The position numbers were made by a program, and so were the translations under genes. Shown here in pieces: positions 1 to 64,000 of a DNA stretch of 64,000 nt. The notes beneath the pieces were generated by a model. It saw only the letters and a program-made list of their open reading frames with translations. It searched no databases and was not told the origin of the DNA. Within the stretch, counting starts at the first letter, position 1. The number at the start of each line of letters is the position of its first letter. The stretch comes from Gemmatimonadota bacterium. Its GTDB lineage: Bacteria > Gemmatimonadota > Gemmatimonadetes > Palauibacterales > Palauibacteraceae. The stretch spans positions 1 to 64,000 of the forward strand of contig JAJDWE010000050.1 of assembly GCA_022825725.1 (NCBI GenBank), written 5' to 3'.

Positions 1-159
1 GCCGCGCCGCGAGCGCCCGCGCGATGTCCGGGCGGGCGCGCCGAAGCAGGGGCGCAGCCGCGAGCGCGACGCCGGCCGCCGCTCCCGTAAGACGCGCCCC
101 GGTGCTCAAGACGGCGTCCCGGAGCTTTTCGCCCGCATCCCGTCTCCATATTCTCCCGC
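1..159. other. Left-edge region, no supported gene
   Basis: No confident gene. On the minus strand a frame stays open from about 109 (a TTG codon) to the left edge and reads as an alanine/leucine-rich helix with basic patches. It could be the 5' end of a divergent gene cut by the window, but no ribosome binding site or motif supports it. The region otherwise acts as the upstream spacer of the methyltransferase gene. Confidence 0.3.
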
Positions 160-1254
160 GTGCGCTATCTCGGGAACAAAACGAAGCTCGTCCCCTTCCT
201 GCTGGAGACCGTGGACCGGTTCCAGGAGACGCCCGGCGTCGCCTGCGACCCGTTCGCCGGCACCGCCAGCGTGTCGGCGGCGCTCAAGGAGAAGGGCTGG
301 CAGGTCCATGCGGGCGATCTGATGGCGTCTTCCTACGCCCTCCAGGTCGCGCGAGTCCAGCTCGACGCGCACCCGCGGTATCCCGCCTCGCTCCTCCCGG
401 CGGCGGCCCGGAACGGAAAGCGGGAGATCGGCTACCGCGCCCTGCTCGAAGGGCTCGCCGAACTCGATGACCCCCGCCACGGGTTCATCTCCGAACACTA
501 CACGAGCGACGGAGCCGCCGGCCGGGAGCACGGGCGCATGTACTTCTCCCCCGAGAACGGACGGAAGATCGATCGGGTCCGGACGCGGATCGAGCGCTGG
601 ACCCGCGGGTCCTCCCACAGCGAAGCCGCGGCCCAACTCCTGATCGCGACGCTCATCGAGGCCGCCGACCGGGTGGCGAACACGACCGGCGTGTACGCCT
701 CGTTCGTGAAAACCATGCAGCCGAACGCGCTCCGCCCGCTCGAACTCCGTCCGATCGAGCCGACCCGGCGCCGGAAAGACGCCGCCGCCTGCAGCGCGTT
801 CCGCGGACCCGCCGCCCGTCTCCTGCAATCCATCGGTCCCGTCGATCTCGTCTATCTCGACCCCCCATACAACGGTCGGCAATATCCCGCGTATTATCAC
901 ATCCCCGAACTCCTCGCGCTCGGCTGGGCCACGCCGCCGGAGATCCGGGGAAAAACAGGGCTGATACCGGACGAGGCGCAGCGCTCGGACTGGTGCCGGA
1001 AGCACCGGGCTCCGGACGCCCTGCGGGAGGTGCTCGAAGCCGCGGACGGACGTCACATCCTGTTCAGCTACAACGACGAGGGGCATCTGGACCGCGCGGC
1101 CATCGAGGGGGCGTTGCGCGAACGCGGCCTGCCGGACACCTACGAGTTCCACGCCCGGCCCTACCGCCGCTACCGGAGCGACGCCAACGGCCCGCAACGG
1201 AGCTACCTGCGCGACGACGTGCGGGAACACCTGCACTACGTGAGGTGCGCGTGA
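160..1254 (+). CDS. D12-class adenine-specific DNA methyltransferase
   Basis: Predicted N6-adenine DNA methyltransferase (Dam/D12 class, SAM-dependent), 364 aa from a GTG start. The N-terminus carries a DPFAGTASV segment near residues 30-38, the SAM-binding FxGxG-like motif. The catalytic motif is DPPY at 234-237, followed by NGRQY. This order, SAM site before DPPY, fits the D12/alpha group. No restriction endonuclease gene lies within reach to the right, so it looks like an orphan methylase, although the left neighbour is outside the window. Its last codons overlap the next gene by 4 nt (GTGA), so the two are probably co-translated. The target sequence cannot be read from the protein. Confidence 0.85.
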   Translation: MRYLGNKTKLVPFLLETVDRFQETPGVACDPFAGTASVSAALKEKGWQVHAGDLMASSYALQVARVQLDAHPRYPASLLPAAARNGKREIGYRALLEGLAELDDPRHGFISEHYTSDGAAGREHGRMYFSPENGRKIDRVRTRIERWTRGSSHSEAAAQLLIATLIEAADRVANTTGVYASFVKTMQPNALRPLELRPIEPTRRRKDAAACSAFRGPAARLLQSIGPVDLVYLDPPYNGRQYPAYYHIPELLALGWATPPEIRGKTGLIPDEAQRSDWCRKHRAPDALREVLEAADGRHILFSYNDEGHLDRAAIEGALRERGLPDTYEFHARPYRRYRSDANGPQRSYLRDDVREHLHYVRCA

Positions 1255-2384
1255 GCACGGTGCGCCGGGTGAGCGCCCGCCTCTCCGTCCCCCGCGCCTC
1301 CCGCGCGCGCGCCGGGCTCCTGCTGCTCCTGCTGGGCGCGGGCGGCTGCTCACCGGCGTACGTCCTGCGCGCCGGCTGGGAGGAGGCCCGCATTCTCTCG
1401 GCGCGCCGCCCCATCCGGGCCGTGATCCACGACACGACCGTGGCCCGCGAGACCCGCGACAAGTTGCGGCTCGTCCTCGACGCGAGAGATTTCGCGGAAC
1501 GCGACCTGGGGCTGCGCGCGGGGGCGAGCTACGAGTCGTTCTCGCAACTTCACCGCGACACGCTGGTCCTGAACGTGCTCGCCGCCCCGGAGTTCGGGCT
1601 GCGCTGGAAGACGTGGTGGTTCCCCATCGTCGGCCACCTCCCGTACAAGGGATACTTCGACTTCGACGATGCCCGCGCGGAGGCCGCCAGCCTCGCCGAG
1701 GAAGGCTACGACGTCTCGCTCCGGCCGGTCGCCGCGTTCTCGACGCTGGGCTGGTTCCCCGACCCCATCATGTCGACGACGTTGCGGCTCGACAGCCTGG
1801 GGCTCGTCGAGACCGTGATCCACGAGATCACGCACAGCACGTACTTCCCCACCGGCCAGGCGGACTTCAACGAGAGCTTCGCGAACTTCGTCGGGCACCG
1901 CGGCGCGATCGAGTTCTTCTGCGAGGCGGTGGCCGACGAGAGTGCCTGCGTGCGGGCGCAGTGGAGATGGGAGGACGCGCGCGTATTCGGCCACTTCTTC
2001 CATTCGATCCTCGCGCCGCTGGAGGAGGTGTACGCCTCCACCCTGCCCGATGACGCGAAGCGGAGGGCCAAACGCGAGGTGTTCGAGGCCGCGGCCCGGC
2101 GCTTCGAGACGGAGTACAAGCCGCGGCTCCACGCTCGGTACGGCTCGATCGATCCGGACGGCCTCGACAACGCGTGGATGATCTCGCGCCTGCTCTACTA
2201 CACGAGGCTGGATGACTTCGAGCGCGTGTACGAGTCGCACGGCGCCCTGGTGCCCTCCCTCGAAGCGCTTATGCGCGAGACCGCGGCCGGCGATCCGTGG
2301 GAAGGCCTGACCCGCCTGGTGGGTCCCGCGGACACGGGCCCCGGCCAGGGGGACAGCTCCGGGACCACGGAAGGTTCGAGATGA
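1251..2384 (+). CDS. Secreted zinc aminopeptidase-like lipoprotein
   Basis: A 377-aa exported protein resembling the bacterial 'putative aminopeptidase' family (Pfam Aminopep type). A basic N-terminus and a leucine stretch end in a lipobox-like AGGC, so it is probably lipid-anchored facing the periplasm. The zinc motif HEITH is at residues 191-195, and a glutamate near 208 in a FNESF segment is a plausible third ligand. The GTG start at 1251 overlaps the methylase stop. An in-frame start further upstream would lie deep inside the methylase and would bury the signal peptide, so it was rejected. The substrate is unknown. Confidence 0.8.
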   Translation: MSTVRRVSARLSVPRASRARAGLLLLLLGAGGCSPAYVLRAGWEEARILSARRPIRAVIHDTTVARETRDKLRLVLDARDFAERDLGLRAGASYESFSQLHRDTLVLNVLAAPEFGLRWKTWWFPIVGHLPYKGYFDFDDARAEAASLAEEGYDVSLRPVAAFSTLGWFPDPIMSTTLRLDSLGLVETVIHEITHSTYFPTGQADFNESFANFVGHRGAIEFFCEAVADESACVRAQWRWEDARVFGHFFHSILAPLEEVYASTLPDDAKRRAKREVFEAAARRFETEYKPRLHARYGSIDPDGLDNAWMISRLLYYTRLDDFERVYESHGALVPSLEALMRETAAGDPWEGLTRLVGPADTGPGQGDSSGTTEGSR

Positions 2385-2668
2385 CGGAACCGTTCGTCTG
2401 TGTGCGCTGCGATCGCGACGACCCGGGTCGGATCGAGCGTGTCCCGTTCCCGAACGAACTCGGCGAGCGGATCGTGGCCGAGATCTGCGCGCCGTGCTGG
2501 GAGGAGTGGAAGGAGCGGCAGATGCTGCTCATCAACCACTACGGGCTCAAGCTCCACGAATCCGCGGCGCGCGAGTTTCTCTACAAGAACCTGCGGATCT
2601 ACCTCTTCGGCGAGGAGGGCACCGCCGCCTCGATCGACGCGAGCGAAGAAGGGTCCGTCGAGTGGTAA
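2381..2668 (+). CDS. YggX-like Fe(II)-trafficking/oxidative-damage protection protein with two CxxC pairs
   Basis: A 95-aa protein whose core matches the YggX family. It has a GERI segment, then WEEWKERQMLLINHYGLKL, then an FL-rich helix. YggX proteins protect Fe-S clusters and limit iron-driven oxidative damage in the cytosol. This copy adds CVRC (C7, C10) near the start and CAPC (C36, C39), spaced like a zinc ribbon; the E. coli protein has only one cysteine near the start. The ATG overlaps the previous stop (ATGA). The larger upstream-extended frame was rejected because it runs through the aminopeptidase gene. The three-gene set 160-2668 is probably one transcript. Confidence 0.75.
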   Translation: MTEPFVCVRCDRDDPGRIERVPFPNELGERIVAEICAPCWEEWKERQMLLINHYGLKLHESAAREFLYKNLRIYLFGEEGTAASIDASEEGSVEW

Positions 2669-2704
2669 AGCACCCGCGCCAGCCGACGACCGCCCTGGCG
2701 GGTG

Positions 2705-5173
2705 CTAGGAGACCACGAGGTTGAGCATGCGGTCCGGGACGTGGATCACCTTGCGGATCGCGACCCCGTCGAGGCGCCGGATCACGTTCGCCTCGGCCAG
2801 CGCCGCCTCGCGCACGACCTCTTCGGGGGCTCCCCGCACGACCCGGATCGTCGCCCGCAGCCGGCCGTTCACCTGCACCGGGAGTTCGACCTCGTCCACC
2901 ACGAGCTTGCTCTCGTCCCAGGCCGGCCACTCCGCGTGATCGAAGATGCTCGGCTCGCCGCCCAGGCGGGCCCACAGCTCCTCGGCGATGTGGGGCGCCA
3001 GCGGCGCGATCATGATCACGAGCGGCCGCACCTCGTCGACCGAAGCCGTGCGCCCGCCTGAGCGCACCGTGTTCAGGTAGTCCATCGCGGCGGCGATCGC
3101 CGTGTTGTAACTCAGCGCCTCGAGGTCCTCCGAGATCTGCCTGATCGTGGCGTGCAGCGCCCGCTCCACGCCGGGATCGTCGAATCCCGCGCGCCGCGCC
3201 CCGGCCGCCGCCGTCACGCTGTCCCACACCTTCTTCAGGAAGCGCTCGGGCCCGGCCAGACCGCTGTCGCGGAAGTCCCCACCCCGCTGGAAGGGGCCGA
3301 GGAACATCAGGTACATGCGGAACGCGTCCGCGCCGAAGCGCGCCAGGTACTCGTCCGGAAGGATCACGTTGCCGCGGGACTTCGAGATCTTGGCGCCGTC
3401 CTTGATGAGCAGGCCGTGTTTGCGGAAGCGGTCGTACGGCTCCTCGAACTCGACGTGCCCGAGGTCGTGCAGCACCATCGTGAGGAAGCGGGAGTAGAGG
3501 AGGTGGAGGACGGAGTGCTCCTCGCCTCCGATGTAGCTGCTGACGGGCAGCCAATTCCGCGTCCGGTCGGGGTCGAACGGCCGGTCGTCGAACTCGGTCG
3601 AGGGATAGCGCAGGAAGTACCAGCCCGAGTCGAGGAAGGTGTCGGAGACGTCGGTCTCGCGCCGGCCCTCGGCGCCGCACTCCGGACACGTCGCCGTGTG
3701 GAACTCCGGGTCGCGCGCGAGCGGACTCACGCCCGTGTCCGTGGGACGGAAATCCTCCACGTACGGGAGGACGACGGGGAGATCCTCCTCCGGCACGGGC
3801 TGCGGATCGCAGATGTCGCAGTAGATGATGGGGATGGGCGGCCCCCAGTACCGCTGCCGGGAGATGCACCAGTCGTGCAGCCGGTAGTTGACCGCCGCCT
3901 CCGCCAGCCCGCGCTCCGCCAGCCACTCGGTGATCGCGCGCCCGCCGGCGTCGGCCTCCATCCCGCTGAAGCGCCCGGAGTTCACGAGGATCTCATCGGC
4001 GGTGTGCTCGACGAAGGCGGCCTCCGCCTCGCCTCCCCCGAAGTCCGCGGGATCCACGCCCTCCGGGAGCGCCGCCCGGGAGCACACGACCTGGACGACG
4101 GACAATCCGAACCGGCGCGCGAAATCGAAGTCCCGCTGATCGTGGCCGGGCACGGCCATGATCGCGCCGGTGCCGTAGTCCATGAGGACGTAGTCGGCGA
4201 CCCAGACGGGGATGTCCTCCCCGGTGGCCGGATTCCGCGCGTACCCGCCCGTGAAGACGCCGGTCTTCTCGCGATCGTCCGTCTTCTGTCGTTCCACGAG
4301 GTCGACGGCCGCGGCGGCGCGCGCGTAGGCCTCCACCTCGGCGCGCCGCTCGGCGGTGGTGAGCCGCTCGACGAGGGGATGCTCCGGCGCCAGGACCATG
4401 AAGCTCGCGCCGAAGAGCGTGTCGGGCCGCGTCGTGAACACCTCGATGGCGTCCGCGGCGTCTTCGGCGTCCGAGAGCGGGAAGTGCAGCCGAGCGCCCT
4501 CGGAGCGGCCGATCCAGTTGCGCTGTGCCGTCTTCGTGGTCTCGGACCAGTCGATCCAGTCCAGGTTTTCGAGCAATCGCTGCGCGTAGTCCGTGATCCG
4601 GAAGAACCACTGGCTCAGCATCCGCTGTTCGACCGCGGCGTCGCACCGTTCGCACAGCCCGCCGATCACCTGTTCGTTCGCAAGGACCGTCTTGCACGGC
4701 GGGCACCAGTTGACCGCGGCCTCCTTCTTCTCCGCGAGGCCCGCCTTGAAGAGCTGGATGAAGATCCACTGCGTCCACTTGTAGTAGCGCGGATCCGTCG
4801 TATCGACGGTGCGGGACCAGTCCGTCATGAGTCCCGCCGCCCTCAGCATCCGCTCGAAGTTGCGGACGTTCGAGGGGATCAACTCCATCGGGTGCGTGTC
4901 GACCTTGAGCGCGTGGTTCTCCGAGTGGATGCCGAAAGCGTCGTATCCGATGGGCTCGAAGACGTCATCACCCTGCAGGCGGCGGAAACGTCCGTAGATG
5001 TCGGCGCCCGTGAAGGCGTACAGGTTCCCGACGTGGAGCCCCTCGGCCGACGGATAGGGGTACATCATGAGGTTGAAGAACGGACGCTCGGCGGCGTCGA
5101 GGTCGGGCTCGTTCGTCCCGTTCTCCTCCCACCAGGTCTGCCACCGGGATTCGATGGCGCTCGGGTCGTACAT
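2705..5173 (-). CDS. leuS: Leucyl-tRNA synthetase
   Basis: Class I aminoacyl-tRNA synthetase that charges tRNA-Leu, 822 aa, a normal length for bacterial LeuS. The HIGH-type motif reads HVGN (residues 47-50) and the KMSKS motif reads KISKS (around 594). Two Cys pairs (CPPC and CERC) flank the region around residues 165-190 and suggest a zinc site. The CP1 editing domain follows (TTRPDTLFGA segment). The ATG at 5173 (MYDPSAIE) was chosen because it opens the conserved N-terminus; the longer frame adds 29 low-complexity residues. No stem-loop with a T tract is obvious after the stop. Confidence 0.97.
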   Translation of the reverse strand: MYDPSAIESRWQTWWEENGTNEPDLDAAERPFFNLMMYPYPSAEGLHVGNLYAFTGADIYGRFRRLQGDDVFEPIGYDAFGIHSENHALKVDTHPMELIPSNVRNFERMLRAAGLMTDWSRTVDTTDPRYYKWTQWIFIQLFKAGLAEKKEAAVNWCPPCKTVLANEQVIGGLCERCDAAVEQRMLSQWFFRITDYAQRLLENLDWIDWSETTKTAQRNWIGRSEGARLHFPLSDAEDAADAIEVFTTRPDTLFGASFMVLAPEHPLVERLTTAERRAEVEAYARAAAAVDLVERQKTDDREKTGVFTGGYARNPATGEDIPVWVADYVLMDYGTGAIMAVPGHDQRDFDFARRFGLSVVQVVCSRAALPEGVDPADFGGGEAEAAFVEHTADEILVNSGRFSGMEADAGGRAITEWLAERGLAEAAVNYRLHDWCISRQRYWGPPIPIIYCDICDPQPVPEEDLPVVLPYVEDFRPTDTGVSPLARDPEFHTATCPECGAEGRRETDVSDTFLDSGWYFLRYPSTEFDDRPFDPDRTRNWLPVSSYIGGEEHSVLHLLYSRFLTMVLHDLGHVEFEEPYDRFRKHGLLIKDGAKISKSRGNVILPDEYLARFGADAFRMYLMFLGPFQRGGDFRDSGLAGPERFLKKVWDSVTAAAGARRAGFDDPGVERALHATIRQISEDLEALSYNTAIAAAMDYLNTVRSGGRTASVDEVRPLVIMIAPLAPHIAEELWARLGGEPSIFDHAEWPAWDESKLVVDEVELPVQVNGRLRATIRVVRGAPEEVVREAALAEANVIRRLDGVAIRKVIHVPDRMLNLVVS

Positions 5174-5296
5174 GGGCCGAGGGTCCGCTCCGTCTACGGG
5201 ATCACGCCGGGGAGATGCACGAGACGGCGGCACCCTGCGGAGGCCGCCGTCCGGCCGCACAAGATGGGGCCGGAACGGCGGCCGAACAACTTGGGG

Positions 5297-5704
5297 TCAG
5301 TTCTCCCGGCCGGGACCGGGGACCATGTGGTCCAGGCTGAACTTCCCGTTGCCCGTCGTCCACAGGAAGAGGAAGATGGCGCAGTACAGGACGGCGAGTT
5401 CTCCGCCGTTCACGATCGGCCAGAACTCCATCTCGCGGCCGAAGAAGTGGCGCCACCAGTAGACCACCGCGAAATGCCCCGTGAGGATGAAGGCGACCCA
5501 GCGCGTCCGGATCCCGAGGATGATGAGGATCGGCAGGAAGAACTCGATGAGGCCCGCGATGCCTACGGGCCATGAGAACCAGTTGCCGACCGCCTCCCTT
5601 CCAAACATGCCGAGGAGCTTCTGGGCTCCGTGCTGCCATAGCATGAGGCCGGCGGTGACCCGGAGCACGGCGTGGGTGGTTTCCTTCGAGACGGGTGCAT
5701 TCAT
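5297..5704 (-). CDS. DoxX-family membrane protein
   Basis: A 135-aa inner-membrane protein of the DoxX/DoxD-like superfamily, with four predicted membrane helices. The first contains the typical RVTAGLMLWQHGAQKL pattern, and the family's GIAGLIEF and TRWVAF segments follow. Relatives take part in respiratory or redox chemistry, but the substrate cannot be told from sequence. Two in-frame ATGs compete. The second (5704, MNAPVSKE) was chosen because GGGAGG sits 5 nt upstream of it; the first ATG overlaps that ribosome binding site. The gene lies 123 nt upstream of leuS on the same strand and may be separately transcribed. Confidence 0.8.
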   Translation of the reverse strand: MNAPVSKETTHAVLRVTAGLMLWQHGAQKLLGMFGREAVGNWFSWPVGIAGLIEFFLPILIILGIRTRWVAFILTGHFAVVYWWRHFFGREMEFWPIVNGGELAVLYCAIFLFLWTTGNGKFSLDHMVPGPGREN

Positions 5705-5744
5705 GACGCCTCCCATTTTGGGGGGGGCTCAGCGTCCGCGCCGC

Positions 5745-5773
5745 TTGCAGGCCCGGAAGTGCCGCCGTAGCCT
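5745..5773 (+). promoter_or_regulatory. Putative promoter, TTGCAG-N17-TAGCCT
   Basis: The -35-like TTGCAG is at 5745-5750 and the -10-like TAGCCT at 5768-5773, 17 nt apart. The expected transcription start falls at about 5780, one or two bases before the ATG at 5782, so the message could be leaderless. The match is by eye only. Confidence 0.35.
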
Positions 5774-5781
5774 TGCGACCC

Positions 5782-6456
5782 ATGATGCCGGTTGATTCTC
5801 CGCGCGCACAAGACGGGGAGTTCGAGGGCGAAGTCCCCGTTCGCATTCCGCTGGTCCTCCTGCTGACCCTCAGGGACCTCGACACGCCCGAAGATCCGCG
5901 GGAACTCGAGGAGGTGGATTTCTCCCTGAACCTGCGGCGCCGGCTTGGGCTTTCGAGCGTCGTGCTCAAGCAGATTCGCCGCTACGAGGAGGACGGCGGG
6001 GATGTGCCCGCCGCCGAAGTGGCGAGCCTGTTCGAACTCGTCGCGAAGCGGATCGATGCTCCGGAGATCTTCGCCGCCGCGGGACGCCGCGTCACGTATG
6101 AGGCATTTGGCCCCGGTGGGCGCCTGACCCTGCGCCTGGGATGGCGGTTGATCCCCCTCCGCCTCCGCCGGATCCTCGCCTGGCGGCGAGTGAAGAAGAT
6201 CGCCCGCAGCCTGACGCCCTCCTCGAAGATCTGGCTCGCGAAGGACGTGAACGGGCTTGCGATCAAACGGGGCCTCCCTGTCCTGGCCACGGCCGACAGG
6301 GGCGGAAGCGGTCGCGAGATCGTGTCGGGGATCATCGACGAGACGTTCCGAACGTATCGGGCCGGGGAGGGCGCCGTTTTGCACCCGCAGTCCGAGGCCT
6401 CCGGGGCGGAGTATTGTCTCTGGGTGATCGAGCCGACCCCGAGCGCAGACCCTTAG
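5782..6456 (+). CDS. Hypothetical protein
   Basis: A 224-aa predicted cytosolic protein that I do not recognise. The N-terminal third is acidic with a short hydrophobic VRIPLVLLLTL strand. The middle (about 115-140) is strongly basic and amphipathic with many arginines. The C-terminus ends in a mixed alpha/beta segment. There is no signal peptide and no clear membrane helix. Two adjacent ATGs (5782, 5785) compete, and I saw no Shine-Dalgarno, which fits leaderless initiation from the promoter just upstream. Its stop overlaps the convergent cation-efflux gene by 4 nt. Confidence 0.6.
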   Translation: MMPVDSPRAQDGEFEGEVPVRIPLVLLLTLRDLDTPEDPRELEEVDFSLNLRRRLGLSSVVLKQIRRYEEDGGDVPAAEVASLFELVAKRIDAPEIFAAAGRRVTYEAFGPGGRLTLRLGWRLIPLRLRRILAWRRVKKIARSLTPSSKIWLAKDVNGLAIKRGLPVLATADRGGSGREIVSGIIDETFRTYRAGEGAVLHPQSEASGAEYCLWVIEPTPSADP

Positions 6457-7328
6457 TTCATGTGCGGTTCGACGTGGACGGTCACGTCGGTGAATCCGAT
6501 CTGGGCGGCGACCCGCCGCTCCACTTCATCGGCGATTTCGTGGGCGCTGACCACCGTTTCGGCGGGTTCGACCCGGATCGTGAGTTCCGCGAAGCGCCCG
6601 ACCGATTTGCCGCGCGAACGGACCCCGGTCACGGCACGCACGCCGGGTACTCCGCTCGCTACGCCTTCGATCTCCCGCGGATCGACGGCCCGCTCGTCGA
6701 CGAGGACGGGGATGGTCTCGCGGAAGATCTTGTATCCCGAGCGGGCCACCACGAGCGCCACGGCGAGGGCGAGCCACGCATCGGCCGGGGCCCAGCCGGT
6801 CCAGTCGGTGATCGCAAGCCCGACCAGGACTGCCGCCGTAACCAGGACGTCGGACGCGGTGTGCCGCGCGTCCGCCGCGAGGATTTCGCTCGACAGCCTC
6901 CGGCTCGCCCTCGCTTCGCCCAGCGCGACCGCCGCGTTCACGACGAGCGCCGCGGCGAGCACGCCCATCATCACAGGCTCGATATCCGGCGGAGCGCCAC
7001 CCCGAATCAGGCGGTCGAGCGCGCTCTGTACGAGTTCGAAGAAGGTGACGGAGAGGAAGGCCGCGACGGCGAGCGCCGCGAGCGTTTCGAATTTGCCGTG
7101 TCCGTAGGGGTGCTCGGCGTCCGGCGGGGCGGCCGCGAGGCGCATCGCGGCGAGGCCCACGACGTTGTTGATCGCATCGACGCCCGAGTGGGCCGCGTCG
7201 CCCAGCACGGCGATCGATCCCGTGCGCAGTCCCACGATCAACTTCGCCGCGATCACCGCCACGTTCGCGAGCAGCACCCACAGGAGTATGCGGCGCACCC
7301 GTCGGTGGCGGTCCGCCGTCGAGTTCAC
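6453..7328 (-). CDS. Cation diffusion facilitator (Zn/Fe/Mn efflux) transporter
   Basis: An inner-membrane metal/proton antiporter of the CDF family, about 291 aa. The metal-site motif HSGVD follows helix 1-2 and a second HxxxD (HTASD) lies near helix 5. About six helices are followed by a cytosolic alpha/beta domain ending in HVEPHMN. GTG at 7328 is preferred because it removes a 95-nt overlap with the upstream gene and leaves a normal short N-tail. An ATG at 7433 would add 35 low-complexity residues and remains possible. The metal specificity is not determinable here. Confidence 0.88.
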   Translation of the reverse strand: MNSTADRHRRVRRILLWVLLANVAVIAAKLIVGLRTGSIAVLGDAAHSGVDAINNVVGLAAMRLAAAPPDAEHPYGHGKFETLAALAVAAFLSVTFFELVQSALDRLIRGGAPPDIEPVMMGVLAAALVVNAAVALGEARASRRLSSEILAADARHTASDVLVTAAVLVGLAITDWTGWAPADAWLALAVALVVARSGYKIFRETIPVLVDERAVDPREIEGVASGVPGVRAVTGVRSRGKSVGRFAELTIRVEPAETVVSAHEIADEVERRVAAQIGFTDVTVHVEPHMN

Positions 7329-7338
7329 CGCCGCGGAC

Positions 7339-7647
7339 TCATCGCCTGAAGCGACGCCCCCGGCTGAAGTCCGGCTTGGTTGAGTACGGCTCGGGCTCTT
7401 CCCCGTCGTCTTCTTCGTCTTCAACGTCCGCATCCCGCATCACGGCGTCGAAGCGGCTCGAACGGGCGCGCTGCCGGCCTCCCAGCAGCCAGCGCCAGGG
7501 CGACTCGCGCGGCGCCCTTCCCGTCGGCGCGTACTTGTCGTAGAGCCCGGGAGAGCCAAGCCCCACCCAGATGCCAAGGGCGAGGGCGCAGAGCGCGCCC
7601 AGGGAGCCGGCGATGATCAGGATCCAGGCCAGCGTGTCTTCGGTCAT
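7339..7647 (-). CDS. Small single-pass membrane protein
   Basis: A 102-aa protein with one N-terminal membrane helix (about residues 6-30, LAWILIIAGSLGALCALALGIWVGL). A basic linker, an acidic run rich in Asp and Glu and an arginine-rich tail follow. I do not recognise a family. It ends 10 nt before the preferred start of the cation-efflux gene, so the two are probably one operon. It may modify or anchor that pump, but this is inference from position alone. Confidence 0.6.
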   Translation of the reverse strand: MTEDTLAWILIIAGSLGALCALALGIWVGLGSPGLYDKYAPTGRAPRESPWRWLLGGRQRARSSRFDAVMRDADVEDEEDDGEEPEPYSTKPDFSRGRRFRR

Positions 7648-7684
7648 GAAACTCCGTGCTTCGTCGCGCCGGGGCGCCGGGTTC

Positions 7685-7714
7685 TTGCCTGCGCCGCCGG
7701 GCGTCGTCTACTGT
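7685..7714 (+). promoter_or_regulatory. Putative acsA promoter, TTGCCT-N18-TACTGT
   Basis: A -35-like TTGCCT at 7685-7690 and a -10-like TACTGT at 7709-7714 are separated by 18 nt, inside the 167-nt divergent gap. They would give a leader of roughly 95 nt before acsA. Confidence 0.3.
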
Positions 7715-7814
7715 CACGCCGGGCCGCCCCCCGGCCGGCCCACTAGATGGTGCCCCCGGCGGCTCCGTGACAAGCGCAACCGTCCGTTCTCTCCCTTCCG
7801 ATTCGAGCGATTCC

Positions 7815-9800
7815 ATGTCTGAACAGCACCGGGAAATCGATGTCCTGCTGGACGAACAGCGGACTTTCGAACCGTCGGCGGACTTCGTCGCGGCCGCCCA
7901 CGTGGGCGATCGCGGCCCGTACGACGAGGCCGCGCGGGACCGCGAGGCGTACTGGGAGGCGTGGGCGCGCCGGCTCGACTGGTTCACGCCCTGGGACACG
8001 GTGCTGGAGTGGGATCCTCCCTTCTCGAAGTGGTTCGTCGGCGGCACGCTCAACGCCGCGCACAACTGCCTCGACCGCCACCTCGAGACGCGCGGTTCGA
8101 AGACGGCGCTCATCTGGGAGGGCGAGCCGGGAGACGTGCGGCGCTACACCTACCGCGAGCTGCACGAGGAGGTGGGTCGTTTCGCGAACGCGCTCAAGGG
8201 GCTGGGCATCGGGAAGGGAGACCGGGTGGCGATCTATCTCCCCATGGTCCCGGAGGCCGCCGTCGCCATGCTCGCCTGCGCGCGCATCGGGGCCCCGCAT
8301 TCCGTCGTCTTCGGAGGCTTCTCGCCGCAGTCCCTCCGCGACCGGATCGAGGACGCCCATGCCACGTGCGTGATCACGGCGGACGGGGGATATCGGCGCG
8401 GCGGGATCATCCCGCTCAAGGCGAGCACGGACGCGGCCATCGAGGGTCTCGACTACGTGAAGAGCGTCGTCGTCGTCCAGCGCTCCGCCGCGACCGACCC
8501 CGGGGCGGCGCCCCACGGAGACCGTGTGGACACGCCGTCCTGCGAGATGACCGAAGGCCGGGACCACTGGTACCACGAGTTGATCGCCGCGGCGGACGCC
8601 GATTGCCCCGCCGAGCCGATGGATTCGGAGGATCTGCTCTACATCCTCTACACCTCCGGGACGACGGGGAAGCCGAAGGGCGTGATGCACACGACCGGCG
8701 GCTACATGACGCACGTGACCGCGACTGCGAAGTGGGTGTTCGACCTCAGGGAGGACGACATCTACTGGTGTACGGCGGACGTGGGCTGGGTGACGGGCCA
8801 CTCCTACATCGTCTACGGCCCGCTCGCGAACGGGGCGACGGTGGTGATGTACGAGGGATCGCCCGACTGGCCCGACCGGGGCCGCTTCTGGGACCTGTGC
8901 GAGCGCTACGCGGTGACGGTGTTCTACACGGCGCCGACGGCGATCCGCGCCTTCATGCGGTGGGGGGACGACTGGCCGGCGGGCTACGACCTCTCGAAGC
9001 TGCGGCTGCTCGGGACGGTGGGCGAACCCATCAACCCGGAGGCGTGGGTGTGGTACGACCGCCACATCGGCGGCGGCCGCTGTCCGATCGTCGACACGTG
9101 GTGGCAGACGGAGACGGGCGGGATCATGATCACGCCGCTTCCCGGGGCGATCACCACGAAACCGGGGACGGCGACGGTCCCCTTCCCCGGCATCGAGGCG
9201 GCGATTCTCGACGAGGAGGGGAAGGCGGCGGAGTCCGGCTATCTGGCGATCACCTCGCCGTGGCCGGGGATGCTGCGGGGGGTGTGGGGAGACGAGGAAC
9301 GCTACCGCGAGACGTACTGGTCGAAGTGGCCCGACATCTACTTCCCCGGCGACGGGGCGCGGGTGGATGAGGACGGCTATTACTGGATCATGGGCCGCGT
9401 GGACGACGTGCTGAACGTGGCCGGCCACCGGATCGGGACCATGGAGGTGGAGTCCGCGCTCGTCGACCACGAGGCCGTCGCGGAGGCCGCGGTCGTGGGG
9501 CGTTCGGACGAGATCAAGGGACAGGCGGTGGCCGCGTTCGTGAGCGTGGTGGAGGGGACGGAGACCTCCGAGGCGCTGCGCCAGGAACTGCGGGGGCACG
9601 TAGCGGCGCAGATCGGCGCGATCGCGCGGCCGGCCGACCTCATCTTCGCCGCCGAACTGCCGAAGACGCGGAGCGGAAAAATTATGCGGCGCCTCTTGCG
9701 CGACGTGGCGGAGGGACGGGCGCTGGGCGACACGACGACGCTCGCCGATCCCGCCGTGGTGAGAAGCCTGCAGCAACAGTTCGCCGATAGCGAGGGCTGA
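7815..9800 (+). CDS. acsA: Acetyl-CoA synthetase (AMP-forming)
   Basis: Activates acetate to acetyl-CoA through acetyl-AMP in the cytosol; 661 aa, close to the family norm of about 650. The P-loop [11 protein letters not shown] is near residue 278 and the acetate-pocket segment with WWQTETG is in the middle. The hinge with [13 protein letters not shown] follows. The C-terminal [11 protein letters not shown] carries the catalytic lysine near residue 621, which is acetylated in regulated family members. ATG at 7815 (MSEQHREID) was chosen; the upstream extension is arginine/proline-rich noise. Divergent from the small membrane gene and followed 48 nt later by an MFS carrier. Confidence 0.96.
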
Positions 9801-9848
9801 CCGGAAAGAACCAGCCACGCCACCGCCCGCCCGCCGCCGCCGACGCCC

Positions 9849-11084
9849 ATGACCCCGCCCTCCTCGGACACCGGTTCGCGGAGGGCGGCTCAACTTGCGC
9901 TCCTCGCGCTGGTCGATCTGCTCGCGATGAGCCTGTGGTTCTCGGCCAGCGCGGTCGTGCCGGAGCTGCGCGACGCGTGGGGGCTCGACGACGCCGGGGC
10001 GGCCTGGCTCACGACCTCCGTCCAACTCGGCTTCGCGACGGGCGCGGTCGTCTCGGCGCTGCTCACGCTCTCCGACGTGTGGGATCCGCGCCGGCTCATC
10101 GCCGGGTCCGCCCTGCTCGGCGCGGCGGCCACCGCCGCGATCGCCCTTTTCGCGGACGGACTCGCCCTTACTGTCGTGCTCCGGTTCGTGACGGGGGTCG
10201 CGCTGGCGGGGGTTTATCCGCCCGGGATGAAGATGGTCGCGGGCTGGTTCCGCGCCGGACGCGGGATGGCGATCGGGGTCCTCATCGGCGCCCTCGCGGT
10301 CGGGAGCGCGCTGCCCCATCTGCTGCGGCCGCTCGGAGGGATCGGCGCCTGGCAGCCCGTGCTCCTGCTCGCCTCGGGCTTCGCCGTCATGGCGGCCGTT
10401 ATCGCCGCGACCGGGCTCCGCGCGGGCCCCCACCAGGCGCCGGCCGCGCCCTTCGATCCCCGCGCCGCACGGCGCATCTTCGCCGACCGAGCGACGATGC
10501 TCGCCAACGGCGGCTACTTCGGGCACATGTGGGAACTCTTCGCGGTGTGGACGTGGATCCCCGCCTTCCTGGCGGCGAGCTTCGCCGCGGACGCGAGCGC
10601 GGGCACGACCGCTCCCCTAGCGTCGTACCTGGCCTTCGGGACGATCGCGGCCGGAGGGCTGGGCGCCGCCGCGGCGGGCGTCCTCGCCGACCGTTTCGGA
10701 CGGACGGCCGTGACGAGTTGGAGCATGGTGGTGAGCGGCGCCTGCTGTCTCGCCATCGGACCGCTGTTTGGAGGCCCGGTCTGGCCGATCGCGGCGGTCT
10801 GTCTCGTGTGGGGGTTCGCGATCGTCGCCGACTCCGCGCAGTTCTCCGCCTGCGTGAGCGAACTCGCCGAACCCGAGTACGTCGGCACCGCGCTCACGCT
10901 GCAGACCGCAATCGGCTTCCTGCTCACGATCGCCACGATCCGCCTCATCCCCGTGTGGGAGTCGTGGATCGGCTGGGAGTGGGCCTTCGCGCCCCTCGCC
11001 ATCGGCCCGGCCCTCGGCACCTGGAGCATGCTCGCCCTGCGCCGCCGCCCCGAAGCCACCCGCATCGCCGGCGGCCGCCGCTAG
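9849..11084 (+). CDS. MFS transporter
   Basis: A 411-aa major facilitator with about 12 helices. Helix 1 reads LVDLLAMSLWFSASAVVPEL and the loop after helix 2 has DVWDPRR. Helix 4 contains GVYPPGMKMVAGWF, a pattern seen in nitrate/cyanate- or sugar-type MFS carriers. The substrate is unknown. It sits 48 nt after acsA on the same strand and may share its transcript, which would suit uptake of a short organic acid, but nothing in the sequence fixes this. Confidence 0.85.
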   Translation: MTPPSSDTGSRRAAQLALLALVDLLAMSLWFSASAVVPELRDAWGLDDAGAAWLTTSVQLGFATGAVVSALLTLSDVWDPRRLIAGSALLGAAATAAIALFADGLALTVVLRFVTGVALAGVYPPGMKMVAGWFRAGRGMAIGVLIGALAVGSALPHLLRPLGGIGAWQPVLLLASGFAVMAAVIAATGLRAGPHQAPAAPFDPRAARRIFADRATMLANGGYFGHMWELFAVWTWIPAFLAASFAADASAGTTAPLASYLAFGTIAAGGLGAAAAGVLADRFGRTAVTSWSMVVSGACCLAIGPLFGGPVWPIAAVCLVWGFAIVADSAQFSACVSELAEPEYVGTALTLQTAIGFLLTIATIRLIPVWESWIGWEWAFAPLAIGPALGTWSMLALRRRPEATRIAGGRR

Positions 11085-11154
11085 CGGCCATTGCGTGTAC
11101 CGTCTACCGTGAGACCCAGCGCCTCGATCCTCGCTCGAAACCCGGAGTTTAGCC

Positions 11155-11949
11155 GTGAGACGACATAGCAATTATCTCGGGACGTGGTCACCCGGCGCGT
11201 GGGTACTCCTGGCCTTCTCCGCGGTTGCCGCGTCGGGGTGCGGGCAGGCGGAGGCTGGGTCGCAGACGGAGGGAGCACCTGCGGAGGACGGCGCGGCCGA
11301 GATGCAGGCGGCCGCGAACCGGCTCTCGGCCGAGGAGGCTGCGGAAGGGTTCGAGCTCCTGTTCGACGGGGAGTCGGTCGACGCGTGGCGCGGGTTTCAG
11401 ATGGAGGATGTCCCGGCCGGCTGGAGCGCGAAGGATGGCGGGCTCGCCTTCACGCCGGGCGTCGGGGGCGGCACGCTGATCACGCGCGACACCTACACGG
11501 ACTTCGATCTGCGTCTCGAGTGGAGGGTCGACGAGGGCGGCAACAGCGGGATCTTCTTCGGCATCGTGGAGAGCACGGAGAGCGCTTTTCAGTCGGGCCC
11601 GGAGATGCAGGTACTCGACAACGCGGGGCACTACGACGGGGGCGATCCGCTCACCTCGGCCGGGTCGAACTACGGTCTCCACGCGCCGCCGGAGGATGTG
11701 ACGCGTCCGGTCGGCGAATGGAACGCGGTGCGGATCGTGCGCCACGGCAACCAGGTCGTACACTGGCTCAACGGCGTGCAGATCGTCGAGTACGAGATCG
11801 CTTCGCCCGAGTGGGAGGCGCTGGTGGCGGGAAGCAAGTTCATCCAGTGGCCCGACTACGGCCGGCACCACGAGGGCCACCTCGGCCTGCAGGACCACGG
11901 AGACCCCGTCTGGTACCGCAACATCCGCGTCCGGCGGATTCCGTCCTAG
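11155..11949 (+). CDS. DUF1080 (3-keto-disaccharide hydrolase-like) lipoprotein
   Basis: A 264-aa exported lipoprotein. The N-terminal hydrophobic segment ends in the lipobox AASGC near residue 29. An acidic, alanine-rich linker leads to a DUF1080 jelly-roll domain. Family landmarks are visible: GFELLFDGES..AWRGF, DFDLRLEWRVDEGGNSGIFFG, the GPEMQVLDN segment and GHLGLQDHGDPVWYRNIRV at the end. DUF1080 proteins act on 3-keto sugars or bind glycans at the cell surface. GTG at 11155 is the start that yields a complete signal peptide. The stop overlaps a small downstream frame by one base. Confidence 0.85.
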   Translation: MRRHSNYLGTWSPGAWVLLAFSAVAASGCGQAEAGSQTEGAPAEDGAAEMQAAANRLSAEEAAEGFELLFDGESVDAWRGFQMEDVPAGWSAKDGGLAFTPGVGGGTLITRDTYTDFDLRLEWRVDEGGNSGIFFGIVESTESAFQSGPEMQVLDNAGHYDGGDPLTSAGSNYGLHAPPEDVTRPVGEWNAVRIVRHGNQVVHWLNGVQIVEYEIASPEWEALVAGSKFIQWPDYGRHHEGHLGLQDHGDPVWYRNIRVRRIPS

Positions 11950-12149
11950 TGCGTGCCCGCAGTTTTGCGGCATGGGCCGCCGCGGGGTTCGTCGTCCTGC
12001 TGCTGATCGATCAGATCGTAGACCTGGGCTCGATCTGGAGGATCGGGTTCATGGCTGTCGGTGGCGGGGCGGGTGCCGCATGGGCCAGCTCCCGGGGCTC
12101 CCGGGGCTCCCGGGGCTCCCGGGCTAGCAGTCGAGCGGGCGGTGGGTGA
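11949..12149 (+). CDS. Possible small membrane protein with SRG repeats
   Basis: A 66-codon frame starting at GTG inside the previous stop (TAGTG). It encodes an alanine-rich start, one membrane helix (AAAGFVVLLLIDQIV), a second hydrophobic glycine-rich stretch, then a repeated Ser-Arg-Gly tail written by the 9-bp repeat. It overlaps the convergent proA end by 26 nt. Position and the hydrophobic helix support it, but nothing in it resembles a known family. Confidence 0.35.
   Translation: MRARSFAAWAAAGFVVLLLIDQIVDLGSIWRIGFMAVGGGAGAAWASSRGSRGSRGSRASSRAGGG
12089..12124. repeat. Four tandem copies of a 9-bp CTCCCGGGG unit
   Basis: Three exact copies and one imperfect last copy of CTCCCGGGG run from 12089 to the last base of the proA stop codon. 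Each copy contains the palindrome CCCGGG, so either strand of RNA could fold locally. There is no T tract, so a classical terminator is not shown. Read on the plus strand it codes for Ser-Arg-Gly repeats. Confidence 0.85.
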
Positions 12150-13413
12150 AAGCCCGCTTGCCGGGGCCGTAGTCCGCGGCCCCCTGCCCCTCGCCGCGTA
12201 GCAGCCAGCGCGTGGTGAGGAGGCCTTCGACGCCGACGGGTCCGCGCGCGTGGATGCGGGCGGTGCTGATTCCCACCTCAGCCCCGAGACCGTAGCGGAA
12301 CCCGTCCGCGAAGCGGGTGCTCGCGTTGTGGAACACGCTCGCCGCGTCGACCGCCTTCAGGAACCGCGCCGCGACTTCCCCGTCTTCGGCCACGACCGCG
12401 TCCGTGTGGCTGCTCCCGTACGTGTGAATGAAGTCGATGGCTTCTTCCGGACCGGCCACGGTCCGCACAGCCAGCGTGAGGTCGCCGAACTCGACTCCCC
12501 AGTCCTCCTCGGAGGCGGCCTCGGCCCACGGCAGGACCCGGCGGGAGGGTTCGTCGCAGCGGAGTTCGACGCCGCGCTCGCGGAGCGCCTCGCCGATAGG
12601 TCCCAGCTTCGGCAGGAACGACTCGTGCACGAGCAGGGTCTCGGTCGCGTTGCACGCCGCCGGGTAGTCGCACTTACCGTCCACGGCGAGCCGCACGGCC
12701 ATCTCCGGATCCGCCGAGGCGTCGACGTAGAGGTGGCACACGCCCTCCGCGTGGCCCAGCACCGGAATCCGGCTCCGCTCCTGGATCGAACGCACGAGCG
12801 CACCCGAGCCCCGCGGGATCACGAGGTCGATGAGATCGTCGAGCGCGAGCAGTTCATCGACATCGCGGCGGTCCGGGACGCCGAGGACGGCGCGGCGATC
12901 GAGGCCGGCCTCTTCCAGCGCCCGCTGCAGGCAGCCGACGAGCACCTCGTTCGAGCGCGCCGCCTCGCGCCCGCCCTTCATGATGACCCCGTTCCCGGAG
13001 CGGATGGCGAGCGACCCGATCTGGATCACCGCGTCGGGCCGGCTCTCGAAGATGATGAGGAGCACGCCGAGCGGGCTGCGCACGCGCTCGAGGACGAGAC
13101 CGTCATCCAGTTCCGTGCGGGTGAGGACGCGATCGATCGGATCCTCGCCCTCGGCCAGCGCGTCGATCCCCTCGAGCAGGCTCTCGAACTTGGCGTCCGG
13201 GAGACCCAGCCGATGGAGGAGCGATCCCGAAAGCCCTTCCTCCGCCGCGCGCGCTAGGTCCTCGTCGTTCGCCCGGGCAATCTCGGCCCGAGACCGGACC
13301 AATACGTCCTTCAGCGCGCGCAGCACCGCCGTCCGGCGCTCCGCCGGGGCGCTCCCGATGGTGCGTTGCGCCGCCCGTACGCCCGCCGCCCGCTCCCTCA
13401 GCGTCTCAGACAT
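12124..13413 (-). CDS. proA: Glutamate-5-semialdehyde dehydrogenase (gamma-glutamyl phosphate reductase)
   Basis: Second step of proline synthesis: NADPH-dependent reduction of glutamyl-5-phosphate. It is 429 aa, the usual size. Family segments include PLGVLLIIFESRPDAV, SGNGVIMKGGREA and the catalytic-cysteine region DYPAACNATETLLVH. The C-terminal ASVFHNASTRFADGFRYGLGAEVGIST is typical. The ATG at 13413 overlaps the proB stop by 8 nt, showing a coupled proBA operon. The longer frame upstream lies in proB and was rejected. Confidence 0.96.
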   Translation of the reverse strand: MSETLRERAAGVRAAQRTIGSAPAERRTAVLRALKDVLVRSRAEIARANDEDLARAAEEGLSGSLLHRLGLPDAKFESLLEGIDALAEGEDPIDRVLTRTELDDGLVLERVRSPLGVLLIIFESRPDAVIQIGSLAIRSGNGVIMKGGREAARSNEVLVGCLQRALEEAGLDRRAVLGVPDRRDVDELLALDDLIDLVIPRGSGALVRSIQERSRIPVLGHAEGVCHLYVDASADPEMAVRLAVDGKCDYPAACNATETLLVHESFLPKLGPIGEALRERGVELRCDEPSRRVLPWAEAASEEDWGVEFGDLTLAVRTVAGPEEAIDFIHTYGSSHTDAVVAEDGEVAARFLKAVDAASVFHNASTRFADGFRYGLGAEVGISTARIHARGPVGVEGLLTTRWLLRGEGQGAADYGPGKRAFTHRPLDC

Positions 13414-14581
13414 CGTTCGTTTCCTTGAGGATGAGATGCTCCCTCCCCACGAGTTCGACGTTCGCCCCCGCATGGTGCGAAGCCGCCTCGAGAGCGAGTC
13501 GGGAATCGAGCGCGACGACGCCCCGTCCGACCAGCGATCCGTCGAGCGCCCGAACCTCGACCACGTCGCCCCGCCGGAACGCGCCGTCCGCCCGCGCGAC
13601 GTCTGCGGCCCGCAGCGGCTCGCCGCCGCGGAGACGTTCCTCCCCACCCTCCGCAAGGACCAGCGTCCCCCGCGGGTGTGAACAGTAGGCGATCCAGCGG
13701 CTGCGCGAGGAGAGGGCGGCGCGCGGCGGAATCCACGTTCCCTCCTCCTCGCCGGCCAGCACGCGGTCGAGCGCGCCCGGATCGACGCCCGAAGCGATGA
13801 CCGTGTGGCAGCCGCCGCGCGACGCGACCCGCGCCGCCTCCAGCTTGCTCGCCATCCCGCCCCGGCCGAGCCCGGAGCGCCCGTCCACGTCGAGCCCGTG
13901 CTCATCGGGCCGGTCGATCCGGCCGACCAGCCTCGCGTCCGGGTCGCGTCTGGGGTCGGCCGTCATGACCCCCGGCACGTCCGTGAGGAGCACGATGAGA
14001 TCCGCCGCCAGTTCGCTCGCGACGAGCGCTCCCAGCCGGTCGTTGTCGTCGAAGATCGGCCGCTTCCCCGTCCCGCGGTACACGCGATCGTTCAGCGAGA
14101 TCGCGTCGTTCTCGTTGACGACGGGGACGACGCCGAGCCGGAAGAGACTCTGCAGCGTCTCGTGGAGGTTGAGGTAGCGCACCCGGTCGTCGAAGTCCGT
14201 CCACGTGATCAGGATCTGCGCGCAGGTGACGCCGAGCCGGGCGAACCCCTGCTGGTAGAGTTCCATGAGCCGGCTCTGGCCGATCGCGGCGCACGTCTGC
14301 TTCAGCGAGGCCGTCTCGGGCGGCTCCGGGAGATGGAGGGCGACGCGTCCCAGGCCCACCGCTCCCGAGGTCACGATGAGGACCTCCCGGCCCTCCCGCC
14401 GCAGGCGGCTCGCGCTCTCCACGACCCGGAAGAGGCGGGAGAGGGCGATCGTCCCATCGTCGTGCGTGACGACGCCCGTCCCCACCTTGAGGACGACGCG
14501 GTCGGCCGCCGCGATCGCCTCGCGCGTCACGGCCGGCGCGGCGGCGCCATCGGGGGTCGAGACTGGTTGGAGCTGGCTCAC
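13406..14581 (-). CDS. proB: Glutamate 5-kinase
   Basis: First step of proline synthesis: ATP-dependent phosphorylation of glutamate. About 391 aa with an amino-acid kinase domain (VVLKVGTGVVT, IVTSGAVGLG, VVPVVNENDAIS, NDRLGALVA) and a C-terminal PUA domain (about 300-380). The GTG at 14581 (VSQLQPV) was chosen because GAGG sits 9 nt upstream and the longer frame adds only low-complexity residues. Feedback inhibition by proline is known for the family and cannot be judged here. Confidence 0.94.
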   Translation of the reverse strand: MSQLQPVSTPDGAAAPAVTREAIAAADRVVLKVGTGVVTHDDGTIALSRLFRVVESASRLRREGREVLIVTSGAVGLGRVALHLPEPPETASLKQTCAAIGQSRLMELYQQGFARLGVTCAQILITWTDFDDRVRYLNLHETLQSLFRLGVVPVVNENDAISLNDRVYRGTGKRPIFDDNDRLGALVASELAADLIVLLTDVPGVMTADPRRDPDARLVGRIDRPDEHGLDVDGRSGLGRGGMASKLEAARVASRGGCHTVIASGVDPGALDRVLAGEEEGTWIPPRAALSSRSRWIAYCSHPRGTLVLAEGGEERLRGGEPLRAADVARADGAFRRGDVVEVRALDGSLVGRGVVALDSRLALEAASHHAGANVELVGREHLILKETNDV

Positions 14582-14781
14582 GTCGAACGCCTCACAGCGG
14601 GACCGGGACCCACAGCCGGCCGCGGGGCCGGCGGAAGGCCACCAAAGGTACACCGGCGCCACCCCCGCACCAGTCCCCGGAGCGGGCCGTTGCACACCAC
14701 GCTCCGACGCACGACGCTTCGGAGGCGGGAGCGGGACGGGTGGAGAGTCGGGGCGGGGCGTCAGCGGAAGGCGGAGTTCGC

Positions 14782-15672
14782 GTGCAGGTCCACCTCATCG
14801 ACGGCACCTACGAGTTGTTCCGGCACTTCTACGGTGCGCCCTCGGCGAAGAACGCCGGAGGCCACGAGGTGGGGGCGACACGCGGGGTCGTGAATTCGAT
14901 GCTCGGCCTCCTCGAGGGCGGCGCCACGCACGTCGCGATCGCCACCGACCGCGTCATCGAGTCCTTCCGCAACGAACTGTGGCCCGGCTACAAGGACGGC
15001 TCCGGCATCGATCCGGCGCTCTACTCGCAGTTCCCGCTCGTCGATGAGGCGCTCGCCTCGGCGGGGTTCGTCGTGTGGCCGATGGTGGAGCACGAGGCCG
15101 ACGACGCGATGGCTTCGGGCGCCGCGATGACCGCCGCGGACCCGCGCGTGGAGCGCGTCTTCCTCTGCACGCCGGACAAGGACCTCGCCCAGTGCGTCGA
15201 GGGCGACCGCATCGTGCAGTTCGACCGTCGGCAGCGGCTCCTGCGCGACGAGGCCGGCGTCATCGAGAAGTTCGGGGTCCCTCCCGCCGCGATCCCCGAC
15301 TGGCTGGCCCTGGTGGGAGACTCCGCGGATGGATTCCCCGGCATTCGGGGCTTCGGCGCGAAGACGGCGGCCGCGGTGCTCGCACGCTACGACCGCATAG
15401 AGGACATCCCCTCGGACGGACGAGACTGGGATGTGCCCGTGCGCGGCCCCGAGCGTCTCGCCCAAACGCTGCGCAACGGGCTGGACGACGCACTCCTCTT
15501 CCGCCGCCTCGCCACCCTCGTCCGGGACGCCCCGGTGTCAGGGACCGTGGACGAACTCGAATGGACGGGACCACGCGACGATTTCGACCTTGTCGCAACG
15601 ATCCTCGACGCTCCTGACCTTCCTTCTCGTGCGGGCCGCCTCGCTGCCGCGCGCCGGGAACCGTCCGGCTAG
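14782..15672 (+). CDS. 5'-3' exonuclease (Pol I N-terminal/FEN-like domain)
   Basis: A stand-alone 5' nuclease, 296 aa, matching the N-terminal domain of DNA polymerase I. Acidic metal-binding segments are visible: HLIDGTYELFR at the start, VEHEADDAMA, and FLCTPDKDLAQ. The helix-hairpin-helix GFPGIRGFGAKTAAAVLARY follows. It would remove flaps or RNA primers, or act in repair. GTG at 14782 is preferred for the GGAG 5 nt upstream; another GTG at 14740 would add 14 residues. It is divergent from proB, and its stop overlaps the convergent hydrolase gene by 4 nt (CTAG). Confidence 0.88.
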   Translation: MQVHLIDGTYELFRHFYGAPSAKNAGGHEVGATRGVVNSMLGLLEGGATHVAIATDRVIESFRNELWPGYKDGSGIDPALYSQFPLVDEALASAGFVVWPMVEHEADDAMASGAAMTAADPRVERVFLCTPDKDLAQCVEGDRIVQFDRRQRLLRDEAGVIEKFGVPPAAIPDWLALVGDSADGFPGIRGFGAKTAAAVLARYDRIEDIPSDGRDWDVPVRGPERLAQTLRNGLDDALLFRRLATLVRDAPVSGTVDELEWTGPRDDFDLVATILDAPDLPSRAGRLAAARREPSG

Positions 15673-17213
15673 TCGCCGATCAGCGGCACGGCCTCCATCA
15701 GCAGGGCGATCGCGGCATCCAGGTTCTCCCGGCCCGGACCGGCGCCGGTGTACTTGCCGAGGCGGGTGATGACGAGGCCGCGCGCGGGGACGAACACGGT
15801 GTACTGTCCGCCGGCGCCCGCGAACCCGCCGTAGTCGTCCTCGATCGGGAAGCCGAGGTCCTTCCACACGAAGCCGCCGCCGTACGTGGGACGACCGTCG
15901 GCGATCCAGGCCGGGGCGATCTCCATCGCGTAGTCGACGTAGCCCTCCGGGAGGATGCGCTCGCCCTCCCACACGCCGTCCTGCAGGTAGAGGTTGCCGA
16001 GCCGCGCCCAGTCGCGCGCGGAGGCGAACTCGTAGCCCTGGGTGAGGAAGTTCCCGTTCGGGTCCGTCTCCATGATGAAGTTCCGGATCCCGAGCTTGTC
16101 GAACAGATGCCGCTGCGGGAAGGCGTGGTAGTCGTCGCCGCGCCCCTCCACGCCGAGGCGGACCAGGTAGTTCGTGAGCGCCGGGTCGGTGTTCCGGTAC
16201 CGTCCCACCGTGTTCGGCTCCCACTGCTGCGGGCGGGTGGCCGCCCACTCGAAGGCGTTCTCGCCCGTGTAGAGGTAGAGGTGGTCGGGATACCCCATCT
16301 CTTCCGTGTACCCGGGGTCCTGCGGCGCGACGATCCGGATTCCGCTCGACATCCGCATGATGTCGGCGATGCGGATGTTCTTCCTGTCATCGCTCTGCCA
16401 CTCCGGGATCGGGGCACGCTGCCACAGGCCGTAGACGCCCTGCTGGATGAGGACGGCCATCAGCGTCCCGGTGAGCGACTTCCCCTTCGACCAGCTCTCG
16501 AACGGGGTGTGCATGCCGACGCCGGGGCCGTAGTCCTCGCCGATGATCCGCCCGTTGTAGGTGACGACGAAGCCGAGCGTCATCCCCTCCTGGTCCATCG
16601 CGATCTCGACCGCCTGCCCGACCTTGTCCATGTCGATCTCGGGCGGGTACGGCTCGTCCGGGAGCACGTCCCCCATGGGCCACGGCGTGGTGGCCGGATC
16701 CGGGGTGTTCGGCTCGACGACGGTCGGCGCGAAGTAGATGGAATCCTGACCCAGCGGGTGCGTGATGCAGCCCTGGCTGCCGTAGAGCTTCGCGGTGCGG
16801 GTGATGCCCGAGGCGAGGGTGAGGCTCACCGTCTGCGCCTCCATGTCGACGACCGTGTCGACGACCGCCCCCCGGTGCTGGAAGGGCGCCGTGAAGCCGC
16901 CGACGTTCGCCGCCGCGTCGCGCCAGTCGAGTCCGGTGATGAAGGTCCCGGAGCAGAGCGTCTTCGCGAAGCCCGCCGTGTGGTGCACGATCGGCTCGCC
17001 CGGGGGCGGATCCCACTCCGTCGGAAGCTCGAGCGATTCCCCGCGCGCGATCACGCGTTCCATGAGGGTCTCGCCGGAAGCTTCGTCGCCGGAAGCTTCG
17101 TCGCCGCCGGCCTCGCCGCCGTCCTCCGGCGCGCAGGCCGCAAGGCCGAACAGGGAGAGCGAAAGCGCACAGCACAGGTGCGTCAGGGAAAGCCGGTCGC
17201 GGATGAAACGCAT
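15669..17213 (-). CDS. Beta-lactamase-family serine hydrolase lipoprotein
   Basis: A 514-aa exported serine hydrolase of the class C beta-lactamase/esterase fold (6-aminohexanoate-dimer hydrolase-like). The signal ends in LAAC. A short acidic repeat (GDEASGDEAS) and an extra N-terminal domain of about 170 residues precede the hydrolase domain. The nucleophile SxxK reads SKGK (Ser near 242) and the YxN motif appears as YRN. A late GGFAGAGGQYTVFVP stretch matches the family's end. ATG at 17213 has GGAGG 7 nt upstream. The function could be peptidase, esterase or amide hydrolase; antibiotic resistance is not implied. Confidence 0.82.
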   Translation of the reverse strand: MRFIRDRLSLTHLCCALSLSLFGLAACAPEDGGEAGGDEASGDEASGETLMERVIARGESLELPTEWDPPPGEPIVHHTAGFAKTLCSGTFITGLDWRDAAANVGGFTAPFQHRGAVVDTVVDMEAQTVSLTLASGITRTAKLYGSQGCITHPLGQDSIYFAPTVVEPNTPDPATTPWPMGDVLPDEPYPPEIDMDKVGQAVEIAMDQEGMTLGFVVTYNGRIIGEDYGPGVGMHTPFESWSKGKSLTGTLMAVLIQQGVYGLWQRAPIPEWQSDDRKNIRIADIMRMSSGIRIVAPQDPGYTEEMGYPDHLYLYTGENAFEWAATRPQQWEPNTVGRYRNTDPALTNYLVRLGVEGRGDDYHAFPQRHLFDKLGIRNFIMETDPNGNFLTQGYEFASARDWARLGNLYLQDGVWEGERILPEGYVDYAMEIAPAWIADGRPTYGGGFVWKDLGFPIEDDYGGFAGAGGQYTVFVPARGLVITRLGKYTGAGPGRENLDAAIALLMEAVPLIGD

Positions 17214-17347
17214 GGGTGATCCTCCGGTTCGTCCAGGTACGGTCGTGCTCATGTGCCCGGTCTCGCGGCGCGGCCCTCGAGTGCCGTGGCGGTTGTTGGA
17301 ACGTGGTCCGCACGATTGCGCGTGACAAGCGGGCGACGGCGAGACCT

Positions 17348-18814
17348 TCATCCTCCGAGCAGCCAAGCGAGCAGCGCCGTGGGAACGGCGGACAACTCGG
17401 GATCGTCCAGGTCCAGCGCCCGTCTCGTCGCCACGAGGCCGCGCCAGGGAGATGCCCTCAGCGTGGGGGCGGCCCGCTTCCACCGATCCCCGTCCACATA
17501 CTTCGACTCGATCGCGAGCCCCCCGAAGCCTGGCCCGGCGAAATCGATCTCCTTGCGGCTGCGGGATCGGTGGTGGAGGACGGCATCGAAGCTCGGGTAG
17601 TCGCCCGGGTCGTGGCGCATGAAGGTTCGCACCAGGGTCATGCCCAACTGCTGTTCGGAGAGGAGCGACAGGTCGACGGGCCGGCGGCGACGCTCGGACA
17701 GCATGCAGAAGATGGGATCGGTAAAGTAGGTCTTCTCCTGCGCCCGCAGCGCCGGAGCCAGGCGATGTTCGCGGTAGCAGGGCCAGACGACGAAGCTCTC
17801 TCGGAGGGCGTCGATCCGGCGGCGAACCGTCTTCGCCGCCGTGCCCGTGTCCGTGGCGATGTCGCTGCAGTTCGTCGGCGACCCGATGCCGGTGGCCAGA
17901 CGCCTCACGAAGGCGTCGGTCTGCGCGCGGGACCAGGCGGACTGCCCGAACGCGTCGCCGCGGATGACGTCGAGCAAGCTCTGCTTCAGCACGCGGGCCG
18001 CATCCTCCTGGGGATGCGGATGCAGCGGGTCGAGCGCGGCGTTCGCCGCCACAGCTTGGGGGAACCCACCCACGACCAGGTAGGTTTCCCATTCGCGCAC
18101 GAGATGCGTCAGCCACGGCGCAAGCCCCCGCACCGCCTCCGGCAAGACCCTCGGGGTCAGATCGGCCACGGAAAGTGGGTCCGCCTCCGGGGGCGGGGCC
18201 TGGCCGGGATGATGCCCCGCCTCGCGACGCGCGCGAACGAAGCCTCGGAAGGACATGGGCAGGAGTATCCGATCCGAGTCCACGGCCGCTCCCCGCCGGC
18301 CGGCGAGCGCCTTCACCGCCGCAGTGAGGTTGTCGGCGGAGGAACCCGTGAGGACGACCGTGTCCGCACCGAAGCGAAGGTCGTTGTCACGCAACCATTT
18401 GATCGCCGACGGCCAGCCGGCGGAGATCGTCGTGATCTCATCGAGGAACCAGGTGCGGCGTCCGGAAGGCGGAGTAAGCGAGGCGGCCGCATCCACAACC
18501 CTTCGCAGATCCGAGGCCTCGAGTTCGTCGGCGGCAACATGGACGATGCGGCGCGGATCCTCGCCGGCCTCGATGAGGCTCCTCACCTTCTTCTTGATGG
18601 CGACGGACTTGCCCGCCCGCCGGGGACCACGAAGCACGTACAGTCCGCCCGGCACGAGCCCGTCGAGCACTCCGGCCGTGTACTCGAACGGGGCTTCGCC
18701 GGCCCGGCGCAGGTCCGGATCGCTCCCCGCCCACCCGTGACGATCCGTCCACCAGCCGGTGCGGGCGAGCGCGTCGCGCAATTCTCGAGTGCTGTGCAAG
18801 GACGCCTCCGTCAC
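17348..18814 (-). CDS. AAA ATPase with DUF4143-type C-terminus
   Basis: A 488-aa AAA_14/DUF4143-type protein. Walker A is GPRRAGKS (63-70) and a Walker B-like TWFLDEIT follows; a sensor-like VVLTGSSA comes after that. The C-terminal half has the DUF4143 winged-helix region and a PD-(D/E)XK-like core (SRKEIDFAG ... LAIESKYVDG). Proteins of this type are widespread accessory ATPases of unclear role. The GTG start follows immediately after an in-frame stop, so it cannot extend. Its upstream region holds two GTATAC sites in an AT-rich island unlike the surrounding DNA, suggesting its own regulation and perhaps transfer. Confidence 0.78.
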   Translation of the reverse strand: MTEASLHSTRELRDALARTGWWTDRHGWAGSDPDLRRAGEAPFEYTAGVLDGLVPGGLYVLRGPRRAGKSVAIKKKVRSLIEAGEDPRRIVHVAADELEASDLRRVVDAAASLTPPSGRRTWFLDEITTISAGWPSAIKWLRDNDLRFGADTVVLTGSSADNLTAAVKALAGRRGAAVDSDRILLPMSFRGFVRARREAGHHPGQAPPPEADPLSVADLTPRVLPEAVRGLAPWLTHLVREWETYLVVGGFPQAVAANAALDPLHPHPQEDAARVLKQSLLDVIRGDAFGQSAWSRAQTDAFVRRLATGIGSPTNCSDIATDTGTAAKTVRRRIDALRESFVVWPCYREHRLAPALRAQEKTYFTDPIFCMLSERRRRPVDLSLLSEQQLGMTLVRTFMRHDPGDYPSFDAVLHHRSRSRKEIDFAGPGFGGLAIESKYVDGDRWKRAAPTLRASPWRGLVATRRALDLDDPELSAVPTALLAWLLGG

Positions 18815-18837
18815 TCACTTCATCGTGCATGGCCCGA

Positions 18838-18882
18838 TTTTGTATACAATTTCGGGAGCGCATGACAGAAAATGTATACCAA
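18838..18882 (-). promoter_or_regulatory. AT-rich control region with two GTATAC sites
   Basis: GTATAC occurs at 18842-18847 and 18874-18879, 32 bp apart (about three helical turns), each flanked by A/T tracts. The proximal copy extends to the 10-bp palindrome TTGTATACAA. The copies lie 28-60 bp upstream of the ATPase start, where a promoter would be, and TATACA could itself serve as a -10 element. It fits a dimeric repressor or autoregulation, but no adjacent regulator gene is visible. Confidence 0.5.
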
Positions 18883-18981
18883 ATTCGCCACGGCGTGCAA
18901 CCGAGGCCGACTTGGTCACATGGTCACTGACCAAGGCGACGCGAGCCCAGCCCTCCGGGGCGTAGCGCGGGCGGTGACGCG

Positions 18982-21351
18982 CTACGGCTGGACGATCCGG
19001 TAGTCGACCGGCGGCTGGGCGCCCATGAGGTGCTCGATGAAGTAGTCCCACGTGCGCCGGATCAGGTACGGCTCGCGCGCGTAGCCGTGGTTCCGGTTCG
19101 GGAAGACGAGCATGTCGAACGTCTTGTTCGCCTCGATGAGGGCGTCGGCCACGAGCAGCGTCATGTTCGGGTGCACATTGTCGTCCAGCGACCCGTAGTG
19201 GAGGAGCAGCTTCCCCTTGAGGTTCGAGGCGATGTTCTGGTTCGCCTGCGAGTCGAAGCTGTCCGTCCCGTCCGGGTTCCGTTCGAGCAGCCCGTGGTAT
19301 TTTTCCCCCCACGGGAAGTGGTAGCCGCGCTGGTCGTGATTCCCCGCTCCCGACACCGCGACCTTGAAGAAGTCGGGGAAGGTGAGGATCGCGTCGGTCG
19401 AGGAGAAGCCGCCCCCGGAGTGGCCGAAGATTCCCACCCGCTCGATGTCGATGGGATAGCGAAGGGCGAGCGCCTTGAGCGCCGAGACGTGATCGGGGAT
19501 TCCGTTGTCCCGCATGTTCCCGTAGTAGCTCTCGTGGAAGGCCTTGGAGCGGTACGGCGTGCCCATGGCGTCGACCGCGAAAGTGATGAAGCCGAGCTGG
19601 GCGAGCGCGTGGCCCTGGCCCCGCGGCCCGGAGGTGAAGCCGGGCGTGCGGATGGGGCCGATCTGGGGGCCGGGGTAGACGTAGTCGATGACGGGATAGA
19701 CGGCTCCCTCCTCCAGGTTCGGGGGGAGCCAGAGATAGCCGTACACGTCCGTCACTCCGTCGCGCGCCTTCGCGGAGAAGCGCACCGGGGGCTCCCAGCC
19801 GGCCTCGAGGAGCGGGGAGATGTCCCCCTGCTCGACCGTCATCACGGGGCGTCCGGCATCGTCTCTGAGGACGGTGACCGGGGCCGTCGAGCGCGTGGAA
19901 TACGTGTCCACGAAGTAGCGGCCGTCGGGTGAGGCGGAGACCGCGTGGTGCGCGTCCTCCGGCGAGAGGAGCGTCACCCCGCCGCCATCGAGCGACGCGC
20001 GATAGAGGTGCTGCCGGTACGGATCGCGCCCGGGCTCGCGCCCCACGCCGGTGAAGTAGACCTGCCGTGCGGCCTCATCGATTGAGAGCATCTGGACGAC
20101 GAGCCAGGACCCCTGCGTGATCCGGTTCTTCATCTCTCCGGTGGCGAGGTCGTGCAGGTAGAGGTGGCCCCAGCCCTCGCGCTCGGAGAACCAGATGAAC
20201 TCGCTCCCGTTGTCGAGCACGCGCCAGTTGTAGGGCGTGCGGAGCTGGTTCAGCTCCACCCAGGTGTCGCCGCTCTCGACGATGACCTTGCGCGACGCGC
20301 CCGTGGCGGCGTCGACCTCGACGAGCGTCTGGTTCCTGAAATCCCGCGAATGGTGCGAGAAGTAGACGCGCGCGCCGTCCGGGGTCCACTGGGCCGCGTG
20401 CCAGGTCGTGTCCGCACCCCCGAAGTAGCCGACGACGGGGTCGTAGTCCGCCGGCACGTGGGCGCCGGTCCCGGCGTCGAAGATGTGGAGTTGCCAGGTG
20501 GGGACGATGGAGTCGCCGGGGAGCGCGTAGCGGTAGCTGTGGAGGATCGGGCGCCCGGTCGCGGCCTCGAGCAGGTGCAGGTCTTCAACGTCGCGCTCGT
20601 CGTAGCGGTGGGTCGCGATCCGGCGGCCGTCGGGGGACCACTCGGCCACCGGAGGCGGCTTGAAGTCGCGGCGGCGGTTGCTGATCTCCTGACAGCAGCC
20701 CTCCGGCGCGACGCCGTAGCCCCAGTGGAGTTCGCCGTCCGTCGAGAGTTGACGCTCCTCGTCGGAGCCGGTGTCGCGGACCCACAGATTCTCGTCGCGC
20801 GAGAAGACGGCGAGCGCACCATTGGGCGAATCGATTTCATGCGTCGCCCGCGCGACCGAGTCCGGACCCGTGCAGCGGTAGGCGCCGATGTCGCAGTCCC
20901 AGCGCTCGTGGGTGTCCGTCCAGAAACGGATCCCGCCGGACGCGTTGAACTCGAACTCGTCGAAGGGGAGGTCCGTCGCCTCGTGGCTCTCGTCGGAGGC
21001 TTCGGAGAGCGCGGCGGCGAGCCGGTCGTGGTCGAAGGCGGGCCGGCGGGTGCGGGCCGCGGCGTCGATCATGATGAACTCGTGGCCGCCGAACACCTGG
21101 TTGCGGTACCAGAATCGATTCGCGTCGACCCAGCGGGGGTTCACCGTGACGCCCGACGTGAGCTTCTCCGCGTGCCAGGGCAGGAACTGCTCGGCGCGCG
21201 CGTACTCGCTCGCGCTCACGGATTCCGGCTGGTAGGGCCGCGACTGGGCGGCGGCGGGCGGTGCGGCGGCGAGGGCGAGCACCGCGAAGAGGGCGACCGG
21301 AACGAGGGATGCCAACTTCGTTGGCGTACCGAAGATGGACGGACGTTTCAC
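18982..21351 (-). CDS. Secreted prolyl oligopeptidase-family (S9, DPP IV-like) peptidase
   Basis: A 789-aa exported serine peptidase. A signal peptide (ALFAVLALAAAPPAAAQS) is followed by a DPP IV-type beta-propeller of about 450 residues and a C-terminal alpha/beta hydrolase. The nucleophile elbow is GHSGGG (Ser near 645), the aspartate lies in LDDNVHP (near 723) and the histidine in NRNHGY (near 752). It would clip dipeptides or short peptides outside the inner membrane. GTG at 21351 was chosen: GGAGG lies 6 nt upstream and it opens the signal peptide. Divergent from the sugar cassette. Confidence 0.93.
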   Translation of the reverse strand: MKRPSIFGTPTKLASLVPVALFAVLALAAAPPAAAQSRPYQPESVSASEYARAEQFLPWHAEKLTSGVTVNPRWVDANRFWYRNQVFGGHEFIMIDAAARTRRPAFDHDRLAAALSEASDESHEATDLPFDEFEFNASGGIRFWTDTHERWDCDIGAYRCTGPDSVARATHEIDSPNGALAVFSRDENLWVRDTGSDEERQLSTDGELHWGYGVAPEGCCQEISNRRRDFKPPPVAEWSPDGRRIATHRYDERDVEDLHLLEAATGRPILHSYRYALPGDSIVPTWQLHIFDAGTGAHVPADYDPVVGYFGGADTTWHAAQWTPDGARVYFSHHSRDFRNQTLVEVDAATGASRKVIVESGDTWVELNQLRTPYNWRVLDNGSEFIWFSEREGWGHLYLHDLATGEMKNRITQGSWLVVQMLSIDEAARQVYFTGVGREPGRDPYRQHLYRASLDGGGVTLLSPEDAHHAVSASPDGRYFVDTYSTRSTAPVTVLRDDAGRPVMTVEQGDISPLLEAGWEPPVRFSAKARDGVTDVYGYLWLPPNLEEGAVYPVIDYVYPGPQIGPIRTPGFTSGPRGQGHALAQLGFITFAVDAMGTPYRSKAFHESYYGNMRDNGIPDHVSALKALALRYPIDIERVGIFGHSGGGFSSTDAILTFPDFFKVAVSGAGNHDQRGYHFPWGEKYHGLLERNPDGTDSFDSQANQNIASNLKGKLLLHYGSLDDNVHPNMTLLVADALIEANKTFDMLVFPNRNHGYAREPYLIRRTWDYFIEHLMGAQPPVDYRIVQP

Positions 21352-21434
21352 GGGATCCTCCCGGGTCTGGAGCGGCCTTGGCGTCGTCTGAACATAGACC
21401 GTCGCATCCGCCGTCCGGTAGCGCCGCCGCGGCG

Positions 21435-21464
21435 TTGCGGATTCGGACGGGCCGGCGCTAGCGT
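21435..21464 (+). promoter_or_regulatory. Putative promoter, TTGCGG-N18-TAGCGT
   Basis: TTGCGG at 21435-21440 and TAGCGT at 21459-21464, 18 nt apart, within the 163-nt divergent gap. It would drive the MFS/dehydrogenase/isomerase cassette with a leader of about 45 nt. Confidence 0.3.
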
Positions 21465-21514
21465 GCCGACCGGCCCCGGCCGGCCCCATCCGCCCCATCC
21501 GAGGAGCGATCCGC

Positions 21515-22993
21515 GTGAATACGACGTCTTCCGCCTTCCGCCCCAGGCGGCTCTTCCTGGGCAGTTGCGTGTCGCTCATCGCGACCTCCGTCACCTTCGC
21601 GGTGGTCGGCATCGTCATGTTCGCGCTCAAGAGCGAGTTCACCCTCACGAACTACGAGGTCGGCCTCATCGGCGGGGCGGCGATCTGGGGGTTCGCCGTG
21701 TCGCAGGTGCTGTTCGCTCCCTTCTGCGACGTGCTGGGGATGCGGTTTCTGCTTCGGCTCGCCTTCGGGTGTCACCTGGTGGGGGCGCTGATCCTCATCA
21801 CGGCGGGCGGCTTGTGGCAGGCCTTCGCCGGGGCGCTGACGCTGGCGCTCGGTAACGGACTCGTCGAGGCCGCCTGCAACCCGCTGGTGGCGGCGCTGTA
21901 TCCCGACCGGAAGACGGTCAAGCTGAACCAGTTCCACGTGTGGTTCCCGGGCGGAATCGTGATCGGCTCCGTGCTCGCTTTCGGGCTCGACTCGGCGGGG
22001 CTCACGGCGTGGCAACTGAAGATCGCTCTCATCCTCATCCCTACCCTCATCTACGGGCATCTGATGTGGCGGGAGGAGTTCCCGCCGACGGAGGGCGTGC
22101 GGGCCGGGGTGGGCATGGGCGCGATGTTCCAGGCCACCTTCACGACGCCCCTGATGATCCTGATGCTGTTCTGCATGGCGATCACGGCGTCAACGGAACT
22201 GGGGCCGAACCGCTGGGTGCCGGCGGTGCTCGAAGCGGGCGGGATTCCGGGGATCCTCGTGCTGGCGTGGATCAACGGCCTTATGGCGATCCTGCGCTAC
22301 AAGGCCGGGCCCGTGGTCGAGACGCTTTCGCCGACGGGGGTGCTATCGACGAGCGCCGCGGTCTCCGTCCTGGGGCTGCTCTGGCTCAGCTACGCGGAGA
22401 CGACGGCGATGGCTCTCGCTTCCGCCACCGTGTTCGCGGTCGGCGTGTGCTACTTCTGGCCGACGATGCTCGGCTTCGTGTCGGAGCGGGTGCCGCGATC
22501 CGGCGCGCTCGGACTGGGGATGATGGGGGCGACGGGGATGGCGGTGGTGGGACTGTGGACGACGCCGTGGATGGGAAAGATCGCCGACGAGGTGGGGCAC
22601 GAGCGGATCCCCGTGGCTGAGACGACGGCGCTCCTCGAGGACGCGTCGATGGCGTTCGCGGGGGCCGACGAGATCGCCGCCCCGGATCTGGCGGCGGCGG
22701 GCGAGGCGGTGGGGGAGGCGCTCGCCGGCTTGGGGCCGGATGGCGCGCTGCCGGCGTCGGTCACGGCGAACGCGCTGCGGGCGATCATCGACTCCGGAGG
22801 CGATGAGGCGCTGGTGGAGCGGGCGAGCGCGATCCTCGGGCCGGCGGACAACTACGGGGGCCGGGTCTCGTTCCGGCGTCTCGTTCCGATCACGGCCGTA
22901 CTCATCCTCATCTTCGGACTCATCCGCATGCGCGACCGGCGGGCGGGAGGATACCGGGCGGTCCGGATCGAAACGGGGTCGGGCGACGGATGA
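21515..22993 (+). CDS. MFS transporter of a sugar/polyol cassette
   Basis: A 492-aa major facilitator with about 12 helices. The first half contains FCDVLGMRFLLRL, a charged loop, and NQFHVWFPGGIVIGS. A hydrophilic insertion of about 100 residues lies before the last helix (around 370-465) and is unusual for the family. The downstream dehydrogenase (overlap ATGA) and isomerase suggest uptake of a sugar, inositol or sugar acid. GTG at 21515 is the only start giving a complete first helix. Confidence 0.8.
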   Translation: MNTTSSAFRPRRLFLGSCVSLIATSVTFAVVGIVMFALKSEFTLTNYEVGLIGGAAIWGFAVSQVLFAPFCDVLGMRFLLRLAFGCHLVGALILITAGGLWQAFAGALTLALGNGLVEAACNPLVAALYPDRKTVKLNQFHVWFPGGIVIGSVLAFGLDSAGLTAWQLKIALILIPTLIYGHLMWREEFPPTEGVRAGVGMGAMFQATFTTPLMILMLFCMAITASTELGPNRWVPAVLEAGGIPGILVLAWINGLMAILRYKAGPVVETLSPTGVLSTSAAVSVLGLLWLSYAETTAMALASATVFAVGVCYFWPTMLGFVSERVPRSGALGLGMMGATGMAVVGLWTTPWMGKIADEVGHERIPVAETTALLEDASMAFAGADEIAAPDLAAAGEAVGEALAGLGPDGALPASVTANALRAIIDSGGDEALVERASAILGPADNYGGRVSFRRLVPITAVLILIFGLIRMRDRRAGGYRAVRIETGSGDG

Positions 22994-24189
22994 CGGGCCG
23001 CCTCAGCTACGGGATGGTCGGGGGCGGACCCGGGGCCTTCATCGGGGACGTGCACCGGATGGCGGCGGAACTCGACGGCCTCGCGCGCATCGCGGCCGGC
23101 GCCTTCTCCTCGGATCCGGAGCGTTCCGCGGCGAAGGGGGCCGAGATCGGACTCGACCCCGGCCGCGTCTACGCGAGCTACGCGGAGATGGCGGCGTCGG
23201 AGGCTTCCCTGCCGCGTGATCGACGCCTGGACTTCGTCATCATCGTCACCCCGAACCATCTCCACTTCGATGTGGCGCGGACCTTCCTCGAGGCGGGGTT
23301 TCACGTGGTGTGCGACAAGCCGCTCACGACGACGGTCGAGGACGCCGAAGCGCTGTGCCGGCTCGTGGCGGGCGGGGATCGGGTGTTCGCGCTCACGCAC
23401 AACTACGGCGGCTACCCGATGATCAAGGACGCGCGCGCCATCGTGCGTGAGGGACGCGTCGGGGCCATCCGGCGCATCCAGCTGGAGTACTTCCAGGGGT
23501 GGCTGGCGACGCCGCTCGAGTTGACCGGGCACCCGCAGGCCGTGTGGCGCACGGATCCGGCGCAGGCGGGGGCCGCCGGGGCGCTGGGAGACATCGGGAC
23601 GCATGCGCATCATCTCGCGCGCTACGTGACGGGGCTGGAGGTCGAGGCGCTGTGCGGCGAGCTGACGACGTTTGTGCCGGGGCGGCGTCTCGAAGACGAC
23701 GCGAGCCTGCTCATGCGGTGGGACGGCGGCGTGCGGGGAACGCTCACGGTGTCACAGGTGGCGGCGGGCGAGGAGAACGGGCTCGCGATCCGCGTGTACG
23801 GGAGCGAGGGCTCGATCGCCTGGCGGCACGACGATGCGGAGACGCTGTGGCACCGGACGCCGGACGGACGGGCCAGGCCGCGGCGACGGGGACACGGCTG
23901 GATCTCGCCTGAGGCGGCCCGGGCCTCGCGGGTCCCGCCGGGTCATCCGGAGGGGTTCATCGAAGGGTTCGGGAATCTGTACCGGAACGTGATCTCGACC
24001 ATCGGAGCGCTCGACGAAGGGCGGACGCCGGACGGGGCGGACCTCGATTTTCCCACCGTGTGGGATGGGGCGCGCGGGGTTCATTTCCTCGAACGCGCGG
24101 TGGAGAGCGGGCGGCGCAGAGCGTGGGTGGACGCGCGGTACGAACCGCCGGGAGAGCCGCCTGCGGAGCCCGGAGAGCCGGCGCGATGA
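22990..24189 (+). CDS. Gfo/Idh/MocA-family NAD(P)-dependent oxidoreductase
   Basis: A 399-aa cytosolic sugar dehydrogenase. The Rossmann start reads [29 protein letters not shown] follows, then the catalytic-lysine segment CDKPLTT. The C-terminal domain has [15 protein letters not shown], with the histidine pair typical of the family. It would oxidise a sugar or inositol hydroxyl to a ketone. The ATG overlaps the transporter stop, and the next gene again overlaps by ATGA. The exact substrate is not readable. Confidence 0.93.
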
Positions 24190-25184
24190 GCGCGCGACCG
24201 ATCACGCTGTTCACCGGCCAGTGGGCGGACATGCCGCTGGCGAGGCTCGCGGCCAAGGCGGCCGAGTGGGGCTACGACGGGCTCGAGCTCGCCTGCTGGG
24301 GCGACCACTTCGACATCGTGCGGGCGACGGAGGAGGACAGCTACGCGGCCGGGCAGCGCGATCTGCTGGCGGCCCACGGCCTCGAGGTGCACGCGATCGC
24401 CAACCACCTCGTCGGCCAGGCCGTGTGCGACCCGATCGACGCCCGCCACCAACTCATTCTGCCGGAGCCCGTGTGGGGCGACGGCGACCCCGAGGCCGTG
24501 CGGCGGCGGGCCGCGGCGGAAATGAGCCGGACGGCCGCCGCGGCGGCTGCGCTCGGCGTCCCGGTCGTGAACGGCTTCACCGGCAGCTCGATCTGGGCCG
24601 CCGCCTACGCCTTCCCGCCGCACCCGCCCGGCTTCGTGGAGGCCGGCTTCGCCGACTTCGCCGACCGCTGGAACCCGATCCTCGACGCCTTCGCCGCGGC
24701 GGGCGTGAAGTTCGCCCTCGAAGTGCACCCCACGGAGATCGCCTTCGACTCCGCGAGTGCGGCGCGGGCCGTGGAGGCCGTGGCGGGGCACGCCGCTTTC
24801 GGCTTCAACTACGACCCCAGCCATCTCGCCTACCAGGGCGTCGATTACGTCGGCTTCATCCTCGAGTTCGCCGACCGCATCCATCACGCGCACATGAAGG
24901 ACGTGTGGTGGTCGGACACCCCGCGCCGCTCCGGCGCCTTCGGAGGCCACCTCGACTTCGGGCATGCGGAGCGCGGGTGGGACTTCCGTTCCATCGGCCG
25001 CGGTCACGTGAACTTCGAGGAGATCCTCCGCGCGCTGGACCGCGTGGGCTACGCGGGGCCTCTCTCCATCGAGTGGGAGGACAGCGGCATGGACCGCGAA
25101 CACGGCGCCCAGGAAGCGTATGAACGGCTCCGGGCCATGACCTTCCCCCCCTCCGCCACCGCCTTCGACGCCGCCTTCTCGTAG
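24186..25184 (+). CDS. Sugar phosphate isomerase/epimerase-type TIM barrel protein
   Basis: A 332-aa xylose-isomerase-like TIM barrel (AP endonuclease 2 family fold). Metal-ligand segments are visible: [35 protein letters not shown] and a late LSIEWED. The family includes inosose isomerases and dehydratases and 3-keto-sugar epimerases, which fits the preceding Gfo/Idh enzyme. ATG at 24186 overlaps the previous stop by ATGA; the longer frame starts inside the dehydrogenase and was rejected. It is the last gene of the cassette, followed at once by a VapC remnant. Confidence 0.9.
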
Positions 25185-25426
25185 AAATCGGCCGCTTCGA
25201 GATCCTGATCCCCGACTCGCTGGGCCAGTTCCGGAGCGCAACGCGGATCTACCGCGCGTGTCAGCGGGCGGGATGTACGATTCGGTCCACGGCAGACTGC
25301 CTGGTCGCCGCTGCGGCCCTGGATGCGCGTCGCCCCCTGCTGGCCCGGAATCGCAACTTCGACATCATCGCCCGCCACACGGAACTCGAACTCGTCGTTC
25401 CGACAGCGCCGGAATCGCACGCCTGA
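25181..25426 (+). pseudogene. C-terminal remnant of a VapC-type PIN-domain toxin
   Basis: An 82-codon frame with no start codon, overlapping the stop of the isomerase gene. It reads like the last 80 residues of VapC: an ATRIYRACQRAG helix, TIRSTADCLVAAAAL with the conserved acidic residue, and then NRNFDIIARHTEL, where family members usually have DRDFD. The N-terminal half, including the first catalytic aspartate, is missing and no VapB antitoxin is present. The upstream copy was probably lost by deletion. It covers most of the 270-nt gap before the next gene. Confidence 0.75.
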
Positions 25427-25454
25427 GCTGGCAGCGGAGCTTTGTCGCGGGCTG

Positions 25455-27395
25455 CTACGGCGGGGCGGGGCCCCAGAGGGCCGTCACGCCCATCTCGTAG
25501 GGGACCACGAGGCCGGCGCTCGCACTGTCCGGGAGCACGAAGAGGGGCGTCCGACCGGGGGATGCCTCGATGAGGCGCGCGTTCGCTTCCGGACCGAGAT
25601 CCCGCGTCCAAAGCACACCCGAGCCACCGAGTCCGGGCAGGTCGCCACGCCATACGTAGCTCGTGAGGCCCATCAGGCCGAGCCGGTCGGCCGCCGCCTC
25701 GCGCCGACACCGGTCGACGACCTCTTCCGGTCGCTGCGCTCCGACGAGGGCACCTTCGAGGCGGCAGGGCGAATACTGATTGATGAGCGCCCGAACGCTG
25801 TCGAGCCTCATGGGCCGCGCGGCGAGCCGGGCGCCGATCCGGTCCTGCCAGGACTCGTGCACGAACACGAGCGACGGGCCGGACTCCGCGATCTCGGGAA
25901 CGAGCTCGGGGCGGCCTCCCAAGCGTACGACGCGCTCAGCGCCCCCCACGGCCAAGCCGTAACCGATGGAGACGAGGACGAGGACGGCGATCCCGTCCGA
26001 CAGCCACGGGCGGCGGCCTGCTCGCGCGAGACCGACCGCAGCGAGGACGAGGAGCGCGCACCACGCAGGCACGGCCTCGCCGAGCATGCGCGGCCCGAAC
26101 ACGAGGTCGTGATGCCAGTAGAGCGCGCTCGCCAGGATCGGCAGGAGCGCCCATGCGGCGAGGAGGCGTTCGCCGCGCCGCAGGCGGCGGGCGAAGAGAA
26201 GGTAGAGTCCGATGAGGGCGGCAACCGGCAGCACGGTGCCGAAGAGTTCGCGCCCGACCGAGAGCAATTCGGTCGACGTGTAGCCCAGCGCCTGCGTGAA
26301 GCCATACATGCGGCCCCATGGGTCGATGTGGAAGCCGAGGCCGTGGCTCGGGCCGGCGGCGGCCGTGTAGCCGAGGGTGAGCGGGCTGCCGAAGAAGCGG
26401 GCGTTGAACCAGCCGAAACCGACCGCGAACGGGAGACCGCCCAGCACCCACCAGGCGAAGCGGCGCAGGAGCCACGGCCGATGCAGGCCCGGTTCCCGTG
26501 GTGGCGCGGTGAGCCACACGCCGGCCGTCACGGCGGCGCCGATGAGCAGGCCGGAGACGGGGCGCGTCGTGACCATGAAGCCCATCGCGCCGCCCGCCGC
26601 CAGCGCCCACACGGCCCGGCCCGTCTCGGCCCGGAGCGAGAGCCAGAGGGCGAGCGCGGCGAAGGCCGCCACGGTCGCGTGGTTCATGTAGGCTCCGGCA
26701 AGGCCCAGCAGCATGGGACTGGTGACGGCGAGCAGGGCGCCGAGTCGAGCGGCCGCGATCCGGCCGGGGAGCAGACGTTCGAAGGACAGGACCGAGAAGA
26801 CACCCAGGATTCCCATGGCCACCGCCATGGCGACCCACGCACCCCCCACCTTGAATCCCGCAGCGAGCCACAGGGCGTGCCCGGGCGGGTACTGGGACAC
26901 CCATCCCGCGGCGGTGGGGACCATGAACTGCATGACCCAGAACTCGGGCATCGAGAGCGGAGGCCCGGCCAATTCCCCGGCAGCGAAGTAGCGGGCCTGC
27001 AGGAGCTGCACGCTCGCATCGTTGAGGACCGGTCGTCCCTGCAACACGGCCAGCGCGACCGCGACCGTAAGGCCCGCTCCCACGAGCCCCATGAACGTGG
27101 CCGCGGACCACGCGGGCGGCCGCTCGATCGCCCGGCCGATCCGGGTGAGAATGGCGGACAGCCTCCCTCCCCCAAACGCCCCTGCCAGGGCGGCGACCCC
27201 CACTACGAGGAGGGTCCAGACGCCGGTCGTCACGCCCCAACTGTACGTCCAGTGCTCGAACCCCGACCGGCGCATGAGGTCGTCGAGCGCGCCCGGAGGT
27301 GCGGACGGATCGAGGACGACGAACACAGGGACGGCGACGAGCACGACCAGACAGAGTCCCAGGACCCGCCGGCCGGCATCGAGGAATACGTTCAT
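25455..27395 (-). CDS. Polytopic membrane glycosyltransferase-like protein (GT39/ArnT-like)
   Basis: A 646-aa membrane protein with about 11-13 helices and a soluble C-terminal domain of roughly 180 residues. The loop after helix 3 reads LNDASVQLLQARYFAAGEL, followed by the periplasmic QYPPGHALWLAAG; both resemble GT-C enzymes of the GT39/PMT type that use lipid-linked sugars. No activity can be assigned. The ATG at 27395 begins a clean signal-anchor helix. It is divergent from the ABC system and separated from it by 263 nt. Confidence 0.7.
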   Translation of the reverse strand: MNVFLDAGRRVLGLCLVVLVAVPVFVVLDPSAPPGALDDLMRRSGFEHWTYSWGVTTGVWTLLVVGVAALAGAFGGGRLSAILTRIGRAIERPPAWSAATFMGLVGAGLTVAVALAVLQGRPVLNDASVQLLQARYFAAGELAGPPLSMPEFWVMQFMVPTAAGWVSQYPPGHALWLAAGFKVGGAWVAMAVAMGILGVFSVLSFERLLPGRIAAARLGALLAVTSPMLLGLAGAYMNHATVAAFAALALWLSLRAETGRAVWALAAGGAMGFMVTTRPVSGLLIGAAVTAGVWLTAPPREPGLHRPWLLRRFAWWVLGGLPFAVGFGWFNARFFGSPLTLGYTAAAGPSHGLGFHIDPWGRMYGFTQALGYTSTELLSVGRELFGTVLPVAALIGLYLLFARRLRRGERLLAAWALLPILASALYWHHDLVFGPRMLGEAVPAWCALLVLAAVGLARAGRRPWLSDGIAVLVLVSIGYGLAVGGAERVVRLGGRPELVPEIAESGPSLVFVHESWQDRIGARLAARPMRLDSVRALINQYSPCRLEGALVGAQRPEEVVDRCRREAAADRLGLMGLTSYVWRGDLPGLGGSGVLWTRDLGPEANARLIEASPGRTPLFVLPDSASAGLVVPYEMGVTALWGPAPP

Positions 27396-27482
27396 GCCGG
27401 GGAAGCTACACTCGCGCCAGCGGCCTGTCTGCGATCACCCGCGACGGCCAGCGGCGGCCACCGCCGACATGCCCGCCGGTGC

Positions 27483-27510
27483 TTGACTCGCACCGCGCCC
27501 CATCTACCTT
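27483..27510 (+). promoter_or_regulatory. Putative promoter, TTGACT-N16-TACCTT
   Basis: TTGACT at 27483-27488 and TACCTT at 27505-27510, 16 nt apart, in the divergent gap. It would drive the ABC operon with a leader of roughly 140 nt. Confidence 0.3.
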
Positions 27511-27658
27511 TCCCGCCCCGTCGGGAGACGGCCCGAACATGGCCGCTGCGCGGGCAACAATTCGACCCCGCTCGGCTGTCCATCAGCGGGTTCGCCCGGC
27601 GACGTTCCGTCGACTGCGGGCGGTTCGCACACTCCAACCCGGATCCGACGTCACTCGC

Positions 27659-28689
<1,031 letters not shown>

Positions 28690-28693
<4 letters not shown>

Positions 28694-30945
28694 TCGGCCG
28701 CATCCTGACGGTCGCCAGGCGGGAGTTCGCGGGCTACTTCGACCACGCGACCGCCTACATCCTCCTCGTCATCTTCCTCGGGATCAACTTCTACTTCTAC
28801 TTCCAAGAGGCCTACCTCCTCGGCGAGGCTTCGCTGCGGCCGATGCTGTCCCTCCTCCCCTGGCTGCTGCTCTTCTTCATTCCGGCCGTCTGCATGCGGT
28901 CGTTCGCGGAGGAGCGGAACGCGGGGACGCTCGAACTCGTGCTCGCGCAGCCGATCCAGGTCGTGGAGTTCCTGCTCGGCAAGTTCCTCGGCGTCCTCTT
29001 CTTCCTGCTGATCGCGATGGCGGGGACGCTGGGCATCCCGCTCGGCCTCACCTTCGGCGCCGACCTTCAGTGGGGGGTCGTGTTCTCCCAGTACCTGGGA
29101 TCGATGTTCCTCATATCGGCGCTCATCGCGGTCGGCCTGTGGGCCTCTTCGCTCACGAGGAACCAGGTGACCGCGTTCATCATCGGCGTGACGGTCAGCT
29201 TCGCCCTCTACCTCATCGGACTTCCCACGGTCACCCTCTCCCTCCCCGCCCCGCTCGCGGCGGTGGCGACGCGGCTGGGCGTGCTCGGGCACTTCTCGAA
29301 CGTGGCGCGAGGCGTGATCGACCTGCGGGACGTCCTGTACTTCGCGGCGCTCGGGACGGCGTTCTTCTCGCTCACGTATTTCTCCGTCATGCGCGAACGC
29401 CTGAGCCGCAACAGGCCGGCTTACGGGCGGCTGCGCGTGGGCGTGCTCGGCCTGGTCGGGATCGCCATCTTCGCCGCGCTGGCGGGCGCGCAGCTGCGCG
29501 GCCGGCTCGACCTCACGCCCGGCAAGGTCTATACGCTGTCCCCGCCGACGGCCGACCTGCTGCGCGATCTCGACGACCTCGTCACGATCAAGCTCTTCCA
29601 ATCCGCGGAACTGCCGGTGCAACTCGAGCCGGTGAGCCGGGACGTGGATGATCTCCTCCGGGATCTCGATGCAACCGGCGGCGCCAACGTGAACCTCGTC
29701 CGCGCGAACCCCGACGAGGACCCCGACGCCCAGGAGGAGGCGGGACTGCTCGGCATCCGCCCCGTGCCGTTCCAGATTCGCGCCGATGACGAGGTGTCGT
29801 ATCAGGAGCGCTACTTCGCGCTCGCGATCCAGTACGCCGGCGAGAGCCAGATCATCCCGCTCATCCGGCAGACGGCGGACCTCGAATACCGTCTCGCCTC
29901 GATGATCCGCGCCCTCACGCGCCCGGAACGTCCCACCATCGGAATCCTGACCGGACACGGCGAACTGAGTCTGGACGCGGGGCTTCGGCTCGCCCGCGGC
30001 CGCCTCGCCCTGGAGTACGATGTGAGGGAGTTCCGCGTCGACTCGACGACCGCGGCGGTGCCGGATTCGATCGACATACTCGTGCTCGCCGGCGGCCGGA
30101 CGCCGCTCGAGCCCGCGGCCGGCGAGATCGTGAGCCGCTTCGTCGACGAGGGCGGGAGCCTCTTCATCCTGAAGTCGGGCGTGACGGCGGACATGCAGGC
30201 GCTCTACGCGGGCCCGACCTTCGATCCGGCGCTCGATTCGCTGCTGCAGGCGCGAGGACTCGGCATCGTCCCGTCGATGGCCTTCGACCTGGCGCTGCAC
30301 GAACAGGTGCAGGTGCCGTCTCAAGGCGGCGCCCTCATCGTGCCGTATCCTCTATGGGCGCTTGCCCAGCCGGCCTCCGAGCACGTGATCGTGGACGGCG
30401 TGGCGAACGTGCCGATCCGATTCGGAAGCCCGCTCCTCGTCGAGGTGGAGGACAGCACCCTGGTGACACCGCTTCTCACGACTTCGGAGGTAGGCGGACG
30501 ACTGCAGACCCCGCTCTCGATCGACGCGATGCAGGAGTGGGAGGCGTTGATCGCGCCGGGTGGACAGATCTCGGAGGAAGACGTGGCGATGGAGACGCTC
30601 GCCCTGGCCTACACGCAGCCGGGCGGTGGCCGCATCGTCCTCGCGGGCTCCTCGTCGCTGGTCCACGACGAGACGCTTTCGCAATCGATGTCCGGGCTGG
30701 CCGGGATGATCTTCTTCCAGAACGCGATCGACTGGCTCGCCCAGGACGAGGCGCTGATCTCGATCCGGTCCAAGGACCGCGCGCCGCCGCTCCTCGTCTT
30801 CCCCAACGAATGGCTTCCGGACCTGACCCGGTACGGGAACCTCGCCGGCGTCCCGCTGCTCTTCGTCCTCGTCGGCGTGCTGCGGCTCGCGCGGCGGCGG
30901 CAGGTGCAGCAGCGCTCCTTCACGGCGGGAGGAGCGCTCCTGTGA
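28690..30945 (+). CDS. ABC-2 permease fused to a GldG-like auxiliary domain
   Basis: A 751-aa protein joining two parts that are separate in most genomes. Residues 1 to about 245 are an ABC-2 permease with six helices (start VARREFAGYFDHATAYILL; RSFAEERNAGTLELVLAQP between helices). From about 250 there is a further helix, then a large periplasmic domain of the ABC_transp_aux/GldG type (KVYTLSPPTADLLRDL, IGILTGHGEL, ILVLAGGRTPL), and a final helix near 720-740. The ATPase upstream and the DUF4340 protein downstream are both overlapped by 4 nt. Confidence 0.88.
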
Positions 30946-31871
30946 ACGCAAAGCAGTTGAAGGTCATCGCGGTCGTGCTCGGCTTGGCGGTCCTCCTCTA
31001 CCTGCCCCGGCTGTTCAGGGACAGCGGCGAGGCAGGGACGCTGGATGTCGGGGACGGCTTCTCGTTCGTGGTGACGGACTCCATCGCGGGCGTGGACATC
31101 GTGCTCGCGGAGAATGCCGGCACCGTGCGTCTGGAGCGGACGGACGCGGGGTGGATGGTCGACGGATACGTGGCGGATGAACCGAAGATCCGCGACCTCC
31201 TGGACGTGATCGGGCAGCTCTCTTCGTCCGAGCTCGTCGCGCGCAACCCGTCGAACCACGCGAACCTGGGCGTCGCGGAGGGCGGTCGGCACGTCGAAGT
31301 GCGAACGGCCGGCGGCGACGTGCGGCGGTTCCAACTCGGCGGCCGCGACACGCGCTCCGGAGGCTACTTCGTGCGTCTCCCCGGCGACGATGTCGTCTAT
31401 CGGCTCGACGGTCCGGCCGGAGGCTACCTGAACCGCGACCGCGACGGGTGGCGACCGCGCCTGATCGCCTCCGTGGACACCGCGGGCGTACGCGAGATTC
31501 TCATGCGCCGCGGGGACCGGGAGGCCGTGCTGCGCCGGAGCGAGGAGGGGTGGCTCGCGGGGGACGCGCCGGCGGATTCGGCGCTCGTGCAGAGGCTCCT
31601 CGCCATCCTGCCCTCCGTCTCCGCCTCCGGCTTCCCCACGGAGGAGGAAGAGGCGGCCGCCGACTTCGCGCTCGCGGATGGATCGTTCGAAGTGTTCTCG
31701 GAGGCGTCTGCGGATGTGACCGGCCGGCGACTTGAACTCGCGATCCTCCTGCTGGAGGATGAGGAACGCGGAGACTGGGTCGCCCGCGTCGCGGACGGAA
31801 CGGAAGCCTTCCGGCTCTCCAGCCTCACGGTGAATCGATTGCTTCCGGAGGCGCTGGTCCCCATCCCCTAG
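30942..31871 (+). CDS. DUF4340 membrane-anchored protein
   Basis: A 309-aa protein with one N-terminal helix (VIAVVLGLAVLLYLP) and a periplasmic DUF4340 region made of repeated beta-rich segments (GGRHVEVRT, GWRPRLIASVD). DUF4340 genes typically close GldFG-like ABC operons, and this one overlaps the permease by GTGA. The GTG at 30942 is preferred because it is translationally coupled and starts just before the helix. Role unknown; probably part of the export complex. Confidence 0.82.
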   Translation: MNAKQLKVIAVVLGLAVLLYLPRLFRDSGEAGTLDVGDGFSFVVTDSIAGVDIVLAENAGTVRLERTDAGWMVDGYVADEPKIRDLLDVIGQLSSSELVARNPSNHANLGVAEGGRHVEVRTAGGDVRRFQLGGRDTRSGGYFVRLPGDDVVYRLDGPAGGYLNRDRDGWRPRLIASVDTAGVREILMRRGDREAVLRRSEEGWLAGDAPADSALVQRLLAILPSVSASGFPTEEEEAAADFALADGSFEVFSEASADVTGRRLELAILLLEDEERGDWVARVADGTEAFRLSSLTVNRLLPEALVPIP

Positions 31872-31914
31872 CGCGCCGGGACGACGGGCGCACCGGGGCG
31901 ACGGCCGGGTCGTG

Positions 31915-33303
31915 TCAGCCGGGCTCGGTCATCGCGCGGAAATCGAGGATCCGATCGAGTTCCGCCGGGGCGACGAGCCCCTGCTCCAGGACGAGTTCCT
32001 TCAGCGTGCGGTCTTCCGCGAGGCTGAGCTTGGCGAGTTCGGCCGCCTTGTCGTACCCGATGACGGGCGCGAGCGCGGTGGCGAGCGCCGCGGTGGATTC
32101 CGCGTTCCGGAGGCAGCGCTCCTCGTTCGCCGTGATCCCGCGGACGCAGCGTTCGGCGAACTCGACGCTCGCGGTGGAGAGAATCCGGACGCTCTCGAGC
32201 AGGTTGTGGGCCATCACGGGGATCATGACGTTGAGTTCGAGGTTCCCCGACTGCCCGCCCACGACGATCGCGGCGTCGTTGCCGATGACCTGCGCGCAGA
32301 CCTGAAGCACCGATTCCGCCATCACCGGGTTGACCTTGCCCGGCATGATCGACGAGCCCGGCTGCACCGCGGGAAGGTTGATCTCGCCGAGGCCCGTGCG
32401 CGGGCCGGACGACAGCCAGCGCAGATCGTTCGCGATCTTGGTCAGGCTCACGGCGACGGTTCGCAGCGCCCCGCTCGCCTCGACCACCGCGTCGCGTGCC
32501 GACTGCGCCTCGAAGTGGTTCGACGCCTCCACGAACCCGACCCCGAGGATCTCGCTCAGCGCCGCCGACATCCGCGCGCCGAAGTCCGCCGGCGTGTTGA
32601 TGCCGGTTCCCACCGCCGTCCCTCCGATGGCGAGTTCCGCCAGCGCCGGGCGGACGGCCTCGACGCGCCGGATCCCGTGCCCCACCTGGCTCGCATAGCC
32701 GCCGAACTCCTGCCCCAGGCGGACGGGCGTCGCATCCTGCAGGTGCGTGCGCCCCGCCTTGGCGACGTGATCGAACTCCTCCGCCTTCTCCGCGAGCGCC
32801 GCGCGCAGCCGTTCGAGCGCGGGCAGAAGCTCATGTTCGACCGCAACGAGTCCGGAGACGTGGGTGGCGGTGGGAATCACATCGTTCGACGACTGCCCCA
32901 GGTTGACGTGATCGTTCGGGTGGACGGGGCTGCGCGAACCCACGACGCCGCCCAGCAGCTGAATGGCGCGGTTCGCGATGACTTCGTTCGCGTTCATGTT
33001 CGTCGACGTGCCGGACCCGGTCTGGAAGATGTCCAGCACGAAATGGGAATCCAGTTCCCCGGTCATGGCCTCGCCGGCCGCCCGCTCGATCGCTTCGCCG
33101 AGTCGGGGGTCGAGGAGCCCCAGTTCCCGGTTCACGCGGGACGCGGCCAGCTTGATCGCGCCGAGCGCCTCGATGAAGCGGCGTCCGAAGCGGAGGTCGG
33201 AGATGGGGAAGTTCTGGCGGGCCCTCTCCGTCTGCGCTCCGTAGAGCCGATCGGCGGGGATCGCCATCTCCCCCATGGAGTCCTTCTCTATGCGATGATC
33301 CAT
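31915..33303 (-). CDS. fumC: Fumarate hydratase, class II
   Basis: TCA-cycle fumarase: reversible hydration of fumarate to malate, iron-independent. It is 462 aa, the normal length. The superfamily signature GSSIMPGKVNP lies near residues 315-325. TGSGTSTNMNANEVIANRA and HPNDHVNLGQSSNDVIPTA are the other substrate-site segments, and GRTHLQDATPVRLGQE follows. ATG at 33303 was chosen. A DUF192 lipoprotein gene lies 46 nt upstream on the same strand and may share the transcript. Confidence 0.97.
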   Translation of the reverse strand: MDHRIEKDSMGEMAIPADRLYGAQTERARQNFPISDLRFGRRFIEALGAIKLAASRVNRELGLLDPRLGEAIERAAGEAMTGELDSHFVLDIFQTGSGTSTNMNANEVIANRAIQLLGGVVGSRSPVHPNDHVNLGQSSNDVIPTATHVSGLVAVEHELLPALERLRAALAEKAEEFDHVAKAGRTHLQDATPVRLGQEFGGYASQVGHGIRRVEAVRPALAELAIGGTAVGTGINTPADFGARMSAALSEILGVGFVEASNHFEAQSARDAVVEASGALRTVAVSLTKIANDLRWLSSGPRTGLGEINLPAVQPGSSIMPGKVNPVMAESVLQVCAQVIGNDAAIVVGGQSGNLELNVMIPVMAHNLLESVRILSTASVEFAERCVRGITANEERCLRNAESTAALATALAPVIGYDKAAELAKLSLAEDRTLKELVLEQGLVAPAELDRILDFRAMTEPG

Positions 33304-33349
33304 GCGTGGGTTTGTCCGTGCGTGGGTCGTAGGGTTGTCCGGATTGCGC

Positions 33350-33862
33350 CTAGAATTCGATGAGGTCGCCGATTCGGATCCCGTTGGCCTCGAACCACCC
33401 CTGGTTCATCTCCAGCGCGTACATGGCGGGCGCGGCCGAGTCATGGGTTTCCGTGGTCTGCGGCTCCATCTGCTGGATGTCGACGATCCGGCCGTCGCGA
33501 TCGATGTACGCGATGTCGAGGGGGATGAGCGTGTTCCTCATCCAGAACCCAAGGATCCGCTGCTCGGGGTAGACGAACAGCATCCCCTGATTCTCCTCGA
33601 GCGACTCCCGGTACATCAGCCCGCGCTGACGCTCGTCGGCGTCGTCGGCGATCTCGACCTGGATCTCGATCCCGCCCACCCGGAGCGGGACGAGTTCCAT
33701 GGCCTGGGCGACGGCACCCGTTCCCGTCTCGGCGGCCTGCTCGCCATTCGCCCCAACGTCGGAGCCGCGAACGTCCGCGTCCGCCGAGCCGCACGCCGCC
33801 AAGACGGCCGCAAGCGCCGCCAGCAGCACAAATCCGCGCGCTCTCAATCGTTTTCTCAGCAT
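33350..33862 (-). CDS. DUF192 lipoprotein
   Basis: A 170-aa exported protein with a lipobox (VLAAC near residue 24). A short linker leads to a DUF192 domain: RQRGLMYRESL, QGMLFVYPE, FWMRNTLIPLDIAYID and the late ALEMNQGWFEANGIRIGD. The domain is common and small but has no firmly assigned activity. It lies 130 nt from the divergent gene. Confidence 0.82.
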   Translation of the reverse strand: MLRKRLRARGFVLLAALAAVLAACGSADADVRGSDVGANGEQAAETGTGAVAQAMELVPLRVGGIEIQVEIADDADERQRGLMYRESLEENQGMLFVYPEQRILGFWMRNTLIPLDIAYIDRDGRIVDIQQMEPQTTETHDSAAPAMYALEMNQGWFEANGIRIGDLIEF

Positions 33863-33992
33863 GTCAGATCGTCGCCATCCGAGTCGACTCCGTTGCGGCC
33901 ACTCCTCCCGGAAAGAAAACTAGCAGGCGAGGTTGGGGTATGGAACGAGGTGGCGGGGCCGAGGGGAGGGGACCACGGGAAGGGGGAGCGGC

Positions 33993-34727
33993 ATGATTCT
34001 TCCGGATGTCAGAGCTTCCTTCGGACGGGACGACGCAGCCCGACTCGTCTACATGCTCGCCCGCGGGGGCGAGGACCGGACCCGCCTCGAGACGCTCGTC
34101 GCGGAGCGCGGGATCGACGCGCTGCTCGATCACCCGAAGGCACCCGGCGTGCTCACGGCCGAACCGGGGCTCTCGGCGCTCCCGCTGGCCCTCTTCTCCT
34201 ACGTGGCGCTACGTCACAGCCTGCTCGAGGGCGGCGTCGAATCCCGCCTCATGGCCGACTACGTGACCTCGATCTTCCTCCACTTCGCGAGGGAGGCGCG
34301 GGCCCACCGGATCGCCGAGTACGACGACTGCGAGTACCGCTATCTCGTCGACCTGGTGGCCGAGATCGCCGAATCGGACGGTCGCCGCGGCTTTCTGCTC
34401 AGCGCGCATCTCGGCAACTTCGCGCTCTGGCTGGCGGGCCTCTTCCCGGATTCGATTTCCACCCGGGAGCGGCGGAGGGCGGGACCCGACCTCGGTTACT
34501 ACGAGGCGATGGGTCAAACCGGCTTCTCGCTGGCCGCCGACGCCCCTTTCGCCCGCCGACAGCAACTCGATGGCTGCTATCGCGACGCCGCAAAGACGTT
34601 CACAGCTCTCCGCGTGGCCCTGAACCGCTTTTCGGACCGATTCCTCACGCCCCGGCCGGCCTCCCCCGTCGACCGCCTGTTGCGGCAGGTCGTGGACGAC
34701 TTCGAGGCGCGCTGGTTGCAGGCGTGA
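33993..34727 (+). CDS. Hypothetical protein
   Basis: A 244-aa protein without a recognised family. It is mostly helical with alternating charged and leucine-rich segments. A stretch near 150-170 (GFLLSAHLGNFALWLAGLF) is hydrophobic but short for a membrane span. The ATG at 33993 has a purine-rich GGGGGAG run 5 nt upstream. The last 12 bases overlap the -35 element proposed for the following regulator gene. Confidence 0.6.
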   Translation: MILPDVRASFGRDDAARLVYMLARGGEDRTRLETLVAERGIDALLDHPKAPGVLTAEPGLSALPLALFSYVALRHSLLEGGVESRLMADYVTSIFLHFAREARAHRIAEYDDCEYRYLVDLVAEIAESDGRRGFLLSAHLGNFALWLAGLFPDSISTRERRRAGPDLGYYEAMGQTGFSLAADAPFARRQQLDGCYRDAAKTFTALRVALNRFSDRFLTPRPASPVDRLLRQVVDDFEARWLQA

Positions 34728-34743
34728 CGAGGGCGCTTATCTT
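34716..34743 (+). promoter_or_regulatory. Putative fur-pyrE promoter, TTGCAG-N16-TATCTT
   Basis: TTGCAG at 34716-34721 and TATCTT at 34738-34743 with a 16-nt spacer. The -35 lies inside the end of the preceding gene. The transcription start would be near 34750, leaving a leader of about 14 nt. Confidence 0.4.
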
Positions 34744-34763
34744 CTCATCGCGTTGAGAACACC

Positions 34764-35264
34764 ATGACCACGAACACCCTTACCCCCCGACCGCCTCTCG
34801 GCTGCGCCGCCGTGATGCTCGGCCTCTTCCGGGCCGCGCTGCAGGAGCATCATCTGCCCGTCACCCATCAGCGGGAAGCGATCTCCCGCGTACTGTTCGA
34901 ATCCGGGCAGCGCTTGTCGGCGGACGAGGTCGTGGAACGCCTGCGCGACGACGGCGAACGCGCGGGGAAGGCGACGGTCTACCGGACGCTGAGCCTCCTG
35001 GTTCGCGTCGGCCTCGCCACCGAGCACGACTTCGACGAGGGTTTCAAGCGATACGAGGCGAAGGTGGGTCGGGCGCAGCAGGACCACCTGATCTGCACGG
35101 CGTGTGGAGACGTCGTCCGGTTCCAGCGGGACGAACTCAACCGGCTGCAGACGGAGGTCGCCCGGCAATTCGGTTTCCATATACTCACACGTCAACTCAA
35201 GCTGTACGGGCTCTGTGCCCGCTGCGACGCCGAGTCCGGTCAGGCGATTCGCCAGGTCAGCTAG
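34764..35264 (+). CDS. Fur-family metal/peroxide-responsive transcriptional regulator
   Basis: A 166-aa DNA-binding repressor of the Fur/PerR/Zur type. The winged helix has VTHQREAISRVL, SADEVVERL and the recognition-helix segment KATVYRTLSLLVRVGL. The dimer domain shows DHLICTACGDVVRF and LYGLCARCDAE, two CxxC pairs for structural zinc. The usual HHDHL is QQDHL here, so one metal ligand may be missing. The sensed metal (Fe, Zn, Mn or peroxide through Fe) cannot be set from this. The stop is overlapped by the ribosome binding site of pyrE. Confidence 0.88.
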   Translation: MTTNTLTPRPPLGCAAVMLGLFRAALQEHHLPVTHQREAISRVLFESGQRLSADEVVERLRDDGERAGKATVYRTLSLLVRVGLATEHDFDEGFKRYEAKVGRAQQDHLICTACGDVVRFQRDELNRLQTEVARQFGFHILTRQLKLYGLCARCDAESGQAIRQVS

Positions 35265-35273
35265 GAGGCTCCG

Positions 35274-35849
35274 CTGAGTTCCGCCCATTCGAGACTTCTG
35301 AACCTGCTCGCCGAGCGCTCGTTCCGGCTTGGGGACTTCGTGCTCGCCTCCGGCGCCCGGAGCGACTACTACATCGACTGCCGGACCTCGACCATGCACG
35401 CGCACGGGCAGGTGCTGATGGGCGAGGTCGGACTCGCGGCCATTCGGGACGCCGGACTTCGGCCGGATGCGGTCGGCGGGCTCACGATGGGCGCGGATCC
35501 GCTGGCCTACGCGATCGCCGCCGCCAGTTGGCGCGCGGGGGACCCGATTCACGCGTTCTCGGTGCGCAAGCAGGCCAAGCGACACGGCAAGGGGCAGTTG
35601 ATCGAGGGCTGCTTCGAGCCCGGCGCCCGGGTCGTCGTCGTCGAGGACGTCATCACGACCGGCGGCTCCGCCTTTCAGGCCGTCGAGGCGGTGAATCGCG
35701 CCCGCGGCGAGGTGCTCGGCGTGCTCGGCCTCGTCGACCGCGAGGAGGGGGGAAGAGCCACGCTCGAGGGGGCGGGGCTGCGAACAACGGTACTCTATAC
35801 GGCGAGCGATCTCAGGGCGGCGGTGGCCGCCAACGGTCCGGCGTCCTGA
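35274..35849 (+). CDS. pyrE: Orotate phosphoribosyltransferase, probable CTG start
   Basis: Converts orotate and PRPP to OMP in pyrimidine synthesis. The PRPP-binding motif VVVVEDVITTGGSA covers about residues 120-133. The N-terminal LLNLLAERSFRLGDF and SGARSDYYIDCR are conserved, so the first available GTG (35340) would cut into the fold. Upstream, the only in-frame candidate before a stop is CTG at 35274, with a perfect AGGAGG at 35263-35268 and a 5-nt spacer. That gives 191 aa, close to family size. The Shine-Dalgarno overlaps the regulator's stop, so the two genes are coupled. Confidence 0.85.
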   Translation: MSSAHSRLLNLLAERSFRLGDFVLASGARSDYYIDCRTSTMHAHGQVLMGEVGLAAIRDAGLRPDAVGGLTMGADPLAYAIAAASWRAGDPIHAFSVRKQAKRHGKGQLIEGCFEPGARVVVVEDVITTGGSAFQAVEAVNRARGEVLGVLGLVDREEGGRATLEGAGLRTTVLYTASDLRAAVAANGPAS

Positions 35850-35901
35850 CGAACACCTGACCGCACGCCGGCTTCATCGGGAATCATCGGGAGAGAACAA
35901 C

Positions 35902-36498
35902 GTGTCCGACAAGGATCTTTTGACATTCACCGACGCCGCCAGCGAGCGGATCCGATCGTTCATCAGCGAGGACCCGGCGGAAGGTCTCGCGGTACGCGTC
36001 AGCGTTCAGAACGCAAGCCCCATCGCGCCGGAATACGAGATGGCGCTCATCGAGCCCTTCGAGCGGGAAGCGGAGGACCAGTCGTTCGATGCCCCCGGCT
36101 TCGAGGTCGTCGTCGATTCGAAGAGCGCGGACATCCTTTCCGGAACCCGCATCGACTGGGTGGAGTCGCTCCAGGGCTCGGGCTTCCACTTCAGCAACCC
36201 CAACATCCAGCCGCTCGGAGCCAAGCCATTGGACGGACCTCTCGTCGACCGCGTGCGCCGCGTCATCGACGAGCAGATCAACCCGGGGGTGGCATCGCAC
36301 GGCGGGACCGTGCGCCTCGTCGACATCCGCGAAAACGTCGTCTACGTGACGATGGGCGGCGGCTGCCAGGGCTGCGGCATGGCCTCGGTGACGCTCACGC
36401 AGGGGATCAAGCAGATGATCCGGGACGCGGCGCCGGAGATCGTCGACGTGCAGGACGTCACCGACCACGCCGCCGGCAGCAATCCCTACTACGCCTAG
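35902..36498 (+). CDS. NfuA-like Fe-S cluster carrier
   Basis: A 198-aa cytosolic Fe-S carrier. Residues 1 to about 100 form a degenerate A-type (HesB-like) domain without its cysteines. Residues from about 112 form a NifU C-terminal domain with the cluster ligands GGGCQGCGM (C155, C158). This two-domain plan is that of NfuA, which delivers [4Fe-4S] clusters and protects them under stress. GTG at 35902 was chosen. It lies 52 nt after pyrE and could share its transcript. Confidence 0.9.
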   Translation: MSDKDLLTFTDAASERIRSFISEDPAEGLAVRVSVQNASPIAPEYEMALIEPFEREAEDQSFDAPGFEVVVDSKSADILSGTRIDWVESLQGSGFHFSNPNIQPLGAKPLDGPLVDRVRRVIDEQINPGVASHGGTVRLVDIRENVVYVTMGGGCQGCGMASVTLTQGIKQMIRDAAPEIVDVQDVTDHAAGSNPYYA

Positions 36499-36542
36499 CG
36501 CACGCCGGCGCCTCCCGACGACTTCAACGCCGCCGTCTTCGG

Positions 36543-36893
36543 CTACTTCTTCCTGCGCGGCTTGAGGAAGACGTGTAGCACCGTCGCGACGATCGACATG
36601 ACGAGCGCGCCACCGACCGCAGCCACGAGGCCGTCGAGTTCGAATCCCGGGATCAGCGAGGCGGCGAGTTGGAACATGAGGCCGTTGAGGACGAAGTAGA
36701 ACAGCCCCAGCGTCAGGACCGTGATCGGGAAGGTCACGACGCGCAGGATCGGCCGGACGACCGCGTTGACGAGACCGATCGCGAGCGCCCCTCCGATGAG
36801 CGCTTCCGGACTGTCGACCCGGACCCCGGCCAGCAGCCGCGCCGTCGCGTACAGCGCCGCCGCGTTGATCAGCCAACTCCGGATCAAGCTCAT
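36543..36893 (-). CDS. Phage holin family IV-like (PF04020-type) membrane protein
   Basis: A 116-aa integral membrane protein with four helices. It has LIGGALAIGLVNAVVRPILRVVTFPITVLTLGLF, the hallmark of the family named after phage holins but found in ordinary chromosomes. A basic tail (KPRRKK) ends it. There are no phage genes nearby, so lysis is unlikely. It is convergent with nfuA. Confidence 0.82.
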   Translation of the reverse strand: MSLIRSWLINAAALYATARLLAGVRVDSPEALIGGALAIGLVNAVVRPILRVVTFPITVLTLGLFYFVLNGLMFQLAASLIPGFELDGLVAAVGGALVMSIVATVLHVFLKPRRKK

Positions 36894-36927
36894 GCACCGG
36901 CCTCCGCGGCGATCGCCGCCACCGCCG

Positions 36928-39900
36928 TCAGAAGCCGGGCGTCAGATTGAACTGCCAGAGCCAGCCCTTGTCGGGACGATCGAATGGCCGCACGAAGCTG
37001 AGTTCGCCGATCATGAGGCCGAAGAGGTTGACCCGTGCAAGAAGGCCGGCGCTCGACACCCAGTTCCGGTCCTCGAACGAGCAGTTTCCATCCGGGCAGT
37101 TCAGGGGCGTTTCCCCCGACCACGCCTTGCCCATGTCATAGAAGAGGCCGACTTCGACCGGCGGTACGCCGGGGGCCCGGATCACGCCGATCCCGCCCAG
37201 GAGAGGAAGCCGCAGTTCCACGTTGCCTACCGCCACGCGGTTGCCGATGAGATTCGCGATGAGAGGACAGTTGAAGAACGCGGCCTGACCCGAGCTCGTG
37301 CATTCGACGACATCGATGGACCGGTTGTCGTATCCGCGAACGAGGGATGGCACCCCGAGGTAGAGTCGGCCCAGGCGCGGGTCGTCAGCTCCGCCGCCCC
37401 AACGGCCGAAGTGGAGGGCGCGCCCGGCGACCGTGAAGGGCCCGGCACGAACATATTGCCGAACGTCGCCGGTGACCGTGAGGAAGTTGAGGGTCCCCAC
37501 CGCCGGCTCCACTTCCAGACGGTAGCGCTGCCCGGCGATCGGACTCGTGCCGCCAAAAATCGAACTGTCGTATACGAGGGCCGCGCTTCCGCTCGCCGTG
37601 TACAGCGACTCGAAGGCGCAGGGCTGAGCCCCGAACGACACGATCTCTCCCACGCAATCCGGCAGATCCGTTTCCTCCTGCGCCAGCAGTTGACCCGTGA
37701 AGGCGTCGAAGCCGAACTCCTCGATCTCGCCGGAGAAGTCGATCTGGCGTGCCGAGGCGGAGAACTCGATCCGCGAGTTCCGGTTGAAGGGATAGGCGAC
37801 GATCCCGGTCAGCTCCCGGTTGACCTCGAACCAGCGGAAGTCCCGGAAGACATTTATGTACCTTCCCCCGGCCTGAATCGACTGGAACCCGATCTGGCGC
37901 GTGACCAGCGGCACCTGGCCTCCGATCATCGCCCAGTTCCAGCGGCTGGACCGGTTCTCGTAGCCGGCGAGGAGCGCCGTCCCCTCAATCAGATTCCCGA
38001 AGGTCGTATTGACCTGCAGGATCGTCTGCAGCGTGCGGTTTCCGAGCAGGTCCGAGAAGAAGAGGCTCGCGCCGCCCGCGAAGAAGACCCCGAAGTCACT
38101 CGCACCGAAGGCGATCGTAGGCTGCGAGATGAAGTCGAGGGACAGCCGCGACTGGAACTCGCCTTCCTCGAAGGTGATCGGATCGGCCAGGCCGAGGCGG
38201 GCGTTGGAGAGCAGTTCCGCGTGCGTGGTCGACATCCGTTCCCGCGGCGGGATGATCGAGGCGTCTACGCCCACGAGCATCTCGGGCGCCGGCTCCCCCG
38301 CCAGAACCTCCGGGTCGTCGATCACGTAGATCTCGTAGCTGAACGGACCGCCCTTGTTCACGCTGAACGCGACATCGCCGGTGGCGCGGGCGACGGACAC
38401 GGCCGGGCTGATGGCCGTGAGTCCGCTGACGCCGGTCCACAGGTCGGTGACCAGGTACCGCTCCCGCGTCTCGAGGTCGAGCCGGTAGAGATTGGCGATC
38501 CCGTCGTGGTCCGACACGAAGTACAGGCTCCGGCCGTCCGGGGACCACTGCGGATTGTAGTTCCTGAACTGGTCGTCGAAGCCCGGCAGCGGCTCGATCT
38601 CCCCGCTCTCCAGATCCACCAGCGCGACCTGGTAGGTTCCCGGGACGAGCAACTCCAGGTCGGTCGTGAAACGGTCCGTCGCGAACGCCACCGACCGGCC
38701 ATCGGGCGACCACGCGGGCTGGAGGTCGGCAAACGGATCCTCCGTGAGCCGCCTCAGCTGCCCGGTCTCGACGTTGATCACATACAGGTCGGTGAATCCG
38801 GCGGAGTGGCCGCTGAAGGCGATGTGCGACCCGTCCGGCGACCAGCTCGGCGTGAAGATCGCGCCCAGCCGAAACCCCTCGACCGGGATCTCCCTGACGA
38901 TGTTTCCGCTCTCCGCCTCCATGATCGTGAGCAGCGGATTGCCCGTCTTGATGCCGGCGACCGCGAAGAGCCGGCCGTTCGGGTGCCAGTCGCCCGCCGA
39001 GTGGATGAACTGCAGGCTCTCGAAGTGCGGGTCGACCGCGTTGTTCGTGAGGCGCCGCTTCACTTCTCCGGTGCGGGCGTCGGCCCCGAACATCTCGATG
39101 GAGAAGAGGTCGCTCTGCGAGACGTAGACCATGTCCAGGCCGTTGGGACTCAGCGCCGGGCCAAGGTGGAGCTTCCCCTCATCGGGAGGCTCGTAGACGA
39201 CGCGGCGCCCGTAATCGTCGGGGGGGCGGGTCTCCTGACGCGCGTCCGCGAAATACGTCTCAAGTTCGTTCTTCCAGCGGTCCGATAGCTCTCCGATCGG
39301 CACCTCGAGGACGGCTTCGATCGCCGCCAGCGCGTTCCCGGTGCGGGCGGCGAGGTTGAGAATCCGACCGATGCGGTCGTCCCCGAACGCGCCGCCGATG
39401 TAGGACCAGAACGCGTGGCCGTACCGATACGGGAAGTACCGCCTGTCAGAGAGTTCCGGAATCGTCGGAAACCCGTCTTCCAGATCCAGGGCGTCCCGCA
39501 TCCACATCGTCGTGAACGGGTCGATGGGGCCGATCGAGAGGTATTCGGCCATGCCTTCGATGAACCACAGCGGGAGCCGGATCGCGCCGGGCACGTCCAG
39601 CCCCGGGCCTCCCGTCCCCTGCCCGGTCATGTCGAACTGGAAGGCGTGCACGAGTTCGTGGCCGAGCAGGTGATCGGTCTCGTGGAGCGACACCATCATC
39701 GGCATGACGAGCCGCCGCTTCAGGATCTCCGTGAAGCCCTGGGTGCCTTCGTCGATGAACTGGCCGGAGGTGTTCGTCTGCTCGAAATCCGGATGGTCGG
39801 CGTAGAGGATGATCGGCTGGCGCTGGCGGAACTCGTGATTGAGTACCCGGGAGAGGCGGGCATACCAGCGCTCCGCGAGGCGCCCCACCATCTGCGCGCC

Positions 39901-40089
39901 GACCGCGCTGTCCTCGTAGTAGTAGATGTCGAAGTGCTGCGTCTTGAGCACCTCGAAGTCGAAAGACTCGTAGACCACCTTGTTCCGGCCGAAATACCGG
40001 CCGGCCTGCCCCTCCAGCGCGGCGGCGGCGGGACCCGAGAAGACCGCGAGAGCGGCGAGCGCGACGAGCGCATGAGTTCTCCGATGCAT
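36928..40089 (-). CDS. Peptidase - WD40-like propeller - outer-membrane barrel fusion protein
   Basis: A 1053-aa exported protein with three parts. After a signal peptide (residues 1-24), a gluzincin-like domain carries HELVH (144-148) and WFIEGMAEY (175-183), a complete zinc triad. A TolB/PD40-like propeller follows (about 320-650) with repeated WSPDGR motifs. The last 380 residues are beta-rich with alternating aromatic strands, and a final segment ends in aromatic-x-F (LTPGF), as in Omp85/D15-type barrels. It would sit in the outer membrane with a protease domain facing the periplasm or outside. ATG at 40089 has GGAGG upstream; the longer frame is noise. Confidence 0.82.
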   Translation of the reverse strand: MHRRTHALVALAALAVFSGPAAAALEGQAGRYFGRNKVVYESFDFEVLKTQHFDIYYYEDSAVGAQMVGRLAERWYARLSRVLNHEFRQRQPIILYADHPDFEQTNTSGQFIDEGTQGFTEILKRRLVMPMMVSLHETDHLLGHELVHAFQFDMTGQGTGGPGLDVPGAIRLPLWFIEGMAEYLSIGPIDPFTTMWMRDALDLEDGFPTIPELSDRRYFPYRYGHAFWSYIGGAFGDDRIGRILNLAARTGNALAAIEAVLEVPIGELSDRWKNELETYFADARQETRPPDDYGRRVVYEPPDEGKLHLGPALSPNGLDMVYVSQSDLFSIEMFGADARTGEVKRRLTNNAVDPHFESLQFIHSAGDWHPNGRLFAVAGIKTGNPLLTIMEAESGNIVREIPVEGFRLGAIFTPSWSPDGSHIAFSGHSAGFTDLYVINVETGQLRRLTEDPFADLQPAWSPDGRSVAFATDRFTTDLELLVPGTYQVALVDLESGEIEPLPGFDDQFRNYNPQWSPDGRSLYFVSDHDGIANLYRLDLETRERYLVTDLWTGVSGLTAISPAVSVARATGDVAFSVNKGGPFSYEIYVIDDPEVLAGEPAPEMLVGVDASIIPPRERMSTTHAELLSNARLGLADPITFEEGEFQSRLSLDFISQPTIAFGASDFGVFFAGGASLFFSDLLGNRTLQTILQVNTTFGNLIEGTALLAGYENRSSRWNWAMIGGQVPLVTRQIGFQSIQAGGRYINVFRDFRWFEVNRELTGIVAYPFNRNSRIEFSASARQIDFSGEIEEFGFDAFTGQLLAQEETDLPDCVGEIVSFGAQPCAFESLYTASGSAALVYDSSIFGGTSPIAGQRYRLEVEPAVGTLNFLTVTGDVRQYVRAGPFTVAGRALHFGRWGGGADDPRLGRLYLGVPSLVRGYDNRSIDVVECTSSGQAAFFNCPLIANLIGNRVAVGNVELRLPLLGGIGVIRAPGVPPVEVGLFYDMGKAWSGETPLNCPDGNCSFEDRNWVSSAGLLARVNLFGLMIGELSFVRPFDRPDKGWLWQFNLTPGF

Positions 40090-40299
40090 ACAACCTCCAC
40101 CAGGAAACCACTGCTCTCGACCTTCCCGGGTTCCTGGACCCCGGGGGGCCGTGCCGCATCGCGGACGGCACACAGTCAAGGGGTGCCGAAAGCTACCCGA
40201 GGCACCCGACCTCCGCTATTGCGATCTGTGTCGACACTAGCACGACTGAAGCGCGGGAAAGGTCACCTCCTCGCCGACCGTCAGTCTCCCCCGCGACCG

Positions 40300-40947
40300 T
40301 CAGCAGCGGCGCATGAACCCGCCGAGCGACTCGCGTGCGCGGCCGGCTGCGGGCTCGTCCGCGAAGGGGCCGGCCACGACGCGGTACATATCTTCGTACG
40401 GCTCGATCGAGGCTTCGAACCCCGCCCGCACGACCGCCTGTCGTTTCGCCTCGGCGCTCTGACGCTCCCGAAAGGCCGCGACCTGGACGAGGACGCAGCC
40501 GCCGCGCGCGGAGACCGCGTTCGCCGCCTCGATGATCGTAATCCGCACGCGCGCCGTGCCGGGGCCGATCATGCCGAGCGCCCTCGCGGCGGCCCGGGAC
40601 ACGTCCAGGATGCGCCCGCGCACGAAGGGGCCGCGATCGTTCACGTCCAGTTCGATGGAGCTCCCGTTGTCGAGGTTGTCCACGCGGATCCACGTGCCGA
40701 ACGGGATCGTTTGGTGGGCGGCCGATATTTCATCCATGTCGTAGGTGCCCCCGGCCGCCGTCGTCCGACCGTGGAACGGCTCTCCGTACCACGAGGCGAT
40801 ACCGGTCTGCGTCCAGCCGACGGCGTAGAGCGAAGGGTCGCTGGGCGGCGCGGTCGGCGCGGTCGCGAGCGGCACGGACCACACACAGGCCTGCCCGGAG
40901 AGCGCGATGGCGAGCGCCCCGCCGAACGCGACCCTTCGCCGGCTCAG
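40300..40947 (-). CDS. rlpA: RlpA-like lytic transglycosylase with SPOR domain, probable CTG start
   Basis: A 215-aa exported septal protein. The RlpA double-psi barrel has GIASWYGEPFHGRTTAAGG, TIPFGTWIRVDN and the catalytic-type VNDRGPFVRGRILDVSRAAA. A SPOR domain (CVLVQVAAFRERQSAEAKR) closes it and targets denuded glycan at division sites. CTG at 40947 overlaps the upstream stop as CTGA and gives a compact signal peptide (SRRRVAFGGALAIALSGQAC). No ATG, GTG or TTG in frame preserves that signal. A weak GGGAG lies about 11 nt upstream. Confidence 0.85.
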   Translation of the reverse strand: MSRRRVAFGGALAIALSGQACVWSVPLATAPTAPPSDPSLYAVGWTQTGIASWYGEPFHGRTTAAGGTYDMDEISAAHQTIPFGTWIRVDNLDNGSSIELDVNDRGPFVRGRILDVSRAAARALGMIGPGTARVRITIIEAANAVSARGGCVLVQVAAFRERQSAEAKRQAVVRAGFEASIEPYEDMYRVVAGPFADEPAAGRARESLGGFMRRC

Positions 40948-42317
40948 AGCGGCCCCCGCTCCCAGGGTCCCCAGATCGCGAACGTCTGGCCGAGGTTCCC
41001 CGCCCCCATCGAGATCGTGTCTCCCTGGAGGTTGATGAAGAGCGTCCGGCCGTCGGGCGTGAAGCAGGCGCCGGCGAACTCGCGTTCGTTGAGGAGATTC
41101 CGGGCGAAGGGGAAGATCTCCCCCTCGGGCGACAATCCCCGGAGGTGCGTTTCCCCGGAGTTGTCCTCGCAGATGAGGATTCCGCCCCGGGGACTCACGG
41201 TGAGGTTGTCCGGACCGGAGAGCACGTCCTCCGACGGCGACTCGAAGACGAGCGCGAGCGCCTCCTCGTCCGGTACGTACCGCCAGACCTGGCCGAGTTG
41301 CGCGTCGCCCCCGTTGGTCGCATGGAAATAGATGCTCCGGTCCCCGTACCAGCAGCCCTCGAGCCGGGAGAACCGGGCCCCACCCGCCTCGAACCCCTCC
41401 CTCCACACGGTGGTCGGGCTGCGCTCGGCCTCGGGGGGGTCGGGGTTCTCGATGGGCACCCATTCGACTTCACGCCACGCCCCCGGCTGCTGGCCGGTGC
41501 GGAGATCCACCTGCGGCGCCCCCCGCACGGCGAGCATCTCCAGAACGCCCCCGTCCCGGAGAACGCCGGGCGTATGGGGGCGGAAGCGATAGAACCCGGA
41601 GCGACGATTGAAGTCTTCCGTCTCGTAGACGAACCCCGTCGCGGGGTCCACCGCGATCGCCTCGTGCGTGAACCGTCCCATGTCCCGTAACGGCTCCGCC
41701 CGGACCGGTCCGTCCGCATCGGCGGGGACCTCGAACACATACCCGTGCGGCATCGTCCAGTCGCGCCCCGGTCCGAAGGTCGTCTCCTCGCACGTCAGCC
41801 AGCTGCGCCAGGGCGTCGTCCCCCCCGCGCAGTTGATCATCGTGCCCCCCGCGCTCACGAAATCCCGCAGGAGGACCGGACTCCCGTCCGCCTCGATCCG
41901 GACTTCCAGCGTCGTCGTGCCCCCGCCCGCCAGGGGATCGTACGCCAGTTCGGGGGGGACCAGCGGAACCGCGACGCCGGGGGGATCCTGATCCTCATGG
42001 TTTCGCACCAGGCGGACGACATCGTCGGTTACCGGGAAGAGTCCCATTCCGTCGTGCGCGCGGGGCGTGGGCCGACCGTCCGACATCGGACGGCCTTCCA
42101 CCCCGAGGACGGCGTAGGAAAACCCCTCGGGAAGGGCGAGTTCCGGGCCTGCGGGGCGCAGGGGTCCGTATCCGGCGGGTCCGCGAGCCGTCCGGCGCGG
42201 GGACGCGGCTGCGGGGCCGGCACATGCGGCGAGACCCGAGAGCGAAGGCGCGAGCGCCGCGGCCCCCGCCCAGCGTCCGGCGCGGCGCACGAAATCTCGT
42301 CTGTCGATCTTGCTCAG
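40944..42317 (-). CDS. Tat-exported PhoX-like (DUF839) protein, probable CTG start
   Basis: A 457-aa protein of the PhoX/DUF839 family of calcium- and iron-dependent phosphatase-like propellers. A twin-arginine signal (IDRRDFVRRAGRWAGAAALAPSL) starts it. Propeller landmarks include AGGTMINCAGGTTPWRSWLTCEE, THEAIAVDPATGFVYETED and GPDNLTVSPRGGILICEDN. The only start keeping the twin-arginine motif is CTG at 42317, with GGAGG 5 nt upstream. A GTG eleven codons in would remove it. It is coupled to rlpA by a CTGA overlap. Confidence 0.85.
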   Translation of the reverse strand: MSKIDRRDFVRRAGRWAGAAALAPSLSGLAACAGPAAASPRRTARGPAGYGPLRPAGPELALPEGFSYAVLGVEGRPMSDGRPTPRAHDGMGLFPVTDDVVRLVRNHEDQDPPGVAVPLVPPELAYDPLAGGGTTTLEVRIEADGSPVLLRDFVSAGGTMINCAGGTTPWRSWLTCEETTFGPGRDWTMPHGYVFEVPADADGPVRAEPLRDMGRFTHEAIAVDPATGFVYETEDFNRRSGFYRFRPHTPGVLRDGGVLEMLAVRGAPQVDLRTGQQPGAWREVEWVPIENPDPPEAERSPTTVWREGFEAGGARFSRLEGCWYGDRSIYFHATNGGDAQLGQVWRYVPDEEALALVFESPSEDVLSGPDNLTVSPRGGILICEDNSGETHLRGLSPEGEIFPFARNLLNEREFAGACFTPDGRTLFINLQGDTISMGAGNLGQTFAIWGPWERGPL

Positions 42318-42364
42318 CGGCTCCTCCGTAACTGCCTCGGGACGGCACCCGCGGCATGTTGCCG

Positions 42365-42370
42365 AGTATA
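42365..42370 (-). promoter_or_regulatory. Putative -10 element TATACT upstream of the PhoX-like gene
   Basis: The minus strand reads TATACT here, a 5/6 match to the bacterial -10 consensus, about 48 nt upstream of the proposed CTG start. No clear -35 partner is visible, so this is weak. Confidence 0.3.
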
Positions 42371-42539
42371 AGCAGTGACCGGGGTCGTCGACTTCCCGAC
42401 CGGGCCCCGGACTAAACGCAAATCGGACGGGGAGTATCCTAAAAGGTCGGTGGGTCGCTCGCACCGCGACATCCGTCGGAACTGTGCCCGGACGCGCGTG
42501 CCACAGCCGACAGAACCTTTGCAGACGAGAGGGATCGAC

Positions 42540-43319
42540 ATGCGGCACTCGCTCCTGCGCCTTCCGGGGCCGGTCCTGTTTCTGGCCATCGCGAACACCG
42601 CCGCCGCCCAGTCGTTCGTCGATTTCTGTCCCGGCGGCGACGAGGCGACGGAGGCGGCGGTCGTGGGCTACGTGACGGATCCCGAAGCGGAGACGATCGT
42701 CCCCGGCGCGACCGTGGCCGCGAGCTGGGTGCAGGACGACGCCCGTCAGCGAATCGAGGTACAGACGGACATCCAGGGTCTCTATGCGCTCTGCGGGCTG
42801 CCGCAGGGCACGGAGATCACGCTGCGGGCCCTCCTCGGAGACCGGCGCGGAGAGGCCGTTCCCTACGCGACGTCCGCTCCGCTGGCCCAGGCGGATCTCT
42901 TCATTTCGCTTACGGGGGAACCCGAGACGAGGGAGGAAGTCGGATCGCTGGCGGCCGGCGGCGGCAGGGGCCAGGCGTTCAGCTCGGAAGTGATCCGCGC
43001 GGAGGACCTCCTTCATCTGCCCGAGATGAGCGTGTACGAACTGCTGCGCCGGCACCAACTCCTCAGATTCGACCGGATGAGCACGCTGGGCGAGGTCATC
43101 CTCCTCACGTCCGCGACCTCGAGTCTCCGCGCCGGTCGCCTGCAGTCCGTCCAGGTGAGGATCAACGAGCGGCGGGAGGTGGACGGCGTCGCGGCGATCC
43201 GCGACCTGTCGATCGATGAGGTCAGCCGGATCGAGATCCTGACGCGTACCGAAGCTTCCGCGCGCTACGGCGGAGACGGTTTCGTGGGAGCGATCGCGAT
43301 TACAACGCGAGGCCGCTAG
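42540..43319 (+). CDS. Secreted plug-like protein without a barrel, copy 1
   Basis: A 259-aa protein with a signal peptide ending at AAAQS and a carboxypeptidase-regulatory-like fold (VVGYVTDPEAETIVPGATV ... GLYALCGLPQG). The C-terminal region looks like the end of a TonB receptor plug: SVYELLRRHQLL, SIDEVSRIEILTRTEASARYGGDGFVGAIAITTRGR. In SusC-like receptors this would lead straight into the barrel, but here the protein stops. It is a tandem paralogue of the next gene. It may be a periplasmic module that works with a receptor such as the one at 47504. The ATG at 42540 opens the signal. Confidence 0.72.
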   Translation: MRHSLLRLPGPVLFLAIANTAAAQSFVDFCPGGDEATEAAVVGYVTDPEAETIVPGATVAASWVQDDARQRIEVQTDIQGLYALCGLPQGTEITLRALLGDRRGEAVPYATSAPLAQADLFISLTGEPETREEVGSLAAGGGRGQAFSSEVIRAEDLLHLPEMSVYELLRRHQLLRFDRMSTLGEVILLTSATSSLRAGRLQSVQVRINERREVDGVAAIRDLSIDEVSRIEILTRTEASARYGGDGFVGAIAITTRGR

Positions 43320-43345
43320 CCGGCTTCGGAGGGAGAGCAGTCGAC

Positions 43346-44128
43346 ATGCCGTACTCGTTCGTGCGCCTTTCGGCGCCCGTCTTGATGCTCGTGGTCGCAA
43401 ACTCCGCGGCCGCCCAGTCCTTCGCCGATTTCTGCCCCGGCGGGGATCCGGAGACGGAAGCGGCCGTCGTGGGCTACGTGACGGATCCCGAAGCGGAGAC
43501 GATCGTGCCCGGCGCGACCGTGGCGGCGAGCTGGGTGCAGTTCGACGCCCGCCAGCGCGTCGAAGCCGAGGTCGGCATGGACGGCCTCTACGCCATCTGC
43601 GGGTTGCCTCAGGACATGGATGTCTCGTTGCGGGCCCTCTTCGGAGACCGGCGCGGTGAAGCCGTCCCGTACGCCACGGCCGTCACGCTGGCCCAGCAGG
43701 ATCTCTTCCTTTCCCTGACCGGGGCACCCGAACGGAGGGAAGAGGTCGGCTCCCTGGCCGGGGGGGGCAGCCGGAGCCGGATCCTGGGCTCCGAAGTCAT
43801 CCGCGCCGAGGATCTGGTGGATCTCCCGGAGATGAGCGTGTACGAGCTGCTGCGCCAACACTCGCTCCTGAAATTCGACCGCATGAGCACCCTCGGCGAG
43901 GTCATCCTCCTCACGTCGGTGACGTTGAGTTCGTGGGGGTCGTTCCGGGAGCAGGCGATGGAAGTACGCATCAACGAGAGGCGCGAAGGCGATGGCGTGA
44001 ACGCGATTCGCGAGCTGTCCATCGACGAGGTGAGCCGGATCGAGATCCTGACGCGCACGGAAGCTTCGGCGCGCTACGGGGGCGACGGCTACATCGGGGC
44101 TCTCGTGATCACGACGCGCGATCGCTGA
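43346..44128 (+). CDS. Secreted plug-like protein without a barrel, copy 2
   Basis: A 260-aa paralogue of its upstream neighbour, 26 nt away, with long identical blocks (AAVVGYVTDPEAETIVPGATVAAS; MSVYELLR; FDRMSTLGEVILLTS; SIDEVSRIEILTRTEASARYGGDG). A signal peptide ends at AAAQS. Again there is a carboxypeptidase-regulatory-like part and a plug-like part with no barrel. Differences cluster in the linker around residues 130-145 and near 190-205. The duplicate pair is probably one transcript and may form a hetero-oligomer; this is inference. Confidence 0.72.
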   Translation: MPYSFVRLSAPVLMLVVANSAAAQSFADFCPGGDPETEAAVVGYVTDPEAETIVPGATVAASWVQFDARQRVEAEVGMDGLYAICGLPQDMDVSLRALFGDRRGEAVPYATAVTLAQQDLFLSLTGAPERREEVGSLAGGGSRSRILGSEVIRAEDLVDLPEMSVYELLRQHSLLKFDRMSTLGEVILLTSVTLSSWGSFREQAMEVRINERREGDGVNAIRELSIDEVSRIEILTRTEASARYGGDGYIGALVITTRDR

Positions 44129-44142
44129 CGGACGGGCCCCGT

Positions 44143-47100
44143 TCAGGGGATCAGGCGCACGAGTTCGGCGTAGGTCGTGCGCTCGATTTCGTTCACCGCC
44201 GCGGCCCGCTCCTCGATTCCGAGCCCCAGCCGGGCCAACAGATCGATCTGTCCCTGCGTGGGCGGGCCGTCTCCCATCGAGGCGAACCCCATGAGCCGGG
44301 CCAGCTTGCTGTCGATGCCCGTCGGGTTCGCGATCAGGTCCTGACCGGCGCGAGCCCGGTACTGCACGAGCCGCTCCTCGATCGGGTAGAGTTCGCGATT
44401 GAGGTCGGCGAGCGCCGCCTCCAGCCGGTCTCCTCCGCCGCCACGCTCGACGGCCTCCCCGGCCAGGGCGCGCATGTCCCGGATCTTCGCCACGAGTTCC
44501 ATCGTCTCGGTGAGGCGGTCCCGCGCCTCGAGGAGGAACTCGAACTGTGCCCGCAGTTCCTCGTCCGTCACATCGACCCTCGGATCGCGTACGACCGTGA
44601 AGGGCTGCGAGAGGGTCCGCTCGCCGAGGTCCAGCTCGACGGTGTAGTCGCCGGGCGGCACGCGAGGACCCTGGGCGCTTCCCTGGAAGACGGCGCCGTC
44701 GAGCACATCGGCCGACTCCACGCGCAGGTCCCACACGAAGGTGTGCGCGCCGGCGTCGGCGGAGAGCGTCGCGCCGCTTCCGCCCAGGCCGAAGAAGCCC
44801 GCCCCGGCCGGTTCCGGGGCCGTCTCGCTGGAGAACTCGCGGATCAGCGCCTCGCCCTCGCGGATCCGAAGCGTGATCCCGCCCGGCACGGCCTCCGGCA
44901 GGTAGTACGGGATCACGACGCCATCCGGCGGATTCGCACCGGCCGGATCCCCCGCGCCCGGCCGGCCCATGGTCGAGAACAGTGCGGCGGGTGAGGCGCC
45001 CGGGTTGAAGCGGGTCGTGGTCGGCGGACGGAAGAGCCTCGGCTCGCTCGCCGCTTCCCCGGCCGCGAGCTGATGGAGCAGGTCCACGTTGTCCAGGACC
45101 CAGAACGAGCGCCCGTGCGTGGCCGCCGCGAGGTCCCCATCCCGGAGCACGAGGTCGTGGATGGGGACGACCGGGAGGTTGAGGCTCAGCGGCTGCCAGG
45201 AGTCCCCGGCGTCGAACGAAACATGGACCGTGCGTTCGGTGCCGGCGTACAGGAGCCCGGCCCGGCCCGGATCTTCGCGGATGACACGCGTGAAGTCGTT
45301 GTCCGGGATCCCCGCCGTGATCCGTGTCCACGTCTCCCCGTAGTCCGTCGTCCGGTAGAGGTAGGGCGCGTGGTCGGAGAGCTTGTACCGCGTCGCGGCG
45401 ACGTACGCCGTCGCGGGATCGTGAAGCGACGGCTCGAGGATGGAGATCAACGCGAACTCGGGCAGATCGGGAATCGTCACGTTCTCCCAGTTCGCGCCGC
45501 TGTCGCGCGACACGTGGATGTATCCGTCATCCGATCCCGCCCACAGGAGCCCCGGCTCGAGCGGCGATTCGGCGAACGCGAAGATCGTCGCGTACCATTC
45601 CGGACCGTACGCCTCCCGCGTGATCGGCCCCCAGTATTCTCCCGTTTCCTCGTCTTCGTATGCCGGCGTCGGCTCCAGCGTCCTCGGGTCGGCGCGCGTG
45701 AGGTCGGGGCTGATGATCTCCCAGCTGTGACCCTCGTCCGTCGTCCGGTGGACGTGCTGCGACGTGACGTAGAGGACGTCCGGATCGTGAGGCGACGTCA
45801 TGACCGGATACGTCCACCAGAACCGGTAGTTGATGTCCGCCGAACCCCAGCCGTAGTGCGTCTCGGGGTTCGGGGAGATGTCCCGCACCTGCCGGTTGCG
45901 GTGGTCGTACCGGTACACCCAGTGGTGATCCCCCGCGTAGACGATGTTCGGATCCTCGGTGTTCACCGCGATGTAGCCGTCTTCGCCTCCGCCCACGGTG
46001 TACCAGTCCTCGATGCTGATGCGGCCGAAGTCCGAGCGGACGGGGATGGAGATCGACGTGTTGTCCTGCTGGGAAGCGTAGAGCCGATACGGCGTCTGGT
46101 GGTCGGCGGTCACATGGTACATCTGCGCCGTCGCCTGGTTGAGAAGACTCGACCACGAGAGGCCGCCGTCGAAGCTCACTGCGGCACCGCCGTCGCCCCC
46201 GTTGACCATCCGCCGGGGATTCGCGGGATCGATCCACAGGTCGTGGTGGTCCGGGTGCGGCGTGAAGACGCGCTCGAAGGTCTCGCCGCCGTCCGTCGAC
46301 TTCCAGAGGAAGACGTTGAGGACGAAGACCGTATTCTCGTCGCCGGGGTCCGCGACGATGTGGTGGTAGTACCACGGGCGCTGGAGGAGGTTGGCGTCCT
46401 CGTTCACGCGGGTCCACGTCTCTCCCGCGTCGTCGGAGCGGAAGATCCCCTTCGCGCCGCGCGCCGCGTCGACGATCGCCCACAGACGACTTGAGTTCCG
46501 CGGCGAGACGGTGATGCCGATCTTTCCCTTGAGACCCGATGGGAGGCCGGGGTTATCGGTCAGCTCGGTCCAGGTGTCGCCGCCGTCCGTGCTCTTGAAG
46601 AGTCCGGTGCCGGGGCCGGCGCTGCGGAAGCCCCAGGGGAAGCGCCTCAATTCCAGGAACGACGCGTACAGGATGTCCGGGTTCGCGGGATCGAGGACGA
46701 GATCGATCGCGCCGGTGTCCTCGTCCCGGTAAAGGACCTTCTCCCAGTTCGCACCGCCGTCGCGCGTCCGGTAGACGCCGCGCGCCTCGCTCGCGCCCCA
46801 GGCGTCGCCGAGCGCCGCCACCCAGGCGATGTCGGGGTTCTCCGGATGTATGCGCACGCGGGCGATCTGAAGCGTCTCCGCGAGCCCGAGGTGCCGCCAG
46901 CTCGCGCCCCCGTCGTCGGAGCGGTAGACGCCGTCACCGTGCGAGGCGTTGCCGCGGAAGCACGTCTCGCCCATGCCGACGTAGACGATTTCGGGGTGGG
47001 AAGTGCTGACCTCGACGGCCCCGACGGAGCCGGTGCCGAAGTAGCCGTCGGAGACGTTCCGCCAGTTCGCCCCGCCGTCCCCGGTCTTCCAGACGCCGCC

Positions 47101-47329
47101 GCCGGCGGTGCCCTGGTAGAAGACGAGATCGTCCGTGGGGTGGCCGGCGACTCCGAGCACGCGGCCGCCGCGGGTGGGTCCGATCGAGCGCCATTCGAGG
47201 AGATCGAGCCATCCGTCGTCGACGGGGCTGGGCGTGTGCGCCCGCGGGAGCGGAAGTGCCGAGCAGCGCCAGCGCGAGCAGGGTCCGTGCGATTCGGGTC
47301 GTCGGTCGGGCGATGCGGGATTCTGCCAC
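44143..47329 (-). CDS. Secreted VPS10/BNR-repeat protein, apparent +1 frameshift after the signal peptide
   Basis: A large exported propeller protein (about 1060 aa once corrected) of the sortilin/'glycosyl hydrolase' BNR-repeat type. Repeats like DGGANW, STDGGDTW and SDDAGETW recur, each with the Asp-box pattern S/T-x-D-x-G-x-x-W, and a C-terminal helical domain follows. The signal peptide (GTG at 47329, to GAHAQ) is in a different frame from the rest. The break is at a run of four C on the coding strand (47224-47227), where one extra base would explain it. A real pseudogene and a sequencing slip are both possible. Confidence 0.75.
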
Positions 47330-47503
47330 GGTTGCCGTATCCTTCGGAAGTCGTCAGTGCGGCCGAGCCCCGAATCTTGCGCTCCGTCCGCGCGCCGTAC
47401 AGCGCGGGAGGATGGATGGCGGGGATGGTCGGGGTTCGGCGGCGACGGCCGGGGTCCGGCGCCGCACGTTGGCGCTCGGCGCGAGCGCGTGTGAACATGC
47501 GGG

Positions 47504-50116
47504 ATGACCGACCCGCGGATCTCACCCGCGCCGTTCGTGCTGGGGACGCTGCTGCTCGCCGGGGCCGCGACGTACTCCGCCGCCTCGCCCCGGGCCGCCG
47601 AGGCGCAGGCCCGCCCGCCGGGTCGCGCCTCCTCGGACACGCTGGCAGCCCACGAGCGGACGGACGCGGCCATCGAGGTTCTTGCGCGGGCGGAGATTCT
47701 CGAGACCGGACAGGCGGAATTCGCTTCCGTCCTCAGCGAACTCCTGCCATCGGCCTACTTCCCGCGACGGCAGGTTGCGGATCTCACGTCGGGGGTTCGA
47801 CCCTTCCAGCTGCGCGGGCTTTCGCCGGACCACACGCTCGTCCTCCTGAACGGGAAACGCCGCCATGCCACGGCGGTCGTTCACACGCTGGGCGGCGGCG
47901 CGTTTCCAGGCGCGAGCGGCGTGGACATCAACGCCTTCCCGCTTCAGGCGATCGACCGCGTGGAGGTCGTGCGCGACGGAGGCACGGCGCGGCACGGCTC
48001 CGACGCGATCGCCGGCGTCATCGACGTGCGTCTCCGGAACACCGTCTCGGCGCCCGAATTCATCGCCTCCGTCGGCCACCACTTTCCGGACGAATGGGAT
48101 GACGACGGACTTCGCTACGACCTCTCCGGGAACTGGGGACTGGGCATCGGCCGCGGCGGTGTCCTGAACCTCACGGGCGCATTCAGCCAGCGGGAACCCG
48201 TGAACCGCGCGGGCGCCGATGGCCGCGACCAGATCCTCCCGGGGGACGCGGACTTCGTCGATCGGGGTCTCGTCATCCGCAAGCACAACGAGGTGGCGCA
48301 GCCGAACCACCTGTGGGGAGACGGCGAGTCCTCGAACTTCATGTTGTACGCCAACCTCGAACTCCCCCTCACGGCCGTGCGCGGCGACTCCGGGGGCGCC
48401 GAACTCTACGCGTTCGGCGGCTACGGTCGGCGCCGGGAATTGCACTCGGACTTCTTCGTGCGCTCGATGGACGACCGCAACTGGCCCGGGATCCATCCGC
48501 TGGGCTTTCTGCCGAACTTCGACACCGACACGAGGGACGTTTCTCTCGTCACAGGCTTCCGGCGCTCCGGGGCCGGCTCCCGGCATCGCGCCGAGGCCGG
48601 CTTCACGGGTTGGAGCTGGGACCTTAGCGCGCAGTACGGCGCCAATCGGATCGACAACGAGTTGTTCGATACGCTCAACCCGTCGCTCGGACCCTGCCTC
48701 GAATCCGCGTGCGCGCCCGGTGCCGACGGGATTCCCGGCACCGCGGACGACCCCGGGATTCCGAACGGGACCCGGTTCTCCACGGGCGCGCTCGAAAACC
48801 ACCAGTTCCTTGCGAACGCGGATGTGGGGCGTCGGATCGAGACGGGATTCGGCGCGGGGCCGTTGAGCCTCGGACTCGGGGCGACGTTCCGCGTCGACGG
48901 CTACCGGATTCTGGCGGGAGAACCCGCGTCGAGGATCGACGGCTTTCACCCCACCCAGAGCGGCGGCGTCGCGGCGGCGGGCGCTCAACGCTTCACCGGT
49001 TTCCGGCCGGAGGAGTCCGGGAGCTGGTACCGGTCGAGTGTCAGCCTCCACGGTGACGTCGACGCGCCGCTTGCACGGTGGCTCCTGGTCTCCGCGACGG
49101 GACGCTACGAACGCTTCAGCGACGTCGGCGGCACGCTGAACGGGAAGCTCGCGCTGCGCCTCGCGCTCTCCGGGACCGCCGTCTTCCGCGCGAGCGCGTC
49201 CACGGGATTCCGGCCGCCCGCGTTGAGCCAGTCTCACTACGGACACGTGACGGCGGGGCGTCGCGCAGACCCGGACGAGCCGGGCTCGATCCTGGGGTTC
49301 GAGGCGGGCACGTTTCCGGTGGACGCTCCGGAAGCCCGGGCCGTCGGCGCGTCGCCCCTCCGGGGGGAGGGGTCGCGCTCCGTCGGCGCGGGGCTTGCGC
49401 TCACGCCGGCCGACGAACTGCACATTACGATCGACGGGTATGCGACGGAGGTCGACGACGCCGTCCTCCTCTCCAACCCGCTGGAGACGGGCGCCAGCGG
49501 CCTCCTCGAGCTTCTGCTGGCGGACTTCACCGCGGAATCGATCCGCTTCTTCTCCAACGCGGTCGACCTGCGGTCGTACGGCATCGACGCGGGGGTCACG
49601 TGGGGGCGGCGGCTTGGGGACGCGTCACGCCTTGAGTTCGGCGCCTCCGCGAACTGGGGGCAGGTGCGCGGGCGGTGCCCCGACGGCGACATCGCGGCCT
49701 GCGCGAAGGAGAACGAGGCGCTGCGGGACGAATCGTTCAGGATCTACGACGGGTTCGACGTCTTCTTCCTCGAGGAGGGACGCCCGGACTGGCGCGGCCG
49801 GTTCAAGACGAGGTTCACGAGCGGAGCGTTCGAGTTCGGCGTGGGAGCGAACATCTACGGATCGCAGGAGGAGCTGCGCTCGCTCGGCGTCGGAGAGCAC
49901 CCCCACAGGATCCGGCTCCTCGAACCGAAGGTCACCTTCGATGCGGGAGTCCACATCGACGTGGCGGAAAGGTGGCGCCTCACGGTCGGCGGCGAGAACC
50001 TCTTCGATGCCTTCCCCACGCGGGTGGACGCGTTCGGAGGAATCTTCCCCTACCGCTCGTTCTCTGCGATGGGATTCAACGGCCGCTACCTGTACGCGCG
50101 CCTGCAGGTCTCCTAG
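47504..50116 (+). CDS. TonB-dependent outer-membrane receptor
   Basis: An 870-aa receptor. After a signal-like segment the plug domain (about 55-180) has RPFQLRGLSPDHTLVLLNGKRRH and IDRVEVVRDGGTARHGSDAIAGVIDV, the typical end of a plug. The rest is a barrel of alternating aromatic strands, with a terminal YLYARLQVS. The ligand is unknown. There is no clear CarboxypepD repeat at its own N-terminus, so it is an ordinary TBDR rather than SusC-like. The gene is divergent from the BNR gene and 174 nt away. ATG at 47504 is used; upstream candidates are out of frame. Confidence 0.88.
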   Translation: MTDPRISPAPFVLGTLLLAGAATYSAASPRAAEAQARPPGRASSDTLAAHERTDAAIEVLARAEILETGQAEFASVLSELLPSAYFPRRQVADLTSGVRPFQLRGLSPDHTLVLLNGKRRHATAVVHTLGGGAFPGASGVDINAFPLQAIDRVEVVRDGGTARHGSDAIAGVIDVRLRNTVSAPEFIASVGHHFPDEWDDDGLRYDLSGNWGLGIGRGGVLNLTGAFSQREPVNRAGADGRDQILPGDADFVDRGLVIRKHNEVAQPNHLWGDGESSNFMLYANLELPLTAVRGDSGGAELYAFGGYGRRRELHSDFFVRSMDDRNWPGIHPLGFLPNFDTDTRDVSLVTGFRRSGAGSRHRAEAGFTGWSWDLSAQYGANRIDNELFDTLNPSLGPCLESACAPGADGIPGTADDPGIPNGTRFSTGALENHQFLANADVGRRIETGFGAGPLSLGLGATFRVDGYRILAGEPASRIDGFHPTQSGGVAAAGAQRFTGFRPEESGSWYRSSVSLHGDVDAPLARWLLVSATGRYERFSDVGGTLNGKLALRLALSGTAVFRASASTGFRPPALSQSHYGHVTAGRRADPDEPGSILGFEAGTFPVDAPEARAVGASPLRGEGSRSVGAGLALTPADELHITIDGYATEVDDAVLLSNPLETGASGLLELLLADFTAESIRFFSNAVDLRSYGIDAGVTWGRRLGDASRLEFGASANWGQVRGRCPDGDIAACAKENEALRDESFRIYDGFDVFFLEEGRPDWRGRFKTRFTSGAFEFGVGANIYGSQEELRSLGVGEHPHRIRLLEPKVTFDAGVHIDVAERWRLTVGGENLFDAFPTRVDAFGGIFPYRSFSAMGFNGRYLYARLQVS

Positions 50117-50147
50117 CGGCTCCGGGTTTCCCGGCGGCCGGGGCTTC

Positions 50148-51341
50148 CTACCGGCCTGGCCAGAGGGGACCCTGTTCGGCCGGTACGCGGCCCATGCCCA
50201 TGTACACGAACTTCTGGAGCCGCTTCCCGTCGTACGTCTCGGTCGTGTAGACGTTGCCCTGCGAGTCCGTCGCGATGCTGTGCACGCCGATGAACTGCCC
50301 CGGCTGCCGGCCGCCATCGCCGAACATCGTCAGCACCTCGAGCGAGGCGCGGTCCACGACGTAAACCCTGTGGTTCGATCCATCGGCGACGTACATGTAC
50401 TTCTGGTCCGCATCGCGCGAGAAGGCGATGTCCCACGTCGAGCCCGCGCCCAGCGTGCGCGGCGCGATCATCATCTCATCCACGTACGTCCCATCCCGCT
50501 GGAAGACCTGGATCCGGTCGCCGGCGCGGTCGCAGACGTAGACCAGTCCGTCCAGCGAGGGGTCGGCGCAGTGGACGGGCGTGCGGAACTGCTGGAAGGG
50601 CGGCGCATCCGGATCGTAGGGCGGCGGCGGCGTGTCGTCCGGCGCGTTTCCGTAGGCGCCCCAGTAGCGCTTGAACTCGCCCGTCGACGCGTCGAGCACC
50701 GCCACTCGGCGGCCGCCGTAGCCATCTGCGACGTAGGCTTCGTTGGCATCCGCGTCGAAGGCGACCTTCGCCGGGCGGTTGTAGCGGGTCTCGCTGTGGC
50801 TGTCCGGCTCCTGCCCCAGGGCCGGCTGCCCGTACGATGCGAGAAACTCGCCGTCGCGCGAGAACTTGAGGACGTGCGAGTCGCTCGCCCCGTTGCCGCC
50901 GATCCACACGTTGTCCATGTGGTCGACCGTGATCCCGTGGTTCGACTCGGGCCACACGTACTCGTCGGACGGGCCTCCCCACGAGTTCACGAGATTCCCC
51001 TCGGGATCGAACTCGAGCACCTCCGGGGCCGCGCGGCAGCACTCGCTGGTCGGCGGATCCGCATCGAGCCCCAGTTCCGTTCCGGGGTTGATCGAGGCGC
51101 GGCGATGGATGATGAACACGTGGTCGCGGGAGTCCACGCCGACCCCGACGGTGGAGCCGAGCAGCCAGTGCTCCGGCAGGGGTTTGGGCCAGAAGGGGTC
51201 CACCTCGAACATCGGCGCCTCAACGCCCTGTCCCGCCGCGACGGCGGAGCCCGCGTCTTCCATCGCGGCCTGCCCGCAGGCGAGCGCGATGACCACGCCG
51301 GCCGTCATCCCGCCGATGAGGGTTCGCCGTTTGCCGTTCAT
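50148..51341 (-). CDS. Six-bladed propeller (NHL-type) lipoprotein, copy A
   Basis: A 397-aa exported protein. A short signal ends in LACGQ, lipobox-like. The mature part is a propeller with repeated strand motifs (NHGITVDHMDNVWIGG, VAVLDASTGEFKRYWGAYG, QKYMYVADGSNHRVYVVD, VHSIATDSQGNVYTTE). A CxxC-like CCRAAPEVLEFD sits near residue 100. It lies next to its paralogue in the same orientation. The family is often annotated as peptidylglycine amidating lyase-like, but no catalytic claim is made. Confidence 0.78.
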   Translation of the reverse strand: MNGKRRTLIGGMTAGVVIALACGQAAMEDAGSAVAAGQGVEAPMFEVDPFWPKPLPEHWLLGSTVGVGVDSRDHVFIIHRRASINPGTELGLDADPPTSECCRAAPEVLEFDPEGNLVNSWGGPSDEYVWPESNHGITVDHMDNVWIGGNGASDSHVLKFSRDGEFLASYGQPALGQEPDSHSETRYNRPAKVAFDADANEAYVADGYGGRRVAVLDASTGEFKRYWGAYGNAPDDTPPPPYDPDAPPFQQFRTPVHCADPSLDGLVYVCDRAGDRIQVFQRDGTYVDEMMIAPRTLGAGSTWDIAFSRDADQKYMYVADGSNHRVYVVDRASLEVLTMFGDGGRQPGQFIGVHSIATDSQGNVYTTETYDGKRLQKFVYMGMGRVPAEQGPLWPGR

Positions 51342-51368
51342 GGCCGTACCTCCTCGCCGGTCCGACGG

Positions 51369-52565
51369 TTACTGGTCGCCGCGCGGCCAGGGCGGACCCT
51401 GGTGCTCGGCCGGTACCGGGCCCAGGCCCATGTACACGAACTTCTGGACGCGCTTCCCCTCGTAGGTTTCCGTCGTGTAGATGTTGCCGTTCGAGTCCGT
51501 CGCGATGCTGTGGACGGCGAAGAACTGACCCGGCTGACGGCCCCCGTCCCCGAAGCTGGTCAGGATCTCGAGCGAGGCGCGGTCCATGATGTAGACGCGC
51601 ATGTTCTTCCCATCGGCGACGTACATGTACTTCTGGTCCGCGTCGCGCGAGAAGGCGACGTCCCACGTCGACCCGTCGCCGAGCGTGCGCGGCGCGATCT
51701 GCACCTCGTCCACGTACGTGCCGTCCGTCTGGAAGACCTGGATGCGGTCGTTGGGCCGGTCGCACACGTACACGAGGCCGTCGAGCGAAGGCTCGGCGCA
51801 GTGCACCGGCGTCCGGAACTGCTGGATGAGCGGCGCGTCGGGATCGTAGGGCGGCGTCCGCGTGTCGTCGGGCGCGTTCCCGTAGGCGCCCCAGTAGCGC
51901 TTGAAGGCCCCGGTCGATGCGTCGAGCACGGCGACCCTGCGGCCCCCGTAGCCGTCCGCGAGGTAGGCTTCGTTGGCCGAGGCGTCGAAGGCGAGCTTCG
52001 CCACGCGGTTGAAGCGCGTCTCGCTGTGGCTGTCGGGTTCCGGGCCCGCCTCCGGCTCGCCGTAGGAGGCGAGGAACTCGCCGTCGCGGGAGAACTTCAG
52101 GATGTGCGTGTCGTTCGGGCCGTTGCCGCCGATCCACAGGTTGTCCATGTGGTCGACGGTGATCCCGTGGTTCGAGCCGGGCCATACGTAATCCTCGGAG
52201 GGGCCTCCCCACGCGTTCACGAGGTTCCCGTCCGGATCGAACTCGAGCACGGGCGGCGCGGCCCGGCAGCATTCGCCGATGGGCGGATCGGCGTCGGCCC
52301 CGCCCTCGGTGCGCTCGGTGAGGTTGCCGCGGTGCACGATGAAGACGTGGTCGCGCGAGTCCACGCCCACGCCGATGGCCGAGCCGAGCACCCAGTGGTC
52401 CGGCAGCGGTTTCGGCCAGAACGGATCCACCTCGAACATCGGCGCCTCGACGCCCTGCCCCTCGCTGGCCTGAGCCCCGTCGTCCATGGCCGCCTGGCCG
52501 CACGCCAGCGCGAGAGCGATCCCCGCGACCACACCGAAGATGAGCGTTCGCCGCTTTCCGTTCAT
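51369..52565 (-). CDS. Six-bladed propeller (NHL-type) lipoprotein, copy B
   Basis: A 398-aa paralogue of the downstream copy, clearly more than 75 percent alike by eye along the whole length, including the signal (MNGKRRTLI) and the C-terminus (KRVQKFVYMGLGPVPAE). Divergent spots lie around residues 80-95. The two genes are 27 nt apart and probably co-transcribed from upstream of 52565. Recent tandem duplication is the simplest explanation. Confidence 0.78.
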   Translation of the reverse strand: MNGKRRTLIFGVVAGIALALACGQAAMDDGAQASEGQGVEAPMFEVDPFWPKPLPDHWVLGSAIGVGVDSRDHVFIVHRGNLTERTEGGADADPPIGECCRAAPPVLEFDPDGNLVNAWGGPSEDYVWPGSNHGITVDHMDNLWIGGNGPNDTHILKFSRDGEFLASYGEPEAGPEPDSHSETRFNRVAKLAFDASANEAYLADGYGGRRVAVLDASTGAFKRYWGAYGNAPDDTRTPPYDPDAPLIQQFRTPVHCAEPSLDGLVYVCDRPNDRIQVFQTDGTYVDEVQIAPRTLGDGSTWDVAFSRDADQKYMYVADGKNMRVYIMDRASLEILTSFGDGGRQPGQFFAVHSIATDSNGNIYTTETYEGKRVQKFVYMGLGPVPAEHQGPPWPRGDQ

Positions 52566-52711
52566 GGCTGTCTCTCCTTGCGGATCCTGAGTCGCTCCCG
52601 AGTCGCCCGATTCCGACTTTGGCCGATCGATTCACGCTACAGATGCCATCCGCGTTCGTCCAGAGACCGGCCGGGGTCGACGGCGCGGGCCGCCCGCGCC
52701 ATCGTTGCAGG

Positions 52712-54136
52712 ATGAAGCGAAGCAACACACGGCGTCCCACCCGGCGCACGGCGCCCTTGATAGGGTGCGTTCTCGCGCTCTACGGCCTGACGAGTCTGGC
52801 CGGCGCGGCGCGGGCGGCGCCCGAGCGGGAGGCGCATGAGCGGGCGACGCCGGATCGCGCGGCCGGGGCACCCCCTCCCGCGCCGCACGAGATTCCCGCG
52901 GACGTCACCGTACAGGCCTTCGTCACGCCGGAGGGGTCCCGGCTTCGCTTCCTCGTCCGGGCGCCGCTCGAGGCCATGCGGGACATCGAGTTTCCCCGGT
53001 ACGGACTCGGGTATCTGGATCTGGAGGCGGCGGATCCGTTCCTCCGCGATGCGGCGCAACTCTGGCTCGCCGACTATGTGACGTTCTACGAGGAAGATCG
53101 ACGCCTGGAGGCGCCCCGCATCGTGGCGACCCGCGTCTCGCTTCCCTCGGACCGGTCCTTCGCCAGCTACGAGACGGCGCTGGCGCACTTCGACGCCCCG
53201 CCGCTCGACCCCGGGCTGCAGCTCCCGTGGCGTCAGGCTCTGCTCGATGTATTGCTGGAGTACGATATCGCGTCGGACGAATCCCGCTTCTCGATCGATC
53301 CGGGTTTCGCGCACCTGGGCCTCCGCACGGTCACGGTGCTCCGCCTGCGGCCGCCGGACCGGCCGGAGCGCGTCTTCCAGTACGTCGGCGACCCGGGGCT
53401 CGTGCGGCTCGACCCCCGCTGGCACCAGGCCGCGCTGCGCTTCGTGTCGCTCGGCTTCACGCACATCCTCGACGGGATCGACCACCTCCTCTTCCTCCTC
53501 TGTCTCGTCATCCCGCTGCGGACGCTTTGGGGTCTGGTCCCGGTCATCACGTCCTTCACGATCGCGCACTCGATCACGCTCATCGCCTCCGCCTTCGGCA
53601 TCGCGCCCCGCGCGCTCTGGTTCCCGCCGCTCATCGAGACCCTCATCGCGCTCTCGATCGTCTACATGGCGCTCGAGAACATCGTCGGGGCGAAGCCTCG
53701 AAAACGCTGGCTGCTCGCGTTCGGATTCGGGCTCGTGCACGGGTTCGGCTTTTCGTTCGCGCTCAGTGAGTCTCTGCAGTTCGCGGGCGGACACCTGCTC
53801 ACGTCCCTGCTCGCGTTCAACGTCGGCGTGGAACTGGGACAGCTCGTCGTGGTCGCAGTCGCCGTTCCGGTGGTTGAGGTGCTGTTCCGCAAGGTCGTGG
53901 CGGAGCGGATGGGGACGATCATCGGCTCGGCGCTGCTGGCGCACACGGGCTGGCACTGGATGACGGACCGGGGCTCCGACCTGCTGGCCTACCGCTTTGC
54001 GTGGCCCGCCTTCGACGGAGCGCTGGCCGCCGCGCTCATGCGCTGGGGGGCGCTGGCGCTGATCGTCGTGGGCGCGGCGTGGGCGGTCAGTGGACCCTTC
54101 GGCCGGCTGGCGGCGAGGGCGAAGGGGGGGACATGA
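52712..54136 (+). CDS. HupE/UreJ-type membrane protein with large periplasmic N-terminal domain
   Basis: A 474-aa membrane protein. A signal peptide is followed by a periplasmic beta-rich region to about residue 240. A HupE/UreJ_2 domain of six or seven helices comes next (FVSLGFTHILDGIDHLLFLLCLV, FTIAHSITLIASAFG, FGLVHGFGFSFALSE, FNVGVELGQL). Histidines and aspartates in these helices (HxxDGxDH, AHS) suggest metal binding. HupE relatives move nickel or cobalt, but this large-domain subtype is not functionally settled. ATG at 52712 was chosen. It overlaps the next gene by ATGA. Confidence 0.82.
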   Translation: MKRSNTRRPTRRTAPLIGCVLALYGLTSLAGAARAAPEREAHERATPDRAAGAPPPAPHEIPADVTVQAFVTPEGSRLRFLVRAPLEAMRDIEFPRYGLGYLDLEAADPFLRDAAQLWLADYVTFYEEDRRLEAPRIVATRVSLPSDRSFASYETALAHFDAPPLDPGLQLPWRQALLDVLLEYDIASDESRFSIDPGFAHLGLRTVTVLRLRPPDRPERVFQYVGDPGLVRLDPRWHQAALRFVSLGFTHILDGIDHLLFLLCLVIPLRTLWGLVPVITSFTIAHSITLIASAFGIAPRALWFPPLIETLIALSIVYMALENIVGAKPRKRWLLAFGFGLVHGFGFSFALSESLQFAGGHLLTSLLAFNVGVELGQLVVVAVAVPVVEVLFRKVVAERMGTIIGSALLAHTGWHWMTDRGSDLLAYRFAWPAFDGALAAALMRWGALALIVVGAAWAVSGPFGRLAARAKGGT

Positions 54137-55197
54137 TGTGGATGGCACGGACCGGAAAGACAGGAGGACGGATGCTCGGCACAAGGCGAATCGGACTCGT
54201 CGCGGGACTCGCGCTAGCGGCGGTTATTTCGGGTGTCGGCGGGCTCGATGCACAGTTGACGGCGCCGAACCCGTACATGGCGATGGACGGATGGGGACAG
54301 CTCCCCGACGGACGCGCGTGGGGCGCGACCAGCGCCGTCTACCCGGCCCCGGACGGCGAACACATCTGGGTGGGTGAGCGGTGCGGCGCAAACCTGTGCG
54401 TCGAAAGCGATGTCGACCCGATCCTGCTCTTCGATACCGAGGGGAACGTCGTGCGGAGCTTCGGTTCGGGCTTGATCGCCTGGCCGCACGGGATGTTCGT
54501 GGAGCCGGACGGCAGCGTGTGGGTCGCCGACGCCGTGGGATACGCGCCGGTGCCGGAGGGCTGGGGACACGTGGTCTACAAGTTCAGCCCCGAGGGTGAG
54601 GTCCTGATGACGCTGGGCGAGAAAGGCGTCGCCGGCGACGGCCCGAACCATTTCAACAAGCCGTCGGACATCCTCATCGCGCCCGACGGCAGCATCTTCG
54701 TCGCGGACGGGCACGACGCGGGTGGCAACAATCGCATCGTGAAGTTCGCGCCCGATGGCACCTTCCTCATGGAGTGGGGGCGCGCGGGCACGGCGAACGG
54801 CGAGTTCCGCGACCCGCACGCGCTCGCGATGGACTCGCAGGGACGGCTCTTCGTCGGCGATCGCGGGAACAGCCGCGTGCAGATCTTCGACCAGGAGGGG
54901 AACCACCTCGAAACCTGGCACCAGTTCGGGCGTCCGAGCGGGCTGTTCATCGATGAGGGCGATGTCCTCTACTCGACGGACTCGGAGTCGAACGCGCGCC
55001 GCAACAAGGGGTGGCTCCGCGGCATCTACATCGGCGACGCGGCGACCGGCTGGGTGACGGCCTTCATCCCGGATCCGGAGCCCAATCAGGACGCGTCCGG
55101 CACGAGCGGCGCAGAGGGGATCGCGATCGATGCGCACGGCAACCTCTACGGGGCCGAGGTCGGACCCCGCCAGATGAGAAAATACATCCGGCGTTAG
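54133..55197 (+). CDS. Exported NHL-repeat propeller protein
   Basis: A 354-aa exported propeller. A signal (LGTRRIGLVAGLALAAVISG) is followed by NHL blades with repeated DPHALAMDSQGRLFVGDRGNSRVQIFD-type strands. The ERCGANLC cysteine pair and HGMFVEPDGSVWVADA resemble the lyase-like propellers. Two starts compete: ATG at 54133 overlaps the HupE-like stop (ATGA), while ATG at 54172 has AGGAGG four bases upstream and also leaves a good signal. I keep the first because of coupling. Confidence 0.78.
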   Translation: MMWMARTGKTGGRMLGTRRIGLVAGLALAAVISGVGGLDAQLTAPNPYMAMDGWGQLPDGRAWGATSAVYPAPDGEHIWVGERCGANLCVESDVDPILLFDTEGNVVRSFGSGLIAWPHGMFVEPDGSVWVADAVGYAPVPEGWGHVVYKFSPEGEVLMTLGEKGVAGDGPNHFNKPSDILIAPDGSIFVADGHDAGGNNRIVKFAPDGTFLMEWGRAGTANGEFRDPHALAMDSQGRLFVGDRGNSRVQIFDQEGNHLETWHQFGRPSGLFIDEGDVLYSTDSESNARRNKGWLRGIYIGDAATGWVTAFIPDPEPNQDASGTSGAEGIAIDAHGNLYGAEVGPRQMRKYIRR

Positions 55198-55229
55198 CAG
55201 ATTTCGTACAACCAGCACGGGAGTCGGAG

Positions 55230-55913
55230 ATGAGACGCGCGATTGGCTTCATGGCGATCCTGTTCGCGTTCGGCGCGAGCGGGGCGGCGGCGCAGGACGG
55301 GAACATCAGCTTCTTCATCACCAGTTCGAATCCGGGGGACGGTGCGGATCTCGGCGGTCTCGAGGGCGCGGACGCGTACTGCGAGGCACTGGCCGAGGCG
55401 GCGGGGCTGCCCGACCGCACGTGGCGGGCCTACCTGAGCACGACGGGCGCGGGCAGTGTGAACGCGCGGGACCGGATCGGAGAGGGGCCGTGGTACAACC
55501 ACGCGGGGACGATGATCGCCCGGGATGTCGAGCACCTGCACAGCAACGGCCCGAACCTCACGAAGGCCACGATCCTCACGGAGAACGGCGATGAGGTGAA
55601 CGGACGGGGCGACCAGCCGAACCAGCACGACATCCTCACGGGGTCGCTGATGAGCGGAACGGCGTCGGACGCGGACGGGGACACGACGTGCGGCAATTGG
55701 ACGTCGAGCGGCGAGGGCAGCGCGCTCGTCGGGCACCACGACCGCACGGGGGGCGGACAGAACCCGACCTCGTGGAACGAGGCGCACGGTTCGCGGGGCT
55801 GCAGCCTCGAGAATCTGCGCGGGACGGGCGGTGACGGGCGCTTCTACTGCTTCGCGACGGATGGGCCGAGCGGCGGCGACGTGCTGCTTCGGTTCGCGCG
55901 GCGGGAGCGGTAA
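55230..55913 (+). CDS. Secreted lectin-like (endostatin/C-type-lectin-like fold) protein
   Basis: A 227-aa exported protein. The signal peptide ends at GAAAQ. The mature part has ADLGGLEGADAYCEALAEAAGL and TWRAYLSTTG, a start shared with secreted lectin-like and endostatin-like folds. Four cysteines (AYC, TTC, GCS, YCF) and a CSLENL...RFYCFATD ending follow. Its ligand is unknown. It lies 32 nt after the NHL gene and 6 nt before qhpG, so it is placed inside the amine dehydrogenase operon. Confidence 0.72.
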   Translation: MRRAIGFMAILFAFGASGAAAQDGNISFFITSSNPGDGADLGGLEGADAYCEALAEAAGLPDRTWRAYLSTTGAGSVNARDRIGEGPWYNHAGTMIARDVEHLHSNGPNLTKATILTENGDEVNGRGDQPNQHDILTGSLMSGTASDADGDTTCGNWTSSGEGSALVGHHDRTGGGQNPTSWNEAHGSRGCSLENLRGTGGDGRFYCFATDGPSGGDVLLRFARRER

Positions 55914-55919
55914 GCCGAC

Positions 55920-57461
55920 CTGACAGGAACGCCATACGACGTTCTGATCGTCGGTGGGGGGCCGGCCGGGTGCGCCGCCGCGGCGTCGCTGGCGCGGCGC
56001 GGGCATGATGTCGCGCTGATCACGCGGCCGGCCCCGCCGGCGAAATGGCTCGCCGAATCGATCCCCGGCTCGGCGCGGAAGCTCCTCGAACGCGTGGGAG
56101 CGCTGGACGCCCTGGACGCGGCGGGCCTCGTGCCGAACGAAGGCAACACCGTGTGGTGGGCCGGGATGCCCCGCCGTGAAGAACGGTTCGGGGAGCCCGA
56201 GCATGGTTTCCATGCGGAGCGCGCGGCGCTCGAAGCCGTCTTCCACGGAGTCGCCCGCGAGGCGGGCGTGAGCCTCGTGACGGACGGACCGGTCATCGAG
56301 ACGGCCGAGAAGCCCGACGGCTGGCGCGTGGCCACTTCGGCCGCGCGCTACCGGGGCCGCTGGGTGCTCGACGCCTCCGGCCGAGCCGGGGTCCTCGCCC
56401 GTCGCGGGCTGCGGGCGCGCGAACGCGGCATCGCCACGCTCGCGCTCGTCGGCCGCTGGACCGCAGACCGCGGGCACGCTCCGCCGGACCCCGGCTGCAC
56501 GCTCATCGAGAGCTACCCGGACGGGTGGGCCTGGTCGGTGCCCACATCTCCGGGTACCCGCTGCGTCACGGCGATGGTCGACCCGCGCCGCACGCATCTG
56601 GCGCGCGAGAAGGGCCTCGGCGGCATGTGGCGCGCCGAACTCGCCAAGGCGGCGCGGCTCGGCCGGCGCCTCGAAGGAGGCCGGCTGGACGGACCCGTGC
56701 GGGCATGTCCCGCGTCGCTCTACGGCGCGACCTCGCACGGCCGGCCGGGCCTGCTCCTCGTCGGCGACGCCGGCTCCTTCATCGACCCCCTCTCCTCGTA
56801 CGGCGTCAAGAAGGCGCTCGCCTCCGCGTGGCTCGCCGCGATCGTGACGCATACGGGGCTCGAGGACGACGCCATGGCCGGGGCTGCCTGCGAGTTGTAC
56901 GACGACCGGGAACGAGAGGTGTACCGCACATACCGGGCGTTGTCCGTCCCCTTCTTCGAGCAGGCCGCCGCCGCGAGCGACCACGCGTTCTGGGAGGTTC
57001 GCCTGGCCGCGGCGCGGGAAGCGGGCGCGGACATCCCGGGGGCCGCCCCGGCGCCCGGAGTGCCCGCGGTGTCGGAACCCGGAGACCGCTCGCTCGCCGA
57101 ACGCCGGGTCGACGCCTTCCTCGCGCGCCCCGAGGTGCGGACCGCGTGGGAGACGATCCGCTCGCTGCCGGCCGTGCGTCTCCGCCCGGCGTCGGGACTC
57201 TCGAGCGTGCGCCGCGCCGCCGTCGTCGACGACCGGATCGCCCTCGAGGCCCACCTCATCTCCGACCGACTCCCGGACGGCGCGCGCTACGTACGCAATG
57301 TCGACCTCCGCCGGCTCGTAGAGGTCGCGCCGGAGTCCGACCAGGTCCCCGACCTGTTCGAGACGTACAACCGGCGGGGAACCGCGGCGCCGCTCCCGGA
57401 CTTCCTGACCGCCCTCTCCTTCGCGGTGGGCGCGGGCTTCCTCGAGCTGGCCAGCCCGTGA
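55920..57461 (+). CDS. qhpG: QhpG-type FAD-dependent monooxygenase, probable CTG start
   Basis: A 513-aa flavoprotein related to tryptophan-halogenase-type monooxygenases. In characterised QHNDH systems QhpG dihydroxylates the precursor tryptophan of QhpC during cofactor formation; here that is inferred from context. The FAD motif GGGPAG is at 12-17, with LLVGDAGSFIDPLSSYGVKKAL near 280 as the second FAD contact. The fold needs the YDVLIVGGGP strand, and the only start before it is CTG at 55920; the codons between there and the upstream TAA offer no ATG, GTG or TTG. GGGAG lies 12 nt upstream. The next gene starts 103 nt later. Confidence 0.85.
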   Translation: MTGTPYDVLIVGGGPAGCAAAASLARRGHDVALITRPAPPAKWLAESIPGSARKLLERVGALDALDAAGLVPNEGNTVWWAGMPRREERFGEPEHGFHAERAALEAVFHGVAREAGVSLVTDGPVIETAEKPDGWRVATSAARYRGRWVLDASGRAGVLARRGLRARERGIATLALVGRWTADRGHAPPDPGCTLIESYPDGWAWSVPTSPGTRCVTAMVDPRRTHLAREKGLGGMWRAELAKAARLGRRLEGGRLDGPVRACPASLYGATSHGRPGLLLVGDAGSFIDPLSSYGVKKALASAWLAAIVTHTGLEDDAMAGAACELYDDREREVYRTYRALSVPFFEQAAAASDHAFWEVRLAAAREAGADIPGAAPAPGVPAVSEPGDRSLAERRVDAFLARPEVRTAWETIRSLPAVRLRPASGLSSVRRAAVVDDRIALEAHLISDRLPDGARYVRNVDLRRLVEVAPESDQVPDLFETYNRRGTAAPLPDFLTALSFAVGAGFLELASP

Positions 57462-57564
57462 TGGCGGGGCCGGCGGGCGGCCGCAGCGCGCGGAGAAGAC
57501 CGCGTTCGGGGTGGCGCGGCCGCACCGATTGGCGCACAATTCACCGGTTCGAAACGGAGGATGG

Positions 57565-59340
57565 ATGAGACGCGAAGCGACTACGCGACGGGCACTTGAC
57601 CGACTGCCGGCGGCCGCAATGGCCGTCGGTGCGCTGGTTTTTCTCGGCGCCCGCGCGCTTCCTCCGGTCCCGGGCATGCCCTCGACCTCGCCCGTCGACC
57701 TCACTTCGGCTCGGTTCGCCGGCATCGCGGGAGCCCCGGCGCAGGCCGACGACGAGGGCTATCCGATCGACAGCCAGGTCATCATCGTCCGCTGTCAGCG
57801 CTGTCACGAGCGCGATGACGAAGGGCGGATGACGCGGATCTCCTACGAGCGGAAGACGCCGGAAGGGTGGCAGACGTCGGTCCGCCGCATGATGGCGCTC
57901 AACGATGTCTCCCTCGGTCCCGACGAGGCACGCGAGGTCGTGCGCTATCTCTCCAACCGGCAGGGCCTCGCTCCGGAGGAACTCGAGCCCGGCCGCTTCG
58001 AGGTCGAGAGACGCCTCATCGAACACGTCTACGAGGCGGACCGCGACGTCGAGAACACCTGCATCCAGTGTCACAGCATGGGCCGCGTCATCACCCAGCG
58101 GCGCACGCGCGAGGAGTGGGAACTCCTCATGGCGACGCACCGCGGCCTCTACCCGCTCGTCGACTTCCAGGGCTTCCAGGACGGCGGCGACGGACCTCAG
58201 CCGGTGGACGAGGCGATCGATCACCTCGCGGAGGCCTTTCCCCTCGAGACGCCCGAATGGTCCGCCTGGTCGGCCTCCATGCGCACGCCGCGCCTCGCGG
58301 GCACGTGGGCGCTGGCGGGCTTCGAGCCCGGAAAGGGTCAGATCTTCGGCACGGTGGAGATCTCCGCCGGCGACGGGCCCGATGAGTTCCGCTCCCGCGC
58401 GACGTACACGTACGCGGAGTCGGGGCAGGAGGTGAGTCGCAGCGGACAGGCGATCGTCTATACCGGCTATCAGTGGCGGGGACGGTCGAACCCCGGGGGA
58501 GCGGACGAGTTGCGGGAAGTCATGACGGTCGACCGCGGATGGCAGGAGATGACGGGCCGCTGGTTCACGGGCGCGTACGACGAGTTCGGCCCCGACGTGA
58601 AGCTCACCCGCGCGAGCGGCGGCCCCGTCATATCGGGCGTACACCCCCGGGCGATCCGCACCGGCGCCTCGTCCGCCGAACTCCGGGTCCACGGCGCCAG
58701 CCTCCCGGCGAATCCCGACGCGATGGACTTCGATTTCGGGCCGGGCGTCCGGGTCGAGTCCGCGACGGGCGGCGACGGGAGCCAGGTCACGCTTCGCCTC
58801 TCGGTCGATGACGATGCGGCGGTCGGCGGACGCGACCTCTTCGTGGGCGGCGTGAGCCTGGCGGGCGCGATCCAGGTCCACGACGGCGTGGACCGCCTCG
58901 AGGTGACGCCGCGCGCCGGCATGGCGCGGATCGGCGGCGCGGCCTTCCCGAAGGGCCATCAGGCGTACGACGCGATCGGGTGGGACGACGGCCCGGACGG
59001 CGAACCGAATACGGAAGACGACCTCCGGCTCGGGCGGGTGCCCGTGAGCTGGAGCATGGAGGAGTACACGGCCACCTTCGACGACGACGACATTCAGTAC
59101 GTCGGCGCGCTGGGGCCGGACGGGATCTTCACCCCCGCCATCGACGGTCCCAACTCCAGCCGGGACGGCAACCGAAACAACATCGGCGACGTGTGGGTCG
59201 TCGCGACGTATGCGGGTTCCGACGCGGCTCCCGCCGGCGCCGGCGACCTCCGCGCCCGCGCCCACCTCATCGTCACCGTGCCGCTGTATCTCAAGTTCGA
59301 TCCGTGGCAGGGCGTTCCAACGGGGAGGCTGGTGCCGTGA
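57565..59340 (+). CDS. qhpA: Quinohemoprotein amine dehydrogenase alpha (diheme) subunit
   Basis: A 591-aa periplasmic subunit that passes electrons from the quinone cofactor to a soluble acceptor. A signal-type helix is followed by two c-heme sites, CQRCH (77-81) and CIQCH (166-170). Beta-rich domains follow, including ISGVHPRAIRTG typical of the Ig-like portion. It is somewhat longer than classic QhpA. ATG at 57565 has GGAGG four bases upstream; an ATG four bases earlier is out of frame. It overlaps qhpD by GTGA. Confidence 0.92.
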   Translation: MRREATTRRALDRLPAAAMAVGALVFLGARALPPVPGMPSTSPVDLTSARFAGIAGAPAQADDEGYPIDSQVIIVRCQRCHERDDEGRMTRISYERKTPEGWQTSVRRMMALNDVSLGPDEAREVVRYLSNRQGLAPEELEPGRFEVERRLIEHVYEADRDVENTCIQCHSMGRVITQRRTREEWELLMATHRGLYPLVDFQGFQDGGDGPQPVDEAIDHLAEAFPLETPEWSAWSASMRTPRLAGTWALAGFEPGKGQIFGTVEISAGDGPDEFRSRATYTYAESGQEVSRSGQAIVYTGYQWRGRSNPGGADELREVMTVDRGWQEMTGRWFTGAYDEFGPDVKLTRASGGPVISGVHPRAIRTGASSAELRVHGASLPANPDAMDFDFGPGVRVESATGGDGSQVTLRLSVDDDAAVGGRDLFVGGVSLAGAIQVHDGVDRLEVTPRAGMARIGGAAFPKGHQAYDAIGWDDGPDGEPNTEDDLRLGRVPVSWSMEEYTATFDDDDIQYVGALGPDGIFTPAIDGPNSSRDGNRNNIGDVWVVATYAGSDAAPAGAGDLRARAHLIVTVPLYLKFDPWQGVPTGRLVP

Positions 59341-60776
59341 TCAAGCCCGTCGGCCAACTGGCGCTGCGCGAATTCCACGCCTTCGAGGCGTCGGGCGAGC
59401 GGTTCCTCTACCTCGTCCCCTCGGCCGGCATCTTCCGGATCGATGCGGCGTCCTCCGCGATCCTCGATCTGCTCAGCTACGGTCCCCGCGCACCGGGCGA
59501 AGTCGTGAACTCCCTCTCGGACCGGTACTCCGTCGATCGCGTGCACGACGGGTTGCTGGAACTCCAGCAGATCCGCGCCATCGGGGAGGCGGGGGCTCCG
59601 GCCGAACAGGTCGTGAACGAGCTGCCGCCCGACGGTTTTCCGCTCACGACGATGGTCCTCAACGTCACGAACAAGTGCAATCTCGCGTGCACGTACTGCT
59701 ACGAGTACGGCGAAGACAAGATCGTCGACACGACCTGCACGGACGACCCGAAGTTCATGGGGGACGAGACCGCGCGGGAGAGCGTGGAGTTCCTCCTCAA
59801 GGAGTCGGGACCGATCGAGGTCGCGCACCTCACCTTCTTCGGGGGAGAGACGCTGCTCAACTTCCCCGTGCTCCAGGACACCGTGGCCTACGCCCGCCGC
59901 CGCGCCGAGGAGGAGGAGAAGCGGATCGAGTTCAGTCTCACGACGAACGCGACGCTCCTCCGCCCCGACATCATCGAGTGGCTGGCGGACAACGAGATCG
60001 GGGTGACCGTCTCCATCGACGGACCGAAGGAGATGCAGGACCGCATGCGGGTCTTCCACAGCGGCAAGGGGTCCTACGAGACCGTCAAACCCCGGATCAA
60101 GGAACTCCTCAAGCGTCACAAGTCCCGCCCGATCGGGGCGCGCGTCACGCTCACCCGCGAAAACCTCGACATCCACCGGATCTACCAGCACCTGACGGAG
60201 GAAATGGGGTTCTGGGAGGTGGGCTTCGCCCCGGTCACGACCTCCTCCGGGCGCGACTACGAGATCGAAGACGAGGGATACGACCGCATGCTGCGCCAGT
60301 TCGGCGAGTTGGCGCGCGACTGGCTGGATCACGCGGTGCAGAACCGGCACCACGGTTTCTCGAACGTGAAGGACACGCTGGAGGAGATCCACAAGGGCGT
60401 GAGCAAGGCGTATCCGTGCGGGGCCGGACTCGGCCTGATGGGTGTGACGACGGGGGGCGACGTTTCTCTCTGCCACCGCTTCGCCTACTCGAACGACCAC
60501 AGCTTCGGAAGCGTCGCCGAGGGGATCGACCGGGAGCGGCAGAAGGATTTCCTCGAGGATCACCACATCAAGAACAAGACGGACTGCCATACGTGCTGGG
60601 CCCGTCCCATCTGCTCGGGCGGCTGCTATCACGAAGCGCACACGAGACACGGCGAGACGACCGCGCCCAACCTGCACTTCTGCAACTGGGTCCGGACGTG
60701 GACGCACACGTGTCTGGAGATCTACGGAGAGTTGTCGGAGCGGAACCCGGAGTACCTGGCCCGCTTCGACCATTGA
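59337..60776 (+). CDS. qhpD: QhpD radical SAM/SPASM thioether-forming maturase
   Basis: A 479-aa radical SAM enzyme. It installs the three Cys-to-Asp/Glu thioether bonds in QhpC before export (established for QhpD). The cluster motif CxxxCxxC is at C114, C118, C121 (CNLACTYC). SPASM-type auxiliary cysteines follow: CGAGLG near 361, CHRF, and CHTCWARPICSGGCYHEA near 415-435. The N-terminus (about 1-90) resembles a peptide-binding domain. GTG at 59337 overlaps the qhpA stop and has GGGAGG upstream. Confidence 0.95.
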   Translation: MIKPVGQLALREFHAFEASGERFLYLVPSAGIFRIDAASSAILDLLSYGPRAPGEVVNSLSDRYSVDRVHDGLLELQQIRAIGEAGAPAEQVVNELPPDGFPLTTMVLNVTNKCNLACTYCYEYGEDKIVDTTCTDDPKFMGDETARESVEFLLKESGPIEVAHLTFFGGETLLNFPVLQDTVAYARRRAEEEEKRIEFSLTTNATLLRPDIIEWLADNEIGVTVSIDGPKEMQDRMRVFHSGKGSYETVKPRIKELLKRHKSRPIGARVTLTRENLDIHRIYQHLTEEMGFWEVGFAPVTTSSGRDYEIEDEGYDRMLRQFGELARDWLDHAVQNRHHGFSNVKDTLEEIHKGVSKAYPCGAGLGLMGVTTGGDVSLCHRFAYSNDHSFGSVAEGIDRERQKDFLEDHHIKNKTDCHTCWARPICSGGCYHEAHTRHGETTAPNLHFCNWVRTWTHTCLEIYGELSERNPEYLARFDH

Positions 60777-60825
60777 CGCGGCCGGGCGCGGGCCCGGCCG
60801 ACCTTCGCATGCGAGGGGGGAAGCC

Positions 60826-61158
60826 GTGAAACACTTGAAGCCGATCAACCAGAAGGCCGGTCGCATCGAGGCCCAGGTGGCCCGCGAGGAGCTGGACGTC
60901 GTGGGGCTCGAGAGCCGGCCGGAGGGGCCGCACATCCCGCTGGGCTGCTCGCTCGTGTTCTCGCCCGGCTGGGAGGTGGATTCGACCGGCGGCACCGCCG
61001 GGCTGTGCCAGCCGGTGGAACGGGATCTGTTCGACTGCCACCTCGCCTGCTTCTGGCCGGCGCACGTGCCCGACCAGCTCAACCACTCGCCGGACTGGAC
61101 ATCGCAGTGCGCGTCGGCGCAGAAGGACTGGCGGAAGCTGGACCTCGTCTTCCCGTGA
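60826..61158 (+). CDS. qhpC: Quinohemoprotein amine dehydrogenase gamma subunit (CTQ-bearing)
   Basis: A 110-aa peptide that becomes the catalytic small subunit. By alignment to the known gamma subunit, the expected thioether pairs are C41-E50, C61-D67 and C75-D83, and the cysteine tryptophylquinone is C71-W77. All of these residues are present. Residues 1 to about 30 form a leader without a Sec-type hydrophobic core, as expected for a peptide processed and exported by a dedicated route. GTG at 60826 has a strong GAGGGGGG upstream. It overlaps qhpB by GTGA. Confidence 0.94.
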   Translation: MKHLKPINQKAGRIEAQVAREELDVVGLESRPEGPHIPLGCSLVFSPGWEVDSTGGTAGLCQPVERDLFDCHLACFWPAHVPDQLNHSPDWTSQCASAQKDWRKLDLVFP

Positions 61159-62252
61159 TCCGACGAATGCGGTGCGTCGTCGCGGTAGTCGCGTTCGCCT
61201 GCGCCCTGGGCGGGGTGCGGACGCTCGAGGCGCAGGGGAATGGCCGCAACGCCCATTGGTACATGGGCAACTACAGCAACGAGGTCCTCGTCTGGGATGA
61301 GGCCACCGAGGAGATCGTGGACCGAATCCCGGTCAAGCGTCCGATCTCCCTTCGTCTCGACGTCTCCGAGGATCGATCGCGGCTCTACGTGATGGATCCG
61401 TTCTTCGAGACGATCGAGATCATTGCGCTCCCCTCCAAGGAGTCCATCGGAGAGTTCACGCTGAGCGAAGGCGCGACACGCACGTGGATCCGCTCCTTCC
61501 AGGTCCACCCCGACCAGGAATGGATGGCGATGTTCGTGCAGAGCCGCACGAAGCTCGCGGACCGGTACGAGATCGGCGAGCCGACGATCCTTCGTTTCGA
61601 CCTCGACACGTACGAGGTGACCGATACCATCCCGTGGCCCGACGAGGAGCCGGGCCGGTTCGCCAACTTCCGTTTCTCCCCGGACGGCGACCTCCTGTAC
61701 ATGTTCTCGGAAGACCTCGTCGCGCTCGACTCGGAGACCTTCGAGGAGGTGGACCGCTGGGATATCTCGGAACCGCTGGAGCCGGGACTCGGCGAGATGA
61801 GGCTCCCCTTCGGCCAGAGTCCCTACCAGGAGGAGGACGGCGTCTACACGGGCCTCTTCCGCATGACGGATCCGCTGCAGAACCGCCGTCTCATGGGCAT
61901 CGCGACCGTGGACCTGGCCGGGCAGAACGTGGAGTTCCACCCCATCGGCCCCTCTGAAGGGGTTTCGTTCGTGCTCTCCCCCGACGGGACGAAGGGCTAC
62001 GGGCTCAAGTCCGAGATCGGGCACTACGAGATGTGGAAGTTCGATCTTCAGGGCCGGCGGGTTGCCGGACGCGTCCCCTTCGCGGGGCGGCCGCGGATGG
62101 CGCTGATGCCGAGCGCCGACGGCACGAAGCTCTACATCTACAACGCCGGCAGCACGATCGACATCTACGACGAGGAGACGTTCGAGTTCCTGCGCACGGT
62201 CACGCTGGACGCGGACATGACGAGCGTCGTCGTGGTACCCGATCCGGGCTGA
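61155..62252 (+). CDS. qhpB: Quinohemoprotein amine dehydrogenase beta subunit (propeller)
   Basis: A 365-aa periplasmic propeller subunit. A signal peptide (CVVAVVAFACALGGVRTLEAQ) precedes seven-blade-type repeats with strand patterns such as RFSPDGDLLYMFS, LSPDGTKGYGLK and MPSADGTKLYIYNAGS. In the complex it cradles QhpC beside the diheme subunit. The GTG at 61155 is coupled to the qhpC stop; an ATG four codons later is also usable. Placement between qhpC and an ABC exporter matches known clusters. Confidence 0.9.
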   Translation: MIRRMRCVVAVVAFACALGGVRTLEAQGNGRNAHWYMGNYSNEVLVWDEATEEIVDRIPVKRPISLRLDVSEDRSRLYVMDPFFETIEIIALPSKESIGEFTLSEGATRTWIRSFQVHPDQEWMAMFVQSRTKLADRYEIGEPTILRFDLDTYEVTDTIPWPDEEPGRFANFRFSPDGDLLYMFSEDLVALDSETFEEVDRWDISEPLEPGLGEMRLPFGQSPYQEEDGVYTGLFRMTDPLQNRRLMGIATVDLAGQNVEFHPIGPSEGVSFVLSPDGTKGYGLKSEIGHYEMWKFDLQGRRVAGRVPFAGRPRMALMPSADGTKLYIYNAGSTIDIYDEETFEFLRTVTLDADMTSVVVVPDPG

Positions 62253-62303
62253 TCCCGGCCCGCGGTCCGGTTTCGATCCGGCGTTCGACCTCGTGAGGTC
62301 CGG

Positions 62304-64000
62304 GTGATCCGGGACCCCCACCTTCGCCGAGCCCTCGCCTACGTTCGACCGTACGCGGGGGCTTTGCTTCCCGTGGTCATCCTTTCCACGGCCGGGACGG
62401 CTCTCGGGCTCGCGCTCCCCTATCTGTCGAAGTCGATGATCGACGATGCGATCCTGGGGGGAGACTTTCCTCTCCTGCTCAGGATCGTCGGCCTCTTCAT
62501 CGGGATCACCATCCTCGGTTTCGGGGCGAACGTCGCGAGCGGGATGCGGTACACGCGGGTGTCGGCCGGCATCCTCTTCGACATGCGTCTGGCGCTCTAT
62601 CGCCACCTCCAGAGGCTCTCGCCGCGGTTCTACGCGCGGACGCCCTTCGGGGACATCGTCTCGCGCATCAACGCCGACATCGGCGAGATCCAGCGGGTGA
62701 CGGCGGACGCGGCGCTCGGGCTGTTCGGGAACGTGCTCTTCCTCATCGGGACCGTGGGGATGCTCATCTATCTCGATGCGCGGCTCTTCCTGGCGGGTCT
62801 CATCGCGCTGCCGCCGAGCCTCTGGGCGCTGGTGAGGTACCGGAACCGGCTCGAGGGGCGAGTGACGCAGCTGCGGGAGCGGAGCGCGGACATCGGGAGC
62901 TTCCTCATCGAGACGCTGCAGGGGGTGCGGACGGTGGTGGCGTCCAACGCGCAGGAGCGGGAGGCGGAGCGGTTCGGGCGCCACAACGACCGGTTCGTGC
63001 GGGCGCTGATGTCGATGCGCTGGTTCACGTACCTGGCGGGAGGTCTGCCCGGGGTTCTCCTGCAGACGGGAACGGCCGCCGTCTTCCTGTACGGGGGCTA
63101 CCGGGTCATCACGGAGGCCACGACGCTGGGGACGTTCGTCGCGTTCATGGCCTACCAGATGCGGCTCCTCTTCCCCGTGCAGGCGCTGATGGGGCTGTAC
63201 GCGAACCTCGCGAGCGCGCGGGCGTCGCTCGTCCGGGTCCATGAACTCTTCGACACGCCGCTGGAGGTCGTGGAGGCGGAGGGGGCGGAGCGGCTGGCGC
63301 GGGCGACGGGGACCCTGGTTCTCGAGGACGTGAGGCTCGGCTTCGGGCGCGGAGGCGAGGTGCTGGAAGGCGTGTCGCTGGAGGTGCCCGCCGGGCAGGT
63401 CGTCGCGCTCGTCGGCGCGAGCGGGAGCGGGAAGTCGACGATCGCGGACCTGCTCTCGCGGCAGCTCGACCCCGATGGCGGGAGGGTGCTGCTCGATGGA
63501 CGGGACCTGCGTGCGCTCGCGCTGGCCGACGTGCGCCGGAACGTCGCCGTAGTGGAGCAGGATCCGTTCATCTTCCACGCATCGATCGCCGAGAACGTGC
63601 GGTACGCCAAGCCCGACGCGGCGGATCTGGAGGTCGCCGGGGCACTCGCGGCCGCCGCGCTCGATGGGCTGCTCGCGTCGCTTCCGGAGGGGGCCGGCAC
63701 GGTCGTCGGGGAGCGGGGCCGGCAGCTCTCCGCCGGCGAGCGGCAGCGCGTGGCCGTGGCGCGCGCCTTCCTGGCCGATCCGGCCGTGCTCGTGTTCGAC
63801 GAGGCCACGGGGGCGCTGGACCCGGCCTCGGAGGCGCAGGTGCTCGAGGGCTATGCAGCGCTGATGCGGGGGCGGACCACGGTGCTCATCACGCATCGCC
63901 CGGAACTCGCGCGGCGGGCGGAGCGCGTCGTGGTGCTCCGGGACGGGCGGGTCGCGCAGGATGGCCGGCCGGCCGAGCTCGACAGCCGGCCGGGTGCGTT
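62304..64000 (+). CDS. qhpF: QhpF-type ABC exporter, runs off the right edge
   Basis: A half-transporter with an N-terminal six-helix membrane domain and a C-terminal ATPase. It is open to the window end (565 codons, no stop). Walker A is GASGSGKST, the signature LSAGERQ, Walker B VLVFDEATGALD and the H-loop THRPE. It starts 51 nt after qhpB at GTG with GAGG upstream. In known QHNDH clusters QhpF exports crosslinked QhpC; that role here rests on position and family. The end of the gene lies outside the window. Confidence 0.88.
   Translation, partial: MIRDPHLRRALAYVRPYAGALLPVVILSTAGTALGLALPYLSKSMIDDAILGGDFPLLLRIVGLFIGITILGFGANVASGMRYTRVSAGILFDMRLALYRHLQRLSPRFYARTPFGDIVSRINADIGEIQRVTADAALGLFGNVLFLIGTVGMLIYLDARLFLAGLIALPPSLWALVRYRNRLEGRVTQLRERSADIGSFLIETLQGVRTVVASNAQEREAERFGRHNDRFVRALMSMRWFTYLAGGLPGVLLQTGTAAVFLYGGYRVITEATTLGTFVAFMAYQMRLLFPVQALMGLYANLASARASLVRVHELFDTPLEVVEAEGAERLARATGTLVLEDVRLGFGRGGEVLEGVSLEVPAGQVVALVGASGSGKSTIADLLSRQLDPDGGRVLLDGRDLRALALADVRRNVAVVEQDPFIFHASIAENVRYAKPDAADLEVAGALAAAALDGLLASLPEGAGTVVGERGRQLSAGERQRVAVARAFLADPAVLVFDEATGALDPASEAQVLEGYAALMRGRTTVLITHRPELARRAERVVVLRDGRVAQDGRPAELDSRPGA

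Follow-up and report, generated by a model that had tools for sequence, protein, structure and literature searches.

The N-terminal half of SusC/RagA-type outer-membrane receptors carries a carboxypeptidase-regulatory-like domain (CarboxypepD_reg_2), a TonB box and a plug domain (Pfam Plug, PF07715). The plug is normally described only as a gate inside the receptor barrel. Two tandem genes, here termed P1 and P2, encode proteins whose domain order is that of the N-terminal half of the SusC-type receptors of their own genome. They were found in the window, by which we mean the whole 64,000-nucleotide stretch of DNA that was analyzed. It is close to certain that P1 and P2 represent the front half of an outer-membrane nutrient receptor, comprising the regulatory-like domain and the plug, without the barrel.

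P1 and P2 are plus-strand open reading frames that each begin with ATG, their coordinates exactly as first noted. The features of the pair and of its flanks are as follows.

40944..42353, minus strand: PhoX family gene, divergent flank
42540..43319, plus strand: P1, secreted CarboxypepD_reg-like and barrel-less plug protein, 259 aa
42540..42611, plus strand: P1 predicted Sec signal peptide without lipobox (sequence reading)
42651..42902, plus strand: P1 carboxypeptidase-regulatory-like (transthyretin-like) domain
42936..42950, plus strand: P1 linker motif E-V-G-S-L, at the position of the receptor TonB box
42960..43310, plus strand: P1 plug domain, ending two codons ahead of the stop
43320..43345, plus strand: P1-P2 gap with Shine-Dalgarno-like GGAGGGAG (43328-43335)
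43346..44128, plus strand: P2, tandem paralogue of P1, 260 aa
43346..43417, plus strand: P2 predicted Sec signal peptide without lipobox (sequence reading; low-confidence part of the model)
43457..43711, plus strand: P2 carboxypeptidase-regulatory-like domain, residues 38-122, a beta-sandwich in the model
43742..43756, plus strand: P2 linker motif E-V-G-S-L, residues 133-137, in a segment of pLDDT <50
43766..44119, plus strand: P2 plug domain, residues 141-258, ending two codons ahead of the stop
44143..47673, minus strand: sortilin/VPS10-BNR repeat protein gene, convergent flank
47504..50116, plus strand: nearest complete TonB-dependent receptor (plug and barrel), beyond the BNR gene and in a separate transcription unit from P1/P2

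The two proteins are 75% identical across 260 columns. Their genes are spaced by 26 bases, with GGAGG preceding P2, and form a transcription unit of their own, in which P1 and P2 likely share a single transcript. The GC content at the three codon positions (0.71/0.50/0.85 for P1 and 0.68/0.48/0.87 for P2) agrees with that of real genes of the genome, while the long antisense open reading frames at the locus have values unlike those of real genes. Codon-position GC thus identifies the plus strand as the true coding strand.

Each protein consists of a plain signal peptide, a carboxypeptidase-regulatory-like domain, a short disordered linker and a plug, and ends at the last plug strand. The initial annotation had read in both copies a signal peptide, a regulatory-like segment and a closing plug motif with nothing after it; secretion, the plug-fold domain and an end at the point where a receptor barrel would start were borne out. 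The signal peptides (...ANSAAAQ/SF) were assigned by sequence reading alone, and the terminal 'ITTR' is simply the last plug strand. Two cysteines of the regulatory-like domain, Cys30 and Cys85 in P2 numbering, are invariant in the aligned family and are predicted to form a disulfide. Among the fold matches of this domain in the predicted model are transthyretin-like domains of carboxypeptidase D and sandwiches of a similar kind. Scores against the Pfam model CarboxypepD_reg (PF13620) were 24.4 bits for P1, below the cut-off of 32.3, with no match for P2; scores against Pfam Plug were 23.0 and 19.6 bits, both under the gathering cut-off of 23.9. The SusC signatures TIGR04056 and TIGR04057 of NCBIfam gave at best 13.6 and 15.3 bits (range 12-15) against cut-offs of 368 and 46. 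The closeness of P1 and P2 to SusC rests on these weak signature scores and on the best fold match described below. The curated family libraries gave no specific family for barrel-less plug proteins, and a sequence search of the PDB returned only chance-level matches.

The plug assignment was examined by profile comparison and by structure prediction. Alignment by hhalign of the family profile (21 orthologues) with 14 receptor plugs of the same genome gave a probability of 95.6 (E 1.2e-8), and alignment of the plug part together with plug-only relatives gave a probability of 97.4 (E 1.3e-11). These alignments span 95-97 columns, nearly the whole plug domain. AlphaFold modeling of whole P2 (pLDDT 78.1) predicted a transthyretin-like sandwich at residues 38-122, a disordered linker at 127-140 and an alpha/beta domain at 141-258. 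Since this two-domain model matched nothing but transthyretin-like or sandwich folds in a fold search, the plug part was modeled separately (pLDDT 85.2, pTM 0.79). The first 27 Foldseek matches of the plug-alone model in the PDB were TonB-dependent transporters, with the dextran SusC structure 8aa4 at the top and Cir also among the leading matches. Structure prediction thereby upheld the plug fold claimed at the outset. TM-scores to the query were moderate (0.4-0.6), indicating a plug-like yet diverged fold. Together, the profile comparison and the AlphaFold model confirm the predicted domain as a plug. PMC11658791, citing Usher 2001, describes the isolated FepA plug as behaving as unfolded; a free plug may therefore need a partner, or may be a changed fold with another function.

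A 22-strand beta-barrel was sought after P1 and P2 and was found neither downstream nor in any full-length copy of the genus. The P2 stop at 44128 lies 14 bases from the end of the convergent BNR/VPS10 gene at 44143, and the sole TonB barrel detected in the window belongs to the separate receptor at 47504-50116. Loss of a barrel by frameshift, against which the initial annotation had asked the downstream sequence to be checked, was ruled out, as that sequence contains none and the length of the protein is constant across the genus. No convincing plug-less barrel that might serve as a partner was identified in the genome: every PF00593 or PF14905 barrel above the cut-off has its own in-frame plug, and the sole candidate (C40:19882) is weak (19.8 bits) and lies in a frame that retains a plug-like stretch. 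Elsewhere in the window, the minus strand at 36928-40179 encodes a large secreted protein with an apparent WD40-type propeller followed by a surface-antigen-like barrel, and in most of the genus its gene is found near the P locus.

A search of public genomes placed the orthologues in Gemmatimonadota, several of them in records named Candidatus Palauibacter, and the source of the window is a marine Gemmatimonadota bacterium. The 17 genus genomes searched each carry one or two orthologues with 48-95% identity to P2. The resulting P family comprises 23 copies from 17 genomes and of nearly equal length; the 21 further full-length copies measure 259-266 aa and share the same end point. Searches of plasmids gave no matches. 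The usual order of the locus, kept in most genomes, is PhoX (divergent), P, BNR/VPS10 (convergent), the TonB receptor and an NHL gene. G002, G011 and G015 lack the BNR gene at this locus and G006, G013 and G014 lack the receptor, yet P is kept in all six; a functional tie of P to the receptor at 47504 or to the BNR gene was not supported on this ground. In the tree, in which several supports are modest, P1 and P2 form separate clades, each of which also includes single-copy species, indicating that the duplication predates those species and was followed by losses. The NG86 dN/dS ratio was 0.04-0.27 in 11 of the 12 pairs compared; the most distant pair had a ratio of 0.36. The plug was the most constrained part of the protein in most comparisons, with the exception of the most distant ones. 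P1 and P2 are maintained proteins under purifying selection, and not receptor debris. Two near-identical genomes, G001 and G016, also contain fragments of extra P copies together with pieces of PhoX and RlpA genes 8-10 kb away (L040 17174-18271, L055 1460-1552), which are the trace of a segmental duplication.

Profile searches of the same genome recovered at least eight further barrel-less plug proteins, among them longer ones of about 360-570 aa with regulatory-like domains. The longer type occurs in 39 of 55 good-quality genomes of the class, with up to 13 matches per genome and some 190 in total, and almost all of these frames are too short to encode a receptor. Many genomes of the class also encode plug-only proteins of about 130-240 aa, the majority of which have a lipobox. 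Across the class, well over a hundred free-standing plugs were found, in the form of plug-only lipoproteins, multi-domain proteins and an M56-TonB_C-plug fusion. The wide spread of barrel-less plugs is close to certain. The initial annotation had regarded a free-standing, duplicated plug as unexpected; this expectation was not sustained, given how common such proteins are in the genome and the class, and the duplication of P is an old one that a single sub-clade of the genus retains. Barrel-less plugs have been duplicated in tandem elsewhere too, as seen in a plug-only pair of a distant genome (L114 3483-4330).

Outside the genus, the closest plug relatives of P are lipoproteins of sister genera (L028 and L032; 31-34% identity). 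Members of the Gemmatimonadota barrel-less plug grouping proposed here are secreted, carry a plug at or near the C-terminus of a short frame and recur across genera. P1 and P2 share these properties and are one compact branch of this broad, modular group. The fusion protein, encoded in the same genome (L128 1961-3523, contig C28), joins an M56/BlaR1-type peptidase, a TonB_C domain and two partial plugs, all scoring above their Pfam cut-offs, and plug-like elements seem to be used in signaling proteins. Another protein of this genome (L003 1210-1917, contig C44; 235 aa) has a regulatory-like module 33% identical to that of P1/P2 and no plug, and its C-terminal domain matched nothing in Pfam or NCBIfam. 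Relatives of it occur in most genus genomes, indicating that the regulatory-like module is common to different proteins.

The genes around the plug-only relatives were compared. In one orthologous cluster spanning two genera (L170, L171 and L177, in G054, G066 and G078), a plug-only gene follows SusC and then SusD on one strand. At six other loci (L110, L172, L173, L174, L175 and L179), five of them orthologous within one genus, it is convergent with SusD and immediately 3' of it; at L115, about 650 bases separate SusD from the plug. SusD was present within the 4-kb flank at 6 of 20 plug-only loci of a first draw, whereas 5-20 SusD genes per genome would give an expectation of 0.3-0.9. The draw consisted of chosen short-frame matches, and several of its SusD calls were below the Pfam cut-off. 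When collapsed to ortholog groups, the count was 4 of about 14 (P about 0.00003-0.002). Proximity of plug-only lipoproteins to SusC-SusD is thus above chance by a result that is supportive rather than final, and it indicates accessory roles in TonB-dependent uptake. At L111 (3638-7770), a plug-only gene immediately precedes a complete receptor of SusC size on the same strand, an order opposite to that of the SusC-SusD-plug runs. Many plug-only lipoproteins are located away from receptors, and one group adjoins an M20 peptidase. The relatives behind these neighborhood data are distant ones with no regulatory-like domain. The genome of P1 and P2 gave zero SusD matches, in agreement with the low number of SusCD loci reported for Palauibacterales (PMC10469786), and the SusC-SusD association is therefore not directly applicable to P1 and P2.

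The linker ahead of the plug was compared with receptor TonB boxes. In receptors of the same genome, the plug is preceded by boxes such as DEIVVTG or ELTVTA, and longer barrel-less paralogues in the genus retain the receptor-like LAPIVVTA or EPLVVTA. At the same position, nearly all copies of the P1/P2 orthologues have E-[VIT]-G-S-L within the disordered linker, a motif that matches none of the receptor boxes of the genome and is not a canonical TonB box. According to PMC11658791, the activity of a TonB box is governed less by its side chains than by local structure, so the diverged linker may or may not bind TonB.

We tentatively favor, at a probability of about 0.4, a model in which P1 and P2, acting in trans, serve TonB-dependent transport as accessory proteins or as regulators. 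The architecture of the proteins, the SusC-SusD neighborhood of their relatives and the TonB_C-plug fusion suggest such a role. In this model, a group of proteins spanning the Gemmatimonadota keeps the receptor front half as a separate periplasmic protein, and P1 and P2 would belong to it as non-lipidated secreted members. The plug-like domain may dock to the periplasmic face of a receptor or to its energy-coupling partners, the regulatory-like domain could provide a second contact site, and P1 and P2 may be diverged versions, perhaps for different partners. No receptor partner is conserved at the locus across the genus. The initial annotation had suggested gating of another receptor, to which the plug-only lipoproteins beside SusC-SusD in other genera and the fusion protein lend indirect support; its alternatives were a periplasmic binder, for which nothing was found, and a new family. 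The main rival to a trans-acting accessory role is that the plug has been exapted into an ordinary soluble domain of the periplasm that has no part in TonB transport and serves, for example, in glycan, metal or peptide binding or in envelope stress, with the Cys-paired regulatory-like domain as the conserved core. This is possible, if somewhat less likely: the absent TonB box consensus, the absence of a receptor partner at the locus, the similar N-terminal module on a plug-less protein and the many plug-only lipoproteins remote from receptors, one group of them by the M20 peptidase, all agree with it, whereas most comparisons show the plug to be the best conserved part, relatives are enriched by SusC-SusD and the same genome encodes the TonB_C-plug fusion.

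Conservation of E-[VIT]-G-S-L at the TonB-box position, where the linker is disordered, together with the canonical boxes of the longer barrel-less paralogues, would also suit a decoy or energy-coupling modulator, in which linker and plug titrate or present TonB. However, the motif of the P family is unlike the receptor boxes of the genome, and we consider such a role improbable. It is more improbable still that P1 and P2 enter or occlude a barrel as a split or replaceable plug. A plug fold without a barrel would fit such an exchangeable gate, and there is one precedent in FhuA, whose plug and barrel, made separately, reportedly reassemble in vivo. Yet the barrels of this genome that exceed the cut-off all have a plug in frame, the weak C40 match retains a plug-like stretch, and the regulatory-like domain would be forced to remain outside the barrel. 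The half-receptor architecture could also be that of a truncated receptor in decay, but the near-constant length of the 23 copies in 17 genomes, a dN/dS far below 1, intact signal peptides and the lack of any barrel remnant refute this for practical purposes, by selection and conservation. A broader form of the trans-acting model, unlikely as it stands, is that a large undescribed class of stand-alone plugs acts in trans to regulate TonB-dependent transporters, its members serving as exchangeable gates, docking subunits or TonB competitors, with P1 and P2 as its non-lipidated two-domain form in Ca. Palauibacter.

The open-access library searched, which lacks most subscription papers, contained no description of barrel-less plug proteins as a class. 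The plug domain is known; the barrel-less class is apparently undescribed, ordinary for these bacteria and testable. The class-wide expansion of conserved barrel-less plugs, some of them encoded directly by SusC-SusD, suggests that the plug fold works alone and may act on receptors in trans. Such action would supply a missing component of the nutrient uptake of bacteria that are abundant and poorly cultured. The plug-only lipoprotein genes by SusC-SusD offer the best experimental entry point.

Compared with the N-terminal half of SusC/RagA-type receptors, P1 and P2 are likewise secreted and have the same domain order and predicted plug fold; they differ in the lack of a barrel, the diverged TonB-box position, the weak SusC scores and the absence of any SusD match in the genome. 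The plug-only lipoproteins of Gemmatimonadota (such as L028, L032, L104, L116 and L118) have the barrel-less plug in common with P1 and P2; unlike them, most have a lipobox and lack the regulatory-like domain, and several lie beside SusC-SusD. The M56-TonB_C-Plug-Plug fusion also contains plug segments without a barrel, in its case within a signaling-type architecture with a membrane peptidase and a TonB C-terminal domain. In the longer barrel-less proteins (L128 12756-14081, L011 754-1842), as in P1 and P2, the plug follows regulatory-like domains, and the N-terminal domain of the L128 protein resembles that of P1/P2 (35% identity) and has the Cys pair. Unlike P1 and P2, these longer proteins possess a further regulatory-like domain, extra plug cysteines and, in several cases, a canonical TonB box.
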